Below are positions 1 to 64,000 of a stretch of DNA of 64,000 nucleotides, in pieces; the first letter of the stretch is position 1, and the number at the start of each line of letters is the position of its first letter. The DNA lies in the NCBI GenBank assembly GCA_964019135.1, contig OZ025256.1, positions 2,294,001-2,358,000 of the forward strand. The letters are read 5' to 3'. Source of the stretch: Arenicola marina (lineage: Eukaryota > Annelida > Polychaeta > Arenicolidae). Position numbers and translations under genes: made by a program. The notes under the pieces are model-generated. The model saw only the letters and a program-made list of their open reading frames with translations, was not told where the DNA came from and made no database searches.

Positions 1-127
1 TTCTAATTGGTAGGCGCTCTCATGCAACAGGAGTCAACAAATCATATGTCATGTGTGTTTTTTACCAATTTGTGGATTTGCCAACACGGATGTTGGGCCA
101 ATCATTATGCTGGACAATGAAGCCAGG

Positions 128-377
128 GGCCGTATTCATGATCACCACTTACGCTACGCCACTAGACTTAGCGCTAAGTGGAAGATTTGTCGAGCGATTA
201 TCGGATTCAAAATACATATGTAGTCGCCCCAAAAAAGTGGATTTTCTGAATTAAGAAAGGCCTAAAATTATATTGAAGACGATTTCTTGATCAGTAGCAC
301 CGCCACAACGAGCTGGTGAGGCTAAGATGAAAACGCACTTTTCGTGCGTAACTTACGAGGGGATTATGAATACGGCC
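128..377 (+). mobile_element. MITE, family A copy 1 (ends GGCCGTATTCAT)
   Basis: The two ends are inverted repeats: GGCCGTATTCAT on the left and ATGAATACGGCC on the right. CCAGG flanks the element on both sides (123-127 and 378-382) and may be a 5-bp target duplication. The interior aligns along its whole length with a second, inverted copy at 12148-12392. No coding capacity is seen, so this is a non-autonomous DNA transposon. It appears to have landed inside a tRNA-derived SINE whose head lies immediately to the right. The superfamily is not determined. Confidence 0.7.
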
Positions 378-382
378 CCAGG

Positions 383-443
383 ACTCGAACCCACGACCGG
401 TAGGTCTCCAGCTCACTCCGTTTACCCACTGAGCAAGAGAGTC
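383..443 (-). mobile_element. tRNA-like SINE head interrupted by MITE A
   Basis: On the minus strand a tRNA-like stretch carries an A-box-like TGCTCAGTGGG and a B-box-like GGTTCGAGTCC in tRNA order and spacing. It runs directly into the MITE at 128-377, so the MITE probably split this SINE. It lacks a convincing acceptor stem, so a functional tRNA gene is unlikely. Confidence 0.45.
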
Positions 444-1295
444 TCATTGACATATATAATAATTTTGATTTACACAGTTATTCAAAATGATATTTTCTAA
501 CATTCTGCATAGTAAGCAGATTCAGAAATGTTCATATGCATATTTGCTGTAACACTTGAAATATTAAAATACATATGGCCAAATACATAAATTTGTAGCT
601 TGATGGCTAATCGTAAGATTAACGCTTAGTTTAGTACGTCAGAAACTTATGTGTAGTACACTGATTTATTCTGATGTATTGTAGAGTTTTAGGAACTCTA
701 AACCGGCCCGCGATAATGAACTTTGGCAGCAAGAAGACATTATTTTTGCACCGATCAGGCCACTACATGTTGCAGCGCCAGCGCCCTAAAGGTCTCCGCC
801 CGAGTCTTATGGCCAAGTCGATTGTCTGCTCCATGTCTCGTCCGTCTTTGGGCTAAATAACTGAATTTTAACATGACTTGACGCGTTACCCGGGACGACC
901 CATCGGTAGTGTCACCCACACAGTCAGTGCACATATATAATCTTGGTAAAAGGTAATATCTCCATGGTTATTTTGGCACCATGGGGCTCGGACACGTGTA
1001 CTGGGAATGACTTTTTGCTGCTCAGTAAACGGATATGACGACAGAGCGTCCCAGACGGGGGCCCCCAACACATACCAGACCCATTGTGGGATCAACCTGT
1101 CATCATATACTCTGATACTGGTCGAGCCTGATGTGATATAGCTGGGCACCCCAGACCCATACTCAGACGGGACCATTTACAGAGATAACCTCGTTACAGG
1201 CTGAGTGATTTATATTATATGGGTCCATTGAACTGTGGGCCGTAACCAGCGTCAGGTAATAACTGGATGGATGACCAGTGAGAATAGGAAATGGC
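444..1295. other. Intergenic, no supported gene
   Basis: No gene is recognised here. A 96-codon minus-strand open frame at 886-1176 has no domain I recognise and no clear splice context. The rest is AT-rich single-copy-looking sequence. Confidence 0.5.
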
Positions 1296-1299
1296 AGAA

Positions 1300-3110
1300 T
1301 CCTCCTTATCCAAGCTCTCCACCCGGCGGCCTCTGTGCGACCACCCTCTTCCCATCTTCCCTTCCTTCTCTCCTCTTCCTCCCCTTTCCAGCCTCCCATT
1401 CCCCGCCTTCTCTTCCCTTCCTTCCCATCCTGGCCTCCTCTTCTCTGCCGCCTCTTCCCTGCTTACTTTTTCCATGCTTACTTCTTCCATGCCTCCTCTT
1501 TCCTTGCATTCTTCTCTTTCCAGTCTGTATTTACTCATTTGCCGGTCATCTGTCCATCTTCCCTGCCTGTTATCCATTTCTCCTTTCCTCTTCCTCCCCT
1601 TCCCTGCCCCCTCTTCCCTGTTACCTCGTAAATGCTTACTGATCCCTGCCTCCTTTTTTAGTGCATCCTTCTTTTCCCAGCCTCTTATTTCTTAATTTAC
1701 CCCCTGGTCCATCCAACTTTCCTAACTCTTCTCCCCTACCTATATTTCCCTTTCTTCCTTTCTAGTGACTAGTGCAGTGCACATTCTATTCCTCCCCTTC
1801 CCTGGCTCCTCTTCCCTGCCGCCTTGCATCCTTCTCTTCTCAGCCTGCTACTTCTTCACTTACCCGTTTGTTCATCTTTCCTGCCTCTGCTTTTCATTTC
1901 ATTCTCTTTCTTGCCTCCTCCTCCCGGCCTCCACTTCCCTGCCTTCTCTTCCCTGTTACCTCTTCCCTGCTTACTTTTCCCTACCTCCTCTTTTATTGCA
2001 CCCTTCTCTTCCTAGCCTGCTGTTTATACATTTCCCCGTCTGTCCATCTTTTCTGCCGCTTCTTCCCTACCTCCCTTTCCAATCCTTCTCTTCCTTTCCT
2101 CCACTTCCCTCCAAGCTCATCTTCCCGCCACCGTCTTCTCTCTATCCTTCTCCCTCCTTCCTCTTTCCTCCCTCTTCTTTCGCGCCTTTCATGCTTGTTC
2201 TCCATATCTTGTCCATGGACCTATCTGCCCAGAGTACCACTGCACACCACACCCTTCCCTCTCTACTCTTCTATCGCTCCTCTTCCCTCCCGCATCTTCC
2301 CTTTCTCTTGTCGCCTGTTTCCTCTTCTCTGTCCCCTCTTCTCAGCCTCCTCTTCCCGCCCTATTCTTCACTTCCTCCTCTTCCCGCCTTCCTCATCCCG
2401 CCATCCTATTCCCTCCTTCCTTCTCGATCCCTTCTCTTCCCTCAATCCTCTTCCGCGCCTCCACTTCCCTGTTTTTTCTCCATGTATTTTCCATGGACCC
2501 ATTTGCCCAGAGTACCATTACACACATTTGTTTGCCCACACTTCTCCCTGCCATCTCTATCCTTTTACCCTTCTCTCCCTCTCCTCCGCCCCGCAACCTT
2601 TTCTGACCCTCATCTTCCCGGCCTCCTCTTCCCGCCATCCTCTTCCCTCTCTCCTCTTTCCTCTCCCCTTTCCCTTCCCTCCTCTTCTCTCCCTTCTCAT
2701 CCCGCCATCCTCTTCTCTTCCTCCTTCTCGCACCCTCCTCTTTCCTTCCTCCTTCTCGATTCTTTCTGTTCCTTCCCTCCTCTTCCGCGTCTTCTCTTCC
2801 CTGTTTGTTCTTCAGGCCTTTTCCATGTTCCCATCTGTCCAGAGTACCACATTTCTTTCCCACACTCGTCTCCGCCATCTCCTCCCTCTTTACCCTTCCC
2901 TCTCTCTCCTCTCGTGTCTCCTCTTTTCTGTCCCCTCTTCTCAGCCTCATCTTCCTGGCCGCATCTTCTCTCTCGCCTCTTCCCTCCCTCCTCTTCCGCG
3001 CCTTCTCTTCCCTGCTGTTTCTCCATGTCTTGTCCATTGACCCATCTGCCCAGAGTACCATTGCCCATCACCGCTGCATATCCTCTTCACTACAGCGAGT
3101 CGTTGATCTC
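1300..3110. repeat. Polypyrimidine (C/T) satellite with longer-period units
   Basis: Nearly all bases on the plus strand are C or T for about 1.8 kb, built from degenerate CCTCTTCCC-type words. A distinctive purine-containing phrase, TCCATGGACCCATCTGCCC followed by AGAGTACCA, recurs near 2210, 2490, 2825 and 3035. This implies a higher-order unit of roughly 200-330 bp in the right half. The long open frames on both strands are a by-product of the composition. The tract could form triplex (H-DNA) structures; that is inference. Confidence 0.85.
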
Positions 3111-5984
3111 CCCTAGGCGTCCAGAAGTCACTAGCATTCTACTCGTGTAGCAAGCCACGCGGAGGACAAAGGGATCGTTGGCTGTGAGGTAATTAATACA
3201 CCCAAGGCGACCTACCGGTATTCTGTATTCACGCCACTGTGACGTCTGCGTGAAGAATGGGGCGGCACAAAAACTGATTCCCAGTCAAACATAAAACTCC
3301 ACCACACGGGAAGGACGCTATATTTACCGACGTAGATGTCTCACTGACACGCCCAAACGCCCCCCCCCCCCCCCCACCATTCATCCACCCGCACCCCGAC
3401 CCCGGGAAAGGAGAGAATACAAAGCTGGTGCTTAAGGCAACTGCAAAAAAGGCAAAAGTAGGCGAAACTGGGCGAAGAAACCTCCAATGGCTATGACATT
3501 AGAGTGCGAACCCATTACCGAAGGATCTGCATCTCAGCCTTCTTACCCATGGAGCTAGAATTTTTAAATAATTGAAAGCAACCTAGATTTCAAGTTATTA
3601 CAACACAGGTTTTGAAGTGGAGTAGAGTGGTTACGTCTGTTGCAACAGAGAAGGCGCCTTTGTCTGATCTATCGAACCCTCCTCCGCAAAACTTGTGGAA
3701 ATAGTAACTGTAAGTTGTAATTAAGACCTGTATCTCAGGATTTTAAGTATGGATATCATCTACCGTATGTATGCTTACTATGTGTTGCTTAATAAAACTG
3801 GCGGACGCATTATAATGATATTCTATAATTATGTGAGACTATATTTCAACACAGTTTTTTGTTACAAAATAACATTTCCTCGGCTTATATCGCTATAGTT
3901 CTATAGAATTGAAAAGGTATATAGAGCGAGCTAGAGCTACCCGAAACACGCACCTGCCAGAATGTCCCCTGAAACAGTCTATTAATTTAAGCAATGTAGA
4001 ATTTAAAAATTAAGTTGTAATTATATCAAACCTTGGTTCTTATTATATCAAACCTTGGGTGTAATTATATCAATCCTTTTTGGTATTTGTATAATATTCC
4101 CGATGTAAAATGTATGACGTGTTTTCATAAAACATAGTTGAACCTTTTATTTCATCCCTGTTATGGACAGTTAAAGCAATATACTTACATGCGCCATCTT
4201 AGATTTTTTACATTTTAGAATCAAGACTAAAAGTACCTCAACATTTATGATGCATATGTTTTATATCTCTGAGAGTCTGTAAAACAAACATTTCAACATA
4301 AAACTCCGCGGTTTATTCATATCGCGCGCGGACGTGATAGCGAGTCGCGGTCGACATGACAGACAAAATAGCAAACTGCGAACAGGCGCGTAGGAATATA
4401 AAGCCGGCCACCAGCTTCTGCTCCGTTGACCAAAATGCTTCTCTCCAGATAACCACAGTAGAGGCTTTCAGGATTTAAATTCAAGACAGAATGTACTTAT
4501 TTAACATGGAGGAGAGGTTGGTAATACAAAAAATTACGGAATATATTGCTTTAACAATAAGCATTAAGTTCATGTCCCATATCCCAGGCCCTTTGTATGT
4601 GGCGATTTTAACACGCCCATTATTTCGCAGTTCCATGTCTATTAGTTCTTCTTTTTGAGACCCTCTTTGGTTTCAAGGAACCGGCATGATTTAGACGAGA
4701 TAATAGCCAGTATTTTTGTTCGTGTGGACGGACCCCAAGGAGGCGACAACCGTCTAGGATATTGTTTGCCTTCCAAGAACCGAAAGCCATTACGTTAATA
4801 AATGCAATAACATGCACTGAGGTGCATGTACAAGAACATCAGTTCGGAAGAAACATACAGAAGATTAATCACTTTCCGGCATATAACACAATGCAATAGA
4901 TACATGAAAACACAGGAAGTCACGTGGTCTCGATGCGGCAACGTCTTTCATTTGTATGTCCTATGTTGACCAACGAGTTGGAGTATATTCGCTAAATTAA
5001 AGCACGGAAAACGGTAGCGTCGAGTATTTTATTTTTTAACAATTTTAACAAGGTATCGGTTCTGCTCATTTACGCAGTCCTTTTTCCACGTCAGGGTCTT
5101 TCAAATGGACTATTATATCAAATGCACAACGCGATAAATACGTTAGCTATCGTGAAACAAGGGGCTTACCGAATCGATCTACGGGGAGTAAGAACTTTAG
5201 ATATATCAGTTTCTTCTTTATCAGGATAATGCACTGATTTATCGGTTATTTGTAAATTAACGCACACTTACCTTCATAAAACACGGCTAGGTTTGAAATA
5301 AAGAATTTGGTTAATTCGTATACAAAATGAACATAATGAAAAGGCGTGACGTCACACAATTGTGTAACTAATAATTAATATATCGTTAATCTATTTTGCA
5401 AATAAAGTACAAGTCTGAACAAGCTAAATCATTTTATGCAGTAAGTTTATCCACGCTATATTAACAACAAAGGCCGAACTATGAGTTTTGCATCTGCGCA
5501 ATCTAGTAATGGGGTCCGTCCATATACTAAGGACCACTATGTAAGTATACATGGTCATCTGCAGGGCGAATGGCATTGTGAATGCAGTCTTAACGATATT
5601 TGTCAACACTTTTTATTAGCCATTGTTGTTTTCTTTCGTCTATTAGGTCGTATTTGTATACGCCCTGAACTGTGTGAGAAACGAAGTGTTATCGATGGCT
5701 GAATATATCAAATGTTTATCAAATGTTATCAGATATATATAAGCTTATATACATATATGGCAGTTTTTTCTTTCGTCGTTTTCCATTTACAAACCCATTC
5801 TTATTCCGTATTTTAGTCATATTCAAATTCTTAATTTTCATCGTTACCAGCCCTATTTTCGTTAGAGGGCGCTCCATATGGTTTACCATTACTTTCCATT
5901 CGTTGGCCCATTGTTTCATCTCCCTTTTCATTGGTCAATGTCCCATACTCTCTTTGCGAAACCGGCAACCCCGCGCGGATTATG
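3111..5984. other. Intergenic, AT-rich, no supported gene
   Basis: A C homopolymer lies at about 3360-3376. The word TTATATCAA is repeated three times in tandem at about 4018-4072. Near 4397 GGAATATAAAGCCGGCC resembles a TATA box with downstream GC, but it is followed only by a five-codon reading frame. No exon-like coding sequence was recognised. Confidence 0.5.
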
Positions 5985-6250
5985 TGTGGGGACTGCCCGG
6001 CAACACGCCGGCACTAATATCTGGTCTTCAACATTACAGGTAAGTGTTATAAACCTGTGTATTTGTTATTCTCTTTAGTAGTATATGCATGGTTCTTACT
6101 TCATGTTCATATATATGGTATATTTCATATCGTAATGTATTTATAACTTTAGGATTATTGCGTTATTATTATCTATTTAGCTCAGCAGATTATGTGTGGG
6201 GGTTGCGTCGGCAACACGTCGGCACTAATATCTCTCTCTAACTTTACAGT
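5978..6250 (+). repeat. Two-copy direct duplication (GATTATGTGTGGGG unit)
   Basis: The segment starting GATTATGTGTGGGG near 5978, which continues CGGCAACACGCCGGCACTAA and reaches TTACAG, recurs about 205 bp later at 6187 with small changes. The spacer between the copies is AT-rich. The unit contains a GCCGGC palindrome. Its origin is unknown. Confidence 0.6.
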
Positions 6251-6589
6251 TAACCTCCCCGGCTACAAGCATTGTCTGTGTGTGCTTGTCTCTCTCACCC
6301 CGCCAGCACAATCTGTCACATATATATATTATATAAACGGATACAATGAGTGGTTATGCACAATAATTTTATATGATATAATATCGATAGTTATGATATC
6401 ATATATAACGTTACATTCCGCTAAGGAAGACTCTCATTCTCGCAGCAACGAGCTGTTCACCGAGATGTAACCTACATCGACACCCCTCTAGGCTATGAGC
6501 CGCAGTTTATCACCATCGCCTTCTGTCAGCAGAGATCAGACACTGGGGAAAGCGGCGGACGGGTGGGGGTGGGGCATCAGGTGGGGTGC

Positions 6590-7785
6590 GGGAGGGGGGA
6601 GGGAAGGATGAGGCGGGGTGGGGGGGGTCTCAGGTGGGGTACGGATGGGGTGCGAGTGGGGAGGAGGGGAGGATGAGGCGGGGTGGGGGGGCGGTCTCAG
6701 GTGGGGTGCGTGAGGAGGGGAGGATGAGGCGGGGTGGGGGGGGGTCTCGGGTGGGTGCTGGAGGGGGGGAGGGGAGGGATGAAGCGGGGTGGGGGGGGTC
6801 TCGGGTGGGTTGCTGGAGGGGGGGAGGGGAGGATGAGGCGGGGTGGGGGGGTCTTAAGTTGGGGTGCCGTGAGGGGGGAGGGGAGGATGAGGCGGGGTGG
6901 GGGGGTCTCAAGTTGGGGTGCGTGAGGGGGCGGGGAGGATAGGCAGGGTGGGGGGGTCTCAGGTTGGGTGCGGGAGGGGGGGAGGGGAGGATGAGGCGGG
7001 GTGGGGGGTCTCAAGTTGGGGTGCGTGAGGGGGGAGGGGAGGATAAGGCAGGGTGGTGGGGTCTCAGTTGGGGTGCGTGAGGGGGGAGGGGAGGATGAGG
7101 CAGGGTGGGCGGGTCTCAAGTTGGGTGCGTGAGGGGGAGGGGAGGATAAGGCAGGGTGGGGGGTCTCAGGTTGGGGTGCGTGAGGGGGGAGGGGAGGATG
7201 AGGCGGGGTGGGGTGGGGGGTCTCGGGTGGGGTGCTGGAGGGGGGGAGGGGAGGATGAGGCGGGGTGGGGGGTCTCAAGTTGGGGTGCGTGAGGGGGGAG
7301 GGGAGGATAAGGCAGGGTGGGGGGGTCTCAGGTTGGGGTGCGTGAGGGGGGAGGGGAGGATGAGGCAGGGTGGGGGGGTCTCAAGTTGGGGTGCGTGAGG
7401 GGGGAGGGGAGGATGAGGCGGGGTGGGGGGGTCTCAAGTTGGGGGTGCGTGAGGGGGGAGGGGAGGATAAGGCAGGGTGGGGGGGTTCTCAGGTTGGGGT
7501 GCGTGAGGGGGAGGGGAGGATAAGGCAGGGTGGGGGGGTCTCAGGTTGGGGTGCGTGAGGGGGGGAGGGAGGATAAGGCAGGGTGGGGGGGTCCTCAGGT
7601 TGGGGTGCGTGAGGGGGGAGGGGAGGATAAGGCAGGGTGGGGGGTCTCAGGTTGGGGTGCGTGAGGGGGGAGGGAGGATAAGGCAGGGTGGGGGGGTCTC
7701 AGGTTGGGGTGCGTGAGGGGGGAGGGGAGGATAAGGCAGGGTGGGGGGTCTCAGGTTGGGTGCGGGAGGAGGGGGGGGGAGGGGG
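6590..7785. repeat. G-rich minisatellite, about 53-bp unit, about 22 copies
   Basis: The unit reads approximately GGTCTCAAGTTGGGGTGCGT, then a G/A-rich block, then GGATGAGGCGGGGTGGGGG. Copies differ by one-base G-run changes and by GGCGGGG versus GGCAGGG variants. Every unit holds several runs of three or more G on the plus strand, so G-quadruplex formation is likely. Long open frames on both strands follow from the lack of stops in the unit and are not genes. Confidence 0.9.
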
Positions 7786-7799
7786 AGGAGGATGAATAG

Positions 7800-9690
7800 G
7801 CCGTAGGGCTGAGAGCACTGATCAAGCACATATATCACAATGACGGACACCGTCATGTCTGAGTCGCTCAATATACACCACAGAGATTTCCGGTGAAGAG
7901 ATATATCCTCGCGAATACACAAACAGTCAGCGGATCCCTTCCCTTTCACCCGGATTGATCCGGAACAGAATGTAGGCCAGTCCCAATCCAGTAAAACTGG
8001 TTGGTGTTCGCCCTGGGGGTTTGGTGCAGTGAGTCACAGGAGCCAGGATGCAACATTAATTCGCATATGTCCTGCAGATTACAGCAGGTTACTCGATTAA
8101 TCCCCATACCATGTTAATTGGAATTGGAAGATCCTTCGCGAGAGGTGTAATTAATGTATAGACAGATTCGTCTCCCATCCCTTCGCGCTCACTACGGCGA
8201 CAGATGAGGACGCTGTCAGGTGACTTAATGACGTCAGACGCGCGTTCCCATGGCGTCATTGTGACGTCATACAGCTGTGATGATGGAAGGGCATTCTTTC
8301 CTCGCCGCAAAATCCCTCTCATCAACGTAATTCCCCATCTGGCGTTAATCTCCCCTTCCTTTTCCCCTTACACCCTCCCCCGCTCCCCTCCCCACCGCAC
8401 TAGCCCTTTAGTTCCCTACTTTATTACTTTATAACCCACTTTCTATCGCCAAAAGCCTTTCGATATATATCTCTCAGCTAGCTGCAAGCTTTCAGCTTCC
8501 CCCGTAATCCCTGTCTCGTCACTATGACACGAATAATACAGGCTTCGCTCCGCAGATGGGGCCCGGGACAACGGCGTTCGCGCGACCTTGACCTTGGCGT
8601 AACTCGATCCACAGCCTTGTGATGAAGGTTGCGCTACGGTGGTAAATCAACCGGTGCTGCGGAAAATGAGGAGGGTAGCTGGGTGGGGGGGGGGGGGGGA
8701 GGGGGGGGGTATGTATGACCGGACGTACGCCGTCGGTATTGATTTCCTTGCCTACATTGATTTCTTGTTCCCGGTTTTTTGATAAGCCACTATTGACTTG
8801 ATAAGCTATCAGTAACCTTATAAGCCCTGTTAACAAAACCCTGTTGGCTGTAAGTTTCAAGCCCCGTGACCACACAAAGCCAGTTGATTAATTACGCGCA
8901 TTACTGGTGACTGTCTCAAACCATGTTTGCTATACGAAGCCCAGTGCCTGTGCAAATCTCTTGTTGACTATGCAAAGCTTGTTCACTGACCTCAACACGG
9001 CGGCTAAGCCGAGATCAGTCTACCAAGCCGACAAAGCGTTCTAACCACTAGACCATTGGGAAAGAGTGGTTGTGAAATGGCCTCGGTCGTTAATTTTCAT
9101 GTCTATTTCGCTTCACTTAACAATCCCGCCTGGCTTAAGTTATGAGCTCGCACGTATGTTAGGACCCAAAACGCCATAGTGACGAAACCGTCATACCACA
9201 CGGGCCTGCGCCATCTGGAGCAAATGTACATTTTCACACTATGCCTCAATCGCCCGTGTCTATTGACGGGGCAGTGATATATGAGGCAGTAACTATTCAG
9301 GTTAACATATATATAAGAGCTTCAATAAACGACGGAATATAGGGTATTGCCCCGCCCCCCCCCCCCCCCCCCCCCACCTTTCATTCTACCAAGGTCTGAC
9401 GTTTTCGTGACTATGACGTTTTTGGTTCTAACACAGGTATCCGCCTCCGCTCGCTCTTGTCTATCAGGTGGCTAACTGCCCTCCCGGGGGGTGGGTTAGG
9501 GGAGGCGGAGTGGTACTCACTACATATCTGAGTGGGGTGCGGTATAGGTCTTTAAACCCAACCGCTTTATCGCAATTGAATCTGGATTTAAACCACTTTC
9601 AGTCCAGTGCGAGGAACGATCTATGTAATTAGTATTTCTCTAGACACATAATATTAAGTGTTAAAATCGTAAGCATATTATAACCCTTAA
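7800..9690. other. Intergenic; CRE pair, homopolymer tracts, tRNA-like fragment
   Basis: No gene was found. Two TGACGTCA sites lie 33 bp apart at 8229 and 8262. A G-rich homopolymer block lies at about 8687-8709 and a C homopolymer at about 9351-9376. A minus-strand tRNA-like A-box (GGTCTAGTGGTTAGAAC) at about 9035-9055 marks a probable SINE fragment. Confidence 0.5.
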
Positions 9691-9699
9691 AGACACAGT

Positions 9700-9899
9700 C
9701 TTTCCAAAAAGGGGGACCCTTGGGTAAAGCCAATTTTGGAAAAAAGAAACCTGGTTTGAACTTGCGTAAACAAATTGTTCCAAAAAAATACCCTAGTTTA
9801 AGCCAATTGTTGACAGTCCCCCATCGGATTTGGTTTGAACATGCGTTAAACAAATTGTTCCAAAAAAATACCCTAGTTTTAAGCCAATTGCTGACAGTC
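9700..9899. repeat. Tandem repeat of about 90 bp running into the gap
   Basis: The phrase CAAATTGTTCCAAAAAAATA followed by CCCTAGTTTAAGCC occurs twice, about 81-82 bp apart, and a partial copy precedes them. The array is cut by the N run, so its true length is unknown. Confidence 0.75.
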
Positions 9900-10099
9900 N
9901 NNNNNNNNNNNNNNNNNNNNNNNNNNNNNNNNNNNNNNNNNNNNNNNNNNNNNNNNNNNNNNNNNNNNNNNNNNNNNNNNNNNNNNNNNNNNNNNNNNNN
10001 NNNNNNNNNNNNNNNNNNNNNNNNNNNNNNNNNNNNNNNNNNNNNNNNNNNNNNNNNNNNNNNNNNNNNNNNNNNNNNNNNNNNNNNNNNNNNNNNNNN
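9900..10099. other. Assembly gap (200 N)
   Basis: The run of exactly 200 undetermined bases sits between two unrelated tandem arrays. The round length suggests a placeholder rather than a measured size. Confidence 0.99.
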
Positions 10100-12015
10100 G
10101 TCCGTTCTCACAGTGAATTGGCGGCTTGGGGACCTCATGCGTCCCTTCTTACAGTGAATTGACGGCTTGGGGAGCCTAAAACGTCCGTTCTCACAGTGAA
10201 TTGGCGGCTTGGGGACCCTCATGCGTCCCTTCTTACAGTGAATTGACGGCTTGGGGAGCCTAAAACGTCCGTTCTCACAGCGAATTGACGGCTTGGGGAC
10301 CTCATGCGTCCCTTCTTACAGTGAATTGACGGCTTGGGGAGCCTAAAACGTCCGTTCTCACAGTGAATTGACGGCTTCGGGACCCTGATGCGTCCCTTCT
10401 CACAGTGAACTGACGACCTGGTGACCCTAATACGTCTAATTGTCACAGTGAATTGACGAATTGGTGACCCTAATGCGTCCCTTCTCACAGTGAACTGACG
10501 ACTTGGGGACCCTAATACGTCTAATTGTCACAGTGAATTGACGACTTGGTGACCCTAATGCGTCCCTTCTCACAGTCAATTGACGACTTGGGGACCCTAA
10601 TGCGTCCCTTCTCACAGTCAATTGACGACTTGGGGACCCTAATACGTCTAATTGTCACAGTGAATTGACGAATTGGTGACCCTAATGCGTCCCTTCTCAC
10701 AGTCAATTGACGACTTGGGGACCCTAATGTGTCCCTTCTCACAGTCAATTGACGACTTGGGGACCCTAACACGTCTAATTGTCACAGTGAATTGGCGAAT
10801 TGGTGACCCTAATGCGTCCCTTCTCACAGTCAATTGACGACTTGGGGACCCTAATGCGTCCCTTCTCACAGTGAATTGACGACTTGGGGACCCTAATACG
10901 TCCCTTCTCACAGTCAATTGACGACTTGGGAACCCTAATGTGTCCCTTCTCACAGTGAATTGACGACTTGGGGACCCTAATACGTCTAATTGTCACAGTG
11001 AATTGACGACTTGGTGACCCTAATGCGTCCCTTCTCACAGTCAATTGACGACTTGGGGACCCTAATGCGTCCCTTCTCACAGTGAATTGACGACTTGGGG
11101 ACCCTAATACGTCTAATTGTCACAGTGAATTGACGACTTGGTGACCCTAATGCGTCCCTTCTCACAGTCAATTGACGACTTGGGGACCCTAATGCGTTCC
11201 TTCTCACAGTGAATTGACGACTTGGTGACCCTAATGCGTCCCTTCTCACAGTCAATTGACGACTTGGGGACCCTAATGTGTCCCTTCTCACAGTGAATTG
11301 ACGACTTGGGGACCCTAATACGTCTAATTGTCACAGTGAATTGACGACTTGGTGACCCTAATGCGTCCCTTCTCACAGTCAATTGACGACTTGGGGACCC
11401 TAATGCGTTCCTTCTCACAGTGAATTGACGACTTGGGGACCCTAATGCGTCCCTTCTCACAGTCAATTGACGACTTGGGGACCCTAATGCGTCCCTTCGC
11501 ACAGTGAATTGACGACTTGGGGACCCTAATGCGTCCTTTCGCACAGTGAATTGACGATTTGGGGACCCTAATGCGTCCCTTCGCACAGTGAATTGACGAT
11601 TTGGGGACCCTAATGCCTCCCTTCTCACAGTGAATTGACGACTTGAGCACCCTAATGCCTCTCTTCTCACAGTAAATTGACGACTTGGGGACCCTAATGC
11701 GTCCCTTCTCACAGTAAATTGATGACTTGGGGACCCTAATGCGTCCCTTCTCACAGTCAATTGACGACTTGGGGACCCTAATGCGTCCCTTCGCACAGTG
11801 AATTGACGATTTGGGGACCCTAATGCGTCCCTTCGCACAGTGAATTGACGATTTGGGGACCCTAATGCCTCTCTTCTCACAGTGAATTGACGACTTGGGG
11901 ACCCTAATGCCTCTCTTCTCACAGTCAATTGACGACTTGGGAACCCTAATGCGTCCCTTCTCACAGTAAATTGACGACTTGGAGGCCCTAATGCGTCCCT
12001 TCTCACGGTGAATTG
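10100..12015. repeat. 42-bp minisatellite with higher-order structure
   Basis: The unit is GTCCCTTCTCACAGTGAATT followed by GACGACTTGGGGACCCTAATGC, about 45 copies. A variant beginning GTCTAATTGTCACAGTG recurs at about 10434, 10518, 10646, 10773, 10984, 11111 and 11323. The spacings of about 84, 127 and 211 bp equal two, three and five units, which shows block (higher-order) amplification. The unit is a multiple of three without stops, so the minus strand stays open for hundreds of codons; I do not call these genes. Confidence 0.92.
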
Positions 12016-12147
12016 CTATGCCTTCTGCTGCGTTTCCTTTCGTATAAACGATATAACACCGATTTTATCGTAACCACACAATGTATATTATGTCTGTACA
12101 TACCACGGCCCGCTGGCCTTGAAGTATTCACCAAACACCACATCAGG

Positions 12148-12392
12148 GGCAACATTCATAATCCCCTTGTAATTTACGTACGCAAAGTGCAGTTTCGCAT
12201 AGGCCTCACAAGCACGTCGCGGTGGTGCTCGTGGTTAAGAAATCCTCTTCAATATAATTTTAGCGCTTTTTAAATTCAGAACACCCACTTCTTGGGTGAC
12301 TACTTATGTATTTTGAACCCGATAATCGCTTGACAAATATTCCACTTATTAAGTCTAGTGGCGTAGCCTAAGTTGCGATTATGAATACGGCC
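12148..12392 (-). mobile_element. MITE, family A copy 2 (inverted)
   Basis: This is collinear with copy 1 at 128-377 when reverse-complemented, including the shared inner words GCTACGCCACTAGACTTA and GCGATTATCGG. The right end keeps ATGAATACGGCC; the left end has drifted. Flanks TCAGG and CCAGG are consistent with the CCAGG flanks of copy 1, with one mismatch. It has no coding capacity. Confidence 0.7.
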
Positions 12393-12801
12393 CCAGGTCT
12401 TATTTCAGTAAATATGGTCTATGGACGTTGATGTTGGAACCATTTCAGCGGCCAGTTATACCCTGGGTATGTGATTACCGGGGGGTGTATGTCTTGAAAA
12501 GCGAACGAAGGAGACGAACGCTGAGACTGGACCTGTGCTAATTGGGTGGTTTCTCGAATCCCACAAGAGGCGGTGGGGGTGACGGAGCGGAGGTGGAGGG
12601 AGGGGGTGCCTTCAATCAGAATACCAGTGCGCCGGGCGTCAAAAAAAGAGAAGCAAAAACACTGCCTTAGCCTGTAATCGAGCTTGACGGTGCTTTCAAC
12701 AAAAAGTTAACAATGCATGAGCTCGGACGCAAACATTTGGCAGGAATGGTTTCAAAACTTCAGAAAAGAGCGCATTAAAACACCATAAGTCCATATGAAT
12801 T
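12393..12801. other. Intergenic, no supported gene
   Basis: Mixed-composition sequence with a purine-rich GGTGGGGG stretch near 12570. No coding or RNA feature is recognised. Confidence 0.5.
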
Positions 12802-13071
12802 GGGGCCGCCCCGATAGTTCAGTAAGTTAGAGCGCTCCCCTTGTGTGCTCTGGCCACCTGAGTCCCTAACGGCACGCGGATCGGTTGTTCGCACCCCGTT
12901 GTGGCCATGTCTGTGTGGTCGCAGGATAAAGATCCCATGTCCTTCTTCGCAAAGAGTAGGGGGTTACCCCCGGGGACATGGCTCCACTCTCCCTTCCTTC
13001 TCCCATTGACGCGATATGACTAAAAGTGGTTAAAGCGTCCTGAATATACAACCAACCAACCAACCAATCAA
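12802..13071 (+). mobile_element. tRNA-derived SINE (family 1), full copy with target duplication
   Basis: The head resembles a tRNA: A-box-like TAGTTCAGTAAG, B-box-like GGTTGTTCGCACC. The body contains GTGGCCATGTCTGTGTGGTC and the tail is (CCAA)n-like. The direct repeat TCCATATGA flanks it at 12790-12798 and 13072-13080, as expected for LINE-mediated insertion. Related copies lie at 16746-16990, 45026-45178 and 48992-49158, all in the opposite orientation. Confidence 0.85.
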
Positions 13072-13270
13072 TCCATATGATTTCTGTGAATAAATGCAGC
13101 CATACTATCTAATCTATCGAAAAATCCCAGCCCAATATCCTGGTTCAGACGGATTCTTCCATAATTTCATACGTGTGTTTGGTCTCATTTTAAGCGAGGT
13201 GTCTTAAAAATCTACAAGTATGCATTCATTAATTGCAAGCTGCGCATAGGACAGAACAGGGGTATCTTAA

Positions 13271-13671
13271 AGTTGCATGTTGAGTTCTTTCCCGCCAAGA
13301 ACTAAGCGCAGGCGAAATTTATATCAAAATTTGCATAAAAACTCGATTGTTTCATTCTATAATTTCAGAAACCTGATAAACATCTCCGTTTCGGCTGTGG
13401 TGTGGCAAACGTGTCTATTCCCGGACAGCACAGAACTCTGTCGCGGCACTGCTACTGATACCAAAGGATCGCGAAGCACACAAACTGATGACGTTTACTA
13501 CTATAATGAAAACTTGTGGTAAATTGATATCACGGGCAAGGCTAGGAGACACTATTTGGCAGTCTGGCATGGGTGGAGTATCGATAAAAGAAATCTTGAA
13601 TGATTCAAGGATTGATTTTTATTTGTAATTTGACCTCTTTAGTTTTGGTGGGAAAGAGTCGATATGCAACT
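13271..13671 (+). mobile_element. TTAA-flanked MITE, family B copy 1
   Basis: The terminal inverted repeats are AGTTGCATGTTGAGTTCTTT at the left and the imperfect complement ending ATATGCAACT at the right. TTAA sits directly outside both ends (13267-13270 and 13672-13675). It aligns along its full length with the copy at 62873-63266. TTAA target duplication is typical of piggyBac and Kolobok superfamilies. The length of about 400 bp and absence of coding sequence make it non-autonomous. Confidence 0.85.
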
Positions 13672-13675
13672 TTAA

Positions 13676-14180
13676 CACTAATATCAAAAGCAATAAAGAC
13701 ATACGCCGCCTTACTTTATGGAGATTCTTGAGTTTACTGACAACTGATCATGAAATACTTAGCATAGCACCAGCGAACCGACTGCAGAATGTACGTTATA
13801 CCAAACTTAATTGACTTGGACTAAAGTGGGTATATTAAGGGGCATTATGTTGAGACTGATATCAGAACGATTGCTGACATAATAGAATACACAAACCGAA
13901 ACCATAAATTCTGCATGATAGCTCTCCTAGATTTTGAAAAAGCATTTGACACGCCGACATTTGAATGCAGGATAATGTTTTGCTGTTTATCTTAGCAACA
14001 AAGCCTAGAAATAGTAAAGACATTCGAGGCATTAACATCAACGGACAAGAATATAAAATGTCTCAGCTAGCCGATGATACCACATTATTTTCTTTCACTC
14101 TGGTGTCAAACTAAATAAATCTAAAACTGAAATATTTTACTTGGGAAACACAAATCATAAATCCGACAAATTATTAAGCC
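13676..14180 (+). mobile_element. Decayed LINE reverse-transcriptase remnant (L1/Tx1-like)
   Basis: Conceptual translation in shifting frames gives reverse-transcriptase landmarks in the right order: a palm motif ALLDFEKAFD near 13920-13950, then SQLADDTTLF near 14060-14090, the position of the catalytic (F/Y)xDD. Family-type words such as IIEYTNRNHKFC precede them. The frame changes and the motifs are much closer than in an intact enzyme, so the piece carries internal deletions and indels. It abuts the TTAA MITE on its left. It is not functional. Confidence 0.7.
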
Positions 14181-15860
14181 ACTTTGCAATAGCATAGCAG
14201 GTATCGACCGTATTCTGTTATTCTGAGACTAATCTCTCGACCTGTCATAGTCCACAAATATGATACGTTGTCCTTGACCTATGATGAAAAGCTGGCAGTC
14301 CCTGACCTCATTGTCGGGGCAGACCACGTCAACAAAAGCAGCGGAATTAGTTTTTGTCACGACCGCACGTTTTATATATCGAAGAGAGCAGAAAGGTTAG
14401 ATCACCCAGCCTGCAGTGGCGGAGAAGTGGGGTAACCTTGGATGCCCTGGCATGGCGGGGGGGGGGGATACGGGGTGGGGCCGGAGAGGGAGGGGGGTTG
14501 GGGGTAGGGATGGGGCCGGAGGTGATGGGGGTGCGATGTTGGGATGGGACCCGGATGGGGGGCCCGGGCACGGATTGGGCGAGGGATGGGGCCGGAGGGG
14601 ATGGGGGTGGGGATAGGGCCGGGATTGGGAGGGGGGGGGGGGAGGGGCGAGGGGGGGGGGCGGGCAAGAGAGGGTTGTTTACCCCACAATCGACATCCCA
14701 ATCACGTCGCAGACTCCACGAGAGCACTCAGAGAGCCATTCAACGCTTACATTTGTCTCCTGTTGCGGGTGACACGGACCTTCACGTCTGTCCTATTCTG
14801 AGGACATTCGAACGATACCCTACCCCCGGGGGAGCTACCTACCCCCACGCCCCCCCCCCCCCACACCCGCCGCCCGCCCACCCATCCACCTCCCTCACCC
14901 ACAAAAACCCCTGCCCGGTGTCTTGCTTTCCCGTTGTATCTCACCCCGTCTCTGCCCTCCTGTCTTAACCATTGCTTAGCTACAATGGAACCATCTCGCC
15001 ACTTGGCTCGATAACTCACGCAGCAGGCTCTTTGTTTGCCTTCGACGGCTCTTATCGTTATCGCAGGCCACCGCGACAAGTCACGTGACAGGGCCACAAG
15101 ATTTGGAGGGGCCTGGCTGGACACTTAGAGCACGTTGAGAGTGCAGTTTTGCTGCTCGTCCCCTCAATATAGGATCCTAAGTTGTCGATATAGTAGCGTG
15201 ACAACGACGAATCGTTCATTTGCCAGATTTTTTTTTTCGCTGCCGCAGCCCCTCTTTATACGACTTCAGGGGCTTGGGCAACAAATCGCTATGAACTGCA
15301 CGCACGTGAATACGCCTTTCTTTGTCACGATCGAGCGATAATTAAAGAATGACTTAGTTCAATTGCCTTGGGTAATTACGTAATTTACTAACCATGCACG
15401 AATGTTGACAGTTTGAAAGCGGCTCACGTAGCAAATTTTTACCTACGTTGTCGATTTTCGCAATCTCCTTGGAGAATCGTTCTGTGAAAAGTTAGCATTC
15501 AGAACTTACATACTGCGTTTCCATTGAATGTTTAAGGTCATTCAATAAAACGAACTCAATGCATGTATGGCTATTGCTATAGATCTATAAAACAGGTATA
15601 CGTCATTAATTTCTACAGGTACGCAAAGGTTTCTTCGAGAAACGTCCTAAACCCATTGAAAATATTGTGAAAGGTCTTCGTTGGAAATACCGCTGTTTCA
15701 GTAACTCCAAGTACAGGAAAACGAAACTGACGTATGAAAAGCTACTTGATCTATAAAGCACAGGTACACGGCGATGATTTGCACAGATAAACAAAACTTT
15801 CTGCAACAATTGTAACAACACACTTGTCGCCGCTGTGGATGTCATTATGCATCGCGCATG
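14181..15860. other. Intergenic with G-rich and C-rich blocks, no supported gene
   Basis: About 14450-14670 is G-rich with a degenerate repeat of GGGATGGGGCCGGAGG. About 14820-14900 is C-rich and includes a C homopolymer. The remainder is ordinary AT-rich sequence. Open frames across the G-rich part are compositional. Confidence 0.5.
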
Positions 15861-15863
15861 GAT

Positions 15864-15998
15864 AACCGTACCGGACGATTCATTCGATTTTGATTAATTA
15901 GAAGCCATGATACTTCCGAACTAGGTTTTCGAGTTCGATTGAGGCGAAAAGCGTGAAACGTTTCGAATCTTGACCCCGTGATATTTTGAAATATTTAA
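15864..15998 (+). repeat. Dispersed repeat C, copy 1
   Basis: About 135 bp starting ACCGTACCGGACGATTCATT and ending GATATTTTGAAATATTTAAA recurs as a direct copy at 17322-17467 at roughly 90 percent identity by eye. No target duplication or terminal repeat is obvious. The element type is unknown. Confidence 0.7.
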
Positions 15999-16745
15999 AA
16001 CTCTTTTATTGTGATTTTACCACGACGGACTGTCTATAATTTTTCAAATTCGGAATCCAAAATACAAAATTCAACCAGTAAATTTAATCCATAGATTAAT
16101 GTTCCCGTTAGAGATCAAACAAGTTACCTACTGGCTCAATGCGTGACATAATGTACAGCGTCATTAAATGAAAACTGTGAACATTTTAGCGACTTTCCCG
16201 ATTTTTGGTCCCATCCACCAATAATTAAGGAACAAAAAAAAAATCCCGTGACTTGACCTTTGACCTACATACCCCACTGACGAACTTGACCGAGCCATAT
16301 CGGATACCTATCGATGGGTAAAGTTACAGAACGAAATGTTGCGTTACCTACAGAGCGGGCAAACACACACACACACAGACATACTAACGTACTGATAGAT
16401 TTCGGATAAATCGAAGATTTCCCGTCATAATAAAACATGGGGAACAAACGCCCGACGGCAATTTACAGGTGATTGTGGCGCTAATTTGTTTCAACACAAA
16501 CAAGTGTAAACCGAAACGCAGTGCGTTAATATGTTTAAGAAAAACATAAACAAGAAGAAACAAACCATGACATTTTACATAGTTCATTTCCTTTACTCCT
16601 GATGGAATGATATGCGATCGCTGGTGGTGTGAAACAACTCACAGTATATGAATAGCTGTGATCGCCACCTGCTCACGTTCATGGTGTTTTTACGGCAGCC
16701 ACGGCAAGAATCATGATGCACCCGTGCGCGCAGCAAGTGGTCATA
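15999..16745. other. Intergenic, no supported gene
   Basis: Single-copy-looking sequence with a short (CA)n run at about 16366-16376. No exon or RNA feature is recognised. Confidence 0.5.
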
Positions 16746-16990
16746 ATGGTTGGTGGTTGAATATTCAGAACGTTTAACCAATTCTGATTATATCGCGTTC
16801 AATGGGAGAAGGAAGGAAAGAACGGAGCCATGTCCCCGGGGATAACCCCTTACTCTTTGCAAAGAAAGACATGGGATATTTATCCTGCGACCAACAGACA
16901 TGACCACAGCGGGGCGCGAACCACCGATCCACGTGCTATGAGGCTCAATGCGAGCGCTCTAACTAACCCATTGAACTATTGGGCAGCCCC
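16746..16990 (-). mobile_element. tRNA-derived SINE (family 1), minus copy
   Basis: Reverse-complement alignment with the copy at 12802-13071 covers head, body (CATGACCACAGCGGGGCGCG on the plus strand) and the GGTTGGTGGTT tail at the left end. It is more diverged than the copy at 48992-49158. Confidence 0.75.
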
Positions 16991-17321
16991 TTTGTCTTAA
17001 TGAAGACTCCCCTTGCGTTAGACCATTATAACGTATAATCTGTCTAAATATTACAGAAAACTGTATATAATTGCGAACTTCGGACGACAATAGGTCGACA
17101 ATTTTTATCATGCTGAGCCAGTGACAACTATTGCGTTGCGTAGATCCGTTGTGTCTTGCCTTATGCCAATCTCCCGCCAGAGGGCGTTCCGCTTTCGCTA
17201 TAGTCCCTCTGTCCCTCGTGAAATTTAACCATCAGTGATCAGAATTATCCTTCATACGCGCAAATCGAAAATGAAGGTATTCGGAAATACATGCGAAGTT
17301 TGGCATCAAATACACAACTGT

Positions 17322-17467
17322 TACCGTAGCGTACCGGACGAATTCATTCGATTTTAATTAATTATAAGCCATGATACTTTCGAGCTATGTTTTCGAGTTC
17401 GATTGGGGCCAAAAGTGTGAAGCGTTTCGAATTTTGACCCCGTGATATTTTGAAATATTTTAAACTC
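17322..17467 (+). repeat. Dispersed repeat C, copy 2, abutting a minisatellite
   Basis: Second copy of the repeat at 15864-15998. Its right edge (TTTTAAACTC) passes directly into the 22-bp minisatellite, whereas copy 1 has unrelated sequence at that point. The minisatellite may have started at the end of an inserted element. Confidence 0.7.
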
Positions 17468-17935
17468 GTTGTGTCATCATATGACGGTCGTTGTGTCATC
17501 ATATGACGGTCGTTATGCGGTGATATCACGGTCGTTGTCATGACATAATGGTCGTCGTGTCATGACATTACGGTCGTGTAATGACATCACGGTCGTTGTG
17601 TAATGACATCATGGTCGTTGTCATGACATCATGGTCGTTGTCATGACATCATATTCGTCGTGTAATGACATCACGGTCGTTGTGTCATGACATCACGGTC
17701 GTTGTGTCATGACATCACACTCGTTGTGTCATGACATCACGGTCGTTGTGTCATGACATCACACTCGTTGTGTCATGACATCACGGTCGTTGTGTCATGA
17801 CATCACGGTCGTTGTCATGACATCACGGTCGTTGTGTCATGACATCACGGTCGTTGTGTCATGACATCACGGTCGTTGTGTCATGACATCACGGTCGTTG
17901 TCTTGTGACGTCACGGTTGTTGTGTCATCATATCA
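17468..17935. repeat. 22-bp minisatellite, about 21 copies
   Basis: The unit is TCGTTGTGTCATGACATCAC plus GG, with shorter 19-bp variants that lack GTG. Each unit contains the palindrome TGTCATGACA, so the array is a string of small inverted repeats. Confidence 0.9.
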
Positions 17936-18735
17936 TACACATATGGCCGTCTCCTCCTCCCCCTACCTCCCATTCCCTCTCCCTCCTTCCCCCCTCATCC
18001 CCATAGGCTCCTTCCTCGAACCAATTTATCATAGTTGTACTGCCTTTAATATAATTCGAATGTTATTCACCAGAGGAATCCAGAGGACGTCAAAGCACCC
18101 ATCAACCCCCGCCCGTCACGCCCCCCACACACATATACCAACACCTGGCGCCCCCCCCCCCTTCCACCCCTAATACCCCACACTTCCCTCCAAATCTCTC
18201 ATCGTGTTACAGGGCACTTTCCCTGGGGGGTTGGGGCTGAGTAAACTGTGTCAGTCTTTACAATTGCAGCTACAAAAAGGAGACACAAACCCAGCCCCCG
18301 CCCGCCCCCTCCCCCCCCCCCTCGCCCCACCGGAGTCCCTGCCAATGCTCCGTGCACATCCGTTATTGTGTCAGTTTATACATTCTTCCCAAATACGCAG
18401 CACAGTTTCGTCCTTGCATACATTAGTCTTGGTGTTTGTTCTTCACACGGTGCACCATTACAAATATATACACGAACTTATTAACAAAAAGCTGTTTGCA
18501 GCAGAGAATTCATGAAATTACCGATGCGTGCGCAAAGTCTGCCACACTGCTGTTAATAGTGTGACCTACGCAGCCTTGAAACCCCATTCTTGAAACGACA
18601 CTTTTATAGAGCTGCACTCATGCCGCCGCCGAGAAGCGTTGCAACGGATGGAAGGAGACACTATTCAACCGCAAGGGTGTCAGTTTTTACCAGCCGCGAC
18701 AAGTATGCATAGACGGGTTTAGTTCAGTTCAACCT
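17936..18735. other. Intergenic, C-rich in places, no supported gene
   Basis: C/T-rich stretches occur at about 17950-18010 and 18100-18180, with another C run at about 18300-18325. Nothing else is recognised. Confidence 0.5.
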
Positions 18736-18739
18736 CTGT

Positions 18740-21700
18740 GTCGCACTCAGAAATGTGCGTCTCGCTCACTATCTGCGTCTTACTCGGTATCTGCATCTCA
18801 CTCAATCTCTGCGTCTCACCCAGTATGTCTCACTCAGTATCTGCGTCTCACTCAGTATGTCTCACTCAGTATTTGCGTCTCACTCAGTATTTGCGTCTCA
18901 CTCAGTATCTGCGTCTCGCTCAGTATCTGCGTCTCAGTATCTGCGTCTCACTCAGTATCTGCGTCAACTCAGTATCTGCGTCTCATTCAGTATCTGCGTC
19001 TCACTCAATATCTGCGTCTCACTCAGTATCTGCGTCTCACTCAATATCTGCGTCCCACTCAGTATCTGCGTCTCACTAAGTATCTGCGAGTCACTCAGTA
19101 TCTGCGTATCACTCAGTATCTGCGTCACACTCAGTATGTCTCATTCAGTATCTGCGTCTTACTCAGTATCTGAGTCAACTCAGTATTTGCGTCTCACTCA
19201 GTATCTGCGTCTCACTCAATATCTGCGTCCCACTCAATATCTGCGTCTCACTCAGTATCTGCGTCTCACTAAGTATCTGCGAGTCACTCAGTATCTGCGT
19301 CTCACTCAGTATCTGCGTCTCACTCAGTATCTGCGTCTCACTCAGTATCTGCGTCTCACTCAGTATGTCTCACACAGTATCTGCGTCTCACTCAGTATGT
19401 CTCACTTAGTATTTGCGTCTCACTCAGTATGTCTCACTCAGTATTTGCGTCTCACTCAGTATTTGCGTCTCACTCAGTATCTGCGTCTCGCTCAGCATCT
19501 GCGTCTCAGTATCTGCGTCTCACTCAGTATCTGCGTCAACTCAGTATCTGCGTCTCACTCAGTATCTGCGTCTCACTCAATATCTGCGTCTCACTCAGTA
19601 TCTGCGTCTCACTCAATATCTGCGTCTCACTCAGTATCTGCGTCTCACTAAGTATCTGCGAGTCACTCAGTATCTGCGTCTCACTCAGTATCTGCGTCTC
19701 ACTCAGTATGTCTCACTCAGTATCTGCGTCTCACTCAGTATCTGAGTCAACTCAGTATCTGCGTCTCACTCAGTATCTGCGTCTCACTCAATATCTGCGT
19801 CTCACTCAGTATCTGCGTCTCACTCAATATCTGCGTCTCACTCAGTATCTGCGTCTCACTAAGTATCTGCGAGTCACTCAGTATCTGCGTCTCACTCAGT
19901 ATGTCTCACTCAGTATCTGCGTCTCACTCAGTATGTCTCACTCAGTATTTGCGTCTCACTCAGTATCTGCGTCTCGCTCAGTATCTGCGTCTCAGTATCT
20001 GCGTCTCACTCAGTATCTGCGTCAACTCAGTATCTGCGTCTTACTCAGTATCTGCGTCTCACTCAATATCTGCGTCTCACTCAGTATCTGCGTCTCACTC
20101 AATATCTGCGTCTCACTCAGTATCTGCGTCTCACTAAGTATCTGCGAGTCACTCAGTATCTGCGTCTCACTCAGTATCTGCGTCTCACTCAGTATGTCTC
20201 ACTCAGTATCTGCGTCTCACTCAGTATCTGAGTCAACTCAGTATCTGCGTCTCACTCAGTATCTGCGTCTCACTCAAAATCTGCGTCTCACTCAGTATCT
20301 GCGTCTCACTCAATATCTGCGTCAACTCAGTATCTGCGTCTCACTCAGTATCTGCGTCTCACTCAATATCTGCGTCTCACTCAGTATCTGCGTCAACCCA
20401 GTATCTGCGTCTCACTCAGTATCTGCGTCTCACTCAGTATGTCTCACTTAGTATCTGCGTCTCACTCAGTATCTGCGTCAACTCAGTATCTGCGTCTCAC
20501 TCAGTATCTGCGTCTCACTCAATATCTGCGTCTCACTCAGTATCTGCGTCTCACTCAATATCTGCGTCTCACTCAGTATCTGCGTCTCACTCAATATCTG
20601 CGTCTCACTCAGTATCTGCGTCTCACTCAATATCTGCGTCTCACTCAGTATCTGCGTCTCACTCAATATCTGCGTCTCACTCAGTATGTCTCACTCAGTA
20701 TCTGCGTCTCACCCCGTATCTGAGTCAACTCAGTACCTGCGTCTCACTCAGTATCTGCGTCTCACTCAATATCTGCGTCTCACTCAGTATCTGCATCTCA
20801 CTCAATATCTGCGTCTCACTCAGTATGTGCGTCTCACTAAGTATCTGCGTCTCACTCAGTATCTGCGTCTCACTCAATATCTGCGTCTCACTCAGTATCT
20901 GCGTCTCACTCAATATCTGCGTCTCACTCAGTATCTGCGTCTCACTCAATATCTGCGTCTCACTCAGTATCTGCGTCTCACTCAGTATGTCTCACTCAGT
21001 ATCTGCGTCTCACTCAGTATCTGAGTCAACTCAGTACCTGCGTCTCACTCAGTATCTGCGTCTCACTCAATATCTGCGTCTCACTCAGTATCTGCGTCTC
21101 ACTCAATATCTGCGTCTCACTCAGTATCTGCGTCTCACTAAGTATCTGCGAGTCACTCAGTATCTGCGTCTCACTCAGTATCTGGGTCTCACTCAGTATG
21201 TCTCACTCAGTATCTGCATCTCACTCAGTATGTCTCACTCAGTATTTGCGTCTCACTCAGTATTTGCGTCTCACTCAGTATCTGCGTCTCGCTCAGTATC
21301 TGCGTCTCAGTATCTGCGTCTCACTCAGTATCTACGTCAACTCAGTATCTGCGTCTCACTCAGTATCTGCGTCTCACTCAATATCTGCGTCTCACTCAGT
21401 ATCTGCGTCTCACTCAATATCTGCGTCTCACTCAGTATCTGCGTCTAACTAAGTATCTGCGAGTCACTCAGTATCTGCGTCTCACTCAGTATCTGCGTCT
21501 CACTCAGTATCTGCGTCAACTCAGTATCTGAGTCAACTCAGTATCTGCGTCTCACTCAATATCTGCGTCTCACTCAATATCTGCGTCTCAATCAGTATCT
21601 GCGTCTCACTCAATATCTGCGTCTCACTCAGTATCTGCGTCTCACTAAGTATCTGCGAGTCACTCAGTATCTGCGTCTCACTCAGTATGTCTCACTCAGT

Positions 21701-21990
21701 ATCTGCGTCTCACTCAGTATCTGCGTCAACTCAGTATCTACGTCTCACTCAGTATCTGCGTCTCACTCAGTATCTGCGTCTCACTCAGTATGTCTCACTC
21801 AGTATCTGCGTCTCACACAGTATCTGCGTCTCACTCAGTATTTGCGTCTCACTCAGTATGTCTCACTCAGTATCTGCTTCTCACTCAATATCTGCGTCTC
21901 ACTCAGTATGTCTCACTCAGTATCTGCGTCTCACTCAGTATCTGCGTCTCACTCAGTATCTGCGTCTCACTCAGCATGTCTCACTAAGTA
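18740..21990. repeat. 18-bp minisatellite, about 3.2 kb, about 180 copies
   Basis: The unit is TCTGCGTCTCACTCAGTA. Common variants are TCAATA for TCAGTA, a shortened GTCTCACTCAGTATGTCTCA, GCGTCAACTCAG and GCGAGTCACTCAG. A marker order (GTCTCGCTCAG, then GTCTCAGTATCTGCG, then GTCAACTCAG) recurs starting near 18910, 19485, 19970 and 21285, showing block duplication. All three plus frames and one minus frame stay open because the unit is six codons without a stop. I treat it as non-coding satellite. Confidence 0.93.
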
Positions 21991-21999
21991 TCTGTGCTA

Positions 22000-23300
22000 T
22001 GCCGAGCAGATATCTTCGTTTAAACGCTATGAGAGAGCGGTAGGGGCGGAAACACTGACCCCCCCCCCCCCCCCCTCCGTCCTGCCGATGGCCTTATAAG
22101 ATACAACGCAAGGCTGAAATAATATATTACCTATCATAGAACGAACATGTTTCAATATTCACTCTGGCTGTCTGCTGTAGAATATAACCCATACCATCTC
22201 CCATACTGAGCTACACGACTGGAACCCGGCGTATGCCACTATCCCGGTCAATATATAATGAACGCGCCTGTCGATCGAAATCTATAGGATAGTTATAGAT
22301 CGCTCTTTAAATTACGCGGGCATAGTCTATTATTTATTGGCATCTGACTACGTACGGCCCGGTCTGAGCGAACTAGCTGCCTTGGCTAAATATTGATGAA
22401 TAGCTCCGTTATATAAGCCTTAGGAAGGAGACACAGCTAAGAAAACACTATAAATTATAGGCAGCACTGGCCACATGTCCACTTTCTACGTCTAGTCTTT
22501 GTTCCCTCGTTCCGGCGGGAATATCATCCTGTCGTTGTCCATGTCATGTGACCTGACCCCCCCCCCCCCCCCCCCATGGAGAAAAAGAAAAAAGCGAGAA
22601 GCGCACTGCATGAATAGGGGTGGAGTCCGTGAACATCTGTGGCACGTGACGTCATGGCTACACAAAGATCGACCGGGCGGGGTGGTGAGAGGAGGGCGGG
22701 GGAGGGTAGGGGACGCAGAACGGAGCGGTGGGGGGCGGGCGAGGGCGACTAACTGGGTGGCGGGGGAGGAGGAGCGGGGATGGGGGTGGGGAGAGGCGAA
22801 CGCGACTAACGGGGCGAGGCGAAAGGCGAAGGCGGCCGACTGGCGAGCAGGGCGGCCTTGGCAAAAACACAGAGTACACACAAGCCGCGTGGCGCGAAGC
22901 CCAGCGTTACAACGGCAGACCACAGGGTTACCCACACCCATTGCGAGGCGAGCCGCGTACAACATGGACAAATAATATGCGCACCTCAAACGTTCTGTTC
23001 GGCTATGCGGCGAGGAGTTGATGTTTATATCAACCAAATTAAATATAATTGAACTCTCTTCACGTAAAGTTAGAAAAGACAGAGAAACGGAAGCTTTTAC
23101 AAGCTGCGGACGCACGCGTTGCTGCTTTGTTTACGTTTGTGTGCTCGTTGCTGCAAGCGGCCCCCACGTGCAAATGAAAACAAACAAAGAGCTGTCAGAG
23201 CCAGTGACAGTGACAGCGTTGCAGCTGTTGGACATAAAAGTCGTCTGTCAGACAGCGATACACCCTCTGTCAAAATAATACCAATCTTCAGACATACCAG
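22000..23300. promoter_or_regulatory. Upstream region of the BTB-kelch gene
   Basis: This 1.3 kb separates the minisatellite from the kelch gene. It includes C homopolymers at about 22060-22075 and 22557-22575, then a GC-rich, CpG-rich block at about 22660-22920. A composite CACGTGACGTCA (E-box overlapping a CRE) lies at 22643-22654. No TATA box is placed with confidence, so the transcription start is unknown. The promoter assignment is inference from position and composition. Confidence 0.4.
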
Positions 23301-25259
23301 ATGGATAAATCCAAGGAAAGGATGAGTCTCTCAGGAGAATATACCATTGGAAATGGCGAGAAATGCGGAATACTGGGCGCGCTGGAGTCGCAACGAAGCG
23401 AGGTGCAGTTTTGCGACGTGATTCTGTGCGCAGATGACGCTAAATACCCAGCTCATAGATGCGTTTTGGCGGCCGCCTCCCCGTATTTCAGGAGCATGTT
23501 TGAAGAATACCATTTCACGGAGAGCCGCAAGCAAGAAGTGGAGCTGAAATCCGTGCCGAAGCGCGCGCTGGACGTCATCTTGGAAATGATATACAGCGGG
23601 GTGCTGAAGCTGAACGTCGACGACATGCATCAGGTGTTGAGCGCCTCCGACCACTTCCTAATGACGGAGGTGAAATACACGTGCGGTGAGTTTATGGCGT
23701 TGGTTTTAACCTCGGAAATTGCGTCGCACGAGGCGCTGCGCATTCGCCGTAGCGCAGAGCTCTACTCACTCACCGACTTGGAGCACGAAGCCGACCGCGT
23801 CATCACCATGAATTTCGCCGCCGTCGCCGAATCCGCCGCCTTTTGCGACCTGTCCGAGAGCGAGCTGCTCAGCTTCCTGAAGAGCGACTACATCAAAGAA
23901 GGGGACGAGCACGTCTTCTGGCGGGCGGCGACGGAGTGGATCAAGCACGATCCCGATCAGCGCACCCCGATCCTGGATCACCTCATGGAGTGCGTCCGGT
24001 TTCCCTTGATCGAGCCGCGTATCCTGGTGGCTGTGATCGAGGGGGATGACCTGATGTCCAAGTCCGAGACGTGTCGCAAGCTGATCCAGGAGGCGATGAA
24101 GTATCAGCTGCTGCCTCGGTATCAGTCGAGTCTCCAGTCGCCGCGTACCAAGCCGCGGTGTACGCCCCGGGACACCGTGGTGTACGCCCTGTCCGGGTCG
24201 GGCCACTTCAAGTGTTACATCCCGCGCTACGACACGTGGTACGCGCTCTGCGCCCCTCAGCCGGCCGGCGAGCCGACCAAATACTCGGTGGCCTGTATCC
24301 AGGGGACACACATCACCCAGCAGAACCTGGTCTCCGTCGGCGGCATGGTGTACGCCTGCACCCAGGCCACCAGGCCCGAGGAAGTGGGCAACTTCGAGCT
24401 GATACGCCTTCAGCAGTACGACCTGGAAACCAACCGCTGGAAGGAATGCAGCATCCCATCTAAAGTAGGCGTCCCGACATTCCTCATCGAGTGTAACAGC
24501 GTCCTGTACGCCTGTTCCCGGAACGCCATGGAGCGCTACCACGCGGAGACCAACTCCTGGGAGGTGATTTCCATCTCCCGCCTGTCCCCCTGCCAGTTCG
24601 CTGTGTCGGACGACAACCGGATCCTGCTGTACACCCTGGAGGAAGGCATCTGCCAGGAGATGTCCATGGACCGCCCCAGCATGGTCACCACCCGCCAGGT
24701 CATGTCCCCGAACCGCTTCGTCTCGGAGGTCATATCCGCCACCAAGCTCCCAAATCACGAGGTCTTCCTCTCCATGCGTACCCTCAGCGGCATCTCACGC
24801 AAGATCTTCAACGTGAAGACCAATCTGTGGCGCGACGCCGGTATATTCCACGGGATCACATCCCTGCAGCCCCGCCCCGGGCAGCACTTCCCGCTGTGGC
24901 TCGACCCCGCCGAGCCCTGGCAAACCATGTGCGACCGCAACGAGAACAGCATCTACATCCTGGCCGTGAAATCCGGCATCAACGACATCCCCGCCGCCCG
25001 CCCCTCGGGTGTCCTGCGGCGCGGCACACCCCCGACGCCCCCGACCCCCCTCCCCGCCGGGGACCCCGCCGCCGGTACCGGTACCGACCCGGCTGCCCCC
25101 CGACCCCTCACCGACGCCGTCCTCCCCTTCTTCCGCCTCGATGTGGCCAAGAAGACGTGGACCCGCTTGGGGGCGCTGCCAGAGTTCATGGGGAGCGAGC
25201 CGCTTCATTGCTGCATCAGTGACGGACAGACCTCCATGGGAAGTGCCTCGGTCCTCTAA
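23301..25259 (+). CDS. BTB-BACK-kelch (KLHL-type) protein, single exon
   Basis: A continuous 652-codon frame. An N-terminal BTB domain spans about residues 30-135 and contains the hallmark HRCVLAAASPYFRSMF (52-67). A BACK domain spans about 140-245 (HVFWRAATEWI near 204-214). Degenerate kelch repeats run from about 290 to the end (VSVGGMVYACT, RYHAETNSWEV, YNLDT-like phrases). KLHL proteins of this layout usually act as substrate adaptors for Cullin-3 ubiquitin ligases in the cytoplasm; that role is inferred from the family. A Pro/Gly/Ala-rich insert (about residues 570-612) interrupts the last kelch blades. Start: the first ATG is at 23301, with another in-frame ATG at codon 8. The coding sequence is GC-rich and CpG-rich compared with its surroundings. 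I cannot assign a particular KLHL orthologue. Confidence 0.9.
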   Translation: MDKSKERMSLSGEYTIGNGEKCGILGALESQRSEVQFCDVILCADDAKYPAHRCVLAAASPYFRSMFEEYHFTESRKQEVELKSVPKRALDVILEMIYSGVLKLNVDDMHQVLSASDHFLMTEVKYTCGEFMALVLTSEIASHEALRIRRSAELYSLTDLEHEADRVITMNFAAVAESAAFCDLSESELLSFLKSDYIKEGDEHVFWRAATEWIKHDPDQRTPILDHLMECVRFPLIEPRILVAVIEGDDLMSKSETCRKLIQEAMKYQLLPRYQSSLQSPRTKPRCTPRDTVVYALSGSGHFKCYIPRYDTWYALCAPQPAGEPTKYSVACIQGTHITQQNLVSVGGMVYACTQATRPEEVGNFELIRLQQYDLETNRWKECSIPSKVGVPTFLIECNSVLYACSRNAMERYHAETNSWEVISISRLSPCQFAVSDDNRILLYTLEEGICQEMSMDRPSMVTTRQVMSPNRFVSEVISATKLPNHEVFLSMRTLSGISRKIFNVKTNLWRDAGIFHGITSLQPRPGQHFPLWLDPAEPWQTMCDRNENSIYILAVKSGINDIPAARPSGVLRRGTPPTPPTPLPAGDPAAGTGTDPAAPRPLTDAVLPFFRLDVAKKTWTRLGALPEFMGSEPLHCCISDGQTSMGSASVL

Positions 25260-26480
25260 TCGTCGCCTCTTTAGTTTCCCGAATACCGATAAGAATATTC
25301 TTAAGCACATATATATATAGTTCAGCATGGGCGGATCCAGAAAATCTGGATAGGGGGGGGGCGGTTTCAGGGTCGGATCCAGATATGCTGGATGGGGGGG
25401 GGGCAGTTTCGGCTTTCATATGTTAAATACCGGTAGTGTAAATTTGGTCTAAAAAGGGGGGGGGGGCGGGGCCGCGTCGCCCCCCCCTCTCCCCCTTCTG
25501 GATCCGCCGCTGAGTTGTGATTCTATAATGTGCCTTATTGGCATGTTTGTAGGATTATTCCTGGACATATAAATATATATATATATATTTTTCACATATA
25601 TTTGTCGGTGTATGTTAAGTTTACATGTATAATGTACATGCAGATAACACTTTCATTAGAATGTTTACCACGAAGACAGACCTCATTATTCCTAGACGCA
25701 TGAACATATATGTAAGTGTAGAATAAGCCTATAATTACTTGAAAGTCATTCACAGGTTTATAAGCGTCTGATACGAATAAGATATATCCGGTTTTCTTTA
25801 CACCATAGTATCACCATGAGACTGAAGCTTGTGCTACAAGCGTTGACATATATATATATGCCTCATATCTGTATCAAAGTTGCGGTGAAATCACCGGTCA
25901 AACCCTGCCACATAGTCCCATGAAGGTCACTATGGTCATATCCCAAATATGCATTCATATGTCTTCATCCGTGTAACTGTCCGATACCTACCTGATAGTG
26001 CTGGAACCCCACGATATATTTGTATCAAACTTGTACATATGCTGCAGGCCACTGTATCCTATGTGGACACATGGCTGTCCAAGACTTTCTCAAACATTTA
26101 ATGATGCTGTCGATCGTTACATGAGTATGTAGCATATATATATATATATATAATTGGTGTAATCATATGTGTAGGACCTATAAGACTTCGCTTCTCAGTG
26201 GATAATGTGCCATATTGTAATATTATTTATATGATATATGTGTCGATTGTCGATGACTTTTTGGACTGGTCCAATGGCGAACGTGTAATAGTGGTAAGTA
26301 CCTTTAATGGTGTTAACATTATCGGTCGGATCGTACGTAACCTGTTATACTGTACTATGATGTGCTGGTGTACAACTGTGTAAGAGGCAGGGTATTTATT
26401 TATCATTCCATATCGCATTCTCCTTCATGAACTTAATCTCTCGTTGATAGTGAGCGCTAGTCAATGGCTGGTATCCTACA
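25260..26480. other. Downstream region with a poly-G, GGATCC-type repeat
   Basis: At about 25328-25515 the words GGGCGGATCCAGA, GGTCGGATCCAGA and, inverted, TTCTGGATCCGCC bracket G and C homopolymers. This looks like a short element with inverted GGATCC-containing ends. The rest to 26460 is AT-rich with several (TA)n microsatellites. No AATAAA was found close to the kelch stop codon. Confidence 0.5.
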
Positions 26481-26483
26481 GCG

Positions 26484-26675
26484 AACGTTTGTGCTGGTCA
26501 GTGTTCGGGACAACGACCGTTTGTGCTGGTCAGTGTTCGAGACAGCGACCGTTTGTGCTGGTCAGTGTTCGAGACAGCGACCGTTTGTGCTGGTCAGTGT
26601 TCGGGACAACGACCGTTTGTGTTGGTCAGTGTTCCATACAGCCAACGTCTCGATACAGCGAACGTTGGCGACAGG
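26484..26675. repeat. 32-bp tandem repeat, about 6 copies
   Basis: The phrase CGTTTGTGCTGGTCAGTGTT recurs every 32 bp, alternating CGGGACAACGAC and CGAGACAGCGAC between copies. Degenerate copies follow (CAACGTCTCGATACAG). Confidence 0.85.
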
Positions 26676-26699
26676 GAACCTTAGGATTGGCGAGGATTA

Positions 26700-28340
26700 A
26701 GTTGATGAGCGGATTCGAGATGCTATGGTCTTCGTGGAGTTACGATTCTTGTCTTTGTTTACGCCTGCTGATGTTTGTATAGACTATTCTGTCGTCAGAT
26801 AAGGATCATGGGACGTATGTCCCATGGTGAGAACTTCCATTGTAGTCGGATGTACTACCCATGTGTTTCCGGTTCTTAGATCGAGGATTATATGGCTATC
26901 AAAGGCTTCACAGTCACATGATGTGTCCCTCGACATCCGTCTGTATCTGTATCTCTTTCCTCTTTACTTTCCCCGTCAGCACGATATTTGTCATGTGTTC
27001 AGAGTCTTTCTGTCTTCCGGGTATATATTTTTTGCTTCTCGTTTATTAGGTAAGACTTCTTGCAAAGTGACAGAAAACTTCTCATACTCCATGTTCATGC
27101 CACAGGGCCAATCCCACATCCCATGCGGGACCAAGTGAAAAACTAAACTCACGCACAATTACAAATCTGGGGAAGCTGGCAAGTGACGACAAGGCGTTGT
27201 CTTGGACTGTGTTAATTAACAGAGACAAACAAGGTGTGACCTCTTTGAATATCAACGTGCTTGTTTGACTTTCACACGCGTTGCGCAGCCTATACAGGAA
27301 ACGTACAGCCACAGCAAAAAAAAGGCTTGTGAACGTATATATGGAAACTTTCAGTTTTTCAAACCAAGTTTTCCTTTAACTTTACGACGTCAAAAATTCC
27401 TTTGATAAGATGTCCGCGTGGTCACACCTGGCCTGCTTTGGTGCGACCCACAAATGGGCGCTTGCCACAAATGGGTGTTTTTAGAATATAATGACCAGTG
27501 ACTCGTGACTGCAACCAACTTGGCAATGCGTGTGAATATATTTATAGGTATCTTGTTGAACCCGTCATCGCCAAGGCTGTTTGTATGGTTGTATGATATG
27601 TACGGTTTTATGGTGTAAGGGTGTACTGGCATTTTAAAAGGGTAATTTGGTATATATGACTCTCTTTTGAACTGAATTCCACCCACCGTACGACAGGCCA
27701 TGGACGCATGGTTTGATTAGGTTCTTGATATGTGGCATTTAGCGGTAATTGTTCGATCTTTTATGGTGCTTCCGTACTTTAGGTCTTGTTTTTTTTTAAC
27801 CTGGACTGATCAGGTGGAGGTGGATCCAAGATTTGAGTGCAGGAGGTAGTTTGCCCTCACAACTCCATTTGGTCAAGTTTGCCGCCCCCCCCCCCCACTC
27901 CCCACCTTCCCGCTTTCTTTTTTGCAGCCGATGTATCTCAACATATGGAGTGGGGGGAGGGAGACTTACTGTTTGGTTGAGTTTAGGAGCAACACGTTTA
28001 ATGCTTTTGGCGGGGAGGGGGGGTGGATTCGCCCGGATCCGCCAAAGTTGTTCGCCAGCTTACTATTTATTTATTTACTTCTCGTCTATTTGCCATCGGC
28101 ACATTACTTGGGTATCACCCTTGTGAGTAGGATGTCATTTGTTATACAGAACAAAATATGGTTGTCACCATTGTTGTCTTTCTATCACGTGACCTCCAAT
28201 GAACTCGGAGATACGCTTTCACTCTTCACACTTGCCGTTAGAGGACGCTCGCTGTCACCAGCTGTTTTTATTTGGCGGTGGTCTCCAAGGCGAAAGAGAC
28301 GCAATTCAGATCATTACAATACGTGGAGATGTGAAAGGGC
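26700..28340. other. Intergenic, no supported gene
   Basis: A C homopolymer near 27885 and a GGATCCGCC-containing G-rich patch at about 28008-28045 belong to the poly-G/GGATCC repeat class seen at 25328 and 32640. No exon-like sequence is recognised. Confidence 0.5.
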
Positions 28341-28540
28341 GTGAGGAGGAGGGGGGGGTGTGACTGTGACAGCGCCTACTGCATAGAGGGGGGGGGGGGG
28401 GGGTGCGGGTGTGTGGAGGGGGTGTGACAGCTTCTAGTGGAGAGGGGGGGGTGTGACTTTGTAGGGGGGGTATGACAGCTCCCAGTGGAGGGGGAGGGGG
28501 TGCGGGTGTGTGGAAAGGGTGTGACAGCTCCCGGTGTATA
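28340..28540. repeat. G-rich tandem repeat containing GTGTGACAGC
   Basis: GGTGTGACAGCTYCYRGTG-type phrases alternate with G homopolymers and GGTGCGGGTGTGTGG. Three to four irregular copies are visible. Confidence 0.75.
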
Positions 28541-28679
28541 AGACGTTCAAAATGATGAGCCACTTCACATCCGGGGCCTTAAAACCTCCGCTCGAGAACT
28601 GTCAACAAATAGCGTCTCGGTCTGAGCCCCACCCTTTAGCGTTCTCCGCTGTGGGGTCAATTCAGGGTACCCCCCTCTA

Positions 28680-29075
28680 CGTATGTATGTCTCCAGGCCC
28701 CTCTCTCTCACCTTTGGTGTCTCACCCCTATTTCTCTCTCTCTCGCCCCCCCCCCTCCCCACACTATCTATCGCTCCCTGCCCCCCCCCCCCCCACAATC
28801 TCCACTATCTACCGCCTCCCCCCCCCACCTCCCTCCGCTATCTACAGAACTGTACCCACCTCTTTCCATCTCTCTGCACCTCACACCACCATCTGCCTAT
28901 TTGTGACCCTCTTTCTCTCTCGCTCTCTTTGTCCCTCACTATCTCTCACTCGTGTCGATCCACCTCCACCCCTCAGATCTTCTTTGTCTCTGTTTTCTCT
29001 TTCTCTTTTCCCCGCTCTCCCTTTCCCTTCTAGTCTCACTGTCCCCGGCCGCCTTTCTCGCCCGTGACTCATATC
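28680..29075. repeat. Polypyrimidine (CT-rich) low-complexity tract
   Basis: Mostly C and T with CTCTCTC-type words, C homopolymers and a loose ACTATCTATCGCTCCC/ACTATCTACCGCCTCC repetition. Open frames here are compositional. Confidence 0.8.
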
Positions 29076-31760
29076 TCACCCCCTTCCTCACGCCGTTGCG
29101 ATCCGTATTAGAGCAACCGGTATGCCTTGAGTTGATTTTCCGCTAGGAAATACCATCCCATGCGTCTGAACGCACTTTCCTTTGTGTCTGTCACTTCGTT
29201 ATGTATAGCCTCTATTCATCTATTCAACTGTTCGACTGAAACCGCCCGCATTTACCCACATGACAACTATTCTGTTTGAAATAACGCATCTGTTAGCGTA
29301 GCAAGCCCTTCTTCCACATCAACCCCCACCTACAGCAACCCCAGCTGTCATACCCTTCCCTACCACCTACACTTATATCCATAATACTTATCTTTCACCC
29401 CCATCCCTCCACCCCCCCCATCCCACCCCCTCTCCCACCTTCCTCTCTGCCTGAAAGCCCAATGACCTTCAGGCGGTCCCCTCGCTTGAAGGTCACACCA
29501 TTCTGTGACGTGCGCATGTCGATCGCTGTGGTTCGCCCCTCGCTTGTTTGATCAAGTGGTGGTGGACTCACAAAGAAAACTTTTTTTTTCTTTTCTTTTT
29601 CCTTTTTTTTTCATTTGTATCTTTAGGTTGAACTTGTGGGAGTTTTGAAGAGAGGACGGCGCCAAAAATTGGCAAGCGCGCCAAGAAACTGTAACAAGTG
29701 CGGAAGGTTCGCCCTATTGCGCACTGGACTCATGGGCGATCATGGCCGAACTCCCCCCCTCCCCCTCCCTCTTCCACCCCTACCCCTACCACTAACCCTA
29801 CTCCCATCCCCGTCTCTCGCCCTCCAACGCCCAGTGCCCGTATTTACGCGGGCAGCCTGGTGACAGCGTTCACATCCACCTAGCTTCGCCCCCACCGTCC
29901 TCGCTGTCCCAGCTACGGACCAGTCCCGAGCTCCGTACGTGACGTCATATAGATACCCTTTGTTTATATACACTGGCAGCCACCAGCCGCCAATATGGTC
30001 GTTCTGCTTGCTGAGTTGCCCCTACATATATCTACGGGCTCTGGCCTTATCCCAGCTGTGGCCGGCCGATCCAGTAAGGTTTTTATGAGAGTGCCATGAG
30101 GGAGCGAGGGCGGTTATGGCGAGGGTGGCGGAGTGGGGGGCGGTGGAAGTCACAAAGATCGAGAGGAGAAAGCGGGGATAACCCTTCCTCCTAAAGGGAT
30201 CATCCGAGTTTCGATAATTACGTGACCTGAGGGGGTTCCAGCCGAAGTCCCATGCTTTATTTAATCATTACGTATTGACTATTTGTGTCAGTGTCCTATA
30301 GTATAGATCTGCTCGACCGTCATGACACGGCGAACACAGCTGGGTAGGAACCAAAAAAACCTCAGCATCATGACCGCTCCAGGTCATTGCACTGCACAAC
30401 AACAACGCACCCACCCACCCACCCTCTACCCTCGCCACTGTCATCATTACACCTCTCCATTATCCAGCCCTTCCCCCCTCCCCACCACACCGCCACCCCA
30501 CCCCCTGCGACCATAACCCGACCCGCCTTGCACAAACCCACTTACCCAGAATGTAGTTGGCGCTTGCCCAACTGCGAAAGCTCCGAGCCAGTTTACGTGG
30601 GACATATTTGACTAAACACCGTGTAACAGATAGGGTGACCGAAGACTTCACTCGGATCGGCCTTAACTCTTTGTGTCGCCTTCCCATGTTTCATCCGGGA
30701 CGCAGAGGTCGACTTCTTCATTAATAACCAGTCAGCATTCCTCTCAGCTGTTCCTCGTGCTCGGTACACACCGTCCGTGACCTTGACACAGATTTTGCCA
30801 TAATGAATACGACATCAAACTATTCGTGTGTTGTAGATGTAATAATTTTGTAGTGTAAATACGGTCTAACTGCGCTGCTACACACAATCGAAATGATGGT
30901 AGATGGTGGACCGAACAATTCATTAGTCTGTCGTTATACTTTTGAGCGCCCCCCACCCCACCTGCCCCTTTGACGAAAGCATCACCCCCCCCCCCCCCCC
31001 CGACGCATCACCCACCACCACCATCCTCACTTCACGAAGTCTTGGATCCGCGCCTGCAATGGGGTGTTCTTACATAAATCTATTATATATAGATCTGTGT
31101 AGATCTTGATCTGAGTGAACAAAGATGAAGACTATGGTAACGTATTTAAGCCGTTATATATGGTCTATAAACGAAACTCTGCGGATGTAGTTTTATTTAC
31201 CGGAAATGTATGCATGCAACCAGACAATGCAATAATTGTGAACCGCGCTGAAAGTGTCTCATCCGAGTAATGTTGCTTCCTTTGTGCCCCTTCTGGTGTG
31301 AAGTCGGTGTACCTTTTTAGAAGTTCTAATGTGTTTGGTAAAATTTAATAGTCCATTTCTTTGGGGCAGGGTTATTTCTGGACTGGTTTCATATTTAATT
31401 AACGCCATTGTAGTGTGTTTTGTTCATTGTTTGTACATTACTGTCTATCGTAATGCGGGTATTTTGGAATTTCTATAACATTGAGTTAATACATGTACTA
31501 TTATTTTATTAACTTTTTCGGCATGACGAAAATGTCTAAAACTAACTACACCCTTTACTTCCGTTGTTAAAATGTTTGACGGGTATTGTTCCAAACACCA
31601 GATCATTCAAATTTAAAATATTGATGAACTTAATGAGGAAAATGTATGAGACATTCATTTTATTATTGTAGCGTAGTTGTTTTCTATTGTGCCATATATT
31701 GGATTTATAACGTGACAAATAAACGTGGCGTTTTACATTTATGTCGGGCCCCATTAGTGC
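29076..31760. other. Intergenic, no supported gene
   Basis: C/T-rich patches occur at about 29320-29455, 29750-29825 and 30410-30510. A C homopolymer lies at 30985-31001, followed by TTGGATCCGCGCCTG, another GGATCC-type repeat end. A TGACGTCA site is at 29940-29947. No gene is recognised. Confidence 0.5.
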
Positions 31761-31763
31761 TTT

Positions 31764-31870
31764 TACATGTACGGAATTGTATGGTTGCTTTGAAAGGGTC
31801 CAATGATATCACCAGCCATGTACGGAATTGTATGGTTGCTTTAAAAGGGTCCAATGATATCACCAGCCAG
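31764..31870. repeat. Exact-like 53-bp tandem duplication
   Basis: The segment starting ATGTACGGAATTGTATGGTT and ending ATATCACCAGCC occurs twice back to back with a single visible difference (TTTGAAAG versus TTTAAAAG). This looks recent. Confidence 0.9.
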
Positions 31871-31927
31871 GTCTGGTTGTCGGCATACTGTCTGATCGAT
31901 CGACGCCCTTTGATTGCATGGATTGCA

Positions 31928-31992
31928 TGATCACGTGACGCTCTTTGGTCACGTGATGTTTTGGTTTCATGACGCTGCCTGGTCACGTGACC
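31928..31992. promoter_or_regulatory. Cluster of three CACGTG sites
   Basis: GATCACGTGACG, GGTCACGTGATG and GGTCACGTGACC lie within about 65 bp. GTCACGTGAC is the CLEAR/TFEB-type bHLH site. No transcription unit was identified beside it, so function is uncertain. Confidence 0.35.
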
Positions 31993-31999
31993 TAGCCTG

Positions 32000-32630
32000 A
32001 ACACTCTTTGACGCTGTCTGTTATAATTATCTTGTCCCGTGTCACGGACGACGTCAACATTTCCCAATGGCGTGAAGTCGCCTGATTAGACTTCTCGGGT
32101 TCCTTTTCTTAGAGTTCCAGAAGACATTCCACACCTGCCCTGGCGAGAGACTGTTTTTGACAGATCATCAGATATAGCTTGCATGTTTACCAAGGTGCAG
32201 GATAAACAAGCTCCACTTTGCATTCTACTCGATATTAAAATATTTTTTTTTCTCACTGTGATTAGACGGCACTCAAATTTATCTTTTTTGACTTGGGCGT
32301 ATAGATATCTCGCACGCAATGTTTCGGAGTGTGATTTCGCGCGTCCGGTTTGCGTCAGATTGTATATATACATCATCGAGTAGGCGGTAGGGAGCCTTCA
32401 CTTCAGTGGTTCATTGTTCCCATGCCGTGCACGCTTTACATTTTGCTCGTCCGTGCATTCAATGCGAGTGTTTTAATGTCTTATTTTATTTTCTGATTTT
32501 ATGTCGACGGTGTGTTTTGTGGCACTTTAACTGTAAGTGTGAATGGCAAATACCAATAAAGGCCTTCCCTTAGTATCATTGGTGAGATTTGTTCTGGGTG
32601 CTCTTCCCACTTGTGCCTGTTTATAGGGGT
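32000..32630. other. Intergenic, no supported gene
   Basis: AT-rich single-copy-looking sequence with a (T)n run near 32245. Nothing is recognised. Confidence 0.5.
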
Positions 32631-32631
32631 C

Positions 32632-32960
32632 TCAGGGGCGGATTCAGACTTTAGAGGGTGGGGAGGCTTGAATTTCGCGATTATAGGGCATACTGCAGGG
32701 GCGAATCCAGACACTTTAGGGGGTGGGGGGGAGGGGCGGATCTAGGAATTTCCCACGAGGTGGGGTTGCTCTCTGGAAACTTGCGACCGGGGGGGGGGGG
32801 TGCTTGGAAAAGCCGACTTTAACAATGTATCTTCAGGTTCCCAAGGGGGGTTGCAACCCCCGTAACCCCCCCCCCACCTAGATCCGCCCCTGAGGGGCTT
32901 GAATTTTGAGATTACAGTGCATAGGCAGCGGAAGCGCGAGGCGGGGTGGGGGGGGCACAG
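32632..32960. repeat. Poly-G / GGATYCAGA repeat cluster
   Basis: GGGGCGGATTCAGACTTTAG (32636), GGGGCGAATCCAGACACTTT (32698), GGGGCGGATCTAGGAATTTC (32734) and, inverted, CTAGATCCGCCCCTGAGG (32878) alternate with G or C homopolymers. The GGGCGGATCCA-like end is shared with 25328-25515, so this is a nested cluster of one short repeat family. Confidence 0.6.
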
Positions 32961-33119
32961 GTCCTCCAGCATCAGGTTGCTGCTCGTGGACAGCGATAGG
33001 CTGCTTTATTCTCGGGAGCTAAACCTGTCGGTGGAGGGGGGGGCTTCTGCGGCTTGACCAGGGGGTGGGGGGCTATAGCCGCAGTAGCCCCCCACCCCCC
33101 GCTGGCTCTGGAAGGGGTA

Positions 33120-33350
33120 AATGGCGACTCGGCATGCATACCTGAAAATCGACATTCGACATGGACCCCCAAATTCCGACACTGAGGATCTGAAAAAGCG
33201 ACATAGACACAGATTTTTGAAAAAACGGCACTGAAATTAGCCAAAAAGTGACACGGAACGTCGTGAAAAATCGACATTCGGAACTGAGAATTTTGAAAAA
33301 TCGACACTGGACACTGGACACCCCCCCCCCCCCCACACACACACACACAC
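33120..33350. repeat. Degenerate GAAAAATCGACA repeat ending in C and CA runs
   Basis: Words such as TGAAAAATCGACATTCGGA and GAAAAATCGACACTGGACA recur at about 30-32-bp spacing from 33140 to 33310. A C homopolymer and a (CA)n run follow at 33320-33350. Confidence 0.55.
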
Positions 33351-33411
33351 TCCCTTCCAGACCCCTTTTCATCGTTAAAAAGTGCATTTTGGATATTTAT
33401 CTCGCGAGACT

Positions 33412-33490
33412 ATTGGTGTTGTGGGGCACGAACTCCCGACACTAGGATTGTCCTAGCAGAGCTCTTGCGACCAAGCCGTGCGTGCCAGCT
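33412..33490 (-). mobile_element. tRNA-like SINE fragment
   Basis: The minus strand reads GGCACGCACGGCTTGGTCGC with an A-box-like region and a B-box-like GGAGTTCGTGCC about 45 bp on. No acceptor stem closes it, so it is more likely a SINE relic than a tRNA gene. Confidence 0.35.
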
Positions 33491-34200
33491 AAACACCGAC
33501 TATTCGGGTGGTCCCAGCGATATCGGGATCAACGAGACATATCCACCGTGATCTGTTTAGACGCGAAATTGTTCTACAATACGGGCGCATAGGAACGCAA
33601 CCATGACTAGACGTGTTACCCTCGTATTTATTGCTTAAAACAAATTCAGCATTTCATGCACACATATAAATACGGCAACAATTGCACTTAAAACGTCGCT
33701 TTAAACATTAAACTTATTCCAAGTGAATATATAAACGGTACCATTAAACCAGCCAGAAATAAGTGAATCTTGTTGACTCGTGAGGTAAATACATAAAGTG
33801 TTACTTCATCAATAAAACAGGACTGATATCATGTTAACTGTATCCGCACCATGACCAGGTTACCGATGAAACCAGCATCAGACTAAAATTTAGCATGACT
33901 ATATGGAACGATAATCATAAGGTTGCCTTTGGTGATTATAGAAGAGCCTCCCATCGTAGGTACGTGGTCACCATTTTAAATCCTGTAACAAATGGGTAAA
34001 AGCTCCATTGGGTACCTAAATGGATACACTAAAATAGTGTGAGATCAAGCCTGGATAGATCTAACGTTTTTACAATAATATAAAAGCTGTTGTGATTATG
34101 AAATAGTTAAAATTATGTGCACGCCTTAATTCAGGTTGCACATTTATCAACGAATGCGGAGACGTAATTGCACTATTTCGCTCCAGGTGCGTTAAAATTC
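33491..34200. other. AT-rich sequence downstream of the ankyrin-SOCS gene
   Basis: No gene is recognised. The stretch lies 3' of the minus-strand gene at 34602 and could include its 3' UTR. TTTATT at about 33630 reads AATAAA on the minus strand. Confidence 0.35.
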
Positions 34201-34209
34201 AACAATCAT

Positions 34210-34565
34210 CGATGTGGGGGTAATAATACAACTTTGACTTTTGCTTCGGGACTACATTATGGCAGCATCCATGTAGGGGTAATGAAACCTCTTTGAATTT
34301 TGCTTTGAGAGTACATTTTGGCACCATCGATGTTGGGGTAATAAAATACCACTTTGCATTTTGCTTTGATAGTACATTTTGGCAGACTCAATGTCGGGGT
34401 AATAATACAACTTGACTTTTGCTTCTGGACTACATTATGGCAGCATCCATGTAGGGGTAATGAAACCTCTGCATTTTGATTTGAGATTACATTTTGGCAG
34501 ACTCAATGCCGGGTGATAATACAACTTTGACTTTTGCTTTGAGAGTATATGTTTTGGCAGCCATT
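34210..34565. repeat. About 60-bp tandem repeat just 3' of the ankyrin-SOCS stop codon
   Basis: GGGGTAATRAWAC followed by CTTTGACTTTTGCTTYGRGA and TACATTTTGGCAG recurs six times at 58-61-bp spacing. On the minus strand it starts about 40 bp after the stop, so it probably forms part of that gene's 3' UTR. Confidence 0.8.
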
Positions 34566-34601
34566 TTCCTTGGCTATTAAAATTCGATGAAGGATCTCAA
34601 C

Positions 34602-35843
34602 TCATCGCTTGAGCAAGAGACGTTGTTTGAGCAGCAGCGGCAGCGGCAATTTGTGCACCCCTCGCTCCCGGTCCGCCGCACAGCGACTCACGGACAGCCG
34701 AGCGCGAATGAAACACGTCGTCAGGTGCTGGAGAGTTCTCGGTTTGCCCGCTAGGTGGCGCAGCTGTGCCAGGATATCCGGCGCTGCTTGCTTGAGACTG
34801 CCCGCTACTTGCTCGTCGCTAGGCAGCGCTTCGGTTTGAAAGGACACCGTGCACTGGAGCACCTGTATGATCAGACTAAATCTCGCGTCCAACGAGATTT
34901 CTGTGGATGTGACTTCGCCTGTCAGTAATTGGTGGAGTGCGTTTTCCTTGGTGTTGCTTATGACGTGGACGTCGCCGCCGTGGTCCAACAATAGTTCCGC
35001 GCACTCCAATGCCCCGTGCAGCGAGGCGATGGGTTTGTCCTCCCGGTCCCGCCTGCCTGTCTGCAGTAAACTCATCCAGGGATTCATAAACAAGGACTTC
35101 ACCGCCATGAGCAATGCCGTGTCACCATCGGCATTCCGCGCGTCAATTCGACATTTAGTCGTCGCCAGCAAGCCCCGTAAAATGTCCACGTGACCTTGTT
35201 GCGCCGCCAGGTGGAGCGCCGTGTTGCCCTTGGCGTTGGCGGCGGTGACGTCACATCCGGTTCGCATCAGGGCGCGCACCACGTCGCCATGGCCGTAGAA
35301 CGCGGCTTTCATCAGCGCAGTGTTCCCCCGACGGAAGGGTTCGTGGAGGATCTCGATTTCGGTGATAGTCGTCGGGGAGTTTATCGCGTTTCTGACTTCC
35401 TTCGAGACCTGCTCGAAGCCGCACTCGGCATTCGCGTCGGCGCCGGCGCTTAGCAACGCCTCCACCGCCGCCAGGTGGCCCCTCTCCGCCGCGCTCGCCA
35501 GGGGGCGCTTGTGGCTGCGGTCACGTGCCTCCAGATCGGCGCCATATTGGACCAGCAGCGCCACAAGTTCGGCGTCACCGCTGGCGGCCGCGAAGTGCAG
35601 AGGCGTCTCCCACCAGGGTCCGGTCGGGGCGTCCGGCGGGGATCCGCTCTTCAGGATCTCGCGCGCCACATCCGGGTACTCCAACCACGTGGCGAGGCCG
35701 AGCAGTGTCCAGCGCTGTCTGCTGTCTACATTCAGGTGGTAGACTCGGTCGAAGCTGGCGGTCCCCCGACTCAAGGCAGCCACCACGGTGTCCCTGTCGC
35801 CATCCGCCACGGCCTGGCCCAGATTCACAGCCTCGTGCGTCAT
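34602..35843 (-). CDS. Ankyrin-repeat and SOCS-box (ASB-type) protein
   Basis: A 413-codon minus-strand frame from ATG at 35843 to TGA at 34602. Six ankyrin repeats are visible: residues about 43-72, 76-105 (TPLHFAAASGDAELVALLV), 109-138, 171-200 (GNTALMKAAFYGHGDVVRAL), 204-234 (GNTALHLAAQQGHVDIL) and a longer last one at about 238-295. The C-terminus (about 368-413) fits a SOCS box: an Elongin-B/C-type helix (TLQHLTTCFIRARL) and a Cullin-5-type KLPLPLLLK. ASB proteins recruit substrates to Elongin-Cullin-5 ubiquitin ligases; that role is inferred. The frame extends three codons upstream without another ATG, and TTCCAG directly precedes the ATG, so a 5' exon ending here cannot be excluded. 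The BC-box Cys appears shifted two positions from consensus. Confidence 0.82.
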   Translation of the reverse strand: MTHEAVNLGQAVADGDRDTVVAALSRGTASFDRVYHLNVDSRQRWTLLGLATWLEYPDVAREILKSGSPPDAPTGPWWETPLHFAAASGDAELVALLVQYGADLEARDRSHKRPLASAAERGHLAAVEALLSAGADANAECGFEQVSKEVRNAINSPTTITEIEILHEPFRRGNTALMKAAFYGHGDVVRALMRTGCDVTAANAKGNTALHLAAQQGHVDILRGLLATTKCRIDARNADGDTALLMAVKSLFMNPWMSLLQTGRRDREDKPIASLHGALECAELLLDHGGDVHVISNTKENALHQLLTGEVTSTEISLDARFSLIIQVLQCTVSFQTEALPSDEQVAGSLKQAAPDILAQLRHLAGKPRTLQHLTTCFIRARLSVSRCAADRERGVHKLPLPLLLKQRLLLKR

Positions 35844-35867
35844 CTGGAACACCCAGTTAGGGTTAAT

Positions 35868-35930
35868 ACTGTACTGTACCGTACCGTACCGTACCGTACA
35901 TGCATATATATATATATATATATCTATTAA
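35868..35930. repeat. (GTACC)n and (TA)n microsatellites upstream of the ankyrin-SOCS gene
   Basis: GTACTGTACCGTACCGTACC and a following (TA)n run lie 25-90 bp upstream of the ATG on the minus strand, in the presumed 5' UTR or promoter. Confidence 0.8.
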
Positions 35931-38900
35931 GTACTATTTCGACCTCAACACGTATCCGTTGATTTATTTTATGGTACCGTTTAACGATCTTCATGATCGC
36001 GAATTTTGCTTTCGGTGTGTCTTGATCCGCACATAAGCGAAAAGAATGAGTGCGCATGGGCCAAATTTCTGCGCCGATTACTCCGGTCACATATCCGAAC
36101 TCACCCTAACAGTCTGGTGAGCAGTGGCGCCACCGTGTGATGCACGTAGGGAGGTGAATTGTCTTGTCAATTTCACAGATGAGTACTTGTGACTTGTACC
36201 TACCATCAGCTACGATTGTCAATTTCATAATCAAGATTAAGGAAAAAGGGCTTGGGAAACTATGTCGCCCCCCTCCTCCCCTGACCCCCACCCCCCCCCC
36301 CCCCCTTCCCTATGTGAACGACTTGATACCCGATATGAGTTGAATCCGGTGGCTCCATTGTCAACAGCCACACATTGCAGGGTTGCAACATGAGCTCTTG
36401 TCGGTAGGGAGCAAGGTCCAAGAAGGGCAGCTTCTTGTTGAGTTGTTGACTGTACCAAGGCTTTCATTTTAGCTGATAGCGATCGACTAGCCTGTTTATT
36501 TTGGCAAAAATCGTCATAACGCAACCTCAACCGTGCTCACAATCTGACAGTTTGCGGTACAATCGCCCACCGAACAACCTGATAGCGCTAATCAAAAATA
36601 GACTGCGAGACTCCGACATATGGTGAATACGACAAAAGGGGGTAAAACATCTCTCCTTCTAGTTGTACGCATTGTGCGTCATATTAAATAACATGCTCCA
36701 TAGATTTCATGTCAAGATTTCGTATCAAATAAAACTCTGCATTGATCTATACATTTCATACCGTGTAAGGCGGATTCGATGAGTTGTATGTTAGGCCTAC
36801 ATATTGTATATACACTACTCGCTAGGTCTATGAGACCGAGACACAACCTGAACAACTGACAGCTAACTCCACTCACCTTATTAGGCGTATACAGAAGACC
36901 TCACGCACCGCTTGCACCTAGCGATTACAGCTGACAGCTGGGGGGTGGATGCAAGTTCTTGTCCAAATACTGGAGACATATGTCTGTTAGAATTTCGGGG
37001 TGTCCCCCATCTTCGTGCGGTCACCGTTCTACACTGGTCACCAGGTGGCAGTGCGGTTAAGATTGACTCAGTCGGCGACCCGACCCAATTAACACTAATA
37101 TGTCGTTAAAAAGTCCCAAACGATGTCAATGGACTAGTTTTGCAGTCCGTTCTTGGGACGAGTCTCATGTTATCTACAAAAGGGCTCCTGCCCCCCCACC
37201 AACTCCCCCACGAAAGGCATGTCTGTGCGCTCTAGGAGTGCCGTAATGCTAGCCCCGAGGGACCCAGGAGTCGCTATTAAGTAATTAAGGTTTAAATTGT
37301 AATAGATTAAGTTGCATAGAACAAGGAATTGTTAACATATACAAATGATACGCTCAGAAAGTTAGTTTTTTTAGTTTCTTTCTTCTTTCTTTCGGGGTTA
37401 CCGTAATGCCTGACCTGTCCTAACACGTAAAAACAAAACGTCTTGTTCATCAAAGTGTATATACAATTTGCCGCACGGACAAAAGAGTGTTACATAATAC
37501 AGTGCCGTAATTATCGGATGAAAGAATTTAACTACAAGCCCAGCCCTGAACCTCGTCAAAATTGAACACTGGATATGCGCTCATAGGGCTCGAATACTGC
37601 ATACGTAGCATCTATTAGTGGCCGAAAAATGTCTAATTACCTTATTTTTAAGGCTACTATGATCTGAATTTTATATTAATTTAATTAATTAATTGAGAAT
37701 ATCTACGAACTTACTCTTTATAAATTAATGCAATATATCATTACACCCAAAACTGGTCGTTCTTCCAAGTAAGGGCGAACCATTATTTCAGCATAGCTCA
37801 CGTATTACTCAAGCCTAACGTTTACTACAATAATACATTTCGTGGGTTCTTACATGGAAGATGAGCCGACAAAATATTTACTCGACCGTATGCAAAGTAG
37901 GGTCCGGGCCAAAATCAAACATATGCTGCATATTTGTTTCAAGTACAAAACAGGAAATGAACAGATGAATCATTACGGCACATTTGGAGCGCACGTGCGG
38001 GTTTATAATAGTAATCGCGAACACTGTTGGACACAGGGACACAAGATCATTGCTTCCGTGTAGCTCACGTATTACTCATGAAGTGCATAAACCACAATGA
38101 TCGATTTCGTGATTGGAAATCGAAGTGCGCGGGGGTAGAGACAACCCGTGAGTCCGTAGGTTCAAGCTTCCCACGAAATGGATTATTATATAATAAACTG
38201 TTGGTATGAGTCATACGTGAGCTATGTTGAAACAATGCCTTCGACCTTTGAGTACGAGATCGGGACTAAACCCAGCCTTCGAAACCCACCCCTCGAGCCA
38301 AATAAACAGCAACACAACCACGTCACACTTTGCAAGTCTACGTTTTATTTCTTTAACATCGGGCAGACAGATATCCAGGCATGGATATATAAATATTCAT
38401 GTACACACTGCCACTCTACTTAGGAATGCAAATATCTGACCAACCAGCGTTATCTATATTTACATGTACACATTAATAACAATATTTACAACCAATACTC
38501 ACCCTTGAGTACAGCGAGAGTTCTTGACCGAAAAACACAGTGAATTACGGCTTTGCCTATAGTCTAGCTTGGGAGGTTCCAGAGCGCATATCTGGGGGTC
38601 ATTTCACTAAAACCTCGTAACTTTTGCTCGTACAATTTATAACTTATATTTCTGGGCCGAAGAAAATGAACTGGTCTGAAAAATGTTGAGCAAATTATCA
38701 TAGATATATCGCAAACATGTTTTTGAATAATATTGGCGTAAAATAAATTGCACTGAGATGGCAGCAACCAAACAATCCCTGTATAACCGTTATTTCCGTC
38801 GGTCGTAATTATTAGCATGTAATACACACGGTTACGAGCTCGTAACTCTTAATGAAACGATCCCCACGTTCTGGTTGAAACCAAACAAGACATTCACTAA

Positions 38901-39900
38901 ATCCAAAATGGCGGAGATCCATCCGATAAACCACGTGCTCTGGTCTCGATTACGCAACCGGAAACGCTTCAATGTAGTGATATTTGAGACTCCATAATCA
39001 ACGTCCGAAGTACTTCATTAACACTGATCCAACGTGGACTGGTTTTCGTACCGATAGGCCAGAAGAAAAAGCGGGCCTGAACTGCAATTCCACTTACCCG
39101 ACAGCACAGAAATGTGTTGCTATTTGTTACACCATTCAGGATAGATCAACAAACATGTCATTCATCAAACGGAGTCTATAGTCTAAGAGAGATGCTAATG
39201 CAAGAGTTATCATTTTCTAAGTTGTACGTTATGGTTAAATTTAATGGTTACCTTTTATTATTGATGTGATCGAAACACTGATGATAACAATTCCGACGTA
39301 TAAGTGGCACATGTTTTAGGTGTTACGGGCTTGAAGGCCTCTACCAAAATAAAACACAACAGACCCAATACACTATTCCCCCGACGGAGATATCGCTTCC
39401 TAAAACATGGATCTCTGGTAATACCGAAATCCTTTGTATGGGTTGTATAGAAATTGATTGCATTGCAAATGAAACTGGCTAATCTTGAGACACTTTCCCA
39501 GTAGAACAACTACGCTGGAACATTTTTATTGCCGCAACATGTTTAAGTGCGTTGAGTGGATAACGTGCACAAGAAGCGGCCGCTAATTCCATCTACACCC
39601 CTGTGACAAGACAGCGTTGTCTTACTCTAGACCTACCATCACATCGACAGTACAATAGTTTCCGCACCACAGGACTAGAACTTGCACACTGATTATTTAT
39701 AACGCTTCTTTATGCAAATGTATTCATGCATATATTCGCTAAAACACATCAATGGGCCAAGCATATTCAACTTTTAGACTTCGTGAAGGTAAGGTAAGTC
39801 TGGGTCACTTCTTACTCTGTGTGAACAATGTGACACGGGAGGAGATGATGCAGCAGACTAGTAGGGTAACTCCTGTTCCTTTGTACAGAACGAAGACTAT
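35931..39900. other. Intergenic, no supported gene
   Basis: A C homopolymer lies at 36288-36305. (TTAA)n-like sequence is near 37675-37695. The remainder is AT-rich. Scattered short open frames show no recognisable domain. This gap separates the ankyrin-SOCS 5' end from the ATP6V1H 3' end. Confidence 0.5.
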
Positions 39901-39918
39901 TTCAGAGGGGTTCATACC

Positions 39919-39924
39919 TTTATT
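39919..39924 (-). terminator. ATP6V1H: Candidate ATP6V1H polyadenylation signal
   Basis: TTTATT on the plus strand reads AATAAA on the gene strand, about 340 bp beyond the stop codon. It is the closest canonical hexamer I noticed. Use is not shown. Confidence 0.35.
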
Positions 39925-40266
39925 ACTACTCCTCATACATCCGGGGTTTCCAGGCGACCATTCACCTTTGTCATTCCTTGTTAGCCAGCCATGGTATCTA
40001 CTTGACCATCACGCATTCCGTTCCCATATATACATCGATCACTATAGCCACAGAAACAAAAGATGTAAATCTCGACATATATATGATCTAAACACTGAAC
40101 GTATACGGTACGTTCTACGTAATGCTGTCGACGACGTCAGGCGAACTGGTGGGTTCCCACGTGAGACCTGTGGATTGCGGTCTCGCCTGATTCGAGTGAA
40201 GTGGACTCACGGATGGTGGGGTCAGGGACACGGGGGGTGGGGGGGGGGTGGCCAGGGGTAAGGGGA

Positions 40267-43200
40267 TCAAGTCGTCGTCACCCCCTCCCCAGTCCTCGTC
40301 CCTGCGGACTCCAGCTGTCTGCCGAGATACTCCCTGCAATGAAATAAGTAACAGCGATACAAAACAAGTACATATATGTATGAATGAATAAACAAAACAA
40401 GTACATATATGTATGAATGAATTACAAAACAAGTAAAAACATGAATGAATGAATTACAAAACATTTGCAAAACAAACAAATAAGTTATATTCCATTTGTG
40501 GACGAGTGGAGACTCCCCGTCAATGCCGCCATTACTTTACGCCCACTCACCAGTTGTGAACCATGAGTTTCTGCACGGCCAGCAGCGCCTCGTAGCGGAC
40601 GTTGGGGTCATCGTGTGAGAGGTGCTGCATCACCAGCTGCTTGCCGTTTAGCTGCTCGATAACGCTACAAGCGACAGAGAGAGAAAGAGACGTCACGTGA
40701 TTGTTACGCCGCTTCTGATTGGTCGACAAAGATGTGAAAACAATTATACGTGTAGCAATGACATGTACGCATACGCAATACGGGAAATTACCCTTATGGC
40801 TTATTTATTACTTAACCACCGTTATCTTATATTAAAGACTAGCTACAGTATTAACTTGATATTGAGATATCATAGAGTGAAAGAGAAAAACACAGAAATG
40901 GAGCAGTGGGAATCGAACCCGCGATTTAAGTCATTATAACCGCGGACGGCAGATGTTTAAGGCGAATGAGAATGAGAAACCAATATGGCCGACTTCGAAC
41001 AACTTTAGAGACCCTTTCCGCTTTCCGGTTGTTTCTGGCTACCTATGCTACCTATGCTATATAATAACAGTGCATATATATATTGGCATCCAATTGGGGT
41101 ATACCTTTTATATATGTATTAGAATACTGCTCCTGGAAGAAAGCTATCAGAGTTACACAAAGCTACATCAACTGAACTCAAATGTGTGTGCTACTCAGTT
41201 GTGTTAATATCACTAATTACTTACTAGCACCATATAAATGAGCCTATTATGGGTCAGGTGACAGGTCACTCACTGTTTGCCCCTTGGATAGTGTCTGACG
41301 TACTCTCCTATGTCATGAGCGGCCACGGACAGTATCAAGGGGTCCTTGTTGGACTCCAACAGGCGGACTAGAATCCTGCAATGACGTCATTCAGTAAGCA
41401 CTGATATTCTGCTTAACTGTACAAGACATAATACATGTATCATCTGACTAATGGGGAAGTCATTTACACTCAGCTCTATACATTTCATCACATGAAAGTT
41501 AATCCATATCTTTATTCAGGAACATCCATTTCATATAATACCAGTAAAAGTTAGTTTATTTTAAAACATTTTTAATCAATAACCGTTCAATTAACGGAGC
41601 AAAACTGAAAACTTTTCTTCATAAACATCCATCAATGTAGTATATTAAATACATTATTTCCATACTAATTAACCTATATTTAGCCAAACTGTTTCTTCCG
41701 TGGAAATAATTTAATTCCAAACATTCCAAATGGAGCTTGGGAAATCTAAGTCGCAATGCGATAACAACGACATACTTCAGCAGCTCATAGTTCTTCTCAT
41801 TGAGTCTGGAGGCGTTTTCCCTCCAGAACTTCTCGGATTTGTGAACAGGACTCCACTCCAGACGGCCGGACTTCACCTCCGTCGAGTACTCGTCAAAGGA
41901 ACTGGAACGAAACAATCCAAACGCAGGTGTCTTTGGCAATGTTTGTGCACACATGGAATAAGTCAGACAATATGCACATCCTCAAATCATGAAGTGAAAC
42001 GCGTGCGCCCAAAAGCCCAGATACGGTATGCAGAATTTCCATTCAGGGAAATACAAACTTTTTTTATCACTAAGTAGATATGACATCAGCACAAAGACCT
42101 CAGATCAAGCACATTGACCTTATCCGAATATACAAATCTCAGCTCCGCCACGCTCACAATGCACTGGCCTTAGTATGAGCACACTGACCATAAACACGAT
42201 ACATTAAACTGGCCTAGTTTAATAGTCCTTCAACTGACCTATGTTCCAGCACACCGGCGTTAAATTTAATACATTGACATTGCACTGACCTTAAATCCAG
42301 CACACTGACATTAAACTTATCTTAAACGCATCACAATGAACTTACACTGACCCAGTTCCAGCACGCTGACCTTACACTGACCTCAGATCCAGCACACTGA
42401 CCTCACACTGGCCTTAGATCCAGCACACTGACCTCACACTGGCCTTAAATCAAGCACACTGACCTCACTCTGGTCTTAGATCCCGCACACTGGCCTTACA
42501 GTGACCTTAGATCCAGCACACTGACCTTACAGTGACCTTAGATCCAGCACACTGACCTCACACTGGCCTTAGATCCAGCACACTGACCTTACACTGGCCT
42601 AAGATCCAGCATACTGACCTTAAAGTGACCTTAGATCCAGCACACTGACCTCACACTGGCCTTAGATCCAGCCCACTGACCTTTACTGACCTTAGATCCA
42701 GCACACTGACCTTATAGTGACATTAGATCCAGCACATCGACCGTATATCCAGCACCATGACCTTACACTGACCTTTGATCCAGCACATTGGCCTTAGATG
42801 TCCTCAATGGCGTAAAACCTAAAGTGACACGCAAATTCAGTTGCCCTTAGATCCAGCACCATGACCTTTTATTGACCTTATCCAGCACCATAACCTTACA
42901 CTGACCTTTGATCCAGCACACTGGCATTAGATCCAGCACCATCATCTTACACTGATATTAGATCCAGCATACTGACCTTACACTGACCTTGGATCCAGCA
43001 CACCGACCTCACACTGACCTTAGATCCAGCACACTGGCCTTACACTGACTTTAGATCAAGCACACTGACCTTACACTACCATTAGATCGAGCACACTGAC
43101 CTTACAAGGACCTTAAATCCAGCATACTGACTTTACACTGACTTTAGATCCAGCACCATGACCTTACACTGACCTTAGATCCAGCACACTGACCTTAGAT

Positions 43201-46200
43201 CCAGCACACTGACTTTACACTGACCTTAGATCAAGTACACTGACCTTACACTGACCTTACAGTACCATTAGATAGAGCACACTGACCTTACACAGACCTT
43301 ATATCCAGCACGCTGACCTCTCACTGACCTCACACTGGCCTTAGATCCAGCACACTGACTTTACACTGACTTTAGATCCAGCACCATGACCTTACACTGA
43401 CCTTAGATCCAGCACACTGACCTTAGATCCAGCACACTGACTTTACACTGACCTTAGATCCAGCACCATGACCTTACACTGACCTTAGATCCAGCACACT
43501 GACCTTAGATCCAGCACACTGACTTTACACTGACCTTAGATCCAGCACCATGACCTTACACTGACCTTAGATCCAGCACACTGACCTTAGATCCAGCACA
43601 CTGACTTTACACTGACCTTAGATCCAGCACCATGACCTTACACTGACCTTAGATCCAGCACCATGACCTTACACTGACCTAAGATCCAGCACACTGACCT
43701 TAGATCCAGCACACTGACTTTACACTGACTTTAGATCCAGCACCATGACCTTACACTGACCTTAGATCCAGCACACTGACCTTAGATCCAGCACACTGAC
43801 TTTACACTGACTTTAGATCCAGCACCATGACCTTACACTGACCTAAGATCCAGCACACTGACCTTAGATCCAGCACACTGACTTTACACTGACTTTAGAT
43901 CCAGCACCATGACCTTACACTGACCTAAGATCCAGCACACTGACCTTAGATCCAGCACACTGACTTTACACTGACTTTAGATCCAGCACCATGACCTTAC
44001 ACTGACCTTAGATCCAGCACACTGGCCTGGAGCTTTTCGTTGAGGAACTCGATGTCCTCCGTGATGTCGTCGTCATCAAACCTGCGTCCCTCCAGGAGCT
44101 GCAGTTGTTTGAGGACCTTACACTGGACCATGGAGAGCGAGTTTTCAGTGATCGTCTCACGCTCCAGAGGCTTCTCCAGCAAGTTCTGAAACACAGGAGT
44201 CATGGTCAGCGCTGGCCGAGACTGCCTCAGCCCTGGCCGAGACTGGCTCAGCGCTGGCCGAGACTGGCTCAGCGCTGGCCGAGACTGGCTCAGCGCTGGC
44301 CGAGACTGCCTCAGCGCTGGCCGAGACTGCCTCAGCGCTGGCTGACACTGCCTCAGCGCTGGCCGAGACTGCCTCAGCCCTGGCCGAGCCTGGCTCAGCG
44401 CTGGCCGAGACTGCCTCAGCGCTGGCCGAGACTGCCTCAGCGCTGGCCGAGACTTCCTCAGCGCTGGCCGAGACTGGCTCAGCGCTGGCCGAGACTGCCT
44501 CAGCGCTGGCCGAGACTGCCTCAGCGCTGGCTGACACTGCCTCAGCGCTGGCCGAGACTGCCTCAGCCCTGGCCGAGCCTGGCTCAGCGCTGGCCGAGCC
44601 TGCCTCAGCGCTGGCCGAGACTGCCTCAGCCCTGGCCGAGACTGGCTCAGCGCTGGCCGAGACTGGCTCAGCGCTGGCCGAGACTGCCTAAGCGCTGGCC
44701 GAGACTGGCTCAGCCCTGGCCGAGCCTGGCTCAGCGCTGGCCGAGACTGCCTCAGCGCTGGCCGAGCCTGGCTCAGCGCTGGCCGAGACTGGCTCAGCGC
44801 TGGCCGAGACTGCCTCAGCGCTGGCCGAGACTGCCTCAGCGCTGGCTGAGACTGCCTCAGCGCTGGCTGACACTGCCTCAGCGCTGGCCGAGACTGACTT
44901 CGGTTACCTTTCACCGGGGTCGATTGGTTGTATATTCCGGACGCTTTAACCATTTTTCTGGTCTGGTTTTCTAAAATTAATAGCTATTCAAGTGTACTTC
45001 ATTGTGTACAGCCGTTAATCGTTCATGGTTGGTTGGTTATCCAGGACGCTTTATCCTGCGACCACACAGACATGGCCACAGCGGGGCGCGAACCACCGAT
45101 CTACGTGCTGTTAGGCTCTCAGGTGACCAGAGCACTCAACGCGAGCGCTCGAACCCACTGAGCTACCGGGCCGGCCGTCACCAGGGTCAATGTGGAGCAA
45201 GACTTAGAAAATTTCTTAGGATTTGCTTTCGCTATTAAACAGTATCGGTTCACCCTCTCTCCGGGAGTAACTCCTGACTCTCTGTGAAGCAATACATGGG
45301 GTCGTTAGCCTGCACAAACATAGACATAGCCAGATAGGCTGATCTAGCGGAACCCACTGACCGCTACCTAACAGGCCACAGGTTGAGTGACCCCTCTACT
45401 ACATGCCCCAAGCAGTTCCGTATAAACACTAAAATACAAACCCTGAGGGTGGCCAGAATGATGCGAATGACCTTTTCCTTGATGGATTCGCTCAGGATGT
45501 CAGACAGGATGGGAATCAAGTTGTATCTGCAAACGTGGACGGAACACACATCTATGAACAAAATTTGTGTTTTGCACCACTTTTGTGCACACAAAAGGGC
45601 TAAAAAAACTTGGCCAAAGAACCTTCCGGGACGTTAGATGATGAATGGATGAAATATGCCCCATATTAGGTGCCCAAGCCAGATTTTTTTTTTTTTTTTT
45701 TTAATCGCTGGACATACTGATCAGCGGTCTAGTGTTCTAACCACTACACCATGGAGCCCCCTCGTCCACCATAAGACATTTTGGCTTACTCATTAGATAG
45801 AATAAGATTGACAACTAGCAGGATGCACATACGGGAATCCGGATCCACGGATCCCACTATTTACGTTACCTTCCCAGTGTCAAATTCCCTAAATCCCTTG
45901 GAAAACTGGTGCCATAGCGGCAGTTTACCCACCCCGCGCCCCCCAAACACAGCCCCCTTGGTTTTACAGTACAGAATTGTAAACGTGGTACACATATTAA
46001 CATCTAAAAAAAACGGTAAGCAGTGTAGCACGTATCAAACAGTCTATATATGTATATAAATATATTAATATCATATATGTAATATGTATAAATGTATTAA
46101 TATAATATATGTAATATGTATAAATGTATTAATATAATATATGTAATATGTATAAATATATTAATATAATATATGTAATATGTATAAATGTATTAATATA

Positions 46201-49200
46201 ATATATGTAATATGTATAAATGTATTCATATAATATATGTAATATGTATAAATGTATTAATATAATATATGTAATATGTATAAATGTATTAATATAATAT
46301 ATGTAATATGTATAAATGTATTAATATAATATATGTAATATGTATAAATGTATTAATATAATATATGTAATATGTATAAATGTATTAATATAATATATGT
46401 AATATGTATAAATGTATTAATATAATATATGTAATATGTATAAATGTATTAATATAATATATGTAATATGTATAAATATATTAATATAATATATGTAATA
46501 TGTATAAATGTATTAATATAATATATGTAATATGTAGAAATGTATTAATATAATATATGTAATATGTAGAAATGTATTAATATAATATATGTAATATGTA
46601 TAAATGTATACAACATATAATATATACAATATATATAAAAAATATATTATATATAATATTTATACGAAATATAATATGTATAAAGGTACACAAAATATAA
46701 TATATAAATGTGCACTGAATATTAGATATATTAAGGTGTACAAAATTACGCCTGTCACGTTAACGGGTACAATGACCGATAGATCAAAGCAAGTATGCCG
46801 ATGACAAAGCATCAAGTCATTTAAGCAAACCACTGTAAACCACCCCATGACCCAAATCACAGCAATAAGCAGGTAGGTCTCAACATACAGGACAACACAA
46901 AAATGAAAGGAACCTTTGCTAACTACAACCAACCAATCTCCCAACACCCACGTCCTGTACTTCCCGTTAAGGATATGTGCAGTTTTTGACACTGACACTC
47001 ACTTGACCGGGTAGTTGTACCTCCCAGCGGATTTATTCTTTCGCCTCTCAAAGTAATCCTCATCTATATCATGCTCCTCTCTATTTGGCGGGGCGCATGG
47101 CAAACACACCGTACATGATACCAGAGCTCGCCAAGTGAAAGAGTGACCAATGCTTACATGCTCTCGCAAACCATGCAATGACGACGTTATGATGTGTGTC
47201 TTTGTTTCAACCATTTAATATATACATTTATTACTGACATATCGTAACCAAAACAGATAAAACAAATGCCCACATTACATTGGCAATAATCGCATGCCAA
47301 TATTTAGTACACAGTAGCCCAGATGACTAAAGATGTTAAAACTGATAGATTAGATTGTCCCGAGAAGTGTGAAGGGAGTATCTAGGCACCTTCGTACTGA
47401 TAATCGAGCCGAAGATATTTCAGAAACAATGTTAATATTCCGTCTTTTATCAACTTCTTATTTCGCAGCTAGTATTCCGTCTTTTATTAACTTCTCATAA
47501 GACGTGCTACACATGATGTGATGACCATGATGATAACGGACATTGGTTATCGTGAAGACACACGTGCTGTAAGAAGCGTATTTAACCTGAAGATGGCTAA
47601 CACTAACCTTCACGGAACGGAAAGGACAACTGACAGATAAACAAAAAATACGGAAGGGTGGCGTTTTTGTGTTTTTGGCCACTTTTGCGCAGACACTGGC
47701 TAACCCGGGTCGAGGAACCTGCTGTGATGACGAGTTGAACCCGCTCCATACTCACTTGCTGACTTTCTCTGCCAGGTTAGGGTTAAAGGTCATGACCCAC
47801 AAGCAGAAGACGAGTTGATATTGGATCTGGAAGCCAATCTTGCCAGCCAGAACAGTGATCAATCTGAAATACAGAGAGAAACTGCGTCAGCTACACAAGT
47901 TACCTTACCTATGGCTACGATTCACTATACAAACTTTTCTTACAACTGGCACCAAATTGTCAGTACACAATCAGGGTTTACCTTGTTAGTTCGTATATGT
48001 ATAAATGTATAACTTTCAAGTTTCAAGCAGGGTTTACAGATCTCCTTTGCCAGTTTTGATTAATTACTTGAGCCCCTACATGCCTGCGCTATTCGGGTTT
48101 GTTTCATTTTTGCTTTTATTTCTTCGGTCCGTAAGTCTATGAAATGTTTGTGCATTAGGCCGCTTTTTAGGCTAAATTGGGCCAAGAAAGTTCCCGGCAC
48201 AATGATGAAATGAGGTTGGATAAAACTTGCTCCAGGTGCAGACGCCCGGGCGCGAACCAACGACCTGTTCTTATGCAGTGCCAAGATTCAAGATACATTT
48301 AGTTCGCATGCAAGTACGACGTAGATACGAATGAGAAGTGAAACAAATTGTGGACTTGGCCTAGAGACTGGAGCTAAGACCTTAAAGGTCGCTGGCGCTA
48401 GAGCCACCCACGCCTGTTTACCAAATGAGGTGGGAAAAACACTCTCTTAACAACTGAGCTAGAGAGGCTCCCCTGGAGGGAGAGGAAGGAGATGGTGGGG
48501 GGGGGGTACAGCCGAGCTACTTACGTGCTAATGCCGTCTACAGTGACGAAGGCGAAGCGGTACTCGTCAATTCGAAGCATCATTTGGAGACATCGCGCCA
48601 CGGTCTGGAGGTACTCGTTGTTCTGAAAGAAGGGGGGTTACGTTGGTGTTCTAGACATTTGTGTGTGCAAAGTAAGGGTCAGTTAGGCCAAGGAATTATT
48701 GAGACGATGAGAGAAAAACATAAAGGATGATCTGGTGTCTTAGTCCACTTCTGTGCGTATTAAGACTGAATTTGCAACAACAAAACGGGGACAATGAAAT
48801 AAAAGTATGAAGGATGCCCTGGTGTAGTCTCTAGCAACTCACCGATATCCTCATCTGATCTTTAAGCCAGGTGAGATAGAAGTGGAGGTCGGCTCCTTCC
48901 ATCTGCTCCTTGCTCCAGCAGGCCAACTTGGCAATGATACGACTGGTCTGTAACCAAGGTAACAACAGTAACGATAAAATCAGCCTCGTCTCGATTGGTT
49001 GTATATTCAGGACGCTTTAACCACGTTTGGACATATCGCGTCAATGAGAGTAGGAAGGGAGAGTGGCTCGAACCAGCGATCCACGCGCCGTTAGGCTCTC
49101 AGGTGGCCAGAGAACTCAAGACGAGCGCTATAACCCACTGAGCTACCGGGCCGGTCCCCAGCCTCGTCTTGAGGTAGCTGACATTTCACAATGGCGGCTA

Positions 49201-52200
49201 CCTAGTTGCCATCCATCCTGCTGCATCACAACCAAGGCCTCGCAGCATATCTTGTTGTAATTGAATTACACCCATTTAGTTTGCGACCATAAATGTTCTT
49301 ATGACACCAAGGCCTCGCAACATATCTTGTTGTAGTTGAATTACACCAAGGCCTCGCAACATATCTTGTTGCAGTTGAATTACACCAAGGCTGCGCAACT
49401 TATCTTGTAATTGAATTACATCCATGTATTTTTGCGACCATTGTTCTCATGACACCAAGGCTTCGCAACTTATCTTGTTGTAATTGAATTACACCCATTT
49501 AGTTTGCGACCATAAATGTTCTCATGACACCAAGGATTCGCAACATCTTGTTGTAATTGAATTACACCCATTTAGCTTGCGACCATAAATGTTCTCATGA
49601 CACCAAGGCCTCGCAACATATCTTGTTGTAATTAAATTACACCCATTCATTACAAATCCAGACAATCAGTCCTGGTAGCGGCGTCCGGATTACTGGACCG
49701 GATTACTAGACCGGATTACTGGACCGGATGAACTCACCTGATTCACAATAAATGGATCTGGTCTGTTCAACATGTTGAGAAATGGACCCCATACAGATTC
49801 TTTGTTCTTCCGGGAGTATTCCTTAAAGATTTCTACACGGCTTTTGTCCTCCTACAAAATACAATATATGAATAGTTAACACAGTTGACGCAGTGGGGAA
49901 GGAAGGTCCGGCGTGGGAGGGGGTGGGGGGCGGGGTAGGTGTCTCCATAAATATAAAACCTTCTGTCAGTAGTATTGTTTTCTATCTGTCATAATCATGA
50001 ATAAATACTGTCAGCTATCATGGTGGTAAGGATGCATTCTATTAAATAACTCACACATAGAATATATATCATATGTATCATATTAAACAGCTCACCTGCA
50101 AAATATCATCTATCATGGTGAGGATATACTGCACAGTCTGATCCTTCGAGATATGACCCATCAGACTTACAAAGGTCCTGGCACACTGTAAATGATGGCA
50201 TGGTAATTACAATAATAAAGTTTTTATATATAAAAGTATATAATTGTAACAGAGAAGCAACAATACAGAATAAAAGAAAACAGGATGTTAATGTTCTCGA
50301 TCAGATCTGTCAGACTCTTGGCTGAACTGAGAAACCAGAATGTTCAGTAGATGTGTATGGTACTCATGAACCAAAGCAATCATTGAATAAAACTATGATC
50401 ATATCAAAACCGAATACCAACATTTGGGAAGCACTTCTCTTCTTATCATATGTCAGTACTAACTGAAGCCAGTTCTTCATATGGCTGGACAGACTGGCAT
50501 TACCTGGTATGGTTTTTCCTTTAGTAATTGTGATCTCTGTTCAGCTGTGGCATTGTCTAGCTTCGTAATAAAATTAAAGTCCTCTTGGGAAATCATTTGT
50601 CCCCTGTAAAAATAATATAGAAGACATATAGTATAGGTGGGAAAGAGGTGACGTACAAACATTACAGTTAAATTTAGTTAGCACATAACCATTCTCCTTT
50701 TACTTGTCCAAAAATAAGTTCTATCATGCAAAAGGGCCATCATTGTTGTAATAAGATGACAACTCCTGGTTTATATACTGGATGTTTATTCGGAGCTGTC
50801 AGTCGAAGAAGTGAGACAGAGGCCTGGCTGACATGTGGCACATCAGATAGATATTCATACGTAATCGACGTTAAGAAAATAGTGCCAATGAATATTCATA
50901 TTACATCAATTGTCTTGTATATTAGGTATACTTACTGCAGATAAGACTGCCAGTTAACCCGGTTGACTCGCACATCATTTGCTTTCTGCTGTAATGGACT
51001 TGTAGCCACAAAAACACCTGAAATAAAAATATATTAATTATTTATTTACCGGTATATGTAATTATTAAAGCTTGATCAATAACGATTATTTTAAGCATAA
51101 CTATCCAATCAATATTTAATAACAAAAAACTGCCAAATGTTATACTACCAGATACTAAACTTAAAATCTTTTACTACCAGTAGATAACCTTTTTGTTGAT
51201 CAAGTATCAGTACTATGGCTGAAGCATTTAAGTGGGGTGGGGGGCAAAAGGAGGGTAGGGGTCAGGCTGGGTGCCAAGCCGGGTAGATTAATCTGGCGAT
51301 TGGTGTCACTTGTATTTGGGTTGTTGGGTGCTTCTTTGTTTCTGGCTGGGGTGTATAGGTTATTAACTACTCTATACTGACCAATATTGTACTTATAGAG
51401 CTTTTTTTTCACTCAACTTTAGGAATCTTCATCCACCCCATAATGGGTATAGATTACTCAGCCCCCAGTACTGTGCATTGATAACAGAGCAATTTGCATA
51501 TGGTACAAACTCTGCTTTAGCATTTTTTAGTGGTATTTGCAAATAGCCTGAACTCTCCTTTAGTATTTTTGCAAATCTTCACGCTACCCATACTTATGAT
51601 ATTTCGTACCTACCTAGGTCGCTAGGTACCACTGCATATCATTTTTGAATGAGTATATCCCTGAACGTAGCAATTTCTGCAACTCAAGTTTGTATAAACC
51701 TCTTCCTCACAAGGAAGTATTAACAGTCTGTTAATTGACAAATTTCTATGTGGAAACCTTTTTCCATTTGTTTATAAATGTAAATAAAAAAGTAAATGAA
51801 ATAACCATTTCCAGAAGGTGTTTTTCTGGAAAGCGTTATTTCATCTTGTGTCCTAACCCATCAGAGAATTAGTCTGGAAGAAACTGCGCTGTTACATAAT
51901 ATTAAAACAGATATTAAACACTATTATATAAAACTGTTTCTAGTTGTATTCTATTCTACTTCTATTTAGTAACCTTCGTACATTGCGAAGGAAACTGGCC
52001 ATATGCTTATAGACTGAATACCGACTGCAATAACTCATATGTACGCTGAGCTAGAGTAAAAACTGAAACATAGTATCAGTATTAACATACATATCAGGAT
52101 GCATATCAGTGGGGCTGAAATGTAGTGCAATAACTGCTTATTAATTCGCTCTAACACTTCTATGCAAAAATATAACCAAAAGCAACCTGGTATTGACATA

Positions 52201-52589
52201 TAGAGATATACACATTATGATAAAAGCTACGGTCGCTTCCCTACTACATGCTAGCGTCTAGGCCTAAGAATTTTAATATTGACACCGTTGTGAGGAGCGG
52301 GCTTGCCTGGCCCTGGGCCTCAGTGGCTGAGTGGGGGCACTTGGTTCACATCAACTGATCAACTGGACGCGGGTGCATTCCATCACAGGGGGTTACATGT
52401 CATATGTCATATGACATGTCCCTGGGCCCTGTGGCTGTGGCTGTGCCAGGCTGTGGTGGACTGGTGGAATGGGCACTCGCGTCTACTGATCAACGTGCTA
52501 TGAAGGCATATGACCGTTGTACCTGCTTTCTCCAGGTCATCGATGCTGGAAATCACAGAGTCAATACGAGGTCCGTATGATCCAGCCAT
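40267..52589 (-). CDS. ATP6V1H: V-type proton ATPase V1 subunit H (SFD/Vma13), 14 coding exons
   Basis: Subunit H joins the cytosolic V1 sector to membrane Vo and controls ATPase activity. Exons in gene order, coordinates descending: 52589-52523, 51017-50936, 50603-50504, 50185-50096, 49851-49738, 48947-48843, 48622-48525, 47863-47756, 45526-45442, 44185-44007, 41901-41776, 41375-41274, 40664-40551, 40333-40267 (TGA). All introns are GT-AG and phases agree, giving 1437 nt and 478 residues; human H has 483. Diagnostic segments: [16 protein letters not shown] (exons 2-3), [16 protein letters not shown] (4), [11 protein letters not shown] (9), [19 protein letters not shown] (11), [16 protein letters not shown] (12), [17 protein letters not shown] (13-14). 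The alpha-helical HEAT/ARM-like fold is a family property. The 18-residue insert of the long vertebrate isoform is absent. Three introns carry large minisatellites. The start is the ATG opening MAGSYGPRI. Confidence 0.97.
40345..40485. repeat. Short tandem repeat in the last ATP6V1H intron
   Basis: AAACAAGTACATATATGTAT followed by GAATGAAT recurs three times (unit about 35-40 bp), the last copy degenerate. Each copy includes a palindromic ACATATATGT. Confidence 0.75.
42080..44006 (-). repeat. Minisatellite made of exon-end plus splice-donor copies, ATP6V1H intron 10
   Basis: On the gene strand the repeated word is GTGCTGGATCTAAGGTCAGT followed by GTAAGGTCA, with variants (TAAAGTCAGT, CATGGTGCTGG) and unit lengths near 30 bp. 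Exon 10 ends GTGTGCTGGATCTAAG and its donor begins GTCAGTGTAAGG at 44006, so the last repeat unit is the exon end and splice donor themselves. About 25 copies keep GGATCTAAGG intact. The array occupies nearly all of the 2.1-kb intron and grades into more diverged copies away from the exon. Expansion seeded at the exon-intron junction is the simplest reading. Confidence 0.9.
44210..44895. repeat. 21-bp GC-rich minisatellite, about 32 copies, ATP6V1H intron 9
   Basis: The unit is CTCAGCGCTGGCCGAGACTG plus C or G. It ends about 20 bp before the exon-10 acceptor. On the gene strand it encodes an open SRPALRQ-type heptad in the same frame as exon 10. Changing the last unit from GCTGAG to GCTGAC creates a branch-point-like CTGAC 21 nt upstream of the exon. 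Confidence 0.92.
44920..44956 (-). mobile_element. SINE family 1, tail fragment
   Basis: TCGATTGGTTGTATATTCCG followed by GACGCTTTAACCA matches the 3' tail of the copy at 48992-49158. Only the tail is present. Confidence 0.6.
45026..45178 (-). mobile_element. tRNA-derived SINE (family 1), short variant
   Basis: The minus strand shows a good tRNA-like head (CCCGGTAGCTCAGTGGGTT; B-box GGTGGTTCGCGCC), then GCTGTGGCCATGTCTGTGTG and a GGTTGGTTGGTT-complement tail. It lacks the middle section present in the copy at 12802, so it is internally shortened. Confidence 0.8.
45248..45380 (-). mobile_element. SINE family 1, diverged body fragment
   Basis: CCGGGAGTAACTCCTGACTC, CATGGGGTCGTTAGCCTGC and CATAGACATAGCCAGATAGG align in order with the body of the other minus-oriented copies at low identity. 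Confidence 0.5.
45665..45775 (-). mobile_element. tRNA-like SINE fragment with A-run
   Basis: The minus strand begins GGGGGCTCCATGGTGTAGTG followed by GTTAGAACACTAGACC, a tRNA-like 5' half, and reaches an A-run of about 18 (T-run on the plus strand at 45686-45703). No B-box is seen. Confidence 0.4.
46030..46735. repeat. AT-only minisatellite, 32-bp unit, about 17 copies, ATP6V1H intron 8
   Basis: The unit is TATTAATATAATATATGTAA followed by TATGTATAAATG, very uniform from 46060 to 46600, then degenerate. Composition is almost pure A/T with TATTAATATA and ATATATGTAATATGTAT inverted repeats, so cruciform or unwinding propensity is high. Confidence 0.93.
47003..47080 (-). CDS. ATP6V1H: Possible cassette exon of ATP6V1H (26-residue insert)
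   Basis: Within intron 8 a 78-nt stretch on the gene strand is bounded by AAATAG and a near-consensus donor CAA|GTGAGT. It starts and ends in phase 2, exactly as needed between exon 8 (ends AGCAA) and exon 9 (starts A). It would add [15 protein letters not shown] followed by [11 protein letters not shown] before YNLIPILSD. The frame stays open for 213 nt around it. The acceptor has a weak polypyrimidine tract. I know of no such segment in vertebrate subunit H. It could be a real optional exon or chance. Confidence 0.3.
48370..48480 (-). mobile_element. tRNA-like SINE fragment
   Basis: The minus strand reads GGGGAGCCTCTCTAGCTCAG then TTGTTAAGAG, a tRNA-like A-box region, within ATP6V1H intron 7. 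No matching acceptor stem or clear B-box follows, so a tRNA gene is unlikely. Confidence 0.4.
48992..49158 (-). mobile_element. tRNA-derived SINE (family 1) with 11-bp target duplication
   Basis: The head GGACCGGCCCGGTAGCTCAG and the tail complement TCGATTGGTTGTATATTCAG mark the ends. CAGCCTCGTCT lies outside both ends (48981-48991 and 49159-49169), an 11-bp target duplication. The insert is in intron 5 of ATP6V1H, same orientation as the gene. Confidence 0.88.
49225..49650. repeat. Tandem repeat with TTGTAATTGAATTACA units, ATP6V1H intron 5
   Basis: CACCAAGGCCTCGCAACATA followed by TCTTGTTGTAATTGAATTACAC recurs about six times. Some units carry an extra CCATTTAGTTTGCGACCATAA segment, so unit length alternates between about 45 and 75-80 bp. 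TGTAATTGAATTACA is a near-palindrome. Confidence 0.88.
52395..52419. repeat. 25-bp near-perfect palindrome in ATP6V1H intron 1
   Basis: ACATGTCATATG and CATATGACATGT are exact reverse complements with one base between them. It could be part of an old element; no function is shown. Confidence 0.7.
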
Positions 52590-53116
52590 CTGGAAATCGC
52601 TGTCAAAATCTTAACTCAAAATGCCACTTTTTGACAGCGCTTCGGCAGTAGAAAATGATGATGGTTGGCGGATCATGTGACTCCTCACGAAATCTCCTCT
52701 CGGGAGATGGCGCTGCAAATCTTTCGATGATATTATTCTAATCGTATATGAGCTTTTGTTTTTATACCTATGCATCGATATTAGGCTTGAAACCTATTAT
52801 TTAATTCTTAAAAAAATATATACTTTATTTATAATTTGTTTCCAACTAAAATGATAAATCATTAAGCTCCGAAAGTAATTTTCTAATTAAAATTTTACTA
52901 ATGCAATAGCAAAACTCCAACTGCTTTATCTTTGCAGAAAGTTCTTCCGGTGTCATTTGCACTGGCAGCGAAGTGCGCCTGCAGCTTGCACACGACCATG
53001 TCGAGACCTTTATTGTCAAGTTTACGTTAATTTGGGGGGCGTTTCAATTGGAAACGGATACCTGCGTTGCCTTTAAGATTCCGTGTTTCTGTTGAACACT
53101 GATACAAGTGGTTACG
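52590..53116. promoter_or_regulatory. Probable bidirectional promoter, ATP6V1H / SLC25A32
   Basis: The two ATG codons face away from each other with 527 bp between them. TCATGTGA (52673-52680) is an exact M-box for MiT/TFE bHLH-zip factors, which drive V-ATPase genes in vertebrates; it is 84 bp from the ATP6V1H ATG. TCTCGGGAGA (52698-52707) differs by one base from the TCTCGCGAGA promoter palindrome, and GAGATGGCGC (52704-52713) resembles a YY1 site. No TATA box is evident. Transcription starts are not visible; shared regulation is inference. Confidence 0.6.
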
Positions 53117-56100
53117 ATGGCCGGGAAAGCCCCTCGCACAAATGTGCTAGCTGATCCTAAATTACGCCGAGAGCTGTCGCTGTTTAGCCATGTTCGGTGG
53201 GAACATCTGGCTGCAGGGGTAACGGGAGGGACAATATCAACATTGGTGCTACATCCTCTGGACCTGATCAAAGTGCGATTTCAAGGTAAGAAATAATATG
53301 AATAGGCATTGCCTAAGTTGCGAGCTCACCCAAATTAAAAAATAATAAAGGCCTAGCTCTTAAAGCTGCTGTATTAACTGCAGCAGCCAGCTGTCCTAAT
53401 CTTATATGTTTCTAGACAACTAGACCCAAAACCAACACGGGTATAGTTGGTTTGAGGTTGAGTTAGCTTGGGGTCGAGTTGGCTTGGGGTTGAGTAGGTG
53501 ATGGGTCGGGCGTGTCGTGGGTCCAGTTGACTAGATGCTGTCTTATATCTGCTGCATTAGCTGAAGTAGTTTATATTCTTAAAGCTGCCTATACTGAAAT
53601 ATCTTATTTAAGTTATAGAAATTATATTTTTATCTATTTCTTTTAATTAAAAATAAGATGGATGGCTTAGTTGTTTAACGGTAATATTTGGGTTTAAATT
53701 CATATATGCAGAGAAATACAAAAATAAGTAGTTGCTTGAGTCTATAATTAATCATATTAGATCTATTTTATGATAATTATATCTTATTCATTTGTAATTT
53801 TCTGACCCTTTCTTTCTTTTGCTAAAATTATATATAGGTTGATGAGATATTTTTAAATCAAGTTTAAAGCTGGTCATAGATTTATAGCAATCTATACCTA
53901 TCTATGTACCAGGAATATGTTCATAACAAAGCTACACCCTTTCACAGAAAGTGCCCCAATATGGCCAAAAAAAAATTGATGACAACATGTCCATAAATAT
54001 TTCTATTTATATTAGAAGGACTTTAGTAGATCTATATCATTTCTATTAAAACGGGCCCGGATATTTTGTCTGAAGTAATTTACATCGGCGCCGAGGAAAA
54101 AATATAGCGCCGATGTAGCAGGGGGAGGCTTCCACAAAAAATCTGTCACATTATTATGAAAGATCCTACCTCAGAGAAACAGAAAATGTTAAGTCCAATG
54201 AATTTGGTATCCGAATAAGTGTGTTATGGCGTATAAACCGTTCCTGTTGGCAGCCTCAGCTCAAATGGCTGCCTCCTCGGCATGCCGTAATCTCGCCAGG
54301 TGCGAAGTCTCGCGGACCAAGGGGGTGGGGGGTGCATATGTGTGCAGTCGCGTGCAACGGTGGGTGGCTCAGACGGCATGCAGGGGTGGGGGGTAATTTA
54401 CATCGGCGCCGAGGAAAAATGATGCAGGGGTGGGGGGTGCACTTCTCAGACGTGCTCAGACGGCATGCATTTAGAAAGAAGCCATTAAGCGTGGTGTGGG
54501 CTGGGGTATCGCGTTGTTAATGAGAATGTGTCGGGGAGCGTGAACTTGTTATGTCTGAAAAAGCCGTTATGACTGGTGGCTTAAGGTCGATTGGTGTTTA
54601 TAGTACGAAAGGCATGAGGGCGCGGCGAAGTTAATAGAAATAAAATAAAAACCTGAGCAAGTGAAAGAACAGACACAAACAACAATGTGTGAGTTAAATG
54701 AAGCATTTTATTTTGTTTTATTTTGATTAATCATGAGCAAGCCGAACAAAAGAAATCCCTATCCATCTTCGAAAAACCAAGTAAACGAGAGAGAGATGAT
54801 TAAAGAAAAAAGGTACAAAATCCTGTAAATAAAAGAAATGATTAAAACAGAAGTATGAAAAGGGAAAAGCAACAAATCCTGTATACAATGGGAGAGAAAT
54901 GATTAAGTCACAATCACCAAAAAATGAATACAAGTATAATCCAGTGTTTGTAAGCCTATGTCACTTGCACCATCAAAATGGTCGTAATGCCAGAAGCGAC
55001 ATTGGGTGTATGATAATCTTCGTACAAGCCAACCATTTTATACCAAAACGTCAAAGCTGGTGGCTTATGAAGGTTGGAAGCCAGGTCAACACCTATAAAC
55101 CTATAAACCACATTAACCAACCACATTGACTGTGTGGTTCGTAACCAGTCCGCCTTCGATAAGATAAGATAAGATAAGATAAAGTTTTATTTAACGTCGG
55201 TATGTAAAAGTAAACAATAAACATTAGCACACGTGCTATTGACCGACAATGATAAAATGACATGAGCGGATGAGATATATATACATATGACAATGAAAAT
55301 ATAACAATCTTTGCATCTCATAAAACCTTACCCATTAGCTATGTTACATAATGTGCACGAATTACAGTGACACAAGAACACATCCGAGGTTGACAGCGTT
55401 GTTTTAAATTGCTTGGCAGATTTGGCTAACTTCGTTTCCTTGTTGAGCATGTTCCATAGCTTGCTACCTTGATACTTCAATGAATTATGGCCATAAGCTG
55501 TTGTCTTAACGCGTGGCATACATAAATTTGGCCCATTTTTTAAAATGTAATTGTTTTCCTTCACGTTATACATGTCCTGAAGATAACTAGGCCCAATCTT
55601 GTTGATACTCTTGTAAACTTCTAATGATATGCAGCGCAATCGTTCAACATATAGCAATGGTCTACCCGCTCTCTTCCTCAACTCTGCGTATTCTGATCTA
55701 AAGTCATTAAACACATACCTCAATGCCCGCTCCTGTATCTTTTCAATCTTACGCATATTTTTCATATCACAAAAATGCCATACAACGGGACAATAATTAA
55801 AATGTGAAAGAATAAAAGCATGAAATAACGTAAGTTTGCTATCAACATCCATTAATTTAGAAACTCTAGCTAAGACATTGAGACTTTTTCCAGCCTTCTT
55901 GCATAAACTTGATATATGGTTGCCGAAAGTTAACCTAGCGTCCAGTTGAATACCTAGTAATGTTACTTCCTGTTGTGCTGCCAGTTCTGTTCCAGAAATC
56001 GAAAACGAGCTGTGCTGACTTAATTCGTTTCTCTTTTCAAACACGATTGCCTGGTACTTACATGACTAATTGACTCAAACACCCGAAGTCAAAAATCGGA

Positions 56101-59100
56101 GAAGGCGGCTATAGTTAATGGGACGAATTCAATTCCACTTGTCCGAGTGTCCCTTTGATGACTACGACGGCTAATTGCCTACAATTTGAATGCGCCCGGA
56201 ATGATAATATGATAGTGATAATTGACTCCAAACACCCGAAGTCTAAAAGCGGAGAAGTCTACAGTTAATGTGCTGGTCGAACGAATTCAATTCCACTTGT
56301 CCGATTCTCCCTTTGATGACTACGGCGGCTAAACCTGACAAGGTAAATCGGAGAAGTCTACAGTTACTGTTATAATATAAGGAAGTCAATTGCACTTGTC
56401 CGACTCTCCCTTTGATGACTACAGTTAATGTATGGCCCTGCTTGTGGACAATACACCCACAACCACATCCCCTCTGATTGTGGATAATATGCCTGAAGTA
56501 ATTGGCCGTGGCAAGAAGCCCCTGCTGTCTCCTCGGTCCTACTTGGTTCCTCGGCTCCTGGACATGTAAATTACCCCCCACCCCTGCATGCCGTCTGAGC
56601 CACCCACCGTTGCACGCGACCGCACACATATGCACCCCCCCCCCCCCCCCCCCCCTTGGTCCGCGAGACTTCGCACCTGGCGAGATTACGGCATGCCGAG
56701 GAGGCAGCCATTTGAGCTGAGGCTGCCAACAGGAATGGTTTATACGCCATAACACACTTATTCGGATACCAAATTCATTGGACTTAACATTTTCTGTTTC
56801 TCTGAGGTAGGATCTTTCATAATAATGTGACAGATTTTTTGTGGAAGCCTCCCCCTGCTACATCGGCGCTACATTTTTTCCTCGGCGCCGATGTAATTAC
56901 TTCAGACAAAATATTCGGGCCCTATTAAAACTATTTTCGGAGGTAACTCCTTCATGAAAAACATATTTTCATTGCCTGTTGTGACCTATCCATGAGAACA
57001 GATACTGAACAATTGCTAAATACACCATGAGTAAGTTTCTTGAACACTCACACCATGTCAGAAGTATGTTTTACCATCATCCTTCTTCTTCTACCATTCT
57101 AGCAATCTATAACATGTTTTATAGCATGCTTTATGTGGTTGTGACCTGTTCATGAGAACATATACTGAACCGTTGCTAAATACACCACAAGTAAGTTTCT
57201 TGAACACTCACCACATGTCAGAAGTACAATGTATGTTTTATCATCATCCGTCTTCTTCTATCATCCTAGATCTATACAATTTGCTACCAATGTAATATTG
57301 GTATCTCTCACAAAAAATGTTTTTAGAAAGTAAAGATAAAAAAGGATAAGTAAATTGGGCATATGTTACCAAATTTCCAGTGTATAAGTCACACCCACCG
57401 ATTTTGAGAAATTATTAGACTTGAGCCATAGATAAGTCGCACCAGTGTATAAGTAAAATGAAGTAAACTGACCATATGTTGCCTATTGCCTATTTACCGG
57501 TAGACACTTTTACATGCTAAACCCTGTTTATTATGTATACTTGGTATCTCTATTTGAAAGTAATACTGCTTGAGTAGGAGTAGTCCAGACAGTTTTCTGA
57601 TCCTCAAAATGGTACACATTTGTGTTGCTTATCAATATGAGCTACTAAAACCATTGTTTCAGTAATTGTTGCCTTTTTTATTAAACTTTTAATTCAATAA
57701 TTGTTTTGTTTTTCTATTAAACTTTAAATCCAATAATTGTTGCCTTTTTGATTAATATTTTAATTATTTGTCAGCAAGGGGATGTTGACAATACAAAGTT
57801 CAACCATTTTTGTGTGAATATACTCAAAGCTTGACATTTTAAGAGGGGCTGTTTAGTTTCGGGAAAAGGGATTTCATTCAATATTTGTTAAACCGTTGAT
57901 ATCCTAGCTATATTTTTGCCAGTGATATGTTTAAATTTCATGCCCAAATAGACTGGATATGAAAATATTTGTATGTCCTATATTGTTTTGTGATGGTTAT
58001 CTAGATCTATATTTGTCTGGCAGGGAAACCAGTTTTTGACATTTGACATTGAAAATGATTGTATTGGGACAATTTTAAACTTAAAATGTTGCTTTAAGAG
58101 GAATAAAATATATAATTCTGCATTTGATTAAAAATCGTAATAATGGCATTAATTTAAATAAGTTAGATCTATATAGATTAAAATCATTTGAATAAATCTG
58201 AATTATCCTGGGGTGTCAAGAGTAGGCAAAATGTGTCAAAAAAAGGAAATAGTAAGTCATGTGAACAATATATAATAAAATATTCTTAAAATATTTACAG
58301 TTTTGGTTTAAACTCCTGTTTAATCTTTCTCAATTAAACTCTTCAAATTATATATTTCAGGGGTGGAGGCATTTGAAATATAGGTTTGGAGTCTAGAAAC
58401 CAGAATTAAATTGTTATATTTAAAAAGGCAAAAACTGCAGCTGAAATTTTGATGTCCTAGATATATGTGTCAGAATTAGGCAAAAGGTGTCAAATGTTAG
58501 GAAATAGTATAATCTATGAACAATATATACCGGTAATAAAATATTTACAGTTTTTGTTTAAAATCCTATATAATCTGTCTCAAATAAACTCTTCAAATTA
58601 GAGCTAGGTCTATATATATTTCATGGGTGGAGGCATCTAAAATATAGGTTTGGAATCATAATAGAGACCAGAATTAAATTGTTATATTTAAAAAGGCAAA
58701 AACTGCAGCTGAAATTTGATGTCATATGGAAAATTTAGTGTTTACCCTACCTACTTTTTAGTTTTACAGTCACAGACAGTGGTTTAAAGCCAAAGGCCCC
58801 AATTGGCCCAAAATAACTCGGTCTAGACATGATTCCAAAAACATCAAAGTAAAATCTGCATTCCAAATAGCAATAGGCCTACTTCTGTCAGGGTAGCCTG
58901 AAAGTTCAGATGCTGCAGACTAGTACAGTCCTGATCGACACTTGTTCTTGGTGACTGTACAGTCACCAAGAACAAGTGTCAGGACTGTAGCGTCTGAACT
59001 TTCAGGCTACTGTCAGGGTCACTGACACTGGTGTTGACCACAGCTATGCTTGTTCTTTCAACCAGTCCAGATTGATTTCATCAGACATTCCTGTCTCCCT

Positions 59101-59974
59101 GACCATATCCATATGATATCTATGGCTAGCCTGAATGTTCAGACGTTACAGTTTGACAGTCTGATGCTTACTGTTACAGTCACAAGAACAAGTGTCAAGA
59201 CTGTACCGTCTGACGGTCTGAACATTCAGGCTAATCTATGACTATCTGACTTGTTTTAGCTTGGACTAAAACTTTAGTTCAAGATCAAAATTAGCCAAAG
59301 CTGTCAAGTTAGATGGTTTTATATCAAAATACCAACCTTCAATCTCAACAAAACGTACTGACAAGTAGACGTCAACAAATCAACGACTGAGTCAGTTATT
59401 TGTCTAATTTGACCAGGGTTGACAGTGACATGACAGTTTGACAGACCGACGTGAAGACGACACTCGACTTGGTCACTTGTCTGACTTAAAAAATTGACAA
59501 CCAGGAGCTGAAATATTCATGAAAACTGTCATAGCAATCAGTTGAAATAAACAGATGACTTTCAAAAATAATACACACCTTGTCTAAATTTCTTATCACT
59601 TAGATCTATGCCAAACAGCAAAAACAAACAAAAGTTTGAGTCGAGTTTCGAACGCGTTCGCCAGGGTTTGCATTTTCCGGATGTTAGCATCAATGTCCCA
59701 ACAGAGGGCGTTCCGCTAGTAGCCGGGAGAAATGGTGAATAAAAATGTAATCAATGTTTTATAGTTTTCATAATCATAATCCTTCATTATTCAGACAAAT
59801 AAAGCAATAAAATAATAATTTTAGGCGTATATTCTGTTATATAGTCTGGAACTTTGTGAAATGGCTCATATTATCGCCTTCATTCTCGGCCATGACGCGC
59901 GGCCGACGTTTTTTGAATCGTATAGTATGGCAATGTATGGCAAGCCAAACATTTGTTTTTTTTTTTGTTTTTTT

Positions 59975-60005
<31 letters not shown>

Positions 60006-63000
60006 TTTTTTCCCTTCGTATACGTTACCATAATAGCTCGCTAGAGCTCGCTATGAACAAGAGGTGGCTTGTTATTTAATGTCATGATGCCTATACATTT
60101 TTTTCAGTTTGGCAAATCTGACACTTCATACAAATCTTAATTAAAATGATGATGACACTTTGAAGTTTGAGCTGTTGAGTTTGACAGCATGCTGTTGCCT
60201 GGGTTGGTGCAGACCACGAGCACTCGAATCAGTACGCTCCTATCTATATATAATAACAGAGTATGCAACATCTCAGAGAGGCCTGACAAACATCAGATAT
60301 TTTAAAATATACCATTGTTGTCAGGCATTTAAAAATAACAACAAACAAAGCATTAGCGCTAAGTCTTACCTTTGACACCGAAAAAGGGTGAATGGACCTT
60401 GATTAAACTAAGAAATGGGGTAAAAACATCAAAATTGAAGACTGAAGAACTGACCAAAACCGGCTTGAATATGCCAAACCTAAGTAGCTAACATGTTGAA
60501 GACATATATGATCTTGATGTAACATTAGTCCAGATAGAGATATACCTGATAGTGATTGTATTTATTGCCAGTTATAACAGATATGGCTGGTATAGATAAA
60601 TCGCGAAACAGACTCTGTTTGACGAAACAGACTCTGTTTGACGAAACAGACTGTTTGACGAAACAGACTCTGTTTGACGAAACAGACTCCGTTTGGCGAA
60701 ACGGACTTTGTTTGGCGAAACAGACTTTGTTTCACGAAACAGAGCAAGAATAGGTAAAAATGGAGTGGTTATTAGCTGTATTGGCAGTATTAGTTATGCG
60801 ATGTTGTAAATTACGTAGTACCGTAAACTGCCTATTTGAAGAGGCATACATATTAGAAGCCGCACCCCAATATTGGCCTCAAAACCGGGTTGGCAGGTAC
60901 CCAGAACCATTTCCGGAAAACTACACATGTTTTTTTCAACAAATGAAACCAGAAAATCCCCGAACAAATATTGGCTAATGTTTTTCCACGGAATTAGCCA
61001 AATTGGCTAATGAAAAAAATATCCTAGCGCGAGCCCAGGGCGTCACTGCAGATATTGTTATCAACAAGATAGCGGATGGGTACGCTGAAAGACATTATGT
61101 CTACAAAATGTATGGGTTTTCCCCTTCCCCAATAGATATACAATGTTATACAATTGGATAACATGTAATACTTTATAGTTTACAATGTCGCATTACCAAT
61201 ACTGCCAAACTTGCCACCAACTACTCTGTTTCGCCTGTTCTTGCTCCGTTTCACGAAACAGAGTCCGTTTTGTGGTTTACCCATACCGCATATACAATTT
61301 TGAGGGACATTTTGGATAATAGGGGGACCTGTCAGTTCGGATAGCCGTCGGCCGTTTGTATAGCAGTCATATGGCAGTTAAAGTCCTGTTTACAAAAGGC
61401 TCATGCAACCGTAGTGAAGCGGATGGAGCCATAGTCTATGACTGGAGCCATAGTCCATGACTGGAGCCATAGCCCACGACCAGAACCATCGCTCACAACT
61501 GCAGCCATAGCCTATGACCGGAGCCATATCCCGCGACCGGAACCATAATCCGCGACTGGAGCCATAATCTGCAACCATAGCCATAGCCTGGCACATGGAG
61601 GCATACTCCAGCGCAGGGGGCATAATCCAGCGCACGGAGGCATACTCCAGCGCATGGCCATAGTCCAGAAAACAGAGTCATTGTCCGTAACCAGTTGGTC
61701 ATTAATTGCCCCTGATTGGAGCCATAGCCCGCGACCAGAGCCATAGTCCAGCGCACAGAGCCATCGCGTACGCGCATTCTGGCGCTCTCGTCCCTGTTTT
61801 GTCACATGCGAGAATTAAGCCGAGAACTGCAAGTATCACGCACTGCGTGCAAGCTATGAAGTTAGCGGCAGACTCCCTCCGCTCAGACACTACACACACT
61901 AAAAATTGTACAATATAAGGCTCCCACCAAAGCCTGCAAAGGCCCCTACAGTTGAAAATTCCATTGACCGCTTGACCACAGCCAAACACGGGGACGCATG
62001 TGTCACATTTTTATGGGACATTTGCTTTATTAGGGGGACAATGGCGCTAGGCCGCGCTCTGCAGCGAATACTGCTGAAGTACAGCTTGTCAGGCAGTAGT
62101 GGATCACTTCGGTATTTACCATTGAACCATTTCTATTAGAAGCCACCAAATGTAATGTAATAAACTTATTTCAAAGATAATTAACCACTGACTTATATTG
62201 GGTCCAAAACCGTGAGGTTCTACCAATGGTTACATACTTTGTCAATACTGGGTCGAAACCGCAACTTCTATTTCAACCGGCCACTCTCACCAAAGTGGTA
62301 TATTTTCCGTGGGGTCTTCAGAAAGAATAGGTGCATTTGGAAAATCTGATTTATCTGGAGGCACACTATGGCTACATATCATCTTTTCATAAATGCACTA
62401 ATCCTTTTGCTGTCAAATCCATCCAAACAATCAACAATGTCTCACTTGTATTTGCCTATGCAAGACATGTTACAGAGTACCAGCATCTGAACCCAGAGCC
62501 ATATTTGTTTTTGCTGCATGTTGGTACATTTTACAATTTTTTTATTTAAACTATGATTGGAAATATATGTATGATATATATTTTTTTTTCCAGTGAATGA
62601 AGGCTCCAATATAGTCGCAAATGCTGGTCGACCTCAATACTCTGGTATCATGGATGCCTTTGTGAAGATCAGGCAAACAGAAGGATTAAAAGGCCTCTAT
62701 AGGGGGGTTACTCCGAATGTTTGGGGGGCAGGTGCCTCCTGGGGCTTATATTTCTTGTGGTAAGTTCTTAGATAAGGTTTTACTGATATTGTACCTGCTG
62801 TTATATATGACAAATATTTTAAAGTTTAATCTAGTTATATAAAACAATTACATGTCTTGTAGACTTTTTTAAAGTTGCATGTCGAGTTCTTTCCCGCCAA
62901 ACCTAAGCCCAGGCGAAATCAAAATTTGCAGAAAGCTCGATTGTTCCATTCCATAAATTCAGAAACCTGATAAACCTCGCCGTTTCGGCTGTAGTGTGGC

Positions 63001-63598
63001 AAACGTGTCTATCCCGCGACACCACAGCACTCTGTCGCGGCACTGCTACTTATAACAAAGCATCGCGAAGCACTCAAACTGATGACGTTTACCACTGAAA
63101 TGAAAACTGGTGTTAAATTGATATCACGGGCAGGGCTAAGAGACACTATTTGGTAGTCTGGCATGGGTGGAGTATAGACAAAACCAATCTTGAATGATTC
63201 AAGGACTGATTCTTATTTGTATTTTGACCTCTTTAGTTTTGGCGGGAAAGAGCTCCACATGCAACTTTAAGTTTATACATGCCTGCCTTAGGCCCTCTGT
63301 GGAACTTGCCAATCTGGTGTTATCACATAGGAAGTCATGTACAGGTAATCGATGGACCTTAACATACTCCATCTCAAGATGTTTGAAGGTGTATGAACAA
63401 GTTTCACAATAGGTAACAGCATATATAATCATAATGTAGTATACATGACCATATAGTATGATGCTTTTTCAAATTTATCTTAATGCAAAATATCTTTGTT
63501 TTTCTACAGCTACAATTCCTTTAAAGTCCATCTTCAGGGAGGCGATGAGACTGTATATCTGAGTGCATCTAAACACATTTTGGCAGCAAGTGAAGCAG
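53117..63598 (+). CDS. SLC25A32: Mitochondrial folate/FAD carrier, 5' part (three exons in window)
   Basis: An inner-membrane carrier of the SLC25 family; vertebrate SLC25A32 brings folate or FAD into mitochondria. Exons 53117-53285, 62594-62759 and 63510-63598 have GT-AG borders and matching phases. Exon 1 encodes residues 1-56 and ends with the first carrier signature [10 protein letters not shown] (PxDxxK) in helix 1. Exon 2 carries [18 protein letters not shown], strongly resembling vertebrate SLC25A32, which has GVTPNIWGAG. Exon 3 gives [11 protein letters not shown] and ILAASEAG, leading into the second repeat of the carrier, outside the window. Start: ATG at 53117, followed by AGKAPRT; no upstream in-frame ATG was seen. 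Intron 1 is 9.3 kb and packed with transposons. The gene continues past position 64000. Confidence 0.93.
55157..56065 (-). mobile_element. 5'-truncated non-LTR retrotransposon (CR1/Jockey-like C-terminal RT region)
   Basis: A 239-codon minus-strand frame ending at 55328 shows the region after the RT catalytic site: [44 protein letters not shown]. The 3' end has a (TTATC)n microsatellite tail at 55158-55183. The frame has no stops along its remaining length, so it is a fairly young insert. It landed within the Mutator-like element, in a unit of its internal tandem repeat; comparison with the neighbouring unit places the 5' boundary near 56065. The precise clade is uncertain. Confidence 0.85.
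56068..56430. repeat. Internal tandem repeat of the Mutator-like element
   Basis: AATTGACTCAAACACCCGAA, then TTCAATTCCACTTGTCCGA and CCCTTTGATGACTACGRCGG, recurs at 56068, 56220 and, shortened, at 56340. Units are about 90-150 bp. Confidence 0.75.
56978..57290. repeat. 160-bp tandem duplication, SLC25A32 intron 1
   Basis: GTTGTGACCTATCCATGAGA followed by ACAGATACTGAAC at 56978 recurs at 57138 with scattered substitutions, through CTTCTTCTACCATTCTAG. It has two copies. Confidence 0.8.
57291..58204. other. Intron 1 of SLC25A32, AT-rich, no feature
   Basis: At 57378-57460 the phrase CCAGTGTATAAGTC occurs twice in a short direct repeat (GTGTATAAGTCACACC / GTGTATAAGTAAAATG). Otherwise nothing is recognised. 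Confidence 0.5.
58205..58725. repeat. About 255-bp tandem duplication, SLC25A32 intron 1
   Basis: GAACAATATATA, AACTCTTCAAATTA, GGGTGGAGGCAT and AAAAAGGCAAAAACTGCAGC appear in the same order at about 58263-58445 and 58518-58715. The copies differ by several indels, so the duplication is not recent. Confidence 0.8.
58894..59009. mobile_element. Palindromic MITE D copy 1 (9-bp target duplication)
   Basis: The ends are TAGCCTGAAAGTTCAGA and its complement. CTGTCAGGG lies outside both ends (58885-58893 and 59010-59018). The centre (58937-58980) is a perfect 44-bp palindrome with 22-bp arms beginning GACACTTGTTCTTGG. As RNA it would be an almost complete hairpin. Confidence 0.88.
59127..59233. 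mobile_element. Palindromic MITE D copy 2 (9-bp target duplication)
   Basis: The ends are TAGCCTGAATGTTCAGACG and the complementary TCTGAACATTCAGGCTA. The flanks are ATCTATGGC (59118-59126) and ATCTATGAC (59234-59242), eight of nine identical. The right arm shares ACAAGAACAAGTGTCA with copy 1; the left inner arm has diverged. Confidence 0.82.
59240..60590. other. Intron 1 of SLC25A32, no supported gene
   Basis: A T-rich block with (TTTA)n lies at 59957-60009. AGAGGGCGTTCCGCT at about 59702 recurs at about 17175, possibly part of an old repeat. Nothing else is recognised. Confidence 0.5.
60600..60745. repeat. GTTTGACGAAACAGACTCT tandem repeat
   Basis: A 21-bp unit (shortened to 18 bp once) recurs seven times. 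The words GTTTGACGAAAC and CAGACTCTG make it a series of small inverted repeats. Related words (GTTTCACGAAACAGAGTCCG) reappear near 61250, marking a second remnant. Confidence 0.88.
61410..61790. repeat. About 20-bp degenerate repeat, GGAGCCATAGTC
   Basis: ACTGGAGCCATAGTCCATG-like units recur roughly every 18-24 bp, about 17 copies with many substitutions. Open frames across it on the minus strand reflect the repeat. Confidence 0.8.
61791..62593. other. Intron 1 of SLC25A32, no supported feature
   Basis: AT-rich sequence leading to a T-rich polypyrimidine tract (62575-62590) and the CAG acceptor of exon 2 at 62591-62593. Confidence 0.6.
62873..63266 (+). mobile_element. TTAA-flanked MITE, family B copy 2, SLC25A32 intron 2
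   Basis: The ends are AGTTGCATGTCGAGTTCTTT and the complement ending CACATGCAACT. TTAA lies at 62869-62872 and 63267-63270. It shares TTTCGGCTGT, TGTGGCAAACGTGTCTAT and GGCATGGGTGGAGTAT in order with copy 1 at 13271-13671, same orientation. Confidence 0.87.
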
Positions 63599-63859
63599 GT
63601 ATGATGAATTGAATCAACAATATTCCACGATATCGATTGATAGCAACTTTTAATTTGATTATATGTGTCTTGTATGACAGTGAAACCCTCTGAGACTTCA
63701 GATTAGTGGACCACGAAAATCAAGTTCAACTACATTTCTTTTGAATAAATCAAATGGTGTGGTGCATGATTACACTTTATCAGGTTTTGAATGTCAGTGT
63801 ATTATGGGTTATACATAACTTCAATCAAGCCTCAATGCTGCATTAATATTGCCCAAGGG

Positions 63860-63965
63860 GGCCTCCCTAGGTCAGTTGGTAAGCTGACTGAGCTGCAGAT
63901 CAACAGGGCTTGGGCTCACTCCTTTGCTTCGAGGCCGAGGGAAACACCACAATCTAAGGTCTTAC
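63860..63965 (+). mobile_element. tRNA-like SINE fragment near the right edge
   Basis: GGGGGCCTCCCTAGGTCAGT followed by TGGTAAGC has a tRNA-like A-box; a weak B-box-like GGGCTTGGGCTCACTCC follows. It may continue beyond the window. A functional tRNA is unlikely because the arms do not pair well. Confidence 0.4.
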
Positions 63966-64000
63966 TCCCAAGACATCAAAGAAGTCCTCACTTCAGTGGG

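Follow-up and report, generated by a model that had tools for sequence, protein, structure and literature searches.

What is an intron that is largely filled with copies of its own 5' splice junction, how did it come to be so, and how might the true donor be told from its likenesses? This question is raised by a window of 64,000 nucleotides from the genome assembly of the annelid Arenicola marina, in which a minisatellite takes up about 1.9 kb of a 2,105-nt intron of ATP6V1H (44006-41902, minus strand). Studies of how a choice is made among identical 5' splice sites have mostly relied on engineered duplications. In ATP6V1H, a conserved housekeeping gene, the donor 9-mer is present in 35 further copies that are exact and of natural origin. 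We consider it likely that the array is a mirage, that is, a minisatellite that arose at a splice junction and is tolerated there, most likely without function. The recurrence of such arrays elsewhere in the genome is the part of the finding most worth following.

The ATP6V1H Gene and Its Splice Junction

The minus strand of the window holds ATP6V1H, of which 13 colinear coding segments were located with the human protein, two of them weak when taken alone (E 0.21 and 3.2). PF03224 and PF11698 have three matches each in the 867-Mb assembly, every one of them within this gene. The exon that precedes the array (44185-44007), numbered 10 in the first-pass annotation, is the ninth of the segments located. 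It reads GTGCTGGATCTAAG/GTCAGT at its 3' end, where the slash marks the cut; its terminus is also given as GTGTGCTGGATCTAAG, and the following intron opens with GTCAGTGTAAGG. Across the join to the next exon, the encoded protein aligns with mammalian subunit H (KLGESVQDLSSFDEY) without a gap. Therefore, the first donor is the conserved junction, as the first-pass annotation of the window had held in taking the first unit of the array for the real exon-intron boundary. The coordinates of these features are collected in Table 1, together with the arrays found at other exons.

Table 1. Features of the ATP6V1H locus (positions in the window) and exon-derived arrays at chaperonin loci
Feature	Position	Strand	Unit	Copies	Basis or remark
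ATP6V1H exon, ninth coding segment found	44007-44185	minus			Protein homology
True 5' splice site AAG/GTCAGT, first unit of the array; exon end 44007, intron start 44006	44001-44009	minus			Gap-free join to next exon; PWM 4.44; U1 duplex -6.0 kcal/mol
Secondary donor-like site AGT/GTAAGG, cut 6 nt 3' of true donor	43995-44003	minus			PWM 1.66 vs 4.44
In-frame TAA, intron +8 to +10	43997-43999	minus			Met by transcripts from later candidate donors scored
Junction-spanning minisatellite	42080-44006	minus	A + B units		TRF rows 42271-44028; tiling of 42080-44026
Intron remainder outside the array, including acceptor	41902-42079	minus			Sequence reading
Next ATP6V1H exon; acceptor CAG/TTCCTTTGACG, first base 41901	41775-41901	minus			Protein homology
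L077 donor-side array			29 bp	40	TRF
L068 donor-side array			55 bp	11	TRF
L059 donor-side array			82 bp	6.6	TRF
Exon in L073, donor-side array			~65 bp		Runs past locus edge
L074 exon, acceptor-side array with exon sequence			34 bp	4.9
Second L074 exon, acceptor-side array with exon sequence			68 bp	7	Copies include the true acceptor

Structure and Origin of the Array

Two units make up the array: A (GTGTGCTGGATCTAAGGTCA, 20 bp) and B (GTGTAAGGTCA, 11 bp), the latter being, by eye, A minus 9 bp. The first-pass annotation had counted about 25 units by eye, which was too low, as tiling yields 64 A units and 52 B units with 114 bases outside units. The exact 20-mer is present in 20 copies, and in 40, 46, and 51 copies when up to one, two, and three substitutions are allowed; 200 dinucleotide shuffles contained no copy, even with one substitution permitted. 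In addition, TRF reports an 82-bp period at 42845-43999, which represents a higher-order repeat. From the exon outward, the edits per nucleotide to the consensus are 0.042, 0.057, 0.093, 0.105, and 0.195; divergence is thus lowest beside the exon, and the exon-proximal end of the array is therefore the youngest or the best homogenised. The tandem units are of minisatellite length, the unit has both an exonic and an intronic part, and AG/GT signals are found in many units, these being structural features of a mirage. A 21-bp array beside the acceptor of the same exon (44206-44896) was considered as a second mirage and set aside, because it bears no similarity to the exon by eye.

The last 22 nt of the exon, AGGCCAGTGTGCTGGATCTAAG, recur exactly within the array (at 43040), and this is the longest stretch that exon end and array have in common. 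Within the repeat unit are codons for SV.DLS, a stretch conserved in the protein, and since these conserved codons lie within the common 22 nt, the exon is the likelier source of the array. Together with the shuffles, this bears out the proposal that the array was seeded from the exon-intron junction. The opposite direction, in which the array was there first or arrived from a minisatellite family dispersed in the genome, and the exon end was then replaced through gene conversion, is very unlikely. It would be compatible with the leucine that the exon has in SVLDLS where mammalian subunit H has Q: the array consensus contains the same CTG codon, so that conversion from array to exon is possible. 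Arrays resembling the unit also exist elsewhere, one on C3 with a 13-nt core in common (AGGTCAGTGTGCT) and one on C14 with the common stretch GTGCTGGATCTAAGG. However, a better match at another locus had been named beforehand as the result that would speak against seeding, and both arrays match the unit less well than the exon junction does. All 20 matches of the exact 20-mer in the assembly lie inside the ATP6V1H array. Its 15-mer core occurs at two loci (27 matches in the ATP6V1H array and 11 in one 24-bp array on C14), close to the roughly 1.6 sites calculated to arise by chance, and a dispersed family was rejected as the source on the grounds of this number and the shortness of the core shared with the C3 and C14 arrays. 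Furthermore, the exon end keeps the conserved SV.DLSS and joins the next exon without a gap, and other arrays in the assembly include coding sequence from CCT exons.

It is still less credible that errors of collapse or expansion in the assembly created the array. Tandem arrays are difficult to assemble, and the copy number given here is derived from the assembly, but the units show graded divergence, comparable arrays are present at several loci, and the exons on either side are intact.

Under the mirage reading, the array would have begun when a short piece, made up of 14-22 nt from the exon end and the first part of the intron, was duplicated in tandem, so that the intron came to hold another copy of the junction. 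Expansion to about 116 units may have followed by slippage or unequal exchange, with growth mostly at the exon-proximal end, in keeping with the observed polarity, and with the 11-bp deletion variant interleaved.

Donor Copies and In-Frame Stops

Candidate donors were scored with a human position weight matrix and by U1 duplex energy. The 9-mer AAG/GTCAGT occurs 36 times including the true donor, and the array is indeed rich in donors like the real one, as had been claimed. With the human matrix, the true donor (4.44) ties with its 35 copies, and no higher score is found among 304 intronic GT sites; some other donors of ATP6V1H score above it (8.31 for CAG/GTGAGT). The sequence GTCAGT fits GTYAGK, the donor consensus reported for earthworm metallothionein genes (PMC12783039). 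Because 35 exact copies are present, the choice of donor cannot rest on the 9-mer alone.

At a score of at least 3 there are 47 candidates, of which only the true donor escapes a stop; all 46 downstream ones (46/46) meet the in-frame TAA. It had been suggested that use of other donors would lengthen the protein or bring in stops. The stops are there, but a useful lengthening is not to be expected, since the same TAA just inside the intron is met by all 46. The secondary site AGT/GTAAGG is cut in frame and ahead of the TAA, and its use is predicted to add two residues.

Splicing would, as we see it, pick the exon-proximal donor, and the array may be tolerated because this donor is transcribed first and adjoins the exon's own signals. 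In transcripts spliced from a later donor, the TAA would be reached three codons after the junction, and they would presumably be degraded or encode a truncated protein. Because the later candidates meet this stop, their misuse should be countable in RNA.

These same features could be turned into a function. Splicing to inner donors would then yield TAA-containing transcripts that are degraded, tuning the output of subunit H, and the copy number of the array would set the dose. Such a poison switch would be well supplied, with 35 decoys carrying the 9-mer of the true donor and 46 later candidates scoring at least 3 that all lead to the TAA, and human IFI6 is reported to use two downstream repeat units as donors (PMC4526556). 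Nevertheless, only 76% of the 46 full-length A units retain the T of the donor, the lowest value among 20 columns, and the copies therefore show no sign of preservation as donors. Amphioxus mirages are reported not to interfere with regular splicing (PMC3087553), and the arrays at chaperonin exons described below point to a process that is general, not to a device specific to one gene. We regard a regulatory switch as unlikely and retain the reading of a tolerated mirage.

Arrays at Other Exons of the Genome

The first-pass annotation did not touch on the recurrence of junction-derived arrays elsewhere in the genome. The exon sample (n=51) comprised 30 chaperonin (PF00118) loci, 8 further matches within those loci, and the 13 ATP6V1H segments; chaperonin matches total 49, and the other 11 lie outside the sample. 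An exon was counted when a 16-nt exonic stretch recurred at least 3 times, with at most 2 mismatches, within at most 1.5 kb of flank, some flanks being shorter. This was the case for 7 of the 51 exons, namely 6 of 38 chaperonin exons and 1 of 13 in ATP6V1H, the latter being the array under study. The repeats lay in the downstream flank in five of the seven. When exons were paired with mismatched flanks as a control, 11 of 2,532 pairs passed; this control was confined to downstream flanks and included two exons (L084 and L081) with wrong boundaries, which showed no repeats once their boundaries were correct. The 12 minus-strand loci of the sample yielded no match.

In L059, L068, L077, and an exon in L073, the exon end is repeated together with its donor, whereas in the two L074 exons the array is on the acceptor side (Table 1). 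Four of the six chaperonin cases belong to one gene on C17, which we take to resemble CCT eta. A further donor array, in L058, includes only about 5 exonic nucleotides and was not counted. With decoys taken as the sites whose scores lie within 1.5 of that of the true donor, an in-frame stop is reached ahead of all decoys in L068, L077, and L059, and L073 has one decoy that lies ahead of its first in-frame stop.

As to whether junctions attract arrays, those of at least 3 copies occur at about 0.26 per kb in the window plus the loci, and 1.2-1.5 junction-overlapping arrays would be expected per 100 junctions at that density. The Poisson probability of at least six is 0.001-0.005 at 1.2-1.5 and 0.042 at a rate of 2.5, with the cases being interdependent, as four of them share a gene. 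A circular-shift test over the 30 loci, in which HMM match ends stood in for junctions, so that L068 was missed and L058 was counted, found an array at 4 of 60 exon ends, where 1.1 were expected (P 0.02). With the C17 gene left out, 2 of 52 ends had one, 0.76 being expected (P 0.17). A strong preference for junctions is thus weakly supported, and the excess over random placement is mild at most. A high array density, combined with tolerance of repeats that spill into introns, may suffice for the recurrence.

The ATP6V1H array would be placed, if the mirage account holds, as one among many minisatellites of the genome, some of them likewise born at junctions. A bolder proposal is that minisatellites often arise at splice junctions in this animal, that a sizeable fraction of its introns begins or ends with many copies of the adjoining exon edge and splice site, as the 6 of 38 chaperonin exons would suggest, and that its spliceosome routinely picks the outermost of many near-identical sites. 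We put this forward tentatively, as somewhat short of an even chance. If true, the animal would offer a natural test of how the splicing machinery distinguishes between identical sites in competition, and if the chaperonin sample is representative, donor- and acceptor-side choice would be testable at many junctions of a single genome.

Comparison with Known Systems

Two side observations concern the host. A mitochondrial contig (15,942 bp) has long reading frames under code 5; its genes, named by eye, share one strand and run nad4L-nad4-(rRNA region, inferred)-nad1-nad3-nad2-cox1-cox2-cox3-nad6-cob-atp6-nad5. We take this gene order to be the annelid pattern, and it speaks, on that assumption, against a cephalochordate host, which had been considered. 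The GFP family had no match in the assembly, where a control query also matched nowhere, so that this absence is no proof against such a host.

The first-pass annotation knew of no described gene with this arrangement, but similar ones are on record. In amphioxus, tandem repeats termed mirages lie across exon-intron boundaries of Adh3 and globin genes, at the 5' or the 3' side; AG/GT signals are found in many of the repeats, regular splicing is kept, and length is unstable (PMC3087553). The units measure 10-72 bp in Adh3, 150-160 bp in BflGb6 (6 units in one haplotype and 3 in another), and 157 bp in BflGb9, and further mirages are given for TnC and PGBD5 in another source (PMC3902484). The ATP6V1H array resembles these in its junction-spanning tandem units and in the splice signals that many of them contain. 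The differences are that amphioxus is a cephalochordate and its globin units are long, whereas the ATP6V1H array belongs to an annelid and has about 116 units of 20 and 11 bp with 36 identical donor 9-mers. For the amphioxus cases, splicing is reported to be undisturbed and repeat length to be unstable; the ATP6V1H array is known from the sequence of one assembly.

Human IFI6 (6-16) offers a second likeness, a tandem repeat at an exon end with units that are potential donors. Two of its downstream units are reported to be used as such, giving three mRNAs (PMC4526556, citing Turri 1995), whereas the later candidates predicted in ATP6V1H all meet a stop. Human internal tandem repeats in segmental-duplication genes, some at exon-intron boundaries and with a mean of four 30-bp units (PMC2812944), are comparable in that minisatellite variation at a boundary alters gene structure; they differ in occurring in primate-specific paralogues, the transcripts of which often retain the repeat.

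A literature search, with most subscription papers beyond its reach, found no junction-spanning minisatellite from an annelid. To judge from its sequence, the ATP6V1H array is of a kind already described, having the structure of a mirage, and its annelid host and its recurrence within one genome are new. Mirages would thereby extend from lancelets to another phylum, with a bearing on the model, set out in the amphioxus report, that such repeats feed intron gain (PMC3087553).

Junction-derived arrays at chaperonin exons

Six chaperonin (CCT) exons in the genome that carries the ATP6V1H array, the minisatellite spanning an exon end and its donor, are likewise adjoined by tandem arrays derived from their own junctions, four on the donor side and two on the acceptor side.

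Junction-derived tandem arrays by CCT exons (coordinates within loci cut from the 867-Mb assembly)
Locus	Position	Side of exon
L059	1651-2211	donor
L068	1661-2283	donor
L077	1576-2838	donor
L073	2615-3126	donor
L074	490-1061	acceptor
L074	1361-1527	acceptor

Other repeats in and around ATP6V1H

Upstream of ATP6V1H exon 44185-44007 (minus strand), the exon whose donor starts the ATP6V1H array, a 21-bp array (window 44206-44896) stops 20 bp short of the acceptor, and minisatellites therefore lie at both splice signals of this exon. The branch point, by eye a CTGAC, may come from the edge of the 21-bp array.

Near other exons of the gene, a 13/26-bp array (window 49685-49743) lies at, or a few bases from, a donor (AATCAG|GTGAGT) and shows by eye a possible, weak likeness to the adjoining junction. 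On the upstream side of the last ATP6V1H segment located, a 32-bp array (window 40358-40463) stops about 23 bp short of that segment.

Inside exon 44185-44007, CAGTGTAAGGTC (window 44114-44125; codons QCKV) matches by eye the 11-bp unit of the ATP6V1H array in its context, an identity that may be due to chance. Elsewhere in the assembly, AGGTCAGTGTGCT is common to the ATP6V1H array and to the unit of a 21-bp array at least 5.6 kb long (contig C3, 144363-149994; locus L022).

Contigs with in-frame stops

Kinase matches with in-frame TAG, and in most cases TAA as well, were seen on contigs C443, C465, C504, C330, C652, C609, C497, C684, and C232 of the same assembly. These contigs may be contaminants from a ciliate or another organism in which stop codons have been reassigned.
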